Source: Darksidea phi (Eukaryota; Ascomycota; Dothideomycetes; Pleosporales; Lentitheciaceae). From it: DNA of 64,000 nucleotides. Where the stretch lies: assembly GCA_030770425.1 (NCBI GenBank), contig JASJFT010000024.1, positions 186,001 to 250,000 of the forward strand. The letters run 5' to 3'. The translations under genes and the position numbers were made by a program. Shown here one piece after another: positions 1 through 64,000 of this stretch (positions within the stretch are counted from its first letter, which is position 1; each line of letters opens with the position of its first letter). A model generated the notes under the pieces. That model ran no database searches. It was given only the letters and a program-made list of their open reading frames with translations, and had not been told where the DNA came from.

Positions 1-340
1 TCGGTTGACGGGAGTCCGCCAAGCCGAGGGGCTCAAATGTTTCGCAAGGTTCCCAGCCGCCCTGCACCTCCCAGACCCCCAATTTCATGCGGCGATTTAA
101 ACAGTACATGTGCCTGAGTCCATCCACTTTTCTACTCGTTATCCTCTTAACTGTGTCGGTCCCGTGCCAAACCATTCCGCTCTCTTTCCTTCTGGTTTTT
201 GCTTCATTCCATCTTACAATACTGAGCCGGCCCTCATAGCCTTGCAATCTTTTCTTCTCATCCACATATTTAGTATTATTGCTTGCAGTGCAAGCCTTCA
301 TTCTTTACCACCTTTACAACAACACAACAGTCTAGTCGTA
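1..340. other. upstream region, no gene seen
   Basis: No coding region could be supported. The last 120 bases are pyrimidine-rich and lie directly upstream of the cupredoxin-like gene, so they probably hold its promoter and 5' UTR. No clear TATA element or named binding site was recognised. Confidence 0.4.
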
Positions 341-1201
341 ATGAAGTACCTTCAAGCACTACCACTGGCGGCCAACTTCGCTGCTGCTACCATGTCCGTC
401 ATGAGCCTCGCACCCCAAGCCACAGGCGGTGGTCCCATGACACATACCGTAAGTGTTGCGAGTCACAATTCATGAGAGCAAGTTCTGACAAGATACAGGT
501 CCGCGTCGGAGGATTGAAGCCTGTCGAGACCGGAATGGCACCAATATTAGGCTACTCGCCCGAAGCGATCACCGCAAACGTGGGCGACGTGGTCCTGTTC
601 GAGTTCTTCCAGAAGAACCACACCGTCACCCAATCGACATTCGACGAGCCTTGCAAGAAGATGGACGGTGGTATGGACTCGGGCTTCATGCCCAATCCGG
701 AGGGCAAACCTGGCGTTACCTGGAACATGACAGTCCCGACCACCGATGCACTCTGTAAGACCACCCGTCATATCGATCATAGAACAGCTACTAATCATAT
801 GCGAAGGGTTTTACTGCAAACAGCAAAACGGCATCCATTGCGGCGTAGGCATGGTTTTCTCCATCAACGCGAAGTTCGACGGCGACAAGACCATGGCTCA
901 ATTCAAAAACCTTGCCATTCAGAAGAACGGCACTGGTGAGCTGGCTGCAATCCAAAAAGTCGACCCCGCTGCGGCTGCTGCACCTAGCACTGTTACCGTC
1001 AATGCAGCAGGAGGTGGAAACGCCGCTGCTACCGGTACTACTACGGGCACGGCGGCTCTCGCAACCGCATCCGTCGCTGCTGGTCAAGGTACTGATGGCA
1101 ACGGCCAGACTTGCACCTGCCAATGCCTCTGCGGCATGAACTCGTTCCCTCCTGAGGCCGCTGTGAACGCGTTCGGTGGCTTCGCTGGCATGATCCAGTA
1201 G
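341..1201 (+). CDS. secreted cupredoxin-like (serine-rich type) surface protein
   Basis: Three exons, 341-448, 499-754 and 807-1201, joined in frame to 252 aa; both introns are GT-AG (50 and 52 nt), the second with an ACTAAT branch site. The N-terminus has a short hydrophobic signal peptide. Residues about 37-155 form a cupredoxin-like domain: a strand NVGDVVLFEF, a ligand-like His in KNHTV, then FYCKQQNGIHCGVGM supplying the Cys, His and Met expected of a blue-copper site. The tail is Ala/Thr/Gly-rich and ends in a Cys-rich CTCQCLCGM segment. Family knowledge: fungal extracellular serine-rich cupredoxin proteins are secreted or wall-bound and poorly characterised. Copper binding and wall location are inferred. 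A hydrophobic GPI-type end is not obvious, so secretion without an anchor is equally possible. Confidence 0.88.
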
Positions 1202-1779
1202 ATCATGCACTCAACTTCAACGGGTACAATTCAAAAGATAGTAATAGCGGTTAGGGGTTGGGATGAGATGTTTAGTTCATGACGACGGGTCTTGATGACT
1301 TCTGTGGGGCGTATCAAACCCCTTATACCATTTTGTTGCTCTTTCTTGTTGGCCATGGGAGGGCGTTCCGCATTATACCGTATAATCCATTACACCCTGC
1401 GGATAGGCGCGAGTGTGTGGAGTCTTGTAAAACTTAAGCATAGAATATTTGAATAAAGCTCTCCGAGAGATCAATACTTCAATTACACGTCGCGCAGCTT
1501 GAATTACGGCTTTAGTGTGAGAATCGGGCGAGTGAGCGAGGCAGGTAAGTTGCATTGGAAAGTAGTGGAAAAGACATCACTGCAATGCAAGTCAAGTCAT
1601 ATTCGTGAGAAAGAAGGGTACAAATCCCAAGCACAGCAGGAGCCCAACTTGTCGGTCGTCACAGCGCCGTAGTGCAACAATATACCCCTCGCTTTCAACC
1701 CCAGAAGCCAAGTGTTCAGAAGATCAGGATTCCAAAGTGAATTCGATCCGCTCACAAGCTGCGTGCCGCGTGCTCTGGT
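1202..1779. other. intergenic, no gene seen
   Basis: This holds the 3' flank of the cupredoxin-like gene and the 3' flank of the SERF-like gene on the other strand. Short open frames here have no recognisable domain and no consistent exon structure. Confidence 0.4.
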
Positions 1780-2262
1780 TTACTTCTTCTTACCAGCAGC
1801 GGAACCTTCGGCTTTGCGCGCTTCGGCTACACACGTGTCAGCCCATGCATCAACACCCCCGATCCGGTTTCATGCCGTCCGCCATTCTCGTATGGCACGC
1901 ACCGGAACTGCAGAGGAAGAAAGGCCAACTTACCAGCAGCCTGTTTAGCACGCATAATGGCTGCGGTATCCTCCTTAGCCCTGGCATATTCGGTGCCAGA
2001 CAACTGCGCTGTGTTAGCAAACCCAAAGATCGCTCTTTCGGGCAAATCAAGCGCCCTTTCTTAGGTAAAGCAGGCGTACTTTGTTGCCAGATTTCTATAA
2101 CATTTACGTTAGCATTGGTTTCCGCTCGTTCGTGCAAAAAAGTGCAGCAAAGAGTCAAGGTGTGCGTGGCGGTGTGCACACGCCTGAACTCAAACATACC
2201 ATCTTCGCAGCCTCCTTGAGGTTCTTTTCGCGGGCTTTATCGCGCTGGTTGCCACGAGCCAT
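1780..2262 (-). CDS. SERF / 4F5-family small basic protein
   Basis: Four exons on the minus strand, 2262-2200, 2094-2080, 2003-1934 and 1826-1780, give a 64-aa protein when spliced. The start reads MARGNQRDKAREKN, the hallmark of the small EDRK-rich factor (SERF/4F5) family; it continues KSGNK, then LSGTEYARAKEDTAAIM, and ends with a Lys-rich AAGKKK tail. Family members are about 55-70 aa, so the length fits. SERF proteins bind RNA and nucleic acids and influence protein aggregation; the role here is inferred from family only. The second exon is just 15 nt, and introns make up most of the locus. All phases agree (63+15+70+47 = 195 nt). The gene is invisible to simple open-frame scanning. Confidence 0.9.
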
Positions 2263-5200
2263 CTTCCCAAAAATTCGTGCTCAGGAACTAGGCCGCGTAT
2301 TCTTGTTGTTCTGCGAAAATCCGCTGTATCAAGTCGAAGATTGTTTGCGTGGGGAGTTGAAGATGGCGGTCGAGGTGTAAGCGATAAAAATAGTGTTGTT
2401 GGAGGCTTAGAGTTCTTGGAAGCGGCGCTAGGCGGACCCCTCATACCCCCACGTCCATCTTCATATGATCGCTCTATCCACCCGGTTCATCGCGTGTGCT
2501 GGAAATCTTACTACGGTGAAATACAAAGATGAATTTACTTTCTCGATGGGGCGGATATCCTCTCACGTGATTTGATATTCATCCATGCGGTTAATCAAGA
2601 AGTAGAATCTTCAATGCAACAGTTCGATAGCCCAAGACAAAGCATTCGATGACGTACTCTGCGAAGATGCGTCCCGAGTACGAGAGACGGGAATAGGATG
2701 ATGATCGATCAGATGTGGAGCGATGTGATGGACGACTCTAAGGAGAATCGCGGAGGAATCTGGAGAGGGGCTACTGGAAGGAGAGAGGGGATACTATGAA
2801 GGCATTGTTGAGGTACGACTCTTGGAATTCAATTATGGAAAAGTGGCAGTTGTTAAGACGGGTTGCATAGGGGCTCGATGCGGCAATCATGCTTTGGGTC
2901 TGCAGCCTTCTGTAGCATATTATAAACCTATCGGTTAGCAGGCTTCTTAAGACAACGTGAGATGGTTTCTGCATATCGGTCTTTTCATTCTTTCCAACAA
3001 TTTGATCGCTCCAATGAGCTGGATATCTAGTGAAGGTGCTTGATTTAGAGGCGAAGGTGTTCATTTCACCTACCTTGGGACGCCGCTTATCTCGCGTATA
3101 CGCCTCTCGCCGACAACTCAAATACCATTCCCAACCCCGACTGCAGCTTTAGCCTATACTCTCCTCCAAACCATCACACTGCTTTTTCCAGCTGTCCATT
3201 AGCTCTTCTTTACCTCACAGCACGGCAATCCAACATCCGGCGGGAATCTTGGGTGTAAGTGCACCCGTATAGCCACATTGAGATCGCCTTACTGATCATG
3301 AGACTAGCCTTTCGATAGCCACGATCCCACTCGCCGAACCCACGTTGGCTGGTTGAACCCAGAACGTACCCAAGAAGCGTGGTGCGAGTACCAGAGCTTC
3401 AAAAACAGCACTCGGAAATGCATATATGACGCCCCGGCGAACGGCCACAAGTTCGGCAGCGGACAGGTCGGTGTTTGGGCAGATTCATTTGACCAAGCAC
3501 TTCTTGGTGCTGCGTACAACTATACACATCCAGGCCACCGAGCCCACTTGGCTGCGATGGCCGGGCCGCAGCCAAACAATCAGCATCCAAGGGCCCACCA
3601 CCATTTCATCCGCGACCACCGACGCCTTCTTATTTATTTTCGCCATATATATAAGGAACGGGAACGCCCGGAGCAATGGCCAATTCGTCACCCCTACGCC
3701 AGCCCCCACAAACCATCAGACCGAGCAAACGTTCTAGCTCAGCGACCAAAATCTAATAGTCCATCGAAACACCTGCACCACTGGCGAAAAGGACGCGAAC
3801 GAAAGCCAAGGCCTTGTCCGGCTGAAAGATACAAGCGCAAGGAAGACGAATAGAGCGTGTCGAGAGTGCCGCAAAGGAGCACTTTGGCCCTGATCTTGAG
3901 CGTACAAATATAAGGCTTCGAGAACCCACAAATATCATCTTTGGCGATCATCTAGAGCCTGATCCTGTTCCTCAAATCGACAAAGTAAAAGCTAACCGTG
4001 AGTTTCAGCTCCTGATTGGCAGGGGCAGGAATTTTGCAGTCTGCCGTCTTCCACACGTTTCTCGCAGAGACCGATCAGTACAAGTTCTGGCTGCACGAGA
4101 AGCAAACGCGCGCAATTGTTTCCGACTTCATCTTCCTCTCTAAGTGGGATTGAGAGACACCCGCAAATATGGCAAAGCTCGCATCGACCTCGAAGCCCAC
4201 CCGCTGCATCCTTCTCTATACATGCTCAAGGGTCGACCGGCCCGGTTTGAGCAATGATATTAATATGCTGGAGCGGTTCTCCCAACTCTTGAAGAAGTGG
4301 GTATTGGAGCGGATGCCCAGGTTCACAGTCCGGCTACGCCGATCAAGTGGAAGAGATGATTCAATCCATGGCTTCGGTGAGAGAGTTTAGGTTTGATATT
4401 GGTGTGAGTTTTCAGTGCATTCTGGGGCTTTGGACACGGTCTCGCACTTCATCATGCCTACAATGGGTATTATAGCATGCAGTTTCGTCGCCTGTCAGGA
4501 AACATTATCTCGTCGGAGGTGAACATCTCTCACGATCAACAGTACTGTGTACAGCTTTACAGCTCCATTATCATGTACAAGGTGGGTATAACACCTCTAC
4601 TGTGTACAAACTCCCACTGTGCAAATCCAACAAATACATATCGGTGCATCCATTTATCATACTGATCTCACTTTGGTATGAATAAGAGCCATAGCCGCTA
4701 GGTCAGTGGAAAAGATTAGACAGCTTAGCCTGCTTTGCGTCACTTGTCACCTTTTCCAGCTCCTGCACCGCCTTACGTTTTGTGCCTGCGGTCGAGGCAT
4801 TATCAGCATACTGCTCACAACAGGTAACTCCGTATCTCGGAACGACGTACTCTATAGACAGACGTCCGCCGCGACGAAGACCTCCGTCACATGACGGGTG
4901 GACTCTTCCATCGGGCTTAGCAACATAACGAAAGGGTTGACTTCTCCGCGAGGACACCACCTTGGTCGAGCACGAGGAAAATGGGATCATCCCTCCTTCC
5001 AGAAACGCCGAGCACCGTTGTCTAGTATCGTAAGTAAATGCATGCGCATTGCAAGCTTGCAAATGTGCTCACCTGTTCGTAGCTCGTCGACTGTGGAACG
5101 AGCTTTGCGATGTGAGAGGTGTAATATGTGGAAAGGAGCATGAGAAGGAAGGCAAGAGCGAAGGGAAAGTGCGGCGGGGCGAAAAGGGCGGCCGCTGGGC

Positions 5201-5574
5201 GACGGACAACACGTGTGTAAACCAGTTGCGCGTGAGGTCAACGACATTTGTAGCGGGACAACCCTCACTGCCCAGGGCTAGAAATAGGAACGAAGTCGGT
5301 TTGTATGAAAGGGTGGTAGAGAATTCTAGAGATCGAAAGGCGGATTAGAATATAAGAGTAAAAGCCCAAATAACATTACTTGCTAAAGTGAGTTACCTGT
5401 AATATCTGTTGAAGGCTATTGGGATACGTAGTACATAAAACGACGTAGCTCTTAACAGGTATTTGATGTGATTGTAAGAGACTACTACAAAAACTTATGC
5501 CCTAGAACTGTACGCATTCAACTCTCCTTCATGAAGCTCGTTTTCTATGCGGCAGTGTCTCATCGCAGCACTGC
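2263..5574. other. gene-poor 3.3-kb region with degenerate coding-like pieces
   Basis: No intact gene is supported. Around 3760-4390 on the plus strand several short stretches look protein-like in shifting frames (for example ERVESAAKEHFGPDLER near 3855-3905 and ARIDLEAHPLHPSLYMLKGR near 4175-4235) but stops and frame changes prevent any model. Near 4703-4830 on the minus strand a Lys-rich end (KRKAVQELEKV) is seen. This looks like decayed coding sequence next to the dead aldehyde dehydrogenase gene. A dispersed-repeat copy lies at 4567-4630. Confidence 0.45.
4567..4630 (+). repeat. dispersed repeat, copy C (internally deleted)
   Basis: The stretch from attatcatgtacaagg to gtgcaaatccaa matches both ends of the better preserved copy at 53720-53829 but lacks its middle (the part with tttcgtgcggacctt). 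It is therefore an internally deleted member of the same short dispersed family. It lies in decayed sequence with no neighbouring intact gene. Confidence 0.7.
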
Positions 5575-7015
5575 TTATCGTGACAGTCTTTCAAGCGTCA
5601 AAGTGCCCGTCTTCGTTGTCATGCATTCTGCAACAGCGATATCTTTACCAGACTCTTTCCCATACCCAGACTGTTTGATGCCGCCAAATGGTGACTCTGC
5701 AGCGGATGATCATTCCTGTATCTAAATCATCCAAAAGCCTCCACATACGGTCAGAGTTCTTCGTGAAGCAGTAAGAAGCCAGACCCATGCTTGTGTCATT
5801 AGACTTTTCAACTGCTTCTTCTTCTGTTTCAAACTTGATGAAGGTGCACAATGGCGCGAAGATCTCTTCGTGGGAAATGTCCATGTCAGGCGTGATGCCC
5901 GTGATCACAGTGGGTCTGAAGAAGTAGCCGCCGTCCTTCGAGATCTTGCTCCCTCCCATGTGGATAGTAGCACCCTTCGACTTTGCATCCTTGACGAAAG
6001 CGAGCGCTTTCTCGACTCCTCGGTGTCGTCGCTAGTCCCATCGTAGTGTTTTTGTCTGACCTGTGTCCCACCATAATCTTCTCGCTTTTAGCGTTCCAAC
6101 GCTTGAGGAACTCGTCGAAGATGTTAGATTGGAAATAGATGCGATCTGTAGTAATGTATGCCTGTCCAGCGTGGCGATACCCGAGCGCGAAGATCGGGTC
6201 CATTGCTTGGTCGATGTTTGCATCGTCGGACATTAGGACGGGACAATTACCTTCGAGCCCAAGCGTTACTTTCTTTAGATTCTCGGAGCAGATTTTCGCG
6301 ATGAACTTTCCAACTCTTGTCGATCTAGTAAAGGATACCTTCTTGACGAGCGGATGCTGGTAGGGTGCCTTGCTAAGCTTAGGTGTCTTGTCCAAATCCG
6401 TTGTTGGTACGTTTAGAGCGTCCTTCGGGAATCCTGCCTCATTAGCCAGATACGCCAATATAAGGACTGTAATTGGGTTCCCGGGCTAGGCTTTACAATT
6501 ATGGTACAGCTAGCGGCGAGTGCTGTACCGGCCTTTCTTAGTACTATGGCGATCGGAAAGTTCTACGGAACGAGAGCAGCCGTAACCCCTAATGGCTGCT
6601 TGATTATAAGAACTCGACGATTAGGTTGAGCTGTTGTGAATACGGTCCCTTGGATGCGTTCCGCCTTACCTGTAAACTACTATGTGAAGCTATTCGAATA
6701 GTCGATCTCTCTATAGGCTTTAGAGCGTGGTTTCCCAGTCTTACACATGAGGATAGTTGCAATATCTTCTTTGTTCTCGCGAATCAACGAATCCCGCTTG
6801 AATAGCATCTGAGCCCTCGCTTGCGGGCTAATCTTACTATAACCTTTAAAGCATTCGTGTGAACTCCTGACTGCTTCGTCGACATCTGATGCATTATTCG
6901 TAGCGCAGTCGGTCCAAGCCTTGCCGATACCAGGATCTAGACTTCGTGAACACATGTTCCGAAAAGCTACCGACCCACTACTTGAAATGTTTTCTCGGAC
7001 TTTGACTTCCTCCAT
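5575..7015 (-). pseudogene. NAD(P)-dependent succinate-semialdehyde dehydrogenase, dead copy
   Basis: The minus strand reads along a full-length SSADH: N-terminal part from 7015 (AWTDCATNNASDVDEAV), cofactor-binding region near 6560, mid part 6458-6050, C-terminal part 5959-5575 ending SPFGGIKQSGYGKESGKD. It is disabled several ways. The conserved TPWNFP motif reads VP-stop-NFP, a TGG to TAG change at 6563-6565. The catalytic Cys of GQxC is Tyr (GQAYITTDR). The catalytic Glu segment LELGG reads LGLEG. A one-base-type frameshift lies near 6020, after TTPR. The enzyme would oxidise succinate semialdehyde in the GABA shunt. No intact partner is in this window. The Trp-to-stop and Cys-to-Tyr changes are G-to-A changes, in keeping with RIP of a duplicated gene. 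Confidence 0.9.
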
Positions 7016-7741
7016 TCACCGTGGATGAAGGACAGCTATTTCTTGTGAGCACCTACTGTAAATATTTGCAAACGGAGACTTACTTTAAATAGTAGTTCAC
7101 ACCTCGGTGCCGACCCCATCTCGATAACAGCTAATACAGCTTCTCTAGGATGTTTCTATGGAGTGCTTGTGAACCTAATTTAGTAGGCAAATATTGTGAT
7201 GGCGCTAGCAAATGTTCCACAGGAATTCAATACCACAGAAGTCTTCTAGCTGGCGGTGACAGCTACGTCGGGTGTAGAGGAAGAGCAAGTTATTCTTCGG
7301 AGGGCGTGACGCACTTTGAGGCTTTTCCACTATAATGTTAACCCCACCTTGACCCCTCCAGACGGCCATTGTCATTCGCTAGTCTCGCTACCCTGGGCAA
7401 CCCGAAAGCGGGTATCCAAAAGAGGAGAGGTGTCACCAGAAGTAGGTGATGATGTCTTGCTAAACCCTGATTGGTTCATCGGTTCATCTTGGCCCAAAAG
7501 ACGTCGGTGGGTACCCCTCTTTTGCTACTCCGCACTCCACGTGTGCAGCTGCGGTTGTCTTCGGTTGAGGAAGACATACAACGCTCGCTGTACGGGACAA
7601 AATTATCAAATAGCGGAGATAGTCCGCACTCGCCTGCTTTTGGGTCGCTGAGTCGTACAACTTCATCTCCCTCGCTTCCGATCCTTTTCTGGTACTTGAA
7701 CTCATCTGCGTCTTATAAAATACGTGGCGACTAGTAGCAAT
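7016..7741. other. intergenic, no gene seen
   Basis: This separates the dead aldehyde dehydrogenase from the SDR gene. Short open frames have no recognisable features. The last 100 bases probably hold the SDR promoter. Confidence 0.4.
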
Positions 7742-8596
7742 ATGGGTCGACTAGATGGCAAAGTTGCCATCGTGACGGGTAATGAGAACATCTAGGTATC
7801 CACACCACGACTCTGACATTGGAATAGGCGCAGGGTCAGGCTTCGGTGCCGGTATATCGCAAGCGTTTGCTACCGAAGGCGCCAAAGTACTAGTCTGCGA
7901 CATCAATCAAACTGGCGGTGACGCAACAGTCCAATCCAACCCTTCAGCCATGGCCTTCCACAAGATGGACGTGACCAAACCGGCTGACTGGAAAGCAACC
8001 ATCGACGTTGCACTCGAAAAATTCGGACGATGCGATATCCTCGTGAACAACGCAGGGACGACTTACAAGAACAAACCAACGATTGACGTGACGGAGGAAG
8101 AGTTCCAGAAGACATTTGACGTCAATGTTAAGGGAGTTTATCTAGGCTGTAACGCCTGGACTCGACAAGCCATTGCCAGGAAAGAAGGAGGTGTCATTAT
8201 AAACATTTCGAGTGTCGGTGCCACGCGACCTAGGCCAGGCTTGGTGTGGTATAACGCATCCAAAGGAGCCGTTTCCAACGTACGCTTTGCCTCAAAGCGG
8301 CACCAATGGCTTTGCTAATTCCTAAGTAGGCGACAAAAGGTCTTGCTGCCGAACTTGGACCCCATCAGATCCGAGTAGTCAGCATCAACCCCCTTGTTAC
8401 ATCTACCGGCCTTTTCTCACACTTCACTGGTGTCGAAGACACGCCAGAGAACCGAGAGAAGTTTGTCTTTAACGTTCCAATGGGTCGAATAGGCGAGGTG
8501 GACGACGTCTCCTCGGCAGCCGTCTTTCTTGCCAGTAGCGAGGCCAAATTTATCACCGGAGTGAATCTAGAAGTTGATGGCGGGCGATGCATCTAG
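7742..8596 (+). CDS. short-chain dehydrogenase/reductase (classical SDR)
   Basis: Three exons, 7742-7778, 7828-8279 and 8330-8596, give 251 aa, the usual classical SDR length; introns are 49 and 50 nt. The protein starts MGRLDGKVAIVTG and the first splice completes the cofactor motif TGAGSGFG. NNAG follows near residue 88, the catalytic Ser is in NISSVGA, and the catalytic Tyr/Lys pair is YNASK. The C-terminus EVDGGRCI is the usual FabG-like ending. It should be a soluble NAD(P)(H)-dependent oxidoreductase acting on an alcohol or ketone; DINQ after the second strand (an acidic residue) favours NAD(H). Substrate cannot be told from sequence. No pathway neighbours point to a secondary-metabolite cluster. 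Confidence 0.93.
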
Positions 8597-8975
8597 GTAC
8601 ACACGTCGTGGCACTATTTAGTGTAGGTCAACGTGTTGTATGCGACAGGTTTGACCAACAATGAACGGGCTGCATGAGCTGGTGTTTGCGACAAACCGAC
8701 TCGGTCAATCACTAGACAAACGCCGTGCTTCAAACAGCGCTCCCACTGTCTTTTGAGATAAAGTAAAAATTGCTTTCTCTTCGCTTCAGCCTGGTTCTAT
8801 GCACTTAAAGCTCTTTATTGAAAGTACACGCACTGGCCATACACGTGATTGCAGCATCGCGAAGCTTGGGCCCCGCGTTAACGCGCCTTCATTCGCTCTC
8901 CCGCCTTGAATACATCTCCACCCTCCCCGCTGTGCTGTTCCTCGTTTCCCTCGTCGCTGCTGCACCACCTCCGCA
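8597..8975. other. intergenic / promoter of NCBP3-like gene
   Basis: No coding region seen. The final 60 bases before the next ATG are pyrimidine-rich (ctcgtttccctcgtcgctgc), as is common upstream of fungal housekeeping genes. Confidence 0.4.
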
Positions 8976-10500
8976 ATGGATATTGACATGGATGTAGACT
9001 TCGATGCGACCGCCAACGTTGATGCTGGCTTGCAGCAACCCGTCCAGGTATTCAACTCAACGCGCTCGAAGCTGAGCTTTGTCCAATGACTGACATGGGC
9101 CTAGGATGCCGGAGCGAACGACAATGACGTGCCTATGCCTGCCGCTTATTTCGAGAACCTCGATACGCGACCGGTCGAACAATGGCCCGATTATCTGAAC
9201 CTACAGGGCGTCAGCGACTTCGATCCCAATGACCCTTTGTACTATGCGATGGAGCATTGCCTCGAGCCGCGGGTCAAGCAACTCCGCTGGGTGAACGACA
9301 ACTCGGTCAACCTACAATATTACAGCCCACAAGACGCCGCGCGAGCACTACAAGCGCTCACTGACCCCGAAGCTGGCGACCCAACTTCGTTCTCAGCTGA
9401 GACTGGTCGCAAGGCACGGCCGTATTCGAAGAAGCCAGACATCACGCTTGTCATACGGCAAGCGAATGCGGGGGATCAAAAGGCAAAAGGCGCCGCCACC
9501 CGCAGCAACTTCTACAGACAGAACCCAGATGTGCGAGGAGGAGATCGCGGCCGCGAACGGGAGCCGAGGCGCCGCCCTCCGCCACAAAGGGATTTCCTCG
9601 ATTACGATGATGCGCCTGTATCGAGAGAGCACAAGAGGCGAAGGTACGGCTACATACTACGACTTTGCCCAAGACATGCTGACTGGTGCACAGCCTGAGT
9701 GGAGATCAGTCTATGCGGGACGATTATGAGTTCGACCGTCGGAGGAATCGCCGAAATGGCAACCGCGGAGACCATCGCGGGAGGGGTGGCCAGCTTTCAC
9801 ACGATACCGACTCTTACCGGCCCGGCTCCAGGAGGTAAACCTCATGAACTTAACTCTCGTCTAGCTCCCCGCTGACCTTTACAGTCCCCGAGAATCTCGT
9901 TTCGGACGTCTGCGCGGTCGCAGTGCTTCTCCAGGCTCTGGTGACGAGGGCGACGGCCGCTATGGATTCACAGAAGCAGGCACCTCTACACGTACACGCT
10001 ACCGGAGCAGAAGCCGCAGCCGCAACACTCGACGTCGGCGCCAACCCAGCGGTGAACGTTGGACCCACGACAGGGCTGGATTTGGTGACCATGGGCACGC
10101 GTCTCCAGGAGGTGGGAAATGGGCCAAGGACACATCTGCGCCGCGGTACTCCGATGCTTTCTCCTCCATGGGCAATCATCGCAGGTCCGATGCCTTCGAC
10201 GAGACCGCTAACTCGCGCAAAGGGTCGCTCTTGTCCCGAATGACGAAGGACGGCCAGCCCATTGTTCCTCATGGACGGTCCTTGGCGAGTCGGATAACTC
10301 GGGACGACGACGACGCAGAGCCTTCGTATGGACGCCTGAGGGACGACTATAGCTCAGTCCGCGATACTGATTTCTCAGAAACAAAACGAGGTCTTGCCAG
10401 TCGAATCACTAAGGATGATGATACTGAAGGGATCAACATTCGCGGCTCGGCTGCGCAACGGACCGGCTTCTCTATTCGTGGTGTAGCGGGTGGGGCTTAG
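8976..10500 (+). CDS. nuclear cap-binding protein subunit 3 (NCBP3)-like
   Basis: Four exons, 8976-9047, 9105-9643, 9694-9834 and 9885-10500, join in phase to 455 aa. After an Asp-rich start (MDIDMDVDFDATA), residues about 38-100 match the NCBP3 RNA-recognition-like core: LNLQGVSDFDPNDPLYYAM, VKQLRWVNDNSVNLQYYSP, ARALQAL. The remainder is Arg/Ser/Asp-rich disordered sequence (RSRSRSRN-like) with two SRI(T)RDD / SRITKDD repeats near the end. Family knowledge: NCBP3 proteins associate with the cap-binding complex and take part in mRNA processing and export. Nuclear location and cap-complex role are inferred. It converges with the DUF1857 gene downstream. Confidence 0.88.
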
Positions 10501-10881
10501 TCAATTCTACACTAAGTACAAAAAGGTTGGATACGGAGTTTTCGAGCAGTACTCTACTTCGTCAGCACATCTGGAGCGTCTCTATTCGCTTCCGAGAGTG
10601 TTTTGGAGTTCGGGAATCGAGGTTTTGGGCATAATCGTCTGAAAATGCATGGGCAAGGTGTTGGCGGTTAGATTGTCTTCATCTCTCCGCGGTACTCTAT
10701 TTGCAGAATTCAGTATGCTGTATGCGGGAGGCATGTCTGAAAGGTATTATAGCTATTTTATGCTGCAATTATACTGTTATCCCTGAACTGCGCTTCATCG
10801 TTGATCTTCTTTGTTTGATTCGGGTGTGGATGTATGTGGTGTTAGAAGCATAGCCCGAGAGCCACATGTCCGCCACGGGGC
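10501..10881. other. convergent intergenic region, no gene seen
   Basis: Shared 3' flank between the NCBP3-like gene (+) and the DUF1857 gene (-). No extra gene or stable hairpin was noticed. Confidence 0.4.
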
Positions 10882-11602
10882 TCACGCCTTAATGCGCCCA
10901 TCCTTGACCATCTCCCTGATAACATCAATACTACTTTCCACCGCCTTCTTCGACATCTGCATAGAACCGTTAGCTAAGTACTCAAATGATTTGATGAGGA
11001 ACGCAATGGAATAGTTTTGTTTCAATGCTAGTTGAAGTCAGGTTGAAGGGGAACCTACTTCTTTGAACCGCATCTTCTCTTTCTCAGCATGCGAGCTGTT
11101 GGGTTTGATGTGCGGAAGACGGAGTTCAAACATGTACGTCATGTGGAGATCCGAGTCGTCTCCTGAAGCACCGTCGGAAATGATGTTGCGGATGTGTGTT
11201 CCGTCGTCTTGTTCGAAGTCGACCTACATTCCAATCAGCCCATATCTACACAATCCCATCCAACTCGATCAGTTCGAACGGCGGCCAAAGAGCCCTTTCG
11301 TTATCCAGTCATGTCTCAATATGGAAGAGAAAATACTGGGGAACGCATACCCAACTATCTTCCCACGACTTGACAACCTCCCTCGACTCATCCCTTGGCC
11401 CCTGGCCCTTTGCGAACTTGACCAGCCTCTCCACAACGCCTGAGTCGTCTTTCAGTACTTCACAACTTTCAATTATCGGGACAAATTCCTGTGCGAAGCG
11501 GATCTTTCGCTGAAGACCGGCCCAGACTTGGGCGCGTGTGAGGACGGGTGTGGCGCCCGAGGGGTTGATCTTTGAGGTGTAGGCGAGGTTGATGGAAGCC
11601 AT
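10882..11602 (-). CDS. DUF1857 / AtaL-like SRPBCC-fold protein
   Basis: Three exons on the minus strand, 11602-11351, 11223-11059 and 10956-10882, give 163 aa, all phase 0; introns are 127 and 102 nt. The sequence starts MASINLAYTSKINP and contains TRAQVWAGLQRKIRFAQEF, a long helix ending EVVKSWEDSW, then VDFEQDDGTHIRNIISDG and LHMTYMFELRLPH, closing with the helix SIDVIREMVKDGRIKA. This is the full length and order of fungal DUF1857 (AtaL-like) proteins, small ligand-binding proteins of the SRPBCC/START-like fold. Some relatives sit in natural-product clusters, but nothing here suggests one. Ligand and role are unknown. Confidence 0.88.
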
Positions 11603-12197
11603 TGTAGTTATGGGAAGCGGAAAGAGATGAAAAGAGACGGGTACAGAAAGAGGTAAGACGCTTGATAGATTGGTGGAAAGGGTCGTTATATTGATCGCGT
11701 CGGGTTAGTAATGGTCGTGGCGACGGGAGATGTTGGTGGGGTTCCGATCGGAAAGATTTCGAAAGAGGAAACGGATAACAAATCTTGAGTGAGAAGACCA
11801 CGAACAGTCTCCCTCTTCTTAAATGTGAGACATCGACAATTGTCGCTAAGCAATTTCGGACCAACCGGTACTCCACTAGTACCGAAGTCCGAGCGTGACA
11901 TCGTCCTGCGAGGCGTACGCCTAAGCATAGTAGCCAACTCGTACGTATAGACTTGCATTTGTAAGGAAGTGACTTTTATGGGCTGAACCTTAAATACAGT
12001 TCGGCTTTCGTATGCATTATTTTGTCCGAAGCCGAAACTGTGACTCGAGCGCTTTCACAACGAAGAGCCTCAGGCTTTCCTTGGGACGAACGCGTTTTCA
12101 TTACGCCTTCATCTATTTAAGGGTTCATTCCGACTAGTCTACTGCTCGCTCTACTCCGGCATGTGGTGACTGCGCTTGCATATCAAACCCCGGCCCC
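11603..12197. other. intergenic, no gene seen
   Basis: Upstream region of the DUF1857 gene and downstream region of the OTCase gene, both on the minus strand. No supported gene. Confidence 0.4.
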
Positions 12198-13377
12198 TCA
12201 CGAAATCTTTCCCTTGTTTACGACGAATGCTTCTAGGACGGCTGAGCTACGTTAGTAATTGGAAAACTGGAGTTAGGGAACCAAACTCACAAATAGCAGC
12301 CCAGAGCCTGTTCTCCGCTTCTCTGAAGACTACCGATCGAGGACCGTGATAGACTTCGTCACTAACCTCCTCAGGGTGACGAGGAAGGCAGTGCATGAAA
12401 GCCCAATTTTCTTTCGCACCCCCCCGCTTAGCGAGCTCAGAGGTGATCTGGAAGCCTTGGAACGCTTCCAGCCTCTTCGCAGTCTCCTCTTCTTGACCCA
12501 TTGACACCCAAGTATCCGTCACTAAGATGTCTGCATCCTTGATGGCTTCCTCAGGTATTGTAGTCTCAAATAGCTTGCCGGCGTGCGGGGAAGTGCTTGC
12601 AGCTTGTTGTATTACACTTCGTATCTCTTGGGGAATCTCGTAGCCTTTCGGAGTCGCTACAGAGATGTCCACACCGAGTTTAGCCGCGCCGATGGCCAGG
12701 TCATACAGAACATTATTCGCATCGCCGACCCAAGCAATCTTCAGACCCTCTAGTCCTAGTGATGAGGTTGAGCTGGAAAGGTTAATCTCCGCTATCGTAA
12801 GGAAGTCGGCGATGGTTTGGAGAGGGTGATAGAGGTCTGAGAGAGCGTTGATAACGGGCACGGAGGAGTGCTTCGCGAGGTCTACCACATCCGAGTGGGG
12901 ACCCACTCGGGCAACGATGGCGGCGGTCATGCTGGAGAGGACGACGGAGGTATCGTACAGTGACTCGTTCACCTAGCAAGCAATAAGCCACGGCTTCACT
13001 ACAAGGCAGTTCACCCATACACCCAGTTGAATGTCATCCTTGCCCAAGAACATTGGACTACCGCCTAAGGCTGCCACCGCTCCCTCTGTTGATATCCTAG
13101 TGCGCGTGCTACGTTTGCTGAAGGTCATGGCCACCGTCCTGCCAGCCAACATTGCCCGCAAACTGTGCGGAATCTCGCGAGTGGGTTTGATAAGTGCCTT
13201 GTGTTGGTGGGCATTACGGACGAGAGTAGTGAGTTCGGCGGGTGTAAGGTCAGCTATTGAGAGTAGATGGCGCGGAGAAAACGGCGATGTGGGTGGGGAA
13301 GGTGAGGATGAATAATAGCGGTATTGAGAGCGAGATAAGCTTCGTAAAGCCGTTGTCGCTGGACGAAAGGCTGCCAT
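12198..13377 (-). CDS. argB: ornithine carbamoyltransferase, mitochondrial
   Basis: Three exons on the minus strand, 13377-13021, 12972-12291 and 12241-12198, give 360 aa, normal for fungal OTCase. The first 30 residues are Arg/Ser-rich and lack acidic residues, a typical mitochondrial transit peptide. SKRSTRT at residues 87-93 is the carbamoyl-phosphate site, and HCLPRH at about 313-318 carries the ornithine-site Cys. The last exon (44 nt) supplies the conserved end EAFVVNKGKIS. The enzyme makes citrulline from ornithine and carbamoyl phosphate in arginine synthesis, in the mitochondrial matrix. The final intron has CTAAC only about 9 nt before its AG (CTCAG); a GTAG even closer would break the frame. 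The gene is divergent from the DUF3712 gene. Gene symbol follows Aspergillus usage. Confidence 0.96.
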
Positions 13378-13686
13378 CTTACTCGAAGATATGGTCTAGA
13401 GTTTGACAAGAGCAATTGGCAATTTATACGGAACGCTATGTCCACAATGGAGTCACAACAAAATGGCATCAAAATCTGGGGTCCGTCCGGCATTCGTGAA
13501 TCTGGACTAGCGCATCTTGGCACACTGCCGCCCCGGTGGCGCCTCGATGACGCCTGCGTTAGCACCTCAACACCACACTATCTTCGCTCACTACCTATCG
13601 CCGCTTCCCTGGGGCTTCTTTCTGCCAACAAACACACATGACTTAGGCCCGGGACCCGCGCATTGTGGTCTCGAACAACCACCGCT
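13378..13686. promoter_or_regulatory. divergent promoter between OTCase and DUF3712 genes
   Basis: A 309-bp gap separates the two start codons, so both promoters must lie here or overlap. The stretch near 13447 (tggagtcac) is one base away from a Gcn4/CpcA-type TGASTCA site, which would suit an arginine-synthesis gene; with a mismatch this is weak. Confidence 0.35.
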
Positions 13687-16494
13687 ATGGAGACGCCCGA
13701 TGGCCCATGGGCCTCAACCCGCACGCCGAGCTCACGTCCAACTTCCCGGAAATCGGCCCGGTCGTCTCGTTCGGCTCGCTCGCATCGTTCTAGTAGGACA
13801 TCAGAAGTTACTCCGCTGCTGGCAAGGGAGGATAGAAGCGACAGTGAAGAATATGCAGAGCGGACGCCGGCAACCACGTCGTTGTTGCGATCATTAAGCG
13901 ATGGGTCCACATCGAGTGGCAAGAAACCATTTTGGAAGAAGAGATGGCCGAGCTTACTGGCGCTTTCCATATTATTCATCGCTGTGGCTTTCATATTGAT
14001 CGGGTTTCTGGCGACTGAAGGCGTGGAAGAGTATGCCATGCAGGCTGCGAACTTCAAGCCCACGAAGCTTTCATTGGACTCGCTGACCGATCATGGAGTA
14101 AAAATTCAAGTGGAAGGAGACTTTACGATGGATGCATCCAAGGTCAAGAAGCAGAGTGTGCGCAATCTTGGTCGCTTCGGGATGTGGATCGCAAGAGAAG
14201 TAGAAAGTGGGCCTACCAATGTCGAGGTTTATCTACCCGAATATGGCAACGTTCGGGTTGGAACGGCAAAAATTCCGGGTATCAAAGTCAACGTCCGCAA
14301 TGGACACACGACACACGTATCATTCTTCGCCCATCTGGAGCCAGGGTCATTTGACGGCATTCGTAACATCGCTCATGACTGGATGAAGGGGCACTTGGGT
14401 CAGATTCGCATCAAAGGCAAAGCTGACGTCCCTCTGAGATCTGGGATCATCCACCTTGGCTCGCAGACTGTGGAGGAATCTTTGGTATTTCAGGGTAAGT
14501 GCTATGCTGAGGACGTGGTTTTCCTGATCAACATGCTAACGGCCCCTCGCATTATAGGGCACAACCTTCCTACGCTCCCCCAGTACAACATTACAAGGCT
14601 CAATATCCGAGAAGCCAGGAATGGACACCGAGGCATGGGCGCCGATGTTTCCGTTATGGTGATGAATGATTTTCCTATCCAGCTCACAGTTCCTCCTATT
14701 GCTGTTGACGTACTGGTTGATGGTTGTCCGCTATCCGATAAGCAAAAGCACATCAAAGTTGGCACTGCCGAAACTGCTAGGTTGAACATTACGCCCAATA
14801 CTGACCTCGAAGTCAATGTCACCGGAAGAGTGGAGAAGCTGCCAGACTCGCTGATCGAAGTGTGCCCAGATTCCGCCAAGTCACCACTGGATGCTTTTCT
14901 GGGAGATTACATGCAAGGTCAAGATGCCACCATCTATATTAACTGCTGCACATTTCCAGACCCAGAAACGCCAAAGTGGGCGGAAGACCTCCTTCAAGAC
15001 ATCACTGTTCCAGTTCCATTCGCCGGACGTGATATGGGAAATCTCATCAAGAACTTCTCATTGGCCGACGTTCACTTCCATCTTCCTGAGCCTTTCGCCG
15101 ATCCAGGTACTCCCGCAGCATCACCGAAGATATCTGCCACTGTCAAAGTCGATATTAGCTTGCCACATGAGATGAACTTCCCTGTGGACGTCGACGGTGT
15201 CAAAGCCGATGCCATTATTTACTACAAGAAGGAAAAGCTTGGTAGACTTGACCTCAGCAAATGGCAAAAGGCAAACTCAACCAGGGTTGATGCGCACAAT
15301 GACGAGGGACCATCGCTGCTCGTTCAGTCCGACATCAAAAAGGCTCCAATCGAGATTCTTGACGACGACCTCTTCAGTGAAGTGGTGCAGGCCTTGATAT
15401 TCGGAAGCAAGCCAGTCATGATGGAGGTCAGGGCGAATGTCAGCGTCAAAGTGGACACGCCCATGGGTGACTTTGCGGTGCGAGAGATTCCCACAGAGGG
15501 AGTCGTCCCGGTCAAACGTTCGTGACCCAGTTCGTGACCCAACGAACCATTCCGATTGCAATTGCTAACGTAATTGGTTCAGCGATTGGAAGTGGCAAAG
15601 GTGACAAAAGCATCGGCTCCCTATCACCCAAAGTCGGTAACCTGTCCATTATCGATACATCACCCACATCCCTCACTCTACAAGTCCATGTGAATTTCAC
15701 CAACCCTACGAATTACTCAGCTACAGTTCCCTATTTTAACATCAATGTTCTCGTCAACGGTACTGTTCTTGGACAAGGTGTGGTGAACGACGCACTCGTA
15801 CATCCTGGAAACAACACTAATCTTGTCGTAAACATCGTCTGGGACCCTTTCACCAATAGCGGCGAAGAAGGCAAACTGGTTGGGAAAGAGCTACTCTCTC
15901 AGTACATTTCTGGTAAGTTTCATCATATCTGTTGTTGCGTCCGCTGATGCAAAAGGCTACAACACATCCTTTACCCTCCAAGCCCACAACGGCTCTGTCC
16001 CCGCCCAGCCAGCGCTTGGCGCCCTTCTTTCCAACTTCCCTATCACCCTCCCGGCACCCAGTCTTTCCGGGCCTAAAAAGCCTGATGATGGCGACGATGA
16101 CCCAGATGGCGATGATAAAGAACACGAACGGCCACACTTCATCCGCGAAGCTACAATGCACATCATCTCCTCCACCGCAATTTTCACCCTCGCCTCCCCT
16201 TTCAGCACCACAACGATGTATATCACCGAACTGAACGCCACCGCCTTTCATGAAGGCCACACCGCAGGCAAGATCATCTCCGATCTCCCCTTTGCGGTGC
16301 CGCCAGGTGTATCCCAGTCTCCGCCCCTCCCAGTAGACTGGAGCATTGGTAGCATAGGGTATGATGCGATCAAGAAGGCGCTTGGAGGGACACTGAAGTT
16401 GTCCACATATGCGGACGTAGGGGTTAGAGTTGGGCAATGGCGTCAGCAGATTTGGTTTCAAGGTGGGCAGATTGGGGCGCATGTAAGGCTGTAG
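13687..16494 (+). CDS. DUF3712 type II membrane protein (AsmA/LEA-like repeats)
   Basis: Four exons, 13687-14494, 14558-15517, 15583-15912 and 15956-16494, give 878 aa in phase. The N-terminal 80 residues are Ser/Arg-rich and cytosolic, with an acidic dileucine-type signal (EVTPLL, residues 40-45) as used for vacuolar sorting. One transmembrane helix lies at about 90-108 (LLALSILFIAVAFILIGF). The long C-terminal part contains repeated beta-rich LEA/DUF3712-type modules, e.g. TSLTLQVHVNFTNPTNYSATVPYFNINVLVN (read here in two pieces) and a similar earlier module. Family knowledge: fungal DUF3712 proteins are endomembrane or vacuolar, of unknown function. I chose the ATG at 13687 because the upstream in-frame codon is TTG. 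The first intron is a multiple of three with no stop, so retention would add 21 residues. Confidence 0.85.
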
Positions 16495-16992
16495 GATAGA
16501 GATGTTGTCCTTAAGATGTGGTAGGTATCGTGTATGGTATACAGTTAAGGTTGTTGCGTTGCAGGGTGGAGTTCTGGTATAAGCGTTCATTCACCCTCAT
16601 CGTATCTATTGATATCTATTCTTGCTACTCTGGCCTGCATACCGTTCTCAATTGTCGTGTATGGATTGTGCTCGTACTGAGTAGGCGGATTTGCCGAAGG
16701 GGCTCATGGCTGGCCTGGTTGGATCATGTGAAGCAAGGGGACAGAGTGACGATCTCGACGGTAAATCTTTTCATAACGGTATCTAACTTTGAAACTGGAC
16801 AGAGATGCTGCTCACTATATGAATATTTCAAGTTCTGGATGCCGATCAGGAACATTGGGCTACAGTACATGCACGTGCCACTCTAACCGCATACGGAATG
16901 CTAAGATGGCGACACGGGTTCGTTCGAGATTCCAGACCGACACCTCCAACCCCGCCTCACGTTGAATTCTTGGGAAGTACTAGATCGTCAGC
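16495..16992. other. intergenic, no gene seen
   Basis: 3' flank of the DUF3712 gene and 5' flank of the p24 gene; nothing else supported. Confidence 0.4.
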
Positions 16993-17808
16993 ATGTGGAG
17001 ACCGACTCTCTTCCTTGCCGCCGTGCTAGCGGTGCCCTCGCAGGCGTTGCACTTCTTTATCGATGGCGCGACACAAAAGTGCTTCTTTGAAGAGCTGCCA
17101 AAAGACACGCTGGTAGTCGGTATGGATACAATTTACACCACTTACTAGTAGAAACAAAGGAAATTCAGAACGGAGGATATTGTCATAGAAGCAACGGCTA
17201 ATCGCTCCGCCCAGGCCATTACGATGCGAAAATCTGGGATGATGCCACGAAAGACTACATCACGAAACCCGATACCGGCGTCTTCATAACCGTGGAAGAG
17301 ACCTTTGACAACAACCACCGCGTCGTCGCCCAGCGCGGTTCTAATAGTGGCCGCTTCACCTTCTCCGCTGCCGAAAGCGGCGAGCACCGGCTCTGCGTTA
17401 CGCCCCAGAATGTACAATCGGGTGGCTGGTTAAGTGGGAGTGGAATTCATGGAACTGTGAAGTTCACGCTGGATATGGCAATTGGAGAAACGAGCAAGAT
17501 TGAGAGCACGGACAAGGGCAAGATTGATGATATTGTACAGAGGGTTAGGGATTTGAATAAGAGGATGCAGGATATTCGGAGAGAGCAGGTTTTCCAGAGA
17601 GTAGGCTTCTCTCCTCAGACAATATATATCTAGGGATCCATGGCTAACGAGCGTGCAGGAGCGCGAAGCCGAATTCCGCGATCAGTCTGAAAGCACAAAT
17701 TCCCGCGTCGTCCGCTGGACACTGATCCAGCTCGCCGTCCTTGGGGTTACCTGCGCGTGGCAGCTGTCGCACCTGCGAGCCTTCTTCATCAAGCAGAAGC
17801 TTACCTAG
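16993..17808 (+). CDS. p24 / emp24 family cargo receptor, alpha type (Erp1-like)
   Basis: Three exons, 16993-17119, 17215-17600 and 17659-17808, give 220 aa, the family length. A signal peptide ([18 protein letters not shown]) precedes the GOLD domain, which starts [17 protein letters not shown]; its second Cys is in [10 protein letters not shown] coiled coil follows (residues about 130-170, [20 protein letters not shown]), then a transmembrane helix ([17 protein letters not shown]) and a short cytosolic tail [12 protein letters not shown]. The FF pair is a COPII-binding signal and KQKLT fits the KxKxx COPI retrieval motif. p24 proteins cycle between ER and Golgi and select cargo such as GPI-anchored proteins. 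Assignment to the alpha (Erp1/TMED9) branch rests on the HLRAFF tail. Confidence 0.92.
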
Positions 17809-19579
17809 GACGTTGTTTCCAAAAACGCGGATGAGTACGGTTCCAAGCGGGCGTGTCGATTTAGAGGGACGCGGCGATACCATACTAGGGCGCCCATACG
17901 GATAAAGTGCTTTGGGTGCATTGGTGAGGTGTACTATTGTAGGATCAGACGTTCTAATACAGTCTCAATTAGCGTATATCATAAAACTAAGCGCGTTGCT
18001 GTTCTAGATGGGGCCTTGATGTGCGTTATGGTGTAGTGAGAATAACCGGGGCGATATCCAGTCGTAATGGCGTACGGAAGCTGAGCTGGCAATGGTCGGC
18101 ATGAGAGCTTAACTCCGTCGGTACTATACAAACCTCATCGCTGAATTTGCACAGAACATGAGAATCTGGCCAAGATCGAAGCCATCGTCAAGCCCCACGT
18201 TGCATCTAATATAATCACACGCCTTCCAGAGCCCCGTTTCCCATCTACGGACATATGGCCGCCTGGCGCTCTGACTCTTCTGTCCTTCTATCGCACCACC
18301 TTGGAGTAGCAAGCTCTGGGAGAGCAGCGTTGAGCACACCTATGTCTTGTAACTGATACGCTGGTCGTCCGCCATAGGAGAGGGATGTAGTTATTGTGTT
18401 AAGAGTTACTGCTAGCATACTATAGCCAATAGAGGCTTCGGGATCCACGCTGACAACAACGTCGGATGGCGATCATCACGGGCCGTAGATCTCGTGTATA
18501 CAAGAGATAAGGTCCTAGTATGCTCGCTGGTTGCACAAAGTAGTTGTCGGGAAGGAGGGTAGAGTAGAGCGGAGCATAGCAGACGCTATCCCAAAGCAAG
18601 TGCACATAGGCCGATAGTTGCATAGGCTGTTTTAATGAAGGACAGGTAGAACGACAGCAGAGACGAGCTTCCAGTGCTGCTGTGAGCCCAGTTCTCTTCC
18701 TTGTGGAAAGTTTATCCCCTAGCTGCACGCGTTCCCAATACCACCACATCTTCTTCTTCAAGTTTTCAGCAACAGCCAGAGTACTCAATGGAAAAGTTAT
18801 AAAGGATCCCGTCAGCTAGATCTTGCGTAATACTAGTGGCACGAAAACATTGCACCCGGTATAGTGCTACATGCTGGCGCCAGCGGGTCGCAGCTTCTTC
18901 CTCAAGGGTTCAGTAATACCACATCACGGCTCCAACCCCTCCACTTTTCTTACCTACTAAAAGCTAAGATAAAGCAACCATGCTTTGTTCGTGTGGTAGA
19001 GTGCTTCCAACGTATTAAAGTGATACAGACAAGAGACGGCTCTCGGGTTGTCCACTTTCCTACGACAAGCAGAATCTTCCCCTAGATAGCCTTGGTCGAC
19101 CTCACACTAGTTGGAAAAGTTTACGGATAGGTGAGTTAATTTGTTTTTGGAGATATAGCATTTGTTTCGGCCGCATTCCACATCATCAATATCACTTAGA
19201 GCGCGCTTCTTTAACCTGAATACGTCAGCGCTAGCCTAATACATGTTCGTAGCATTCGCACAATTATAAAACCGTTTGCGGCGTGACCATGACTTTGGCT
19301 CAACGAAATGGTGTTAGGTGTCCAGATGCCGAGACGTCTGAATGCGTAATTCCTTTGAAGTGCCCAGGGCAGGGACCTCCACATGTAAATTTTGTTTGGA
19401 GTACAGCGCGATTCTCCTTTATTTGTCTAGCCTCCATTAGAACAGCAAGCACAAGATATAAATGCAGCCTTCAACGCACCACTTCCGAACGCCTACTTCC
19501 CACCCTACATTTACCACACGACTTTTTTGGAATACACAAAATTACTTCCATCTTACCTTAGATTTCAAACCATCTCACT
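17809..19579. other. gene-poor region, decayed sequence
   Basis: No gene model is supported. On the minus strand, 18450-18130 contains short membrane-protein-like or enzyme-like fragments (SIGYSMLAVTLNTITTSL; DYIRCNVGLDDGFDLGQIL) in different frames, which may be remains of an old gene but were not identified. Confidence 0.4.
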
Positions 19580-19892
19580 ATGTCATCCGAACTACCCACG
19601 GCCCTTGAGGTGGTCCAAGAGTATTTCGGCGCGACGGACATTAGGGAAATCTTGGAGATTTGGGACGCTAGAAAGAAATTGCGTAAACCCTATATAAAAT
19701 TATCAGATCTAACATGTGACACAAGCCTTTTCCCATGAAAGCCCCTTAGAGACGCCAATTCCTACACCGGCTGAGATTGCTGCCACTAGGGACGGATCTT
19801 TGGTAGATGAAATGGGCAGCATGAAGGCTATCCGGTTATGGCGTGTAGGACCCTACATGGTGAAGGTAGGGTGTCCCATAGAAGTGCTCCAG
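19580..19892 (+). pseudogene. truncated phosphotransferase/kinase-like gene (5' end only)
   Basis: Two exons remain, 19580-19682 and 19726-19892, joined by a 43-nt intron to 90 codons. The reading starts MSSELPTALEVVQEYFG and reaches MKAIRLWRVGPYMVKVGCPI before a good splice donor (CAG/GTAAGA). The VGPYMVKVG segment resembles the first ATP-binding strands of the fungal aminoglycoside-phosphotransferase-like kinase family. Nothing downstream continues the domain. Thirteen bases after the donor a dispersed repeat begins (19905) and AT-rich RIP-type sequence follows. The gene was therefore cut by insertion into its second intron. The family call is moderate. Confidence 0.6.
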
Positions 19893-19904
19893 GTAAGACA
19901 AACC

Positions 19905-20011
19905 TGGTTTGGATTTACATAGTGGGAGTCTGTTTGTAAGGTCCGCACGAAACATAGTAGGAGCTGTACATAGTAGAGGTACTATACCTATACCTTATAT
20001 ACGATAATAAA
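19905..20011 (-). repeat. dispersed repeat, copy A (RIP-mutated)
   Basis: From tggtttggattt to acgataataaag this matches the reverse complement of copy B (53720-53829) along about 105 bp. Most differences are C-to-T or G-to-A in copy A, e.g. cacagtagg in B is catagtagg in A and gctatacccacacc is actatacctatacc. CA-to-TA changes are typical of RIP. This end adjoins the AT-rich block that truncates the kinase-like gene. Confidence 0.85.
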
Positions 20012-20640
20012 GCTGTAGAGCTATATATAGTAAACTGAAAAGGTGATATTTCGAATATTAAGGCGACGAGTAATATTATATACTACCGCCGATAGTATAA
20101 AAATTTACCTACGATAATACTAGTATCCTACTTACTATATCTATCTCTTATCCTCAGCTAGCTTTCTTATATATTAGATCTTCGCTAACGACTGTTTATC
20201 CAGTTCTTTAGTAGGATAGTAAACTAGACTATAATAGTCTTCTTAATAGACTATTAAATAAGTAAATACCTACTATAGAAGATAGAGCTAGTATTTATAG
20301 TAGTTATAATACGAACGATAGTATAGAGTCGAAGGACGACGGGGATACCTAGCTAAGGAAGCTTATTATTATTATTATTACTCGTACTAAAATATATTAT
20401 TAGTTAAGTAGTACGAGGGTCTAAAGGGCTAGGTACAAGTATCTACTTTTCTCCTAATTAAGCCTTACTAATAACGGAGACTACGAAGATTAAGGAGGGT
20501 TAAGATTATACTTACGTAGAGGATCCGGTATCATTAGCGTATTTAACTATTTATTAGTAAATTAGGGACTATTATTATCGCGTAGTTACTGCCTATACTA
20601 TTACGTAAGATGTCGAAATATTGAAACATAGTAAGGTGAT
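20012..20640. mobile_element. AT-rich RIP-degraded block, probable dead transposon
   Basis: The sequence is dominated by TA steps (tatata, tagta, ctata) with many stops in all frames, in sharp contrast to the flanks. It continues directly from the repeat copy at 19905-20011. No protein can be read. This is what RIP does to repeated elements in Pezizomycotina; the original element type cannot be told. Confidence 0.65.
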
Positions 20641-21480
20641 TAGAATCACGAAAAACACAGCCAGCCCAGGAGCTAACATGACGTCATGCCGGGTAGCGGC
20701 CAAGCTCTTGGGGGAGGGGGCTCCAGGTAAGATATACCTTTTAGTGTTTTGTGGTCTCCTAGTCTGACCTTCTATCAGGGAGCCGAGAATCTCATTTATC
20801 TAGAGGGGAACTCAAGCGTGCGAACTCCCAAGGTGTACGCAGCCTTCGCAACCCAGCTCTGGGCGCATCAAGCTCGAACACGCCATCATCAACTGAAAAC
20901 AAGTTGAATCCTTCTACTCGTCATCGTCATCAAATACACTACCATATCGCCCCACTGCACTTTCCCAGCAGATCTCGAAGTCATGACGACGGAAGAAGGC
21001 AAAAATTTCAAGGCCTAGAAACCTCCTCATCTTTCGAAGCGGCAAAATAAAGTGGTATCATAACCGCGAGGCGGAGAACCGTATCGAATGAATAACGAGC
21101 GGAAAGTGCACATTGGCGGGGAAGGCTGCGATGTGTCTATTGAGTGGCTATGGAGTTGATTTCTCAACTGTTGCTGGGTTCGCAATTGAATCCGAAGCGT
21201 GGCCCCCGCAGCTACTGTGTTGTATCTATGGTCATATTGCTCCAGGATATGCACATAATCGGCTATCCGACGGGTGCGAAGCGCAGAAGAGGTGGAGGTT
21301 ATTCTTTATGCCTGCACTTTTAGGCCTGAAGAACGGTGCATCTAGCATGCCAATCGCGCTTGCTGTGTTCCAAGAGTCTCCGAAAGCAAGCGGCATGAAT
21401 GTTGAGATGATTCTGATGAGATCAAGTATTTGGCATGTGAGATGCAATGGGAGACTGTTATCTACACTGTGGAGTAATTG
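20641..21480. other. intergenic within the repeat island
   Basis: More balanced base composition returns here but no gene is supported. Open frames are short, overlap on both strands and lack domains. Confidence 0.35.
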
Positions 21481-21483
21481 TCT

Positions 21484-21572
21484 CATCCTTGATAGGGATA
21501 AATCACCGTTTTTTGCCCTCATCGTTGATCGGGCTAAATCACCATTTTTGGCCTTATCTTTGATGGGGGCAG
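21484..21572 (+). repeat. imperfect two-copy direct repeat
   Basis: Two related copies of about 35-40 bases occur in tandem: the first contains gataaatcaccgttttttgc and the second ctaaatcaccatttttggcc, each followed by a variant of ctcatcgttgatcggg or ttatctttgatggggg. They lie at the edge of another AT-rich block (21577-21720). Confidence 0.6.
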
Positions 21573-21729
21573 AATAAAAAATAAGAATGGGTTTAATATT
21601 TTATAGCTTTTGTTAAATTTATTAGCATCAAAATGCCCAAAAAGTTGAAAAATATGATAATTAAAATTTGCTCTATTCTCTATTTAAACTATACTATATA
21701 TAATACTCGGTCCCCCCTTCCTCTTTCCC

Positions 21730-22136
21730 TCGAGCTTAGTAGCTAGTTTATATCGAGCTCAGTAGCTGGCTGAGGTAGAGCTTAGTAGCTGGGTCGTTGG
21801 GTAGTATTAAGGGCGCGCGAGTGTTCGCGGGTATTCACATGCTAGTACGTGAAATCTTCTACGTCATATACTCAACAACCTCAATACTTTATACTTACCC
21901 TCTCGCTCCTCCTTCGCAGTAATATAATAAGAACTATATAGTTTATACGACTAAGGTACCCTCCTAAGCTCCATATAGGCTAGCCACTAAGCTCAATATA
22001 GGCCAGCCGCTGAGCTCTACAAAAGCCAGCTACTAAGCTCTGCATTAGCCAGCTACTGAGTTCTGCATCAGCCAGCTACTGAGCTCTGCATCAGCCAGCC
22101 ACTGAGCTCGATATAGGTTAGCTGCTGAGCCTGATA
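21730..22136. repeat. 23-bp satellite in inverted arrangement
   Basis: About seven to eight head-to-tail copies of a roughly 23-bp unit (gccagctactgagctctgcat and variants) fill 21965-22136. About three copies of the reverse complement (gagctcagtagctggct; gagcttagtagctggg) lie at 21730-21800. The arms are separated by about 165 bp with a GC-rich core near 21808-21830. Unit variants differ mainly by C/T and G/A changes. Confidence 0.85.
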
Positions 22137-25077
22137 CCGTGCCTGATACTATACCCCGATTCTTAATAAGGCTACCCTAATTAAGGATAGGGGCGCCCTT
22201 ATTAAGGATGAGGGCACGGTACCATAGTGCTAGCGTCATTCTACGGAGTGTTTGTTATTCAACTTTCGACATAATCACCTTGGACGTGGCACAAAAGCTT
22301 TCAGCTCTTATGACTGGATGCCAATCAGCAAGTCAAAATCATGGCCGAGGCTCAATATGAGGCTCGGTAACGAAAGGTATACACGCGAAGATGGCAATAG
22401 TTTCCCGGTAGGTTTGGCTGAACACTTCGCTTTGAGGTATAGCTGCGAGCTCCCCAGTAGTTCTTCTATCTCAGAGCTGAGCGCCTAGACTCGATAGTGA
22501 GAAGCAATTTGTATATAGGATGTTTCACGCGCCCAAGAAACAACGCATCACTGCATTCAATGTATTCATGCCCATCTTCGTTAGCTTTGGGTCCATGATT
22601 TACGAGTGCACTGCTTTCATTATCAGAATTGCTCTGATATATCAACCGCCAAAACTTGTACGATGTAAAGTGACTCTTGTCGGCGCTGGACAGCCTCATT
22701 CATCACATACTTTAATATCGGCAAGTGAAGCGATGCCACCGAACTCAACAACTAACAGTCTTTTCTACGCAGATGGTATCATTTGTATACTCCTGCTTCG
22801 CATCAGCCCAGAAATGGGGTATTGCTACCGTAGGTAGCCAGATCTGAACAATGGCGCTGTGCTTGCGGGTATTGCAGAGTGCTACCTTGACAATCTTCCG
22901 GTGCCGCTCTTGCTGTATACATATTCGAGTACCTGTCTCATCCAGGCTCGTTGTCGGAGCTGCAGCGTTCATATATTCTGTCGATACTCCAGGAAGTTAA
23001 GCATACTAGCGTCAACTAATCTATCACACTAGATCTATTATATATTACCGGATAGGCTTTGGTAGGCTTTGGGTTAAGTTTTTGCTTGTCGCAACATAAA
23101 GCTAGATAGATATAGCTGAACAAAATAAATAACGATAGAATAGGCTGCATGTATATGAGCAAGTCCGGCGCGCATATGGACGGGGAATTACCTATGCATA
23201 AAACGAGGTTGGTTTCAGCGTCTACTTCTATAGGACTGACAAGCGATAAAATCGTAAAGCAACTCACAAAGCCAATCAAAGTAGGCGGCTAAAATACATA
23301 GCAACTAACACTCTCTCTCTTATGTGTCTAGCCATTCGGACTACGTAGTTTATACTTGATCCCAAATCGCTTCGCTAGCTCATTATGAAATAACGCACAG
23401 ATGGAACTAGCTCCGGTTAATGCGTCCCTTTTCAACCACGCGTGAGCGCTTTGTGGAGCCGTCCCGAGGGTTCTCATCTCTTCACCGTCTTTCTTGTGGA
23501 GGTAATTCTGTGTCACATCGGGATGTCTTCAGCTTCCCTCCCGAACCTAGTGGCACAACCGTCAAATGTCTCACAGACCGTTGCCACGGCATCGTCGTAT
23601 TCCGCATATAGTGCCCACCACTGGAACCCACTGGTACAAAGAGCCATTATCGAGGCCGTCCACCTTCGCGCGAGGGATTTTGATGCTACTCCAACAGCAC
23701 CTTTGATCTGGCATGGCTACCATTCTTCAAGTCCTCGCAACGGGAGCGAGGACATGTTAAAGACTGCGAACGCTTCTAGAGCATAGCGCCTTACACGACA
23801 CATCTTCACCTGCATCTGCATCATCATAGATGGTGGAACTGAACCATTCGGAAATCCGCTATACGAGAACCGGGAATCGGATGATGAACCTCGCAACGCG
23901 CCTGCCCTTGCTTTGCCTCGCAGCCACCGCCCAAGACATGGGCGACCACCTGTTTGTTCCCTAATGGCACAACTTTTGGGTAATCTCGCTATCGACATTT
24001 AGGATGCTTGTACGGAGTAGCCTTCTTTACACGGGCGACAGAATCCAGGCCTCCTTTAGCTAAGATTTCGGCGAGCGACCACGTGTTGCACCGAGGTAGG
24101 GGGCCTAGATTAGTGAGGAAAGACCGTGTTGCGGCACTGAGGAATGTGGAGATCGGATGGAGGGATGTTTGAGGGCTTTGGGCAGTATGAATGTACTCAA
24201 GTCTCAGTACGTGAGCGTGGCGATTTGAAGGAGAGCTACGCAACCTGGACATGGCACCTTATCGCAAGAAGGAATGTCCAGCCTCTTGTTCCACCTCATC
24301 AAAGATTGTCAAATTACAACCTAAACACCTACAGGTCTTCAACCAATCGGCCTTCCTAACCGGTCCCGTATTCGCAAGATGACACTTGCCCCGGGAAGCT
24401 AAAGAAGCGAAATCACTACGGCCGTGCCAGAACAACGTTGAGCCAGGGAGTCGATCCTGCCGTGGAGATTGGTAGCCTTGAGGTCGACGACTGAACCCAC
24501 CGTAGGAGCGGGGCTAGTCTGTGCGTCGCATTGCCGCTGGATGGATTTACGGGCCATTCAGGAGCGGAAGTAGAAGCGGAGATGAGGTAGCGCAAGAAGA
24601 GAAAGGTGGGTCACAACGTGTAATTGCAAATCTTGTTTTGAATTGATCTGTGACCGAGCCTCATGAGGCAAGCTGAACAACAAACTCCGCGGCCATGCTC
24701 CCATGCCTGATGGTTCGTTTTCTAAAACAAAAGGAAAGCAAAAAGTGGAACAAGAAGAAGTGAAAGCTCTAAACCAAATCCAATCATGATCATCACAATC
24801 CAGTTCCGCTGTTGTGACCCATCAAGCATGAGAGAGAAAAAGTATGGCGCAAGAAAAGACAGCATATATTGTCAGGGAAAACATTCGTACAAAGCCCATA
24901 CTGCCTTTCCACCATTCATCCCCAGCCATTGATTTAACATCCCATCGAGGGCAGCAACAGCGGAACCCGAGCCAAACAGAGTCAACGCTCAAAAAGAAAG
25001 CTATGCGCAAGAGACCAAAGGCCGCCTCACAAAGATGCACAGAAGAGAAGAATTTTCAGCTGCCTTCAATCAAGCGC
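22137..25077. other. gene-poor region, no intact gene
   Basis: No complete gene is supported across nearly 3 kb. Around 23440-24000 and, on the minus strand, 24250-23990 there are longer open stretches without recognisable domains, possibly gene remnants. The last 240 bases are the 3' flank of the Thr/Pro-rich surface protein. Confidence 0.35.
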
Positions 25078-26897
25078 TTAGAAGAGACCGAACAGGCCAC
25101 GCTTCTTGGAGCCATAGCCGTAGCCACCACCGTAGCCAGTGGTCTCGGCGGGAAGCTCAGGCGAGGCTGAGGTGGTGGTACCCTCCGCCGTTGTCGTCGG
25201 GACGGGTGTCTCACCAGCCGGGGATGCGGTAGGAAGAACGAAGGTGGGGAGGCCTTCAGTGGGAGCCGTGCCAGAGGGAGCGACACCAGTGCCAGATGGG
25301 ACAGGGCCGGGACCATAGCCGGGGGTTTCGCCGGTTGGGGCGGGTCCAGATGGACGAGTCTGGGTGAGGAAGCCGGACGAGCCGGGGAAGAGAGGAGCAG
25401 AGCCGTTGTTCACTGGATACGGGGCAGTCCCAGTCGGCATACCAGGAGCGGCTTCAGTACCGGTTGGCTGCTCGGGAGAGATCGAGGTGGTGTCCTCACT
25501 GGGGACATCTCCTGGGTTGGCGGGAACAGCAGTTCCAGTTGAAGATTCTTGGCCAGCGGTCTGTGACGTTAGCCTATGTGAAAGAGGTGTAGGATCGAGT
25601 TACTTACGACAGTGACTGTCTCCTGAGCAGTGACGGTAACGGTAACCGGGGGAGCGCATTCGCCCTCACCCTCGCCGACCGGAGTATCCTCAGGGTTGAC
25701 GGGAACACCAGTAGGAGAGCCATTGGAAGGAGAGCCATTGGAGGGTGAGCCAGTCTCAGTGGGTACGCCCTCGGTGATGGTCAGCGTCTTGCCGATAGTG
25801 GAGGTAACATCCTTGGTGGTATAGGTCGTAAGCTCAGGTGCTTCACCAGTCTGCTCGGGAGAGAGATCAGTGACGGGGACGGAGGCTTCGCCAGTGACGT
25901 AGACAGTCTTGGTGACCTTGCTGGTGAGGGTGTAGGTGGTCTCATGAGCGTTCTCGCCAGTTCCAATGGTCTGAGTCAGAGTCTCGGTCACGTCCTCGAC
26001 GACCTCAGATGGGACGGGAGTAGCGACGGCGTCGACACCGGTGATGGTACCAGTGGCAGTGGCAGTAGCAGACGAGGGAAGACCAGATTCTAGGATGCTG
26101 CTGGCCTCGCTTTCCGGGCAGACCGTTGTTGTGAATGGAACGACACTGGTGACAAGGTATGTGGACTTGGAGGGGCAGTTGGTGACAGTCTCGGGGCAGG
26201 AAGACTCGGTGTAGATTTGCGTCGAGGAGATAGTGATAGTGACACTCTGTTCCACACCAGTACCTGTAGGGAAAACACCGGACGGGACACCAGTAGGGAA
26301 GCTACCCTCAGTACCGGTCGGCACGAAGGAGGGGAAAGTTGAGGTGGAGTTATCGCCGCCAACGGGAGACAGCGAAGTGGTCTCGGGAAGGGGCGTGGCA
26401 ACTTCAGTAGCCGGAGCGCCCGGGGCAGTTCCAGTTCCTGGGAAAGTGACGCCGGGAACACCGGTGCTAGATGGCTGCTCCGAGGAGACTTCAGTAGCCG
26501 GAGCGCCCGGGGCGGTTCCAGTTCCTGGGAAAGTGACACCGGGAACACCAGTGCTAGATGGCTGCTCCGGGGAGACTTCAGTGGAGGGGCTGGCGGGAGC
26601 GGTTCCCGGAGCAGTGCCGTATCCAGGGAAAGTGACGCCCGCGGTGTCAGATGGCTGCTCCGGGGAGACCTTGGTGGTGTCGGTGGGGGTCTCGACAGCC
26701 GCATCAGTGCTCGTGGACGAGAGGAGCGCAGACGTCGAGGACGAGACGGCTGAGGCCGGGACAGTCGAGTCGGCGGGGGCTGTGACGGCCGAGGTGGTCT
26801 GGCCGTTGCCGTAGCCATACTGGCGGCGAGCGTGGCGGTGACCGCGGGCGTCGGCGGCAGCCAGGGCGGCGAGGAAGGCAACAGTAAGCTTCATCAT
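25078..26897 (-). CDS. Thr/Pro/Ser-rich repetitive cell-surface protein
   Basis: Two exons on the minus strand, 26897-25608 and 25560-25078, with a 47-nt intron, give 590 aa. A signal peptide (MKLTVAFLAALAAADA) is followed by a basic RGHRHARRQ stretch that may be a Kex2-type site. Most of the protein is low-complexity Thr, Pro, Ser and Gly. Three to four repeats of about 29 residues (core SPEQPSSTGVPGVTFPG, then TGTAPGAPATEV) lie between about 26660 and 26400. A central region has ITISSTQIYTESSCPETVTNCP and VTKTVYVTG strands typical of fungal wall proteins. The end is GYGGGYGYGSKKRGLFGLF with no GPI-type hydrophobic tail. A heavily O-glycosylated wall or adhesion role is inferred. Met 1 or Met 2 (adjacent) may be the start. 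Confidence 0.85.
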
Positions 26898-29800
26898 GTT
26901 GTCGGTAGAAAGTTCCTTGCTCTTTTCTTAGTCGATAGATTGCTAAGGGCTCAGTGTCCTTGGGAATGTTTGGACGAAAGACTTTTTGAATTGCCGGATA
27001 TTGATGCTGCGAAGGAAAACCAGGCAGAAGTCAATTCTGCAAAAATGCGATCGGTCCAGGAAGGAGTGACTGGATCTTGTTCAAAGAGAGTAACCGTCTG
27101 AAGAGACGAAAGCGAATGTGCTGGAAGAGAAGGTGAGCCTTGCGGTGGAGAGAAAAGCGGTGGTGAGGGAGAGGGCTCGGTATATGAGCACTTGTCGTGA
27201 TTGCAGGAAGGGCCGCCAAGGCCACAATTAGCAGCACAACGGCAAGCCCCCCCGGGCGCTGTGGGTGCTGTAATTTCAGCGACGGCGGGGCGCTCGTTTT
27301 GGCCACTGGCGAGTGTAGGCGGCATCCACAGCCAGGAACGGAGCCGGGGGGGGATGCAGTCAGGCCAGTCAGGATCCAACCTGGAGGATGTCGGGTTTGC
27401 AGCCGCTCGGCAGCGTGCGAGAGCGATGGCCCCCCGAGCGATGGTGGTGGGCCTGTCTGCCAGCTCCAGGTGTTGGGGGAGGCCGTTGTGGTGATGTTCA
27501 TCCCATGTCCAGCTCTTTCCGTCCCATGTCCAACCTTCTCCATCCCATGTCCATCCCTCTCCGTCCCTCTCTGTCTCTCTGTCTCTCTGTCCCTCCCCAT
27601 CCCACCTCCATCCCGCCTCCATACCTGGCGCCTAGACTGCGTTTCACGCGCCTCGCCCAAATAGAACAGGCCCTGCGCAGATCCTCCCTGCTCCAAAACA
27701 GATGGCGGGCGGGTACCTGGCAGCGCCGCGCTCGACGCATCACCGCCAAGGGCCATCGCAGCGCGCTGTGCGGCTGACGGGAGACGCTCACCAGCGGCTG
27801 GCGACAGCGTCAGCCCGTGTGTGTCGCTCGAGGATGCCTGTGGCGGCCTCGCGATTGGCGGCGATAGAGGGCCGCCGGCATGGGCGTGGTGTTTCGCCTG
27901 CCAGCCACCGCCCGCCAGCACCGCAAAGCCCGACAGGCCTTTTCCCACTTCCCACTTGCCACTTCCGTCAACCTGCGACACCTCGCCCGTCCTTCGGGCA
28001 TCCGTCTCATTTTGCACCAGCGCACCACCACAAAACGTGCCCACCAGCCCGCTGGACATCATCGCCCCTCGCATGAACTGCAGGCCCGTTTGGTGCCTGC
28101 GGAACCTGAAGCAAATGCGATCCGTTGGAAGGAATGCTCCATCTTCAAACAGAACTCCAATCTGCGGAGTCCTCAGCCACCGCTTGGGCCGCAGCCGGCG
28201 CCGTCGCGCCGTCGAAGCTTGGTTCGAAGCGACCAGCAAGGTCTGCATAACACACAGCCTCACTGCTTTGTCACGTCCAAGTTCCATGGTGTCGCCGTTA
28301 CAAATCTCCATGCCTCGGATCCGTAGACCCTGGACCCGAGCACCAGTCGTTTTGCGAAACCTGGTTTAGATGACCTCTCCGTGCTCACTTCCACCTGGTT
28401 GGCCTGTGGCTTCATTAATTTGAGGCCCATGTCTAGAGTCGCGAACATCACTCGGCCTAACCACCGTCTTCGGGCCTTTTTTTCTGATCGTCGCTTTTGT
28501 TTTGTTTTGTCGCTCTATTTCCATCCCGTTGCGTTACATCTCGAAATTGGGAGCCAAGTTGCTGACCTAAGATGGCCATAAATACAACCCCGTGCCGCGG
28601 ACTTTTAATCTATGGCCCGCTTACTACCGTCCCAAGTTATTCGAGTCCGCTATGGGAGTTCAGGTAATGGTTCGCAAGAGGAAAGTGTGGAATAATCCTG
28701 ACGGGATGCACCACTGCGCGAAAATCAGCCCCGCTAGTCATCTCTTCAAGAATCCTCCGCATCCCATCTCATGCATCAACGCAATCTCCTCTCATACCCT
28801 CTAAAACGCCAGACCCTCTGTGCTGTTCATGCCGCGGTCGCTTCTGCGCCGGCCCCCCGCCACGTTTCGAAACCTCGCGCGAAACGAAACGACGTCTTGC
28901 ACTACTGCACCAACAGGGAACCCCATCCGCGTCCAGATGGATTTTCGTCTTTGCTCCTGGAGATCATGGAAAATGGCCCTGACGGCATTTACCGAAACGA
29001 AACGTATTTATGCATATCTTCGTCTTTGGGGTTGGGGTTGCTTTGTGTGAGCCTTATGCTACCAAGTCAGTGTACATGAACATGCCAACCTGTCAATGGA
29101 CAACATTCTCCACCATTTCTGTCTGACTGAAACGCTCGCTAAATTCTAGCTAATGAAGCTCACCATCTGGTCATCCCTCAACACGCAAACATCCAACCCC
29201 CCAAGTCCAAAACAACCTCGCCCCCACCACCCAGCCCAAGTTTATTCTCAACCTCTATGTAAGCCACACGTCAGAGATAGCGAGTAAAGCCACTGTCCGA
29301 GGCACAGTACTTCCACCGACCGAGAATGGTGAGATAGCAAATACCCAGACCACACTCACATTAGACGTGAGACATCTCATCCTTCGTCACCGGCTTCATA
29401 TGAATAACATTGCAAGCAACCCCTATGAGAATTACATGTACTTAGACTAGATTGCTACATAATGTTCGTTACCCAACTTTTCCATGAATTGCAGTATTTG
29501 TAATTTTGCTCATGTCCGTAACCCCGGTCATTGGCGGACGACTGCGTTCAGACAGACGAAAGATTGACGCCGTATGGTAAATGTAAAACGACCCTTTTAG
29601 AACGCCTCGAACCTAAGATGTAAGTATACAGCCTTTCCCTCAACCGGCCATGCCCCAAGGCTGACACCATCTAGCAGGTTCGCTCTATTCCTCCCCGCGA
29701 ACCTGTTGCCCCGCCCAAACCGACCATACGAGGTCAGACATGAACGTGCTCCCCAAAGCCTTAATCATCTTCTACATGGGAACCACAAATCTACCGCACT
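26898..29800. other. 2.9-kb region without a supported gene
   Basis: The first kilobase is the upstream region of the Thr/Pro-rich gene. GC-rich sequence at 27120-28310 leaves long open frames on both strands at once, including 426 codons on the minus strand. None has a recognisable domain, and the overlap on both strands is what base composition alone produces. No gene is claimed. 28320-29800 holds only short frames. Confidence 0.4.
27500..27615. repeat. low-complexity pyrimidine-rich tract
   Basis: Repeats of ccatgtccaNcctctcc grade into tctctctgtctctctgtccctcccc. The tract lies about 600 bp upstream of the Thr/Pro-rich surface-protein gene, so it could act as a polypyrimidine promoter element, but distance makes that uncertain. 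Confidence 0.7.
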
Positions 29801-30856
29801 TTACCATCTCCTCCCATGATTCCTTCGACCCCCATACCCAAGCTGCTGCCTGACCCAGAACCGGTGATAGGTCGAGTAGTCCCTCTCCCCTGACAAGCCC
29901 AGCTGCCCTGCAACATTGACATAGCCCTCCTCCGACCTTCTCGCGCCCTCAAGATTGACTTTCCCTCCAAATGACCTAACATCTTCATTCGTCCACTGCG
30001 CACGACAGTAGGGACAGGTAGCTTTACCGGCCTTTGCAGCCATCCAACTCTGCATACAGTCCTTGTGAACGTTGTTTCCGCAGGCGGCTTTACAGTATAC
30101 GATAGCTTCTTTGTCAGGCTCGAAGTCGGTGTAACAGATGGGGCATTCGCCTTCAATGGGTTTGCGGTTGCCGTCTTCTTCGTTCGCAGCGGCAGTATCT
30201 ACGGGCTCTGCACTTGGGATCGGTGCAGCGTTCTTGAATAAATCTCGTAGCTCCTCCGATGTCAGCGCAAGTTGGTACCCGACATGCTCCGGCGCCTTCA
30301 ATACGCGTAACATGACGTAGACGATGTGCTTGCATTGATTGCCCTTCTTCGCATGCGGGCAGTCGCAGCTTGGTATATGGCATATGTGTTGCGTATAGAC
30401 GTTGCCCGTCGACCCTGCCATCACGACTTTCTCTTCAGGCACCTCATCTGTACCACAGCGTTCGCGGTCAAGAACGGTGAGACGTTGAGTAAGTGCACGT
30501 TCTTTGACTTCTAGGTAGGACTGGGGTGCGCGATGCCGGAAACGGCGGAGACGCTTCTCTTCATTTTTAGGCTTGCCATTGCCATTGCCATTGCCATTGC
30601 CATCGCCTTTGCTCTTCTTCTTGGGAGATTTATTTGGCTTGTTCGAGAGGGTCGTCGTTTCGTCGAGCATCTTCGCTTTCTTGTACGATGAGCTGTCGTC
30701 GCATGTCGCATCGTCAGCATCGCTGTCGTCATAGCCGTAGCTGATCCGCTTTCTCTTGCGACCCGATCGCGGGCGCACGAGGGCAGCGCCTGGCTCAGCT
30801 TTGGTGGTGACTGACGGAGTCGTCAACATTCCGTGTAGTCGTAGTTGCAGGATCAA
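29801..30856 (-). CDS. SWIM and RING zinc-finger protein, probable E3 ubiquitin ligase
   Basis: Single open exon of 351 codons on the minus strand; a second Met (MLTTPSVTT, residue 10) may be the true start. The N-terminal third is basic and disordered with a likely nuclear signal (GRKRKRISYG; PKKKSKG) and a GNGNGNGNG run encoded by a hexanucleotide repeat. A SWIM finger follows (CDCPHAKKGNQCKH, CxCx(n)CxH). Then comes a RING finger: CPICYTDFEP, a middle Cys-Gly-Asn-Asn-Val-His section, and CPYCRAQW. Family knowledge: SWIM plus RING proteins (ZSWIM2/MEX-like) are ubiquitin ligases. Nuclear location is inferred. Stop is at 29801-29803. Confidence 0.88.
   Translation of the reverse strand: MILQLRLHGMLTTPSVTTKAEPGAALVRPRSGRKRKRISYGYDDSDADDATCDDSSSYKKAKMLDETTTLSNKPNKSPKKKSKGDGNGNGNGNGKPKNEEKRLRRFRHRAPQSYLEVKERALTQRLTVLDRERCGTDEVPEEKVVMAGSTGNVYTQHICHIPSCDCPHAKKGNQCKHIVYVMLRVLKAPEHVGYQLALTSEELRDLFKNAAPIPSAEPVDTAAANEEDGNRKPIEGECPICYTDFEPDKEAIVYCKAACGNNVHKDCMQSWMAAKAGKATCPYCRAQWTNEDVRSFGGKVNLEGARRSEEGYVNVAGQLGLSGERDYSTYHRFWVRQQLGYGGRRNHGRRW
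30571..30606. repeat. hexanucleotide microsatellite (ccattg)n
   Basis: About five copies of ccattg in a row lie inside the SWIM-RING gene and encode its Gly-Asn repeat. Length polymorphism here would change the run without shifting frame. Confidence 0.85.
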
Positions 30857-31362
30857 TTATGATTAAAAGATTGTGAGGTACGAGTAGAGAGTAGGCTGGT
30901 GGGCCGTACGAGTGGCGAAACAGACAACGCGAGATGGAACGTGGGGGTTCGCGCTAATGGAGCCAGATCAGGTGACCGTCCCCGCACAAATCGATTAATG
31001 TGGACTGCGTCAATCGGCGTCTCCTCACTGTTTAGTGAAAGGATAAGCGATTAGTGATGAATAGAACAGTGGAGGTTGAGGAGGAAAGCCTTGCTACTCT
31101 AGTGCATAATGAGGTCAATTATCACTCGACTTCACTACTTCTAAATACTTTCTAAGATAGACCTCCTCTTATCTACGATGCATGCGCTAATATTTACAGA
31201 TCGCTTAAGTACGATCACATTTGAGATGTCATAGCCGTAGTGTTTCCTTCCTGTTACCCACGTCACCAATCAACAACCTCTTCGGTACCTGGCCACTAGA
31301 AAAACAGGAGCTCGTTCGTTACACATTTCATAACTGTTTCTTCAGATATCGACTGACGGCTT
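30857..31362. other. intergenic, no gene seen
   Basis: Upstream of the SWIM-RING gene and downstream of the amino acid transporter gene. No supported coding sequence. Confidence 0.4.
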
Positions 31363-33133
31363 CTAGTTGTCCGCACATGAGAAAGGCTTGCCTGCGGCGC
31401 CGCGCGATAGTTCCCATCCCGAGGACCACATACCCATGATGCACTGTTCATCATTATTAGCTCAATCCATTTTTAGAGAAGCACAGCCCAATACAAACTC
31501 GGAATGACTTACAATAGCCGCACCGAGCAAGAAGATGCCGGTATTTAGTATCGTCAGTGCAATTTTGCGTTTCGTTCCGAACCACGTCCCCTTGTGCTGG
31601 TACAACCAGAGAACGGGCGGTAGCCCATCTATTTAGCCAGTCAGTAACCCAGATTTCTCGATCTCACTCAGAAAAAGTGCTTACAGCTAAACCACGAACA
31701 AAACAACGCAGCTATCAAACCCAGTAGGAGGTTGAAGTTAGGGACTGCCTCCGCTATCGCCCACGCTACAACCCAGCTTGCAGCACAGATGGCCACCCAA
31801 CTGCCAATGCTTTTGAGACTGTTCTGGTGCACGACGTCTGTTCCGTTCCAGATGCGCAGATAGATATATTTGCAAACGACGGAGCCATTCACGACACCTG
31901 CTACAACGATAGTAGGAAGCGCGATACCGAACGCGATTTTGCGCACTATGGGAGATGCGGAGCCGAGGGCGGGCGATGCGACGTTTGGACCCGCATAGTA
32001 ATATATCACAGAGGATATAATGAGATAGAAAGAAACAGCGAGAATTTGCATAAAGGCGAGAGCTTTGGTGAAGTCGCGGGGATTCTTGAGTTCGGCGGCG
32101 AAGGTGAAGTAGGCTACATGGCCGGCTACATACTGATTAGTATGATTTTGACATGGAGGAGGGCAAGTAAAGTGGCGTACCGTATGCGAGGATGATGTTC
32201 ATCACTGGCGCTAGTCCTTGGACGAGTGGGATGTGTGGGCGTACAGGGAGAACGTTGCCCATATCCGGTTTCCGGATAGCGATGCCGATCACGGCGACGA
32301 GGACGGCGACGAGGACAGAGAGACATGCTAGAAACTTAGTTAGCTTACTCTTCCCGATTATTATGCCATGCCTCGATGGTCCGCTTACAAAAAATCGAGA
32401 AATACGAAACATTCTTCAACGTCCTCGGCAAACTCAGTACGAAACTGACCACCAAGCCCACAACAGAAAACGCAACCGTACACCATGCATGTCCCGTCAT
32501 AGCATTCAGGGCAATCGCGAAACTAAGCACGTGCGCTGCCATAATGAATAACAGAATCAGCACTTGAGCAAAGGCCATTACTTCGCGACCGATGGGGCCG
32601 GCTATGAGGTAACCACAATCCGCGAAGGACTGCATTGACGGATAGGCAAGCTTAAATTGCCCGATCAGATAGCCCGTGTAGGTTGCGATGATACCGAGGA
32701 TGAGGATGAGGAGAATCCCGGGGACGAAGCCTAGGGAGGCGAGGGCTTGGGGAAGTGCAAGGACACCCAGCGATATGGTTTCCGCTATCATTACTGCGAG
32801 CGGGTTAGTCGGTAAGGTGCGTGCGATGAAGGGTAGCGTACAAATTCCGGTATGCCTGGTGAGGAAGTTAGCAACCTTCCTGGGCGGGTTGGGATTGTAA
32901 CAAACCACCACTCGCATGTTTTGTAATGGATTTCCGCATTTGATTCGTTCCCGAAGACTGCATCGGCGCAATCATCTTGTACCTGTTTTTGTGAGTTTTT
33001 CTCCCCCGCGAGGCCTCGAAAAATGCTGCCGCACCTGTCCTTCTGGATCCGAAGTGCTCGTATCTTCTGGCTCGCTAGCATGATTCGAAATGCTTTGCGG
33101 TTTATTAGAGCTCTTCTCGCTTGCAAGAGCCAT
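31363..33133 (-). CDS. neutral amino acid transporter (AAAP family, Mtr-like)
   Basis: Eight exons on the minus strand: 33133-33035, 32982-32906, 32855-32842, 32793-32389, 32327-32181, 32125-31685, 31628-31513 and 31443-31363. They give 459 aa with every phase consistent. After a polar N-terminus (MALASEKSSNK), the core begins WWHTGILMIAETISLGVLAL, the signature first helix of fungal AAAP/Mtr permeases, and about eleven membrane helices follow, including the AGHVAYFTFAAELKNP loop and FNLLLGLIAALFCSW. It ends PFSCADN, a common family end. It should import neutral aliphatic and aromatic amino acids at the plasma membrane by proton symport. Exon 3 is only 14 nt and encodes part of the first-helix entry; without it the frame breaks. 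Confidence 0.92.
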
Positions 33134-34375
33134 CTCTCGTCGGCTGTTTGGTGCCTTCTCCGTGCCCGCTGTAGACGTACTTCTCTGTCGGGCAGTAGCG
33201 ATAGATATGTCGTCAGTTAGGACAAGGGGGTGGAGTGGGGGGAGAGTCGCCTAGTAGGTTGAAAATTATGTAGGCATGTTGTAACGGTGGGCATAGGAAG
33301 AAGCCATGAGAAAACGCCATTAATGACATAGCAGCCCTGCTATTCGGTACCCCGTGAAGCCAGTACCGTATTTTGACGTCCGCACAATAGAATTTTGGGC
33401 CCAACAGCGGTGCTGACGAATGGGATGGAAGAATTTGAAGGCTAGCTTGCTCAGTTATGGAATGGTCGAAGTCCAGTGGGACTTGCGGCCCTGATCCCCA
33501 TTTTTCCATCCTCGCTTATCTGTAGAGCTAGAGAAGTTGCGAAAAGGACGCGCGAGAGCAGAAAGAGTTTTGTGACAAATCCATGTAGAAACAAGCGTTT
33601 TGGAACATGACAAGTCGAGTGTTCGTTCATTTTGCAGAGGCAGGTGGTGAAGGGGAAAGGACTTGGAGAGGACGCATGGTGTTTTGACCGCCAACCTAGC
33701 GTGATAGTAGTACAACTCGGTCCACTGACCACTGAGCAACGACATCTCGTACTCTTCACGAACATTCCTCCTCCTGTCGCATATCCATACGAAGATGGCA
33801 TTGCGGCAATGAGGACTGTTGATTGCACATGTGGTCTGGTAAGCGTAGTGCGCGCTATTTCGCATCTGGACTAGTCCCAAACCGAATGGCTCACCTCCTG
33901 CAGTTCACCTCTCCGTTCCGGACACGTTCAAAGCTCCAATCACAACGCATCTAGGCCCCCGGTGTGTTTGGTGCAGCTGGATCGATGCCGGCAGACCAAT
34001 CTGCCTAATATCAATACAGTATGGATGCTTGCCAAGTGAGGAGGCTGGACGACCTCGTCGTTCACCAAAAAGCAAGCGTCCGCCGCCGTGAGCCTAATAT
34101 CCCGACACTTCTCATCTCCACCGAGCCGACTGTTGTTCTTCTGGGCCACTCATTGTAGGATTCCGTGATAGCGTTGACGTCGTACTGCAGACGCGATCCC
34201 GGATAAGGTCAGTAAGCGCGCAGCATGTGCATCATGTCCAACTTGAGACCAACCTTCCCGACGGCCGTCGAGCTGCCCTCATTCCCATCCTCACCTCGTT
34301 CGCATTCATACATGCCCGCGACTTTTTTCTGATTGCTGTCCAGCTTTGTGATAAGTTATTCTCACACAATCCACC
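33134..34375. other. 1.2-kb region without a supported gene
   Basis: The right end is the promoter of the peroxiredoxin gene (CT-rich, ending ccaccATGG, a strong start context). Open frames at 33455-33880 and 33940-34149 on the minus strand have no recognisable domains. Confidence 0.4.
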
Positions 34376-35187
34376 ATGGTCGAGCTACGCAAGCGCAAAA
34401 CGCCTCCGCCCGCGCCGGTGCGCCCTACGAAGAAGAAAGCCGCTCCGAAGAGCACGGTTGAGAAGGCGAAAGCCGCCGTCGTTGAGAAGGTGGAGACTGT
34501 CAAGGACACCGTTACGGGTAAGGGCAAGGCTAAGGGCGAGAAAGCCGCCGCAGCGCCCGCTGGAGGCGCGCCCAAGGTCGGCGATGTGATTGATCTTACA
34601 GCGTTCGGTGGTGAGATTGAGACGCATGAGGGCACGAAGACGACGCTCGCGAAGCTCGTAGCGGAGAGCAAGAGCGGCGTCGTGCTGTTCACGTATCCCA
34701 AGGCCTCCACGCCAGGGTGTAAGCGCGCCCCTAATTACACTCTGAAGAGAGCATACTAACGCGAATTGCAACAGGCACCAGGCAAGCCTGCCTCTTCCGC
34801 GACGCCTACGAACCTTTCACCGCCGGCGGTCTCGCCATCTACGGTCTCTCTAATGACAGTCCCAAAGCAAACACCACCTTCAAAACCAAGCAGAAACTGA
34901 ATTATCCTCTCCTTTGCGACCCCTCTCAGACACTCATCTCTGCCATTGGCCTGAAGAAGGCGCCCAAGGGCACTACGCGCGGCGTTTTTGTGGTTGACAA
35001 GTCAGGCAAGGTGCTTGCGGCTGAGGCGGGAGGTCCGGAAGGAACTGTCGCAGTTGTCAAAAAGATCGTGGATGGGCCGGCCGCACCTCCGGTCGATGCA
35101 GCAAAGGAAAACGAGGACGCGGAGATGGCGAACACTGCTGATGAGGTCGCTGATACGGCGGCTAAGGTTGATAGCAAGGAGGCTTGA
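34376..35187 (+). CDS. nuclear-type peroxiredoxin, BCP/PrxQ class (Dot5-like)
   Basis: Two exons, 34376-34718 and 34775-35187, give 251 aa. The first 65 residues are Lys/Pro/Ala-rich (RKRKTPPPAP, RPTKKKAAPK), a probable nuclear localisation region. The catalytic domain spans about 68-220: TYPKASTPGCTRQACLFRD places the peroxidatic Cys at 115 and the resolving Cys at 120, the BCP/PrxQ pattern; GLSNDSPKAN and YPLLCDPSQ are also typical. The intron splits the catalytic Cys codon. An acidic Ala-rich tail follows. It reduces hydroperoxides with thioredoxin. Yeast Dot5 is a nuclear relative; the nuclear role here is inferred. The start is in a strong context (ccaccATGG). Confidence 0.93.
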
Positions 35188-37106
35188 TTATGGCAAGGCT
35201 GTCATGAGTCTTACTCTCATTGGCAGCTGTTTCTACGTAGGATATCCGTTTTCTGTTTGGCGTTGGAGCGTCTTGGGTAAAAGGCCTGGTACTTTGGTCC
35301 TCAGAAGTGCGGGCCAGAGATTGAAGATCGCTTCTCTACTCTTAATATGAACATATTTGCTTCATTCTCTTGTTTACTCTCGACCTTGCTCTAACCCTCT
35401 ACAGTGTTTGTTACCATCCCGCTAGAAATGTCGGATGCAGGCATGACCTAAACAGAGCAACCCTCTCCGATCTTACCATGTTAGTATGCCGAGTCAGACC
35501 AACACGTGCGGACTCATCTCCCTACATATAAAAACCTCAAAATGTCTTCGCTGCTTCGTCTTCTTTTCTTTAACGAACGGTTTCCTTCGATAGTTCCATA
35601 CAAAGACCGAATGGCCGAAAGCCATGGAGACTATAGCGAGAGCAGAGCGCATTACTAAGGCTGGGGTACCAACTTTTGTAAAGCTAGTATAGAGGGGTAT
35701 CAGTACCTATTGTCCCATACTAGAGGCGCTGCTGTCTCACGCTTGCGACAATGTTCCTACCCCTGAGTTACGCGTTTAATATGGAAATATACCCAACAGA
35801 GTTAACAAACGCGAAACGGAGCTTCCGACGTATCTAGATACAGTTTGATCATTCATCATTGGCCTCAGTCCCCTGAAACCCAAGAAGATGGAGAGTTGCC
35901 TTCGTGGTGTCTTTGAAAATGTCGGAACTTAAGGTTTTGCCGATGGGCTCTTGCTTGCACAGTGGTACAGCGTATATTGGAAAGGTGCAAACCATTTACG
36001 ATAAAAGACCCTAACTTTTACACCTACAAAACCCTTTGAAATTCCTCGCAGCCTCTACACTCCATCCTTGATAGACATCGCGCACGTCTACTTCGAGAAA
36101 ACTCTTATATCTTCCAAAAACTATTGAGCCTGCGGACGGAGGCCTGGGGTCCGGAAAGGAGGGGACCCGAAAATGCGTACGTGTGTGCTTTTCAGCCACT
36201 CACAAGCAATTGTTCAAGCTCGTGGGGGTCTATGGAACTCTTGCTCTTTCACTAGTCGTGCCAGGACTACGCCTTTGTGTTCATCTTGAGTACAAAATTT
36301 CTCCAAAACCATACACAGATCTCAAAATGTTCAAGCTACACTGACACCAACGTTGTCTCTAGCCTGTTCTTTCATAACTGGTCGAGAAGCAAGGGCGAAG
36401 GTGTCCAGGCGAGTACTAGAAGGAAAGCTTGCAAAGCTTCTTACGTAGGTACTAATGCGATCCTACGTCTCCCACCGCAGCCTAAAAAGAAAGCTATTCC
36501 AACTGGAAAAACACCTGTCATTAAAAATGGATACTAAGAACGAATTTGGGTCCAGTTCATCGGTCCGTTGACTGTAGCTTTATGAGTCTACTGGTTACTA
36601 AACAACTTCACCACCCACCATCATGAGGATTGAGCACAAACCCAGCCATTGATTGATCATTACAGCTATCCATACGTTGTAGGAAGACGTACAGAAAGAC
36701 CATTTTACTCCATGAACTGAAGCGCTCAAAATGCGAGCCGATCCCACAATTCTTACGTATCTGGTGCTAATGCTGTTATCGTGGGTCGAGCATAGAGTGA
36801 GGATGCTTTTGGCATCTGATCGCAATTTCCTTGGTAGGCAGTACAAATGATAACATCTCAATCATTCATTCCATTGGTATATACGTGGCCATGCACACCA
36901 TCATACCATGCTTTCCGTGCTGTGGCTAGACTCATCTCCTGCGAGTGTATCATGCGCCATTTCATAGAGCCCTCATGCGTCCGCACAGAGCAACATACAA
37001 TGTCATCGATACTCTCGTATGCTCACCTCCAAGCATGGCTTTTCCACATCGCAACTGATTGACCGACTACGTTTAAAAGAGAAGCCTAACTGTATGCCCA
37101 ACTTAC
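35188..37106. other. 1.9-kb region without a supported gene
   Basis: No gene could be read on either strand; open frames are under 90 codons and lack domains. It separates the peroxiredoxin gene from the 3' end of the SPX-VTC gene. Confidence 0.4.
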
Positions 37107-40065
37107 TTACACCTGATTTAGCACCCATCGTAGCAACACAACATCAACGATGGCATTCCCCACAACCACCAGCGACACAGTCCCCTGGTGCAAGATCCCG
37201 AGCCTTTCCCTCCTGGTCTCCATACCAATAAGCGCAATGACGCAGAGCAGAACGTTGCATATCGTGCCAAAAAGCACTGCATACCCAACAAGTCCCCTCT
37301 CTTTTTTGCGACTAGTCATTGTCATCATACCTAGAATAATGCTAAGAACAGTGGCCATTGCAATGCAAGTGGTGTAAAAGCGAAATTTGGCGATTTCAAT
37401 CGACTGCCTGCGGACTTGAAGCTCGGATAGGAGTGTGCGTCGCTCGCGCTGTGATTCCCGCCAAGCTTCGACTTCGCGATGGGGGTCTCGAAAGGTACGG
37501 AACAGGCTACTAAAATAGCCTTTGTGGGATGGACCGTTGCTATTGGAGGCGAACGTTCCATACCCAGTTGGTGCTGCAATAGGAGACTCGTCTGCCGACT
37601 CGTCATCGCTACTTTCAGCCGTGGAAAGTAACGATGCCTCCTTCGGTGCTTCTCGGATGCGAAAAAGCTTCCTGGTCCTAGCCGCACAGGCTTTGAAGAA
37701 CTCCTGTCCCGGATATTTCCCTGGTTCATTGGGGTCAAGATAGATGTAGTAGCCGTCGTCGTCTGACTCTGGGTTATCATATTCGTTCCAGTAACGCTGT
37801 GCACCTGGTTCGGCTTGGATCAGAGGCGGGCATTCGGCGTAATGCTTTCTCTTCTTGCGAAAAGCTTGTAGGGGCGGTGGATCCACGAACTCGGGCGCTG
37901 AAGTAGCAGATGACTCCTCGTTTCGAGATGTAAAGGGACTGGTTTGACCTTCTGTAAGTGATGTCGTTGATGTTGACGTCTGCGGAGGAGAAGATTGGGA
38001 GTGCGACCCGGCAATACTGCTCGCCTTGCGCCGCTGCCGCCTTATCGGTGGGGGAAGCTTGCGTATATCGCCGTCCAGTAACGACAGCTAGCAGTGTTAA
38101 CAACAAATTCATCCGTTCGGGTGGCTCAGAATGTAGCCCACCGAAGCTCTCTTTCGAAGCAGGAAGAAATTTCGACATTGCTCCGGATTCAAGTAGTGCA
38201 ATGAAGGAATTAAGAAATGCACTCACCCATACAGGAGCAGACATTGCGCTAGGTTTGCAGCACATCCAAACCGCATGTGCTTCCAACGAAAACCCGCGCA
38301 CTCGCTCGACCTGCCTCCAGTTAGTTCATTGTATTCTCAACAATTGATACTGTGGCAACAAACTAGATGACTGCGATCCAGGGTCTGGATCAGCGCAGAC
38401 GAATGGTTGCCCTCTTGGCGAACCTCGAGCACAGCATGAGGGAACTTCTTGGAATCAGAGCGAGCGTCGCACAACCGACCCTCGCCACTCAAGTCCTTGT
38501 AAACTGAATTTTTCATGAAGATATCAATATCCAACGTCGCCCACGTTCCTCCAGCGCTGTTGTTATGGAGGCCAACGAACCGGGTGCGCTTGGAGCAAAC
38601 TCCAGCGATCGGCTTCACGTCTTCGTGTTCCGCAAGCCATTGACGGATAGTAGTAATACCAACATCAGCATCTTCATCCGTTCCAGAATGATCTTGCCAG
38701 TTGTTGAACGGCATTTTCGTATCAAGGAAAGCTGCGAGGTGCTTTCTCTTCAGCATGGCCAACCCGACACATTCGGTCCGTGGTTCAAGACCAACAACGA
38801 CAGCTGCATCGCCAGATGCAGTCCATCGTGCATTTCCAGCCGCTTTCACCTGTAGCGTTCCTGGGGTTTCTTCGCTAGAACCTATGGTACTAGCATTTTG
38901 CTTGATAGCAAACGACTCGGGGTGATCCAAGATGAGCAGGCCGATTTCGTCCGCGTTACCAGAATGTTGATCCGCATTCACAGAAAGCCTACGGCGCTTG
39001 GGGATTGCTGTGCGAGGATCATGTGGTGTGGACGAATTGGGTCCGAGATAAAGGCGCATTTGTTGAAGTAGGAGGACCTCAGCCTCGACAATATGGTCTG
39101 GATGGATCCAATATGTGGCCTTACTGCCACGAGGCCCCAAAGGTGTCATTGATAGCGCTAGATCAAAGTCCAGCTCGGTTCCGTCGGCGACAGCTTGAGC
39201 AATCCGAGAAGCAGGTGATGAAGCCTGTGCGCCCAAGGAAGGCCTGGATGCACCCGACGCGTCAAAGATAGCTCGCAAGGCGGCGAGAACATCAATATAT
39301 CTATCCAAGAGAGAACCCAGATCTAGCTGGTAGAAACTGCTTTGACTGTTCGTAACTTCGTCTCTGAATCGACGATCCAGCTCCGTATCGTTTGTCCATC
39401 GCCTGTACTTCTTCAGTATTTTGCGGAAGCCCATTCGCTGGGTGATCTGAAATCGTGATAGCGACCGAATTTCTTCACCGACCCTGTAGTACGTGTGAGC
39501 AAGTTTCTACAATCGGACAATGCGCGGGCGACGGTGTTTCTGGAGTGACAACGGCGGCGCAAAGGTCTGTGCCTCAGGCGCGGAGAATGGCACTGCCTTC
39601 CGTGTTTCTACCGTCGCCGACGATTGTAGGCCGCCCAATGCTTACTTGGTGACATCTGCGTCAATTTTCGCATATCTCTCCACTACCCGCGCCGGTAGGC
39701 GGCCGCCGGAGACCTCGGGTGCCCGTTGCGCGTGCAGTTGCGCGAGGCTCCTGCTAATATGTTCCAGCCTCCGTTCGATCTCGCCGCTCTTGCTGCGTAT
39801 GAAGCGATTGATGCGATCATGTTGGGCCTCCAGGGCTCGAAAGAAGGTGTCACCAAAGGCTCTCTCCGAGGTCCCGCCTTGGCCGGGGATCGATGTGGCT
39901 TTGCCGGTGCCCGAGGTCGTTTGATGCTTTATGATGTCTTTGAGGTAGTCATAGTCAATGTTGACTGCGGCGCGGGTTAGCTGGCAAGAGGTCACAGTGC
40001 GTCGGAGACTCACAATGGCCCCATTCTGGAATAGAACGTTGGCGCAAGGTATCGCCGTATTTCAT
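37107..40065 (-). CDS. SPX - VTC-like - DUF202 protein (divergent Vtc2/3/5 type)
   Basis: Five exons on the minus strand, 40065-40014, 39964-39646, 39483-38364, 38310-38227 and 38087-37107, give 851 aa in phase. Residues 1 to about 170 form an SPX domain (MKYGDTLRQRSIPEWG; NIDYDYLKDIIKHQ; FRKILKKYRRW), a polyphosphate/inositol-pyrophosphate sensor. Residues about 245-520 match the VTC tunnel domain in outline: TYWIHPD (247-253), FPHAVLEVR (471-479), SHLVERVRGFS. A disordered linker and three C-terminal helices (about 765-850) of DUF202/VTC1 type follow. The Arg/Lys-rich strands that bind polyphosphate in Vtc4 are not recognisable, so this is probably a non-catalytic subunit. Vacuolar membrane and polyphosphate synthesis are inferred from family. 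The first intron boundaries and a 162-nt intron are supported by phase only. Confidence 0.85.
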
Positions 40066-41091
40066 ATCCTGGCAAAAGACTCGTGGAGTCCAGAAGCAAG
40101 GGTTGCAGCAATTGCGCGGGAATGAAGTCTTTGTGTCGTGTTCCACAACAAAGCTCGGGTGCGACGATCAAATGGGCGGTTGGGGATTTTGAGAATCGAG
40201 GAAGTACCGACAGCACGGACTTGTCTCCGTGAGCACGCGGATTGCCGACAACGGTTGTGGGGGCAATGATGATTTGAATTGCTGGTGACCGGGTGGGCGC
40301 ACGGCGTGCAATTGGAAGAGAAATAGTGATATGCAGGGCGCCGTTGAGCAATGCGGGGTGGTGAGCTTTGAGGCTGAGTGACGCAATCGGCCGCGTCCAA
40401 CGAGGGAACGATTTGAAGCAATTACACCGGGGCGGGTGAAGACGAAGCCTTTGGGCGACACAGCGGCAAGACGCTCGTATATGGCCACAGCAGCGATGGA
40501 CGAAGACGTGAAGATTGAGCAGCCATCGGGCACACATTGCCGGGGACGCCCCTGCTCAACACATGCGAACTTATCTCTTGGGGGGGACAAAGAGAGGTGC
40601 ACGCGCGTGGACGGCCCTTTCAGACGTCGAGGATGGGCCTCTCCCTGTACCCCCACGGCAAAAGTCGCTCGGAGCGAAGGAGCATTATACATATGCGGGT
40701 CCATGCATGCAGATAGGCTCAAACGTTGGCTGCAAGCGGTTCATGGTCACGAGCCCACGTGCCTGTCCAAACTCTGAAGTGTTATTGCAGCGGCACCTTG
40801 CTACATTCCGCCATCGGCACCGAAGAGACGGTACTCCAATCAATCTCCCGCCAAAAGGGTACGGCCTTGCAGCCGTTGGACATGCATGAGTAGAAGCCTG
40901 GAACGAAGTACATCCAGATTGGAGCTTCCAACCGTTCTAACACTGGAGTTCAGCGGACACTCGAACATGTATGTCGACAGGATCGACAGGAAAACGATCC
41001 ATTCCACTCGCTAAACGCCAAGCTGCTATTTACAGAACAAAATACGCCTACCCAGACGGAATCGCGATGCTTTGAAAGTAGATGATAGGCA
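40066..41091. other. intergenic, no gene seen
   Basis: Upstream of the SPX-VTC gene and downstream of the Ilv6-type gene, both on the minus strand. Open frames overlap on both strands without domains. Confidence 0.4.
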
Positions 41092-42113
41092 TCAACCCGG
41101 CGGAAGTGTGCTCTGATCGACGACATCCGAAGCATCCTTCTCCTCCACCTCATTAGCTTCGTGGAGCGGGGAGCGGGGTAGTGCCATGAGACCTGCAGGT
41201 GATCAGCGCTTACTACCAAGGAGATGACCCCCGCGCATAGCTTACCTGTTCTCGCAGACTCGAGGATGCCAAAGGGAGCGATGAGCTTCATAAACGAATC
41301 GATCCTAGTCGATTTTGCAGACACCTCCACGATGCAGTTGTTGGTGCTAATGTCTAGCACTTTGCCGCCAAATTGATGCGTCATGAAGGTGATGGCGCGG
41401 AGGTGTTCGTGCTTGTGTCTGAGGGCCTGACTGACGGCCAGATTATTCGGGTGGAAGTCCTTCCTCAGAGAGTCGCGGGCTGCGTCTGCGATGAGGGCCT
41501 CTCGCTCCGACTCGGACAGCTCTTCCACCTCGGGCATGTGGGCCATCTCGCGGTGATGCGCGAGGAGGTCTTCAAAGTACTCGGGGCCAAGAGTCGAGAT
41601 CTTTGCAAGCAGGAGTTCGCGTTGTACAAGGGGCGATTGGCTGTAGTCAAGAACAGCCCACACGGGGACGAGATCCTCCAGCTGACGACGGGCTTGCTCT
41701 ACCACGCCATCCTGACCCTGGAGCACAATAGTCATGCGCGAGAGGTCGTCGACCTCGGTGTTACACACTACCAAGCTGTCAATGTTGAAACCGCGGGCGG
41801 CAAGGATTCCCGACACGCGAGAAAGCACACCGGGCTCGTTCTGCACCAAGCAGTTCAGGATGTGTCGCTTCGGCGGCGCTTGCGAGGGCAGCGGAGTCTC
41901 GTAAAGGATGCTGCTGACGGCGGCCTGGGCGGACCAGGCGGGAGGGCGGTCATCGGTCGGGAGGGGTGCGATGCGGCGGTGGAGAGCTTTGTATGCGAGA
42001 GCTTGAGTAGACGAGGAGCTCTGCGCCCGCTGCTGCTGTCGGACGGCAGCTGCGCTTGGCCGGTTCAGCCAACTGCGCAACGGCAGCGCCTGGACGGCCC
42101 GTCGAGAAGCCAT
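41092..42113 (-). CDS. ilv6: acetolactate synthase regulatory (small) subunit, mitochondrial
   Basis: Two exons on the minus strand, 42113-41246 and 41192-41092, give 322 aa, close to yeast Ilv6. The first 40 residues are Arg/Ser/Gln-rich (mitochondrial targeting). The first ACT domain is clear at about 82-150: HILNCLVQNEPGVLSRVSG then GFNIDSLVVCNTEVDDLSRM. A helical EVEELSESEREALIAD segment and a second ACT-like half (GGKVLDISTNNCIVEVSAK) follow. The protein activates the catalytic ALS subunit and gives it valine feedback sensitivity, in branched-chain amino acid synthesis. The last exon adds an acidic tail ending STLPPG. The gene is divergent from the KHDC4-like gene, with 248 bp between starts. 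Confidence 0.96.
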
Positions 42114-42361
42114 TGTATCAGTGGCAGCCTCTGCGAGACCAATTGAGCCTTCTTGGGGGAGCTGGGGTTGAAATAGATAAAAGACGGCCGCGAGCCTTCG
42201 GCCGGGTTGGGTGAATTTCGTGAGCGCTTCGCCGATTCCGGGGACAGGGATTGGTGGACGCACAGACCCGAGGGCTTGGCAACAGGACCTTCGATATCTT
42301 TTCCAGACAGCCTGACACCGCCCGTAACAACCACAACTCTTGCACCGCCAATCCGCGCACC
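42114..42361. promoter_or_regulatory. divergent promoter between ilv6 and KHDC4-like genes
   Basis: The two start codons are 248 bp apart and face away from each other, so this short stretch must serve both genes. No TATA box or certain binding site was recognised. Confidence 0.45.
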
Positions 42362-44321
42362 ATGTCTGACCAACACCGCTCGCGCTCGCGCTTCGACAGG
42401 GACGAGTCTGACCGTCCATCGCACTCGCGCTTCGATCGCCGCTCGCGGTCCCCCTCCAGCAGGGAGCCTGAGTCTCGTCGCGCGCGCAGTCCCGTGGGTC
42501 GCGGCACCTCGGACAGTCCGGCGAGCGCAGAGAAGAAGAGCAAGCTTGCGGGTGCGGCTGCTGCTGCGGCGGCGGCGGCTGCGAGGATCAATGCGCAGAT
42601 CCAGGCGAAGAAGGGCATCCAGCATGTTGACGTGCCCCCAATCCGCACTGTACGTTGCCGCGCGACATGCTGCCTGACTGTCGCTAATATGAAACAGGCC
42701 GTTAGTCCTCCGGCTGTCAAGTCGCCCAACCTCAATTCGGGCACGGCCGTCGCCGGCGAGACGTACCAGCAAGATGGCGACTTCATCAAGGACATAGAAA
42801 TCAATGATCTCCGTAACCGATACACACTGACCAAAGGGCCTGTACAAAAAAGGGTAATTAGCTTTTGCATCCACTGATTCTCCCAGGGCTTTTGCTTGGT
42901 CTCTTCCCTCTGGTCGTCTGGCTGCTCTATGCTGAGTGCGCTACGAGCCCAGAGTAGAGACCTCTGTCGGAGCTTCTCTTCTAGAGAACTAGAGCTTACA
43001 GACATCTAGCTATCCTACACTTTTGGCATATGCTGACCTCTATTGTGACATCCAGATTAAAGACGACACAGGCGCCGGTACGCAACCCCCGAAACATTGC
43101 TTAGCTTCTAGAGAAACCTGCTTATACATACGCAAGATGTCACAACCCGAGGCGAATATTACCCTGACAAGGCCATGGCCACAGCCGCTGTACGTCTATC
43201 TTGCTAAACTTTATATTTCAACAACTGACTTTGCAGAACCCTCCGCTGTATCTTCGCGTCACAAGCACATCCAAAGAGGGCCTTGATGCTGCTGTCAAGC
43301 AGATTGAGGATATGATGCAACAGGACCTGCCGAATCTGGTTGATGAGCGTAGATTTCGTCGCCGCGAGCCCGAGAACTTTGAGCGCGACGAGTTTGGTCG
43401 AGTATGATGCTGGCCTCAGAATCTACCGCTGAGCGTGCTAACGGATACAGCGCAAATGGCCCGAGGAAAAGCTCCCAGTCGACCTAGAACCCATCAGCGG
43501 CTTCAATTTGAGAGCACAGGTGGTTGGACGAGGTGGAGACAATGTCAAGTTCATACAGCAAGAAACTGCCTGTAAGGTCCAGATCAAGGGTCGCGGGTCA
43601 GGTTTCATGGAGTCTCAAACCGGCCAGGAGAGCGAGGAGCCGATGTATTTGCACATTGCTGGACCACGCCCCGAGGGTGTCGAGAAAGCAAAGGAATTGT
43701 GCGAAGAACTCCTTCAGAAGGTGAGAGCAGACTATCAGGAATTCAAGGAGAATGCGCCTCAGGGTCGATTTGGAGGTGGCGGTGACCGCTACTCCAACGG
43801 CCGCTCCGGTGGTTATGACGGACGTTCAGGAGGGTACGATGGCCGCTCGGGAGGTTATGACGGACGTTCCGGAGGCTATGGCGACCGTGAGCGAAACCAA
43901 AGCTACGGACATGGAGGATATGGCGGTCATGTCGGCCAGAATGACTTTCATTCCCCGGCACCTGCTGCTGACGCAAATACCCAAGCTGCCGATTACAATC
44001 CGTGGGCTGCATACTACAGCCAGCATCCTCAACAGGCCGGAGCGGATCCGTATGCTGCATATGGCGGCTACGAGGGCTATGTACAATGGTATCAGTACTA
44101 TGCCGCTCAACAAGCGAGTATGCAACAGTCGCCACCTCCTGGAACTGCAGCCGCTCCTCCACCACCTCCTCCATCAGAACCCGCTCCTCCCGGTGGTGCT
44201 CCTCCGCCACCCCCTCCATCCGGATCACCCCCGGCCTCCTACAACGCGGTAAGTGTTGAATTCCCCATACGACTAGCTTCTGCTAAACACCAATAAGGTC
44301 CCTCCACCTCCCGGTTTGTAA
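42362..44321 (+). CDS. KH-domain RNA-binding protein, KHDC4/BLOM7-like splicing factor
   Basis: Seven exons, 42362-42649, 42698-42853, 43056-43077, 43137-43189, 43237-43401, 43451-44248 and 44298-44321, give 501 aa, all phases consistent. The N-terminus is an RS-like region (SRSRFDRDESDR) and an Ala run. The KH region starts NDLRNRYTLTKGPVQKR, passes IKDDTGADVTTRGEYYPD and NPPLYLRVTS. A second KH-like unit contains LRAQVVGRGGDNVKFIQQ and CKVQIKGRGSGFME. The C-terminal part has four GRSGGYD repeats, YNPWAAYYSQ and WYQYYAAQQ tyrosine motifs, and Pro-rich runs, as in splicing-associated SF1/KHDC4 proteins. Nuclear pre-mRNA splicing is inferred. Exon 3 is 22 nt and exon 7 is 24 nt. Confidence 0.92.
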
Positions 44322-44722
44322 GTGTAGCGGACAAGGATAGCTAGCCATTCACTTTCGAAGTCTCAAGTACAGAACTTCGCAAGAGTGGCGTTTTGCAGCT
44401 CAGCAACGTGCGCCTTGCTTTCAGGAGAGGATATTGCGGATGATATGCCGCATGTCGGGTTTGCTTTGGCACATTTGATGGGTCCACTCCATGACAAGGA
44501 GACATTTGTACTTAAAATAGTGGTTAAAACTGATGCCCGTTGATCTCTCGCTTCATCTGTGCTCCTGGTATGTATTACCAGCAATAGAATTGTGTGATGA
44601 TTTTCCCTGGTCGCTCATTGGTCATGACTTCGGAAACTTAGCTCGGGCCGACCTCGCAACTATCGAGTTTTTGGGGCATTGTTTTTCGAATCCGCATCGC
44701 CTTGCGCCCGAACAACTTGACG
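44322..44722. other. intergenic, no gene seen
   Basis: 3' flank of the KHDC4-like gene and probable promoter of the aconitase-family gene. Confidence 0.4.
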
Positions 44723-47700
44723 ATGCGAGCGCAAGCGATACGGCTTGGGCAGACTGCCAATTGCAGGGTGAGTAGAGTCGAGCTTTGCTATGCATATCTT
44801 GCAATCTACCCGACGTTTATCGAGGGTTTTGCGCAGGACTTCACGCGAGCATGGGACAGCAAGCGTACTAACTCCGCCAGTCTTGTCTGTATACATCCGT
44901 TCGACTTTCACGAGTACCGTCACGACGATCTCTGGTCACCACGCACGATGTTCCTACTTACAGAAGAGTCGACATCGCATCTCGAACGCCGCCGTACCAC
45001 AAGCTTGTAACGAAGCTTAAGGAAGTCAGACAGATACTAGGATCTTCAAGACAGCTGACGCTAGCCGAAAAGATTCTATACTCGCATCTTGACAGCCCCA
45101 GAGAGTCGCTACTCGCAAACACAAACGATGGCAGAGACATTCGAGGGAAGGCGAATCTCAAGCTCAAGCCGGACAGGGTGGCCATGCAGGACGCGTCTGC
45201 GCAGATGGCTCTGCTCCAGTTCATGTCATGCGGGCTTCCTTCGACGGCTGTTCCGGCAAGCATCCACTGTGACCACATGATTGTGGGAGAGAAGGGCGCA
45301 GATACCGATTTGCCGCGTTCGATTACCGGGAACAAGGAGGTTTTTGATTTCTTGGAGTCGGCGGGCAAGAAATATGGCATCGAGTTTTGGCCACCTGGTG
45401 CGGGTATCATCCATCAGACTGTGCTGGAGAACTACTCTGCCCCAGGCTTGATGATGCTGGGTACAGATAGTCACACTCCAAACGCGGGTGGTTTGGGGGC
45501 TATTGCCATTGGAGTGGGCGGTGCAGACGCGGTAGATGCGCTTGTCGACGCGCCGTGGGAGCTAAAGGCGCCTAAAATCCTAGGGGTCAGGCTTGAGGGC
45601 GAGCTGACCGGCTGGGCTTCTCCTAAGGATGTCATTTTGAACTTAGTCGGCCAGCTCACGGTCAGGGTATGTATTTCAGACCTAGACGTCGGGGACCAAA
45701 GTCGGCAAAGCCCACCCAGAGGGGTGTCGGCGCCTGTTGCGTTAGACTAGGGGCTGCACCGTAACTTCAAGACAACGCGGCCTATAGTTTTAAGCTAATA
45801 GGTACCGACTCCCCTCTGGGTGGGTTTACTGACTTCGTAACCCCGCGTTTGAGAGGATGCACTCGAACCTTGACGCACGGAACTGATTTATGTCTAGGGA
45901 GGCACCGGCTTTATCATCGAGTACTTTGGACCTGGCGTTCAGTCGCTAAGCTGTACTGGCATGGGGACCATCTGCAACATGGGAGCTGAAGTCGGCGCTA
46001 CGACGTCGCTCTTCCCCTTTTCTCCTGCTCACGTCCCGTATCTAGAGGCTACTCACCGGGGATCGATTGCCCAAGCAGCATCAGAAATCGCAAACTCGCC
46101 AATGCAGCAGAACCTACTACGCGCTGATCCTGAAGCTGAGTACGACAAGATTATTACCATTAATCTCTCTGCTCTCGAACCTCACATCAATGGCCCATTC
46201 ACGCCCGATTTCTCGACCCCTCTATCCAAATTCAAATCAGTAGTTGAGGAAAACGATTGGCCCCGGACGTTCGGTGCCGGCCTTATTGGTAGCTGCACGA
46301 ACAGCTCATACCAAGACATGACCCGTTCTGAAGAGCTTGTCAAACAGGCTTCTGCTGCAGGCCTATCACCCAAAGCGGACTTTTTCATCACACCCGGCAG
46401 CGAGCAGATCAGAGCCACTCTCGAAAGAGATAACACACTCTCCACCTTCTCCTCGGCAGGCGGCATTGTTCTGGCCAACGCATGTGGTAAGTAATTCCTT
46501 TTTCGTTCTTTCCTCCCTAGACCGACAGTGGCGGTTTCCCGGTCCTTTGGACGCACCTGCCGTTTGGACTGGCTATGACGCCAGAATTTGAATGGCTCAT
46601 TCTCGTCTGCACTCTTCACTCCTCCGTCTTCTCATCGAGTCAGTCGTTGTGTGCCTGCAACAAGTCTCCCGTCCTAGCCTTCATCCTGCTACTGGCCTGG
46701 AATTCTTGTCCCCAAAGTTTGTTCAGATGGCTTTGGACAGTGGTTACAAGCCAACACATCGAGGACTACTCTGCTGGGTTCCAATCCTAAGTGGTGCTAT
46801 GCAACCTTGAATGCACGGCTATTCCTTGTTATAGAAGCAACCTTCACCTTTATATTCCGGGCTATGTACAGTATTACGGAAAAGACTGGGGCATGTCACA
46901 TATGTGCCTCCGGCCTCGCGACTCTCTGGAGTATGGTGGCTGTTGCTCTCCTTGCTCCTTGACAGAAGCTATTTCATGCGACTTGGATCTCATTCCCCAA
47001 GGACTTGACGCTCAGCACGAGGAAATAAAACGGCGCCGTGCAGCTCGGCGGAAGGAGATTCCCCGCAAATGGGACCGGGACCTTAAAGAGAATGATCCGG
47101 AAGCGCTCAAAGACGGGAACCTCCGGAAATCGAAAAACTTTGCCGAACCCAACCCGGACAGCGTCCGAAAACCTGAACAAGAAGACATCTACCAAGGCTA
47201 CTGTGAGCCCAAAATACTACTATGCGATATACGACTTGGTCTGTCGTAAGCACTGGGACGTGGTACAGCATTAGAAAACACGAGGCCATCTTGCGAAAGC
47301 TGCCCGCGTCATCGCGGCCCTCGATAAGGACAACTCACAACTTGTGGGCCATTCGCTACTGGCGGACATTGCACCAACTAAGGTCACGGCTAACTCAACA
47401 TTCCTAGGTCCATGCATTGGCTCTTGGTCGAGGACAGACGAGACCAAGAAGGGCGAAGCTAACGCCATTCTCACCTCCTACAACCGCAACTTTCCCGGAC
47501 GCAACGACGGAAACCGCGCAACAATGAACTTCCTTGCATCACCCGAACTCATCACGGCAATGACATACTCGGGCTCAACCACTTTCAACCCCATGACGGA
47601 TAGCATTCCAACACCGTCAGGTACACCTTTCAAGTTTGCTCCACCGAAGGGTTCAGATCTTCCCTCTACAGGTTTTGCGGAGGGAAACCCAGATTTCCAG

Positions 47701-48456
47701 CCCACGCCAGGCATTCCCGATTCCAGCATCGACGTCATTGTCGATCCTAAGTCTACTCGTCTCGCCCTCCTTGACCCCTTTCCTGCATTCCCCAACTCAG
47801 AGCTTACATCTCTCCGGGTCCTCTACAAAGTCAAAGGCCAGTGCACAACAGACACCATCTCAGCTGCAGGTCCCTGGCTTAAGTACAAAGGTCATCTACC
47901 TAACATCTCCGAGAACACGCTCATTGGTGCCGTGAACGCCGCAACTGATGAAGTCAATGTCGCATACGACGTCGATGGCACGAAATTCAGTATCCCTGAG
48001 TTAGGCAAGCGATGGAAAGAGCAAGGCCAGGAATGGCTTGTAGTAGCAGAGCACAACTACGGCGAAGGCTCCGCACGTGAACATGCCGCACTACAACCGC
48101 GTTATCTCGGTGGCCGCATCATCCTTGCCAAGTCATTTGCTCGTATCCACGAAACAAACCTCAAGAAGCAAGGCATCGTGCCTCTTACGTTCGCAAATGA
48201 GGCGGACTACGACCTCATCAATGCATGTGATGAGGTAGCAACAAAGGGTCTGTTGGACGTGTTGAGGAGTGGTGGTAAGGGCAATGTTGAGCTGGTAATC
48301 AATAGAGATGGGGTGGAGAAGGTGATTCAAACAAAGCATACGCTCAGTGAGGACCAGTGCGCCTTTGTCCTCGCGGGTAGTGCATTGAATGTGCTGGCGA
48401 GGAATGCAAAGAGGGAGAGGGAGGAGGTTACGCGGGCGAATGAAATGTCTGATTGA
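44723..48456 (+). CDS. aconitase-family dehydratase, mitochondrial Aco2/AcoB type
   Basis: Model: 44723-44767, 44837-44913, 44964-45666, 45898-46486, 47408-48456, 820 aa in phase. The first two exons are supported only by phase, splice sites and a basic start ([15 protein letters not shown]); the rest is certain. From [10 protein letters not shown] on, it matches fungal second mitochondrial aconitases closely: [47 protein letters not shown] (first Fe-S Cys), ANACGPCIG (second and third Cys), [32 protein letters not shown]. Yeast Aco2 acts mainly as homocitrate dehydratase in lysine synthesis, so that role is likely. Two introns are oversized: 231 nt (with a fold-back element) and 921 nt, which splits the CGPC motif between Gly and Pro. 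Confidence 0.93.
45686..45862. mobile_element. fold-back element (MITE-like) inside an aconitase intron
   Basis: Two inverted arms of about 45-75 bases face each other around a short loop. The left arm contains cggcaaagcccacccagagg and the right arm carries its near-perfect complement (cccctctgggtgggttt). Similarity extends outward (cggggaccaaagtc against gacttcgtaacccc complement) and inward. It sits wholly within the 45667-45897 intron and leaves donor and acceptor intact. A target-site duplication could not be fixed. Confidence 0.8.
46487..47407 (+). other. oversized 921-nt intron with coding-like fragments
   Basis: The host frame goes from GCATGTG to GTCCATGCATTGG across GTAAGT ... CCTAG. 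Inside, plus-strand stretches read like protein in different frames: [20 protein letters not shown] (46707-46770), [17 protein letters not shown] (46915-46965), [20 protein letters not shown] (47015-47085) and [20 protein letters not shown] (47299-47360). They are not aconitase. They may be a nested gene, an inserted gene fragment or a decayed element. No domain was recognised. Confidence 0.55.
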
Positions 48457-49274
48457 CTCATGAAGGGTGGATAGATCCATCAGCACATGTACTTGCGTTG
48501 CACCAGAAGGTGCATCTTCTCTGTTACCGTGTAATGTGCATGCACTCATCTTGCGGCATGAACTTCTTCGTCTTGTTAGTTCTACCTCCCCTGTTTTCTG
48601 AACCCGGCACCGCCCACCTAGGATGAAGCATTAAACATCTGGCTCGCTCGACCAACATCAGAGAGTGCATGTACATGGATCCTCACCGGTTCACAGAGCC
48701 CAACATTGAAAGTCAGCCTCACGGGCTACACGTAACCGCCAAGCGCCACCAGACTTTATTCGTCTTTTAGTCGGAAAGATCGGAAAGCTTACCGGGAATC
48801 CGGTGAGCACGAGACCGGATACCAAGGCGTACTGCGGTCTGTGGCACTTTGGCGGGGCGGGGCTTATGTCATAGGAGGAGCGGAATCGTTCACGCATTGG
48901 CAGAGGAACCGTGCACGGTCGTTTGTGGGTGCCGTAGGAGCCGTTTCTGCCGTGGAGGTTGTAAGCGTAATCCTTGGCTGGGTTGAAGGTTGAAGTACTT
49001 AAAGAGAACAATTTCCTCGCAAGAGGGACGCCGTATCGAAAAGCAATCTTGAGCAAGACGGCATCTTTCAGACAACGCCGCTCCAGTATTCGGACTCTAT
49101 ATCCCACTACCTCGAACGTCGACAACCACCACCACCACCACCACCACCTTGCCTCTCTCTTATCTATAGAGGTTGGCCCGAACAGCACGTCCACGACCCC
49201 TCAACTACCAACAACCCCTGCGGCCTGGCTCAATCAGGTCGCAATCCCCAAACATCCACTCGAATCACTAGGCG
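48457..49274. other. intergenic, no gene seen
   Basis: 3' flank of the aconitase-family gene and 5' flank of the small conserved protein. It contains a (CAC)n run at about 49125-49148 that would read as poly-His or poly-Pro/Thr but is not in a supported gene. Confidence 0.45.
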
Positions 49275-49751
49275 ATGAAAGACTATAGCCAACCCATCAA
49301 CCCCCGAGACTTGTCATCAAGACTCGCCCGTATCCAAGAGTCGCACCCTCTCCCAAACCATGGAGATAGTGTCGCTCGACTGCCCGGAATCTCCCGAATC
49401 GGAACCACCTCCTCCACTTCTTCGTCCAACACCTTCCTGCGCCTACCCATCTTTAGCAAGTCGAATACCATGTCGACCACCGCCAGCGAGGATTCTTCGC
49501 GGCTTGAAGTCATGGGTACCATGCCCACAGCCAGAGTGCATAGGCACAGTGTTGAAGTCGGGCAAGGGCAGTTCTCGAAGCCTCGGGCTGGTGAGAAAAG
49601 ACGGAGGCAAAGTAATAAGATTACGAAGAGTGTGCCCGAGTTCCACTACTATGGAAGGCATGCTAATACTTGGCTTTTCAATGACTTCAGCGTTACCGAT
49701 AGCATCAAGAAGGGATGGGGCAAGGTATTCTCCGGGAAGAATGATGAGTAA
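49275..49751 (+). CDS. small conserved-looking protein of unknown function
   Basis: A single 158-codon exon starts MKDYSQPINPRDLSSRLARI. The first two thirds are Ser/Thr-rich and disordered. The last 45 residues look structured and selected: PEFHYYGRHANTWLFNDFSV followed by SIKKGWGKVFSG. I do not recognise a named family; the aromatic C-terminal block resembles short conserved modules in many Pezizomycotina hypothetical proteins. No signal peptide or membrane helix. It lies between the aconitase-family gene and the CorA-like gene, both also on the plus strand. An upstream exon cannot be excluded. Confidence 0.6.
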   Translation: MKDYSQPINPRDLSSRLARIQESHPLPNHGDSVARLPGISRIGTTSSTSSSNTFLRLPIFSKSNTMSTTASEDSSRLEVMGTMPTARVHRHSVEVGQGQFSKPRAGEKRRRQSNKITKSVPEFHYYGRHANTWLFNDFSVTDSIKKGWGKVFSGKNDE

Positions 49752-50277
49752 GGGTGCGAACTGCACCATCACTCTTGACAACAGTCCGTTGTCGATGTTC
49801 ATTCTATCTCTTCAACCTCCGAACTTGTCGCTCGCTTCAATGCACGGTCGTTCTTCCCTTGGCGTTCCAACCTCATGCGCCTCCACCAATCCCAGCATTC
49901 AAATCAATGCGATCAATGCAATCATTACTCTCACTCTTCACCACTCCGCGCATGTGCATGTGAATAACTCGTTGTGTTTCAGAGTTTGTGCGTATCTTCG
50001 TGATGGATTGGACGGTAACCCCTGCTTTCTGTTGCCCGCTGCGCGTCGTCCCGCTCAGCCACTCACCACCCCTCATCGCATTGATACAGTACCTTGCCGC
50101 CTGAAGGCGCGTAGGGTTCCCGTTATGTAGTAAGTTGAAGCGCACTGTTTCGTTCGAATGTGCATGAGTATGTTTGCCTTCTTCTTATGCATGCTTCCTC
50201 TTTCATCGCTCACCGGATCTAGCTTCGCGCCGTACCTCGACATCTGCCGCGAGATATTGTGACTGGTCGGCGCGATA
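49752..50277. other. intergenic, no gene seen
   Basis: 3' flank of the small protein gene and 5' flank of the CorA-like gene. Nothing further supported. Confidence 0.4.
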
Positions 50278-50337
50278 GTATGTTTGACCTCTGTTCGGAA
50301 AGACTTCTCTCGAGCGACGATAGATTTGCGGAGAGGA

Positions 50338-52283
50338 ATGGCCACCGATATGTTGAGAGTTGGGACTGTGAGGTCGGCTCAATCAATCGGTTTTGCCCAA
50401 GTCGAAGTACTGAGTAGCCGGCAGAACGGAGAATGCCCTATTTACCGCTCAGGCGAGCTGAAAGAAAAGGAAATTACCGAATGGGTAGACGAAGTAAGCA
50501 GCCCCATCACCCTACCTGGCTGTTACACAAGTCATGCTGATTTGAGTCTAGAATCGTTCAGCAAGTGGACCTATCCAATCCGGCTTGAGGGTTCTATTAG
50601 TCTACGTTTTGCACCACCCTTTATAGTCTTTCACAATTGACCTGATTCCAGCCTCTCACCCAAACCCTCCGGCAGAGCGCAGCCGTCCAGTGGCAAGCTT
50701 CCCTTCACTCGCCAGACATACCTTGCCCTTACTCGCGCATGGCGCATTCCCTCTACTTTTCTACGCGCAGTAACGCAGAAGCTTTCGATCGTGACGCAAT
50801 GCTCGGTAGCTCCTATCCCTTCGCATACAAACTCCTCGCCTACCGTTGCTTGGTTTGCACGTACCGCAAGTCCAGAAGCGTCCGATATCGAAGACAAAAC
50901 CAGCAGCGTTTCTGACTCCGCAAAATGCCTTCTCGTTCGCGGTGATGTGGATTGGACTTGGGACTATAGCTTGCTCGTCACGCATGATGCAACAGCGAAC
51001 ATGACATACGTTCTCATTGTAGGCTTAACAGCGACGGAAATCGACCTCGTACTAGCCTATCTAACCTATATCGCCGCCTCCCCAACATCCAACGTCTTCA
51101 CGCATCCCGCTCTTCTCTCTGTTGTTTTACTGGACCTCGCTGCAGATGAAACGTCTTCGCTGTTAAAACTACGCATCAAGCTTCTCAGTCAAATCCAGCA
51201 GAGGACAGGCATGGATCGTTTTAATTCACTCAAAAGCGCTACTATTGCTGGCGAACCAAGAAAGAGCGTCAGTGAGGGAAGAAAAGAATTGGATCTCGAT
51301 GCCGTAATGCTGAGGTTGACTTGTTCGAGTGATTGGGTGGCGGCCCAAAGGGGTTTTGTGGGCATTCAACAGAGGGTGATTGAGGTTCTAAATGAGATAT
51401 TAACTGAACAGAGTGATGGGTATGGAAGGGCTTCGGAAGTATTCCGGGAGAGAATAGGATTTATAAGGGAGACGTTGATGGCTGCTGAGCAGAAGTGTCA
51501 GTACCTGGAGAGAAGTATTGGCGCGCAAGTGCAAACGGTAAATCGCAATTTCTTTTCAGTCTTCCTCACTGTTCGTCTTCTTCGTGGACCACTCGTCCTG
51601 CCTGGCCTGCTGAAGGCAATATCTACTTTAAGACGTCTTTCTACTGAACACTGAACGCGCAGCGGCAATGTATACAGACTCGATTCTCACATGCCAAATT
51701 CTAGATATACTCCCTCATCGCCCAAAAAGACAACCGACTCAACCACTCCGCCACCCGCGCTAGCTGTCAAATCGCCTCAGACTCGCGTCGTATCGCTATC
51801 TTGACGCGACGGGACAGCACAGATATGCGTATAATTGCCGCCGTGACGCTGATTTTTCTCCCCGGGACGTTCGTTGCTACAGTTTTCTCAACCGGGCTAT
51901 TTGACTGGGGTAGCGGAGATTCGACTCCAGCAAGTGAAGGCGACGGAGGGAGTCAAGGACGAATGGTGTCGAAATATATCTGGGTATATTTTATGCTGAC
52001 GGGGGTCCTGACGGCCGTAGTAATGGTGGGGTGGGGATTGTTTTCGTATGTGCAGAAGAAGAAGATGATAAGGCTGCTTAGTCTAAATGTTGACGAGGAA
52101 TGGAGGAATGAGGTGGATAACTGGAATGGCAAGAAGAGAAGAGATACGGAAGCCACTTTGGTGGAAGATAAGGGAAAACCAATGGCGTTCCAAAGACGGA
52201 GAAAAAAGATGCTGGGGAATTGGTTGCCGATAGAAAGATACAGGGAAGGCGAGGAAAATGTTGAAGAGCTGAAGATTGCTTGA
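50338..52283 (+). CDS. fungal CorA-like membrane protein (5' part uncertain)
   Basis: The certain part is 50713-51537 joined to 51705-52283 (167-nt intron). It reads FTRQTYLALTRAWRIPSTFL, LLVRGDVDWTWDYSLLVTHD, then a long helical arm with QKCQYLERSIGAQVQT, IYSLIAQKDNRLNHSATRAS and SDSRRIAILTRRDSTDM. Two C-terminal helices follow (MRIIAAVTLIFLPGTFVATV and YIWVYFMLTGVLTAVVMVGW). This is the layout of the fungal CorA-like (Mg2+ transporter fold) superfamily; the GMN selectivity motif is absent, so magnesium transport is not implied. Between 50338 and 50713 coding-like pieces occur in different frames (VEVLSSRQNGECPIYRSGEL; SISLRFAPPF) with a stop at 50638-50640 and no clean splice solution. The 5' part is either mis-modelled or damaged. 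The start at 50338 is only a guess. Confidence 0.7.
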
Positions 52284-53249
52284 AGATAGGCAACTACATG
52301 GTGACCCACGGGCTGGACTTCTCACTTGATCATTGGTTAGCTGGCCAATGGCAGTCCACCTTTCGGAAAACTAGCATCCTCCCCTCGCCCACCTTGATAC
52401 GCCTCGGTTCATGACCGTATACCACAATTCGTTCACTCAGCGATAGGTTCTTTATCATCCGCGCGTCCATGTGACCGTCATAGTCGCAAAGCTTTAGGAT
52501 CACTAGCTCCCACTGCTACATTAGCCTGAACGGCTTCGATGCGTTAGGGTTGCTTTCATTTGAAACACTCTCGGTGGCTTTGATCTTCCCTATTTTACTG
52601 TGGGCGAGAAGTCCATGAGAAACTGAATCAGATAGGTTTCCGCCTCATTCTCAACTTCTTTGTGATCCAGGTTTTGAAATCTGAAACGAGGGGTCAAGAA
52701 GTAAGAGAAATGATGCCAAAAGTGTGTTCTATCCTAGCTGTGAAGTAGCTACATTGCGTTGAGTAATTAAGTCTATGCTACACTCAGAAAACCACCCACC
52801 GCGTCACGTATCTCCTGTCCTTCACCTATATTCCGGCTCAGCACCACTTTGCTCACGTCAGTATGACAACTTTCTGTACCATGATATGGACAGCTCGGGA
52901 TTGAAGATAACTATCGGTCATGAGCTAGCGCCATTATGTCAATTATGAGGATGAAAAGATGGATTGTATGAATGCGTTTTCGTACTCTTGGTACGCAATA
53001 TACCCTATAGAAAGCTGCGTAATGTGGTGCGCTTAGCCATACGCACCTTCATTATATGTCTATGAACTAACTTGACATAAAGTCACTCTCACTTTCGCTT
53101 CATCCTGGTTTCCCCTTCACCATCTCTTTTCTCGCCAAAACTCGCGGCACCTCTTTCTTTTTAAGACCTGCCCTCGCCGACAATCTCACCCGCTTTTCGG
53201 CTCCCAACCCCAACCACTATATTTCTCAAAAAATTGGCCGCAACGAACA
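52284..53249. other. intergenic, no gene seen
   Basis: 3' flank of the CorA-like gene leading into the degraded BTB region. No supported gene. Confidence 0.4.
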
Positions 53250-53500
53250 ATGACGAGTCCCAAGCAAGACGGCTCAACCCGAAGGGCACCCTTGATCCAG
53301 TAAGCCATGCCCTTTATTTCATTAGCAGCCTTTCGGTAACCTGGTGTGCAAGGAACACCTTCCGTCAGCCTACCGTGATGGTAGAAGTTGTGTCCGACGC
53401 TCATAAGTATTGTTTGCACAAGGCGCTGCTAGGACACGAGTGAGTTCTTCAAGAAAGGGCTCGTAACAAATCAGGCGAAATTTATCGCGTTATGAGAGCG
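53250..53500 (+). pseudogene. BTB/POZ protein, 5' fragment
   Basis: A short start (MTSPKQDGSTRRAP) leads to a GTAAGC donor; further on PTVMVEVVSDAHKYCLHKAL and LLGHESRFFKKG match the first strand-helix part of fungal BTB domains (xVxVxVGxDxxxFxVHKALLxHxSxFF). Stops follow immediately and the rest of the domain is missing. A repeat copy lies 220 bp downstream. It appears to be the remnant of a duplicate of the BTB gene at 54076. Confidence 0.65.
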
Positions 53501-53719
53501 TACGAGATGGTGGCCCGGACGACTTTCCTCTAAGTCGTTCATGTTCAACGGAGGGTAATCTCGTGGATGCCATGGGATAGGACTAAAACACTGAAATCAT
53601 CTACTGCCTAATTTCTCCTCTTGCTGAACGTACTAGCAAATGGCACCCCAAATGCAAATCCTCCTTCGACAGGGTTTTACCACTCGCTCTGTCTGTCATC
53701 AGGATCTTATAATGCTAAT

Positions 53720-53829
53720 CTTTTATTATCATGTATAAGGTGTGGGTATAGCACCTCTACTGTGTACAAACTCCTACTGTGTTTCGTGCGGACCTTACAA
53801 AGAGACTCCCATTATGCAAATCCAAACCA
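53720..53829 (+). repeat. dispersed repeat, copy B (best preserved)
   Basis: About 110 bp, from ttttattatcatgtataagg through tttcgtgcggaccttac to gcaaatccaaacca. Related copies are at 19905-20011 (inverted, RIP-mutated), 4567-4630 (internally deleted) and 57139-57190 (partial). It encodes nothing; it may be an LTR end, MITE or other short non-autonomous element. Confidence 0.85.
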
Positions 53830-54075
53830 AATAATGCTGGCCTTTACGTGACTATCAGCTTCTAAGCGCTAGCATATTACTTTGATCCATATGAAGTGGC
53901 TTGATGCTATATTTTCCGTGGGCCTGATCCCTGAGACGCGAGTGTCTCTCAGTTTACCTGATTCCATATCTTACTTGTACTATAGCCCTCTTCTGTTGCA
54001 CCCTCTTCTCAACTAGCGATACTCTCAAACCGCCGTTACAACTCAAACTCAAACCCCTGCCTTTTACACTCTGCG

Positions 54076-54851
54076 ATGGGAGTCATTGTACCCAAGAGAA
54101 GTAAAGCAAAGGTTCAACCCAGGTACATTCCACCCCGCTTCAATACTTGATTAAGCGCTAGTTCTCCGTATTAGTGCCCCCGTGATCCAGGACATCCTGA
54201 CGATCGAGGCCGGCCTGGACCATATAAAGTACCAAGTTCGCATGGCTTGCTCAAGCAAGAGTCAGACTTCTTCCGCGGAGCTTTGACTAGATCTTGGAAG
54301 GAGTCGACAGAGAACCTTATAAAGCCACACGAGGTAGAACCCGGTGTGTACGTATCCACTTCGGCACCATAACCCGAAGGTGCAGTTGTGGATGTGGGGA
54401 TATTGCGTTAGGTAGTGGCATCTGTTGAATACCTTGTAATAGGGATGTTCGTCAATTCGCTATACACTAGGAAGCTATCTTTTGGTCGTATCGGCTTGAA
54501 GACAAACAAGGCTTACTTGCGACTCAACATCTGCTTCCCCGGAGCTAGGGCATACGTATTTGGAGAACGACTTCTTGCAACCAACTTCCGATGCGCTATC
54601 GGCGGTTTTGTCAAACAAATTCTGGATGCTTATCATATCGAGCCGGCGAACTACTGCTCTCTGGTCATCTACGCATTCGAGTACATTCCCGCACACAGGG
54701 CAATCCTACAGTTCGTCGCTGATCACAATATCAACACGTTGGAAGTTGGTGACCTCGACAAGGACTCCCTGACTGAAGGGAGATCAAACGTCAAAGCGAG
54801 CTTCCAAAAGCTTTCCTGGTGTGGGTTATGCACGCAACTATTGTGACGTAA
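54076..54851 (+). pseudogene. BTB/POZ-domain protein gene with two frameshifts
   Basis: The intron structure is still visible: 54076-54122, 54175-54343, 54443-54851. The reading MGVIVPKRSKAKVQPS then VIQDILTIEAGLDHIKYQV is followed, after a frame change near 54265, by FFRGALTRSWKESTENLIK and, over the second splice, GMFVNSLYTRKLSFG. The family's C-terminal part follows: ARAYVFGERLLATNF and SLVIYAFEYIPAHRAILQF. A second frame change near 54785 restores the usual end LPKAFLVWVMH and a stop at 54849. Fungal BTB proteins of this length (about 230 aa) are numerous and of unknown function. Two small indels in an otherwise collinear gene indicate a young pseudogene, or assembly errors. Confidence 0.75.
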
Positions 54852-55507
54852 TGCATGACGTGAACCTGCGATATCGGGATGCCCAATCAAAGAAAGTCCA
54901 CATCATTGGAACCGAGCACAGCTACCGTGAGCATGTTGGAGTGAAAGAGCTGTAAAATGTTCGAAGCTGCACATGGAGTACGACGGCAGGCGGGTTGGGC
55001 TTTTTCAATGTGCCAAAGAAGGATTCATCATAGCTGAGGCATTTGGCAGACTCGGATTTAACAAACCCATTGATAAAGCTCGTCGGCTTCGCTAACGTAG
55101 CTAGTGGCTCCGCCATCGGGCTTTTCGTTGGATTCGGATTCGGACTGGGATATAGGACTTGGGCAGCTTTAGGCGTGGCGTTACTTGAAGGAAAAGACCT
55201 GTAGTGTGGGAAGGCCACCGGCAGAACCAATATGCCTCAGTGACTCTACCGATGGAAGACCTAGCAATGCTAAACACTATATGAAAACCCATTTAAAGCT
55301 CAGATTGCAATGCGCCGGGCGACGATTGCTGGGGTGAAAAAAGTATTGAATTCGTTGTTCGTAAGCTTGAGCACTTCAAGCCGGAATACGCCCTTGACCA
55401 AGCCCATTTGTGATGAATCAAAACCCGCAAGCTTACAATAACCGTACTGTTAGCCCTGAAACGACCGTGTGCTGCTCCCATCCACCTATCCGGATTGGTA
55501 TTGAAGC
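54852..55507. other. decayed sequence with a glycine-rich helix fragment
   Basis: An open stretch without ATG at 55034-55204 (+) reads LIKLVGFANVASGSAIGLFV then a GFGFGLGYRTWAALGVALL segment, two Gly-rich membrane-like helices ending at a stop. Upstream, NVPKKDSS is separated from it by a stop. It recalls small mitochondrial membrane proteins such as the FUN14 type, but the match is too short to name. Confidence 0.35.
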
Positions 55508-56338
55508 CTAGGCCCTGGCGGAACCCTTGGGACCAAGGATATCATCCATCATGTCGCTCAGGATCTGGCGTGCCATTCCGGCGCCCTCTTCCACAGGCTT
55601 CGTGAGCTTACTAGCAACTTGAGAAGCCAAGCCCTGGAAATCAACAGTGTTACTATCGGCGACCTCGGCCATTGCAGCCGGAGTGTGGATGTGGGTGCCA
55701 TCGGCGGCAACAGTATAGATGGTAGGTAGCATCTGAACTTAATTAGCACTGCAACATCGTGATCGGTACGGGACGTCCGCGTACCACTTCCTCAATCTCC
55801 TCCACAGCTGCCACATTTGCTGAAGTGGTCTGCGGGAGGATGGGGACCCGGATGTCGACGGGCGCGCTGCGGGCATCCGGATCAAAGTCGGGAATGTATG
55901 CAAAATCGATTGTGGAGCTATCCTTCACAGCCTTGAGGCTGCGGCTTGTATTGAAGTGGCGGACTGGTGTGCCAGCTTCTGTTGGGCTGGGAATGGGCCG
56001 TTTTGAGTTCTGGACAGCGGTGCTGAAGGAGCGGGAGTTGGCTATTTCGTGGGCCGAGAGACGGGACGTGAGCTGGTTAGAAATCGTCGTTAGCTGATGG
56101 ACCTCGAATCGATGCCAGGAGTGGTACGCACCTCGTCGATCGAGCCAGTGATGGGGAGCTTGCGCTTCTGGCACTCAGCTCGGAGGCCGGCAAGATCGCG
56201 TGGGAGGTTCAATGCCGGCCGTTCTGAGGTGAGGAGGGAGGAAAAGGTCGCTGGGCCGGTCATGTGTAGGTTGCGGGTCTGTCTGCTGCCGGCAGCGATG
56301 GCCTTGAGGGCACGCGAGGAGGCTCGTGAGGCTTGCAT
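55508..56338 (-). CDS. mitochondrial SAP-domain protein (AIM34-like)
   Basis: Three exons on the minus strand, 56338-56132, 56072-55770 and 55732-55508, give 244 aa. The N-terminus (MQASRASSRALKAIAAGSRQ) is an Arg/Ser/Ala mitochondrial transit peptide. Residues about 44-80 form a SAP domain: NLPRDLAGLRAECQKRKLPI then TGSIDELTSRL. A central RPIPSPTEAGTPVRHFNTSR stretch and a short C-terminal domain (MLPTIYTVAADGTHIHTPAA; ILSDMMDDILG) follow, in the order of yeast Aim34-like proteins. AIM34 influences mitochondrial inheritance in yeast; the molecular role is unknown. The second intron would be only 37 nt (GTACCG ... TTCAG), below the usual size, but reading through gives a stop. Confidence 0.82.
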
Positions 56339-57384
56339 ATTGGAGAGTGGTGAGAAGCGGACGAGAAGCGACAGAGAGGGAGTGAATCAGCGATTCGTGA
56401 GCAGCTGGGCGACTGATGAGGAGGAATGCTCGACGGATAACTGCGGCGTCTTTCGGAGAGCGTCAGTTTCCAGCAAAAGACGGGGGGTTCAGCAGACGTC
56501 TTCGGAAGGCGGTCAACAAGGTGCACACGTTTTATGTGCCTTGGGGATGGCGTGAGACGGCCATGGCACTAACCATTCATAAAGCCACAGGAACGATTGG
56601 TAAAAGGGGCATGCTGGCTAGAGTGCGATCATGCAGTTCAACCACGCACAAAAGCATGGTTGCAGGAGCTTGGACCGCCCAACAGCGGCTGGCTAAGCTG
56701 CTTCGAGACTAACGGCCAATCGTCGTGCTCCACTTGGGATGGCCGGTCCCTCTTCCCCGCACTTTTAATACAGAATTGATACCACCGCGTTGCACCACCC
56801 TCGAGGAACTGTAGACCCGACGTGCTTCATCTTCGTTGTGTCCTCCGCGCGTACAGTGACAAGCACCGCTTCAAGTCTTCGGCGGGTTGACTGCATCCCT
56901 TGGCGACTTCGTTCGAAAGTCGGTGTGTCGGAGGCTGACGATGCACATCTGTTGCGAGGTCGGATACCGAGTGCTCGTGCGTCTGTGCCTGAACATCGGC
57001 TCTCCGCCTAGACATGCCGATGCATAAGCGGCCGCGACGTTCCGCTGTTTGCTGCGTGATGTTTGGGGTTCGGGGTACGAGGCTTTGCTGATAAGAGGAT
57101 GTGGATAGACATCATGAGTTATAGTTGGAATAGATTTATGGCACGAACGTTTACAAAAAAAGAGACTCTCACTATGCCAATCCAAGCAAATAGCCTTAGT
57201 TGGGGGGTGCGGGCAGTGCCACGTGACTGCGCAATCTAATTGCTCGAATTAGTAATTCCTCCTTAGTGCACAGTCGTCGGTTAGACCTTCTGAAAGCGTA
57301 CGGTAATTGACTGCCCTACTTTTACTTTGTGGTATATAAATTTACTTTTGTAAAATTTCTTAAAAATTCTCAGATACTGAGTTC
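56339..57384. other. intergenic, repeat fragment near right end
   Basis: No gene supported. 57139-57190 is a repeat fragment. The last 80 bases before the tRNA are AT-rich (tatataaatttac), a common setting upstream of fungal Pol III genes. Confidence 0.45.
57139..57190 (+). repeat. dispersed repeat, copy D (partial, diverged)
   Basis: gcacgaacgtttacaaaa then gagactctcactatgccaat matches the right half of copy B (53790-53829) in the same orientation. It lies about 200 bp upstream of the tRNA-Pro gene. Confidence 0.65.
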
Positions 57385-57536
57385 GGCCTGGTGGTCTAGT
57401 GGTATGATTGTCGCTTCGGGTTCATCGCCTGGATGTTTAACATCTATAATGTGACAGGCCCCGGGTTCGAGTAAGTAAAAAGTGATATGCTCAATCCCAG
57501 TGTAAAATTGACATAATGCAGATCCCGGCCAGGCCC
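57385..57536 (+). tRNA. tRNA-Pro(CGG) with anticodon-loop intron and a GT-AG insert in the T-loop
   Basis: Acceptor strand GGCCTGG (57385-57391) pairs 7/7 with CCAGGCC (57529-57535); the discriminator is C. The D-arm gtctagtggtatgat is as in yeast tRNA-Pro. Anticodon stem GTCGC pairs with GTGAC (57451-57455, one G-U), with anticodon CGG in the loop TTCGGG. A 29-nt canonical intron sits after position 37 (57421-57449). The T-stem is CCGGG / CCCGG, but the T-loop is interrupted after TTCGA by 57471-57521, a 51-nt segment GTAAGT ... TTGAC ... GCAG. Without both inserts the T-loop is TTCGAAT and the tRNA is 72 nt, the normal length. The insert splits the B box. Functional status is unknown. Confidence 0.88.
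57471..57521 (+). other. spliceosomal-intron-like insert in the tRNA T-loop
   Basis: It begins with a perfect donor (GTAAGT), has a branch-like TTGAC with its A at 57511, ten bases before the terminal AG, and ends GCAG. Size and signals match the protein-gene introns of this window. Exact removal gives CCGGG-TTCGAAT-CCCGG. Confidence 0.75.
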
Positions 57537-57556
57537 ATTCTTTCTTTTTCTTTTTG

Positions 57557-57567
57557 TTTTTTTTTTT
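57557..57567 (+). terminator. Pol III terminator (T run)
   Basis: A run of eleven T follows shorter T5 runs starting nine bases after the tRNA 3' end, the usual Pol III stop signal. Confidence 0.75.
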
Positions 57568-58067
57568 CCTATTGTAGTGCCGGTTACAATGGGAGAAGAC
57601 TCTGAGCGTCTAGTTTGGGTTTGGGCCATGACATGGCTGGCAAGCAGATATTGGAGATTGTAGCCACCCAGGAGCGGGGCCCATACTCCCTCGAACATCA
57701 AGCTCCAAAGGCCCAAGTATCTATCATAAATGATTATCTTCGTTTCAGTTTGCTAGCAACTAGAGGCATAGCTGGACGCATGACATTCCTTCGCGAGCCA
57801 TGAAACACTTCCCTTCTCGTTGTGCATTGTTCGCCAGGTTGCAACGAGGTGCAACGCTTTTAGGTGCGTAATCTAATACGCAGATGCAACTTGACTCTCA
57901 TTGGATACCTGGATCAACCGCAGTTTATGAGTAATACATTGACACCCTACGGGTGCAGCAGCAGCATTACTTAAGTGTCTCACACACCTTCTCTATACAT
58001 CATTATCTGCACTACGTATGCAACTGTCGTAGCATAGGGAGGCTCGAATAGATGTGTAGAAGGTCCA
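57568..58067. other. intergenic, no gene seen
   Basis: Between the tRNA terminator and the end of the acyl-CoA oxidase remnant. Nothing supported. Confidence 0.4.
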
Positions 58068-59564
58068 TCATCAGGCGGTTGTTGGTAGGTAGTCGGAGTA
58101 CCGTGTCCCAATCCCGCTAAAACTCAAATAACCGTGGCCACCGCACGCTCTCCGACAAACTTCCAAACCATCCGCAGCAATAGTACCCGAAAGAGCCTTC
58201 AACCCGGAAGATGTCGCACGCAAATTGGCTAAAATATCGCTACCCAACCCAGTCTCCTCAGGCCCTGCGCCCCTCGTGTTTGACTCTCTACATGTATTTC
58301 CTTGATGTATTTGCTTTCAATTTTCCTGGTAGAGATTTATCATGCCTTTTCCAGCAAAATGGAGAGCGAATGTAGCTGCAAGCAGAGGGAGGAGGCGGAT
58401 CTGCATCATGGTGTAGCTTAACACTGCGTTCTCGTCCTTCTCCCATTCAGGCGCATCGCGGTCTTGAAACTGGTGTCGGATAGCACAATAGCGAGGCGCA
58501 ATAGTCACACCGTGAGCAAGGACCGAGCCAGCCTGCATGACAATGGTCGAGCGCACCCGCGTCAGTGTGCCGTATATAAGCGATGGGCTGCCATGGCGGA
58601 CATATTGTTGGTCTGGAACTTTGACGTTATTGAACAAGGAATCCAGCACCTAGGAACTGCTCATCACGTGATTTTCAGTGTTAGTCCTAACTAGGGCTAG
58701 CGTACTTTCATTAGTAGTATGTAGTCTCCTTATTCTAGAGACCTCAACTGTATGCATTACTTTGACTTATACAACCGCCTGCGTATATTCAACTTGTGCT
58801 ATATCCGAATTTCGGACCGATATCACTAACATGGACATTCTCTGGTGGCTCGTGCGTCTTCAGATCGCGGATCTGAACGATAAAGGGATGCGGGGCGTAT
58901 AACTTGCCTTCAATGATGAGTTGCGCCATGACGCAAGCATAATTTGCCGTGCGTCCCTATCCACCACTTGCTGGCTGTGAGGTGCGGCCAATGGATGGTA
59001 ACCGTCTTGTCTTGAGGATTCCGGGTCGCAGTGGTTTCGGGTCCGCGAACGTTAGAACCGTGTCCAAGCTCGGTTTGAGCATAACATCCGATGATCTTGT
59101 AAGCTTCAGCCGCCTTACCGAACTTCTCCTGCTGCTTGGGAGTGCCTTGACCGCCGATAGTAATCTGTGCGTGTGAACCTATTGTTGACTTGCGCACCAT
59201 AAACAGGCTCTCGTGCAATCCACAGGGACCTGGCTCGCCAACGAGCTCTGCAGCAGTGCTGAACTCATCCGACGTCCAATTTTGCTTCCTTTTCAAAAGC
59301 TGGAGCTTCTTCTCCCTGGCCAGAGCTCGCTCAAAACGCTCCATTCTCCTTGAGAAGTAGTTTTGCGATTTGTCGAACACCTTTTCCGACTTTAAGCTGC
59401 TGAGTAGCTTTTGCTTCCTTTCAATAACCTCTTTCATAAGCAAAAGCTCATGAAGATTGCCCACCGGGACCTTAGACTTTGCGCGCTCGACGGCAAGGAG
59501 CTCATGGCCCTGCGGGCCCGAAGGCTTCATTCAATTGCTTGACCCAATCTGGCGTCGGTGCCAT
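58068..59564 (-). pseudogene. peroxisomal acyl-CoA oxidase, degraded and truncated
   Basis: The minus strand follows fungal acyl-CoA oxidase in order: MAPTPDWVKQLN (59564), then after a frame change GPQGHELLAVERAKSKVP, VFDKSQNYFSRRMERFERAL, IIGCYAQTELGHGSNVRG, TASKWWIGT; a second frame change near 58970, ACVMAQLIIEGKLYAPHPF and VSDIGPKFGYS (to 58789). About 130 bp of foreign sequence then interrupts (58660-58788). It resumes at 58649 with SLIYGTLTRVRSTIVMQAGS and QFQDRDAPEW, and ends near 58068 with EVCRRACGGHGYLSFSGIG and SDYLPTTA, missing the C-terminal third. It would have done the first step of peroxisomal beta-oxidation. Frameshifts, insertion, internal loss and truncation show it is dead. 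Confidence 0.9.
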
Positions 59565-60541
59565 AATACTTTGTATTGACGGATGACAATATGAAAGAGA
59601 ATGAAACCAAGATGGAAAACGATGTTAAGCGTGGTGATGATATGAACCTCGGCGATCGCTCACAGCGCTAGTCTTCCGAGGCATACACGACAGTTCACTG
59701 TGACGGCGCGGCCAGCTCACCATGCGTTGCTTATGGCAAGAGGGATCTCACGTGCTGGGCTTTCGATTATGTTGAGCTTGCGGACTACATTTGGAGATGG
59801 ATGTAAGGTAAGTCCTGATACTAACGAGATGTTGGATCGAATGGAATGTGGTAGTCCGAGAAATAGGTGTAAAAAGTTAGAGAAGGCCATCAATGACGTG
59901 GTGATGGGAATGATGGCCCCATGGCCACAGAAGAGGGCTATGAGACGTCACTCTGTCTAAAGCAGACAGCAGCCTCAGGCCCTGTCAGCCCCGGTCAAGC
60001 TTGCTTTGTGTGACGGCAACACACGAGCTGCGGGAGCCCAGTGATGGTGTCGATGCTGCCTGAAAAGCCCCCGGCACTGCCACGGCGACAGTATTTGAGC
60101 ACCAGCTCCTAGGCAGCCGCTCTCGTTGCTTGCAGACGACAGGCAAGAGACAGCGAGCATGGCGTCGGCGGAATAAATGGTACAGGTCGATGGAACGGAA
60201 GGCGCATAACATGGGACTGAGCCACAACGGGCACACCCAATGCGGCTTAGCGCGCGTTGATCTCGCAGTTCCAATGTCCCGCTGGACCCTCCCACACGAC
60301 ATCTCGACACGCAAACTCCTCTCTGCCTCCAACGGCCTCAATAACCTTCTTGCCGCAAGATTTTCCCTTTCCAATCTTCTCATTCTGCGCGCCTGCCCGT
60401 ACTCAACGCAGTCGCCGGCCCTCTCCGCCCAATACCCCACACCTACCAGTGACGCTACACAAACCTATGCACAGGAAGCGTATCCTCCACCTAAACACCT
60501 CCCTCGCCCTCTCCACCAAGTCCTTGTAGGCAGCGGACAGA
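59565..60541. other. intergenic, no gene seen
   Basis: Upstream of the dead oxidase and of the PP2C gene. Open frames lack domains. The 3' end is pyrimidine- and CA-rich, likely the PP2C promoter. Confidence 0.4.
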
Positions 60542-62351
60542 ATGGGTCAGACCCTGTCGGAACCCGTGGTTGAGAAGGTACTTGGACTCAGTGCCCGCTC
60601 CCCGCCCCCGCACCGCGCACATCGACACTCTCCGCCTGCTTTGGCAATGGTCGCCCGCCGCCTGCCTGCGCTGGTCCTGCCTTTCGTATGTCACGCTCGA
60701 TGCTAATCCGGTGCTTCTGACAGAAATCACAAAACGGCGATGGCGAGAATCTCATCTTCGGCGTGTCCTCGATGCAGGGATGGCGCATCAGCATGGAGGA
60801 TGCCCACGCAACCGTCCTCGACCTGCAAGCCGTCGGCGGCAATGGCAAGCCGACTCCAGCAGATCAGCGCTTAAGCTTCTTTGGAGTATACGACGGCCAC
60901 GGCGGTGACAAGGTGGCAATATACACGGGCGAGAATCTGCACAAGATTGTCGCCAAGCAGGAAGCCTTCAAGGAGGGTGACCTGAGGAAGGCACTTCAAG
61001 ACGGCTTCCTGGCAACAGACCGCGCGATATTGAGTGGTATGTCACCTAGCCGGGTCCGCATTGCTGATCGGCGACGCTGACTCACCGAAATTAGACCCCA
61101 AATACGAGGAAGAAGTGTCCGGATGCACCGCTTCGGTCGGCATAATCTCAAAAGATAAGATCTATGTGGTATGCGGTATTGCGCATCGTATCGCAAATGT
61201 ATACTGAGTTTTGTAGGCCAATTCAGGTGATTCTCGAACCGTTCTGGGCATCAAAGGCCGGGCGAAGCCCCTCTCCTACGACCACAAGCCCCAGAATGAA
61301 GGTGCGTTAAAGTTACCACTGTTCTGAGTATGTTCTGACGCGCTGCAGCCGAGAAAGCACGTATTCAAGCTGCAGGAGGCTTTGTAGACTTCGGTCGGGT
61401 GAACGGCAACCTCGCCTTGTCGCGAGCCATTGGAGACTTCGAGTTCAAGAAGAGCGCTGAGCTTCCGCCTGAGCAACAGATAGTCACTGCGTTTCCGGAT
61501 GTTGAAATTCACGACATCAACGAGGATGACGAATTCTTGATCATCGCGTGCGACGGTAAGGTGATTTGAGCCCCCCAATCGGTACGTTTGCTAACATCCC
61601 GGACAGGAATCTGGGATGTCCAGTCTTCACAGGCTGTCGTCGAATTCGTTAGACGAGGAATCGTGGCGAAACAGGATCTGTCGTCCATCTGCGAGAATAT
61701 GATGGACAACTGCTTGGCTTCGAACAGTGATACAGGCGGTGTTGGCTGTGACAACATGACGATGGTGGTCATTGGTCTCTTGCAGGGCCGGACGAAGGAG
61801 CAGTGGTACGAGGACATTGCAAAGAGGGTCGCCAATGGAGAGGGTCCTTGCGCTCCGCCAGAGTATGGCAAGTCAGAAAATCCAGCTTCTCCCGCCTCTG
61901 AAGGCGAGTAGTACGTGTCTAATACAAATCTTTAGCTGAGTTCCGCGGACCAGGAGTACATCACCGCATTGATGACAGTCCTGATGATCTCGACATGGAC
62001 CTTGATTCCCGTTTTCGGTCGAACAACGGATTAGGTGGTCGCATCATTCTTTTGGGCGATGGTACCGAGCTGACAACCGAAGCGTCCGATGCTGAGATGT
62101 TCGACAATGATAACGAAGACAAAGATCTCGACTCGCAGGTAGATAAGTTCAGGACGGATGGATCTAACGGCACGCCAAATGCACGCGAAGAAACACCTGG
62201 TCCACAGTCCAAACCTACCCACGCCGTCGCAGAATCCCCTTCATCTATGAAGACGAAGAAATCGGAGAGCGCCGAACCGCCCCCCGCAGCAGGCAAGGAT
62301 ACGACTCAGCCAGAAAAGCTCACGGCTGGCACTCCCGCAAGCGAGAAGTAG
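60542..62351 (+). CDS. PP2C-family protein phosphatase (Ptc2/Ptc3-like)
   Basis: Seven exons, 60542-60577, 60724-61036, 61095-61168, 61217-61301, 61349-61555, 61607-61867 and 61936-62351, give 463 aa in phase. The start [12 protein letters not shown] carries the N-terminal Gly typical of myristoylated Ptc2/3 relatives. Catalytic motifs: [21 protein letters not shown] (metal-binding Asp/Gly), [50 protein letters not shown]. An acidic disordered tail ([12 protein letters not shown] onward) is typical of the group. These Mg/Mn-dependent Ser/Thr phosphatases counter MAP kinase and DNA-damage kinases. The last intron uses a GC donor (TATG/GCAAGT); no GT donor near it keeps the frame. Confidence 0.94.
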
Positions 62352-62805
62352 CTATTAGAAGTAGTTGTTGCACGCTTTAGGGCCTCGGCTCACGGCTAAT
62401 GTTCACGACGTTATAAGGCAATGATGGGTCGGGATGTTGGGGTTTCTGCGACTTTGGTTTTCTGGAAGGGTATGCAGAGTCACTGGTGGAGGTCATATGA
62501 GACATCGACGATACTAAGGGCCAATCAATCACGCAATGATACCTGGTGCGCTTGTAAGATGGCGTAGCCCCTTTTTAAGTCCCTCCCTGGTTCGTTTTCA
62601 TAGTGTTTTAGCGGTGTAGTTTGTCGTTTCTTTGATAGAGCCTGGAGAGATGAGTTGTAGCACTGGTGCGTGATAGGGATTGGCATTTGGAGATCGGTGG
62701 CGGTATGTCACAATCTACTCCCCCTTCTGGAGGTCTTCTATAACATGTTGAAGGTTGATTCTACAGTCTCACTAAACCATATCCTTCGACCCGACACGCT
62801 ATTAT
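62352..62805. other. convergent intergenic region, no gene seen
   Basis: Shared 3' flank of the PP2C gene (+) and the hydroxyacid dehydrogenase gene (-). Confidence 0.4.
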
Positions 62806-64000
62806 CTACAGTTTCGCTGTCACAGGTATCAATGGATAATTCTTCGGTCCGCTCTCTAACGCACTTCGATCAATCTCGCCCACATTCTTATACCCAGCTA
62901 CATTGAGCAGTATGTCAAACTCGGCAAGTAGGCTCTTCATGACATGTCGTACGCCAACTTCGCCCATGATGGAGAGACCCCATATCCACAAGCGACCCAC
63001 GAAGACGAATTTCGCACCTAATGCGAGCGCTTTAAACACGTCGGACGCGCTGCGAACGCCTGAGTCGAACATTATGGTCGTCGCGTCGCCGACAGCTAAT
63101 CATGTTAATTTTGTTGCCCCATCGCCTTGGAGTATAGAACATTGCTCACCGTCAACCATCTTCTCTAGAGCATCGAGGCTCGCGACTGCACCGTCGACTT
63201 GTCTACCCGCGTGATTACTCGCTACAATCCCGTCCACTGCTAATTCCACCGCTATTTTCGCCTCATCCGCACTTTGAATCCCTTTCAAACAAAACGGTTT
63301 TCCGCCGCTAAGTTCTTTCCAGAGAGCCATCACCCACTTCACTCTCTCCCACGTATGGGCGCGCCCATGCCACACATTGTCGATCCACAGTGCGCCTGCT
63401 TCATTGGGCTGGATGGTCGGGTCAATATCGTGTTCCCGAAGGCGTTGCTGGAAGACTGGGTCGCTGAGACCAAGATCGGCGCCGGTCCCATGGTAGAAGG
63501 CGTAGTTTGAGACGGCGATGTCATCGTGGCGCCAGCCTAGCTGCCAGGTATCGAGAGTGAGGATGCATGCAGTGAATCCGTTTCTGACAGCGCGAGTAAG
63601 GAGGCTCTTGGTAAGCTCATCGTCGTGCGGCATATACAATTGGAAAAATCGTACGCCCCCTGTCTCACTTGCCATCTCATCATTCGCCTTTCCAACATCC
63701 TCAATAGGCTGCGAGCCCGCCGTCGACAAGCAATACGGCAATCCCAATTCGCCAGCTACTTTCGCAACGGGAAGCTCACCCAGTGGATGGTAGATCTTGT
63801 TGATACCGATGGGCGCGAAGCCGATGGGCGCTGGGACGCGGTGGCCGAAGAGGGTAGTTGCGGTGTCGCGTTTGTTGGTGTCGACCAGCATGCGGGGAAT
63901 GATGCGGTGCCGGTAGAAGGCTTGTCTGTTCACCGTGTGGGTGTGGGATTGGCCAGCGTTGGAGGAGGCGTAAAACCAGCCATTCTGCGTCAGCTTGCTC
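62806..64000 (-). CDS. FMN-dependent 2-hydroxyacid dehydrogenase / lactate oxidase-like, 5' end outside window
   Basis: Minus strand, two exons in view: beyond 64000 to 63150 and 63095-62806, with a 54-nt intron. The visible protein starts in LTQNGWFYASSNAGQSHTHT, runs through HRIIPRMLVDTNKRDTATTL, the substrate/FMN motifs APIGFAPIGINKIYHPLGE and LPYCLSTAGSQPIEDVG, QLYMPHDDELTKSLL, and the catalytic ASNHAGRQVDGA (His and Arg present). The FMN-phosphate region is MFDSGVRSASDVFKALALGA. It ends YPLIPVTAKL. The usual family sequence is SNHGGRQ; Ala for Gly is a mild variant. Relatives oxidise L-lactate or similar 2-hydroxyacids. Whether the acceptor is oxygen, cytochrome or quinone cannot be told. 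The promoter and first residues are missing. Confidence 0.9.

Follow-up and report, generated by a model that had tools for sequence, protein, structure and literature searches.

Structure of the tRNA-Pro(CGG) gene

The window analysed here (the whole stretch of 64,000 nucleotides, G000:C157:186001-250000, to which coordinates refer unless a contig is named) carries a tRNA-Pro(CGG) gene that is interrupted twice, once at the canonical 37/38 site and once in the T loop. The gene, its parts and the surrounding signals are listed below.

57333..57340, + strand: TATA-like element TATATAAA, 52 nt upstream of the tRNA, recognised by sequence reading
57385..57536, + strand: tRNA-Pro(CGG) gene, interrupted twice
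57385..57420, + strand: exon 1, with the acceptor 5' strand, D arm, anticodon stem 5' strand and CGG anticodon
57392..57402, + strand: A box TGGTCTAGTGG, uninterrupted, at the start of the 5'-half pattern match
57421..57449, + strand: canonical tRNA intron of 29 nt at 37/38, border ambiguous by one T
57450..57470, + strand: exon 2, with the anticodon stem 3' strand, variable loop, T stem 5' strand and TTCGA
57463..57473, + strand: B-box-like GGGTTCGAGTA, in which the end of exon 2 is joined by the three opening bases of the intron, matrix score 10.7
57471..57521, + strand: GT-AG insert of exactly 51 nt in the T loop at tRNA position 58/59, proposed spliceosomal intron
57471..57476, + strand: predicted 5' splice site GTAAGT
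57508..57512, + strand: branch-site-like TTGAC, whose A (57511) lies 10 nt from the 3' end of the intron
57518..57521, + strand: predicted 3' splice site GCAG
57522..57536, + strand: exon 3, with the remainder of the T arm, the acceptor 3' strand and the discriminator
57545..57567, + strand: T runs resembling a Pol III terminator

Re-measurement of the gene confirmed the cloverleaf described in the initial annotation, with a 7/7 acceptor stem, a CGG anticodon and a canonical intron of 29 nt. The anticodon stem is likewise complete (5/5, with one G-U pair), and the T stem reaches 5/5 after removal of the second insert. This second insert had been described as 51 nt in the T loop carrying GTAAGT, TTGAC and GCAG, a description with which both the coordinates and the behaviour of ARAGORN after its removal agree; its borders are fixed, without any sliding. 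In the unaltered sequence no tRNA was found by ARAGORN or Rfam, and a purpose-built tRNA model gave a weak match of 18.9 bits with a wrong T arm. When the 51 nt were taken out, ARAGORN reported a tRNA with a 29-nt intron, but misplaced the intron phase and labelled the gene Ser. Removal of both inserts yielded tRNA-Pro(CGG). The annotation had also stated that the T-loop insert splits the B box. The box is indeed damaged but it is not destroyed, as the first intron bases complete it to GGTTCGAGTAA, which matches 9 of the 11 positions of the B-box consensus GGTTCGANTCC.

GT-AG inserts in other tRNA genes

The genome (51,351,393 bases, or 51.35 Mb, in 477 contigs) was searched for tRNA genes with the Rfam model RF00005, with sequence patterns and with tRNA BLAST. 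In all, 48 nuclear tRNA genes were recovered, of which 13 contain a GT-AG insert and 35 do not. The interrupted genes are the following, with the tRNA position of the insert and the search that recovered each gene.

Pro-CGG (window): 58/59
Pro-TGG-1 (L055): 58/59, 5'-half pattern
Pro-TGG-2 (L056): 53/54, 5'-half pattern
Gln-TTG (L051): 53/54, RF00005 search
Gln-CTG (L114): 54/55, D-arm pattern
Two Ala-AGC genes (L052, L061): 52/53 in Ala-AGC-2 and 58/59 in Ala-AGC-3, RF00005 search
Initiator Met, iMet-2 (L058, G000:C312, about 8292-8416, - strand): 54/55, RF00005 search
Lys-TTT (L059): 28/29, RF00005 search
Val-CAC (L063): 20/21, tRNA BLAST
Gly-CCC (L079): 58/59, pattern with splice-site letters
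Trp-CCA (L123): 45/46, tRNA 5'-half/D-arm pattern
Ile-AAT-3 (L136): 25/26, tRNA 5'-half/D-arm pattern

Nine of the insertion sites lie at positions 52-59, and 20/21, 25/26, 28/29 and 45/46 are each used in one gene. The RF00005 search returned 59 rows (30 plain, 5 with an insert, 18 mitochondrial-looking and 6 degenerate or odd) and scored 63 of 1735 candidates, hence it was not exhaustive. The 35 uninterrupted genes are the 30 plain rows together with Pro-AGG, Val-TAC, two Phe and one Ile gene from other searches; two Ile-like genes counted among them, L035 and L137, have odd T arms. The total of 48 leaves out the 18 mitochondrial-looking rows, which lie on contigs C304, C417 and C382, as well as seven odd tRNA-like loci (L027, L049, L050, L057, L060, L062 and L148). 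The recovered set lacks genes for Glu, Tyr and elongator Met as well as for some further isoacceptors, so that both 13 and 48 are lower bounds.

Of the 12 genes found in addition to that of the window, 11 were recovered by queries devoid of splice-site letters (RF00005, 5'-half/D-arm patterns, tRNA BLAST). Selection bias does attach to Gly-CCC, whose query held a splice site, and to the window gene, which had been flagged by a reader that saw the splice motifs. A pattern with a splice site behind TTCGA gave 47 matches versus 77 in the backward control, that is, no enrichment, and inspection of all 47 identified three tRNA genes. The Pro 5'-half pattern (up to 3 mismatches) detected four genes genome-wide (CGG and AGG once each, TGG twice); the search for other tRNA-Pro(CGG) genes, which the initial annotation had advised, thus disclosed no intact copy at this stringency. 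The D-arm pattern (up to 2 mismatches) hit 12 places including two Gln genes, both interrupted, and a 28-nt Trp pattern (up to 3 mismatches) hit a single place in the genome, also interrupted. All recovered genes are interrupted for Gln (2), Pro-TGG (2), Trp, Lys-TTT, Gly-CCC, Val-CAC and Pro-CGG (1 each), and uninterrupted paralogues are present for iMet, Ala-AGC and Ile-AAT.

The remaining pattern searches gave few further genes. The search that yielded Trp opened 21 new places, comprising this one inserted tRNA gene and an odd tandem (L148); another gave 11 places, two of them Phe genes and both without a GT-AG insert; the search that yielded Ile gave three places, two of them tRNA genes, one Ile with an insert and one without. 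The 22 additional pattern places inspected last held no new inserted tRNA gene. The tRNA-Pro patterns matched nothing in the viral contigs collection and a single contig (L141) in the genome contigs collection, where the Pro gene is intronless. The U6 snRNA gene is uninterrupted and the 5S genes above the cut-off are of normal length in 22/22 cases, although interrupted ones could escape that search, indicating that only some Pol III genes are affected.

Anatomy of the inserts and comparison with mRNA introns

All 13 inserts start with GT[A/G]NG and end with AG, as U2-type introns do, and all contain a branch-site-like YTRAY motif with its A 9-12 nt from the 3' end. They are 47-55 nt long (mean 51.2, s.d. 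2.0, n=13). Among 2,000,000 random 51-mers of insert composition, 43 combined GTRNG, AG and the branch motif; this frequency, together with the same anatomy in 12 other tRNA genes, argues that the Pro-CGG insert is not a product of chance. The borders are fixed in 6/13 inserts and can slide by 1-4 nt in the other seven, for which they were set by choosing GT-AG. A canonical intron (12-30 nt) is also present in eight of the 13 genes. Excision of the inserts leaves standard pairing at 256 of the 260 stem positions (235 Watson-Crick and 21 G-U) and four mismatches, compared to 194/260 for the unspliced genes with the same parser. Lys, Val, Trp and Ile each have one of the four broken pairs, that of Ile-AAT-3 being in the T stem. 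Since an excision displaced by 1 or 2 nt yields nearly the same pair count, the count supports excision and not the exact border. No insert contains a run of four or more T (0/13), a trend that shuffling did not render significant (p 0.07 and 0.26).

For comparison, mRNA introns were sought in the window. Among 79 frame-restoring candidate pairs, 11 had a branch motif 8-16 nt from the end and eight were kept, the dropped ones being 8244-8329 (86 nt, sharing its acceptor with a kept intron), 22987-23029 (43 nt) and 48618-48722 (105 nt). The eight kept introns measure 47-56 nt, with the branch A 8-15 nt before the end. The intron at 14495-14557 (63 nt, A at 18) is supported by alignment with homologous proteins, and a further alignment gap near 15925-15952 suggests one more. 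For the protein encoded at 13687-15522, Massariosphaeria phaeospora provides the best match by E-value (72% identity), and a shorter protein matches at 87% over 54% of the query; the named top matches are mostly from Pleosporales. Without frame picking, strict GT-branch-AG candidates of 45-69 nt numbered 23 on the real strands versus 7 in reversed sequence, and among candidates of 40-75 nt a branch distance of 10-12 occurred 11 times on the real strands versus none in the reversed ones. The tRNA inserts (47-55 nt, branch A at 9-12) therefore resemble the nine mRNA introns of the window (47-63 nt, A at 8-15 and in one case 18) and have the length and branch spacing of U2-type introns.

The inserts as probable spliceosomal introns

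The initial annotation had suggested an intron of spliceosomal type, and its presence in 13 of 48 recovered nuclear tRNA genes supports this proposal. Sequence anatomy places the inserts among spliceosomal introns, in a type of host gene that is new for them, the closest precedents being the introns of rDNA and U6. The 51-nt insert of Pro-CGG is very probably a U2-type spliceosomal intron of a functional tRNA gene, one of at least 13, that would be removed by the spliceosome. Other explanations were weighed against this reading.

Introns of mRNA type could instead have landed in tRNA genes and killed them, the work being done by intact copies. We regard this as unlikely, although several observations go in its direction: iMet, Ala-AGC and Ile-AAT do have uninterrupted paralogues, Ile-AAT-3 has a mismatch in its T stem, and a very recent gain would likewise leave the exons intact. 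In a review, insertions away from 37/38 are described as rare or as pseudogenes in eukaryotes, where they are usually taken as the latter, with exceptions in red algae and nucleomorphs (PMC4090602). Against this explanation stand the 13 genes with 256/260 standard stem pairs, which are not the decayed cloverleaves expected of pseudogenes, and the fact that every recovered gene for Gln, Pro-TGG, Trp, Lys-TTT, Gly-CCC, Val-CAC and Pro-CGG is interrupted. The interruption of both Gln genes and of the single Trp gene in particular argues against simple pseudogenes. The possibility raised in the annotation that the gene is newly dead is consequently weakened, its exons and those of the other genes being intact, Gln and Trp being found only in interrupted form and no intact Pro-CGG having been found.

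The annotation had also envisaged an introner-like element. Elements of this kind are on record in fungi (van der Burgt 2012, as cited in PMC11889510), and many insertions of similar length in a single genome would suit copies of one mobile intron-making family. This origin is very improbable for the present inserts. The longest match between any two of the 13 is 9 identical nt (E 0.07), so that a single family was rejected for lack of likeness beyond this length, and the search of the 51 nt against the genome, which the annotation had recommended, revealed no further copy of the window insert at E <= 0.001 (the one insert searched genome-wide). Moreover, the borders are unable to slide in 6/13 inserts, which would leave no target duplication in these, and can slide by 1-4 nt in 7/13.

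Still less credible are ectopic tRNA introns cut by the tRNA splicing endonuclease, as in Cyanidioschyzon and archaea. Some positions would suit them, since 20/21, 25/26, 45/46 and 53/54 appear among the non-canonical archaeal sites given in PMC4090602. However, no bulge-helix-bulge (BHB) was found at the junctions of the 13 inserts: 18 of 52 pairs of the central 4-bp helix can form, versus 19.5 expected by chance, and no insert reaches 4/4 (the best, Ala-AGC-2, has 3). With junction pairing at chance level BHB introns were rejected; they would also leave the GT-AG ends and the branch-site consensus unexplained, and the sites differ from the usual eukaryotic 37/38. For the window insert, a self-splicing group I or II intron was discarded because Rfam models gave no match in 57000-58000 at E <= 5 and 51 nt is too short, and an assembly artefact of one locus because 12 further genes carry inserts.

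Relation to known introns

Introns of mRNA type occur in fungal U6 snRNA genes, which are similar to the present case in that a Pol III gene hosts a spliceosomal intron; U6, however, is part of the spliceosome active site, unlike tRNA, and here it is uninterrupted. In ascomycetes, spliceosomal introns have long been on record in 18S genes (PMC11889510). Those of nuclear rDNA (Cubero 2000 and Bhattacharya 2000, cited there; a lichen intron in PMC8527467) are also mRNA-type introns in a structural RNA that is not made by Pol II, and the 57 bp of the lichen intron are similar to the size of the tRNA inserts. The rDNA host is nevertheless a Pol I rRNA, whereas the hosts described here are many different Pol III tRNA genes, eight of which have a canonical intron as well. 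The ectopic introns of Cyanidioschyzon merolae and of nucleomorphs, as presented in PMC3978253 and PMC4090602, similarly affect D, anticodon and T arms and can exceed one per tRNA gene. Those of C. merolae are tied to a BHB and the tRNA endonuclease, and the tRNA introns of Guillardia measure 3-24 nt, in contrast to the GT-AG inserts of 47-55 nt without BHB found here. The canonical eukaryotic introns at 37/38 are shared by 8/13 genes; the second insert differs from them in position, length and sequence.

The tRNAscan-SE 2.0 paper gives a single intron as the limit for a eukaryotic tRNA gene (PMC8450103). Among the matches listed in the open-licence literature (titles and abstract openings), none describes nuclear tRNA genes with spliceosomal introns. 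Gene finders would have a blind spot for such genes: ARAGORN missed six of 12 unspliced inserted genes and gave a wrong intron, end or identity for the six others.

In textbooks, mRNA splicing is the domain of Pol II and the spliceosome, and tRNA splicing, kept apart from it, that of Pol III with an endonuclease and a ligase. If the present reading is true, one fungus routinely crosses this divide, essential RNAs of some 75 nt are open to invasion by spliceosomal introns, and thirteen natural genes would make the spliceosomal splicing of Pol III transcripts directly testable.

Proposed maturation of the interrupted tRNAs

The interrupted genes, including every Gln and Trp gene found, suggest that the spliceosome helps to make tRNAs. 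We infer, from junctions with chance-level BHB pairing and the presence of all spliceosome signals, that transcription by Pol III is followed by spliceosomal removal. Pol III would transcribe the gene in full, directed by the TATA-like element upstream, by the A box and by a B box that is still present in most of the genes. The GT-AG intron would be removed by the spliceosome in the nucleus, allowing the T arm to fold, the tRNA endonuclease and ligase would take out the 37/38 intron, and RNase P and tRNase Z would trim the ends. Removal of the GT-AG intron would come before tRNase Z and export factors require the T arm. Yeast was able to splice a lichen spliceosomal intron out of a Pol I rRNA (PMC8527467), which indicates that Pol II is not strictly required.

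On this evidence the spliceosome is probably an obligatory machine of tRNA maturation, serving about a quarter of the recovered genes and all Gln and Trp genes found, and eight genes would need two unrelated splicing machineries working on a single pre-tRNA. Unless intact copies exist, Gln and Trp tRNAs would depend entirely on the spliceosomal pathway; such copies could have been missed, the recovered tRNA set being incomplete, or be absent from the assembly. As to their origin, we speculate that the introns entered abundant tRNA by reverse splicing and reached the genes by recombination, a route that would fit inserts that are unrelated in sequence and six of which leave no room for a target duplication.

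Pol III signals and other tRNA-like loci

A run of at least four T starts within 25 nt downstream of all 13 inserted genes, and TATA[AT] lies upstream in 12/12, a count that covers the inserted genes other than Trp. A B-box-like site scoring at least 6.6, the value of the weakest intact box, is kept in 12/13 precursors, a retention that carries little weight because insertion at 53/54 or 58/59 automatically preserves most of the box. The Pro-CGG score of 10.7 compares with 10.2 for random best-of-110 hits at the 99% level. That of Pro-TGG-1 (6.9) says little, as random sequence reaches 6.8 at the 95% level, and the Gln-CTG precursor has no good site (-0.1). The intron of iMet-2 itself holds a strong B-box-like sequence, CTGTTCGATTC (13.6), which beats the native iMet box (6.6). 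In minimum-energy folds of the unspliced precursors the insert pairs with exon sequence, and such predicted mixed folds could hinder splicing. The U6 gene (L128, C179:23388-23487) has a TATA upstream and a B-box-like GGTTCGATTTC downstream.

Several other loci resemble tRNA genes. L035 and L137 are Ile-AAT-like and have GTGCGACC or CTGCGACC in place of the expected TTCGACC. L074 and L084 are related to each other; both have box sequences like those of tRNA genes, a run of GTTCGAGTAAGTG and a hairpin with T runs behind it. They matched no Rfam model at E <= 1 and are possibly a Pol III-like RNA gene or a SINE. The tandem L148 (C224:299064-299244) is tRNA-like, its first repeat scoring 31.3 bits and its second, cut off, 9.7. 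Three similar elements (L050, L057 and L062, on C187, C425 and C158) have a DNA-encoded 3' CCA or CCCCCA and may be a tRNA-derived repeat. Finally, L060 (C29:73791), tRNA-like with a GCC anticodon and possibly a decayed gene, carries an internal duplication, the sole insertion seen that is not of the GT-AG type.
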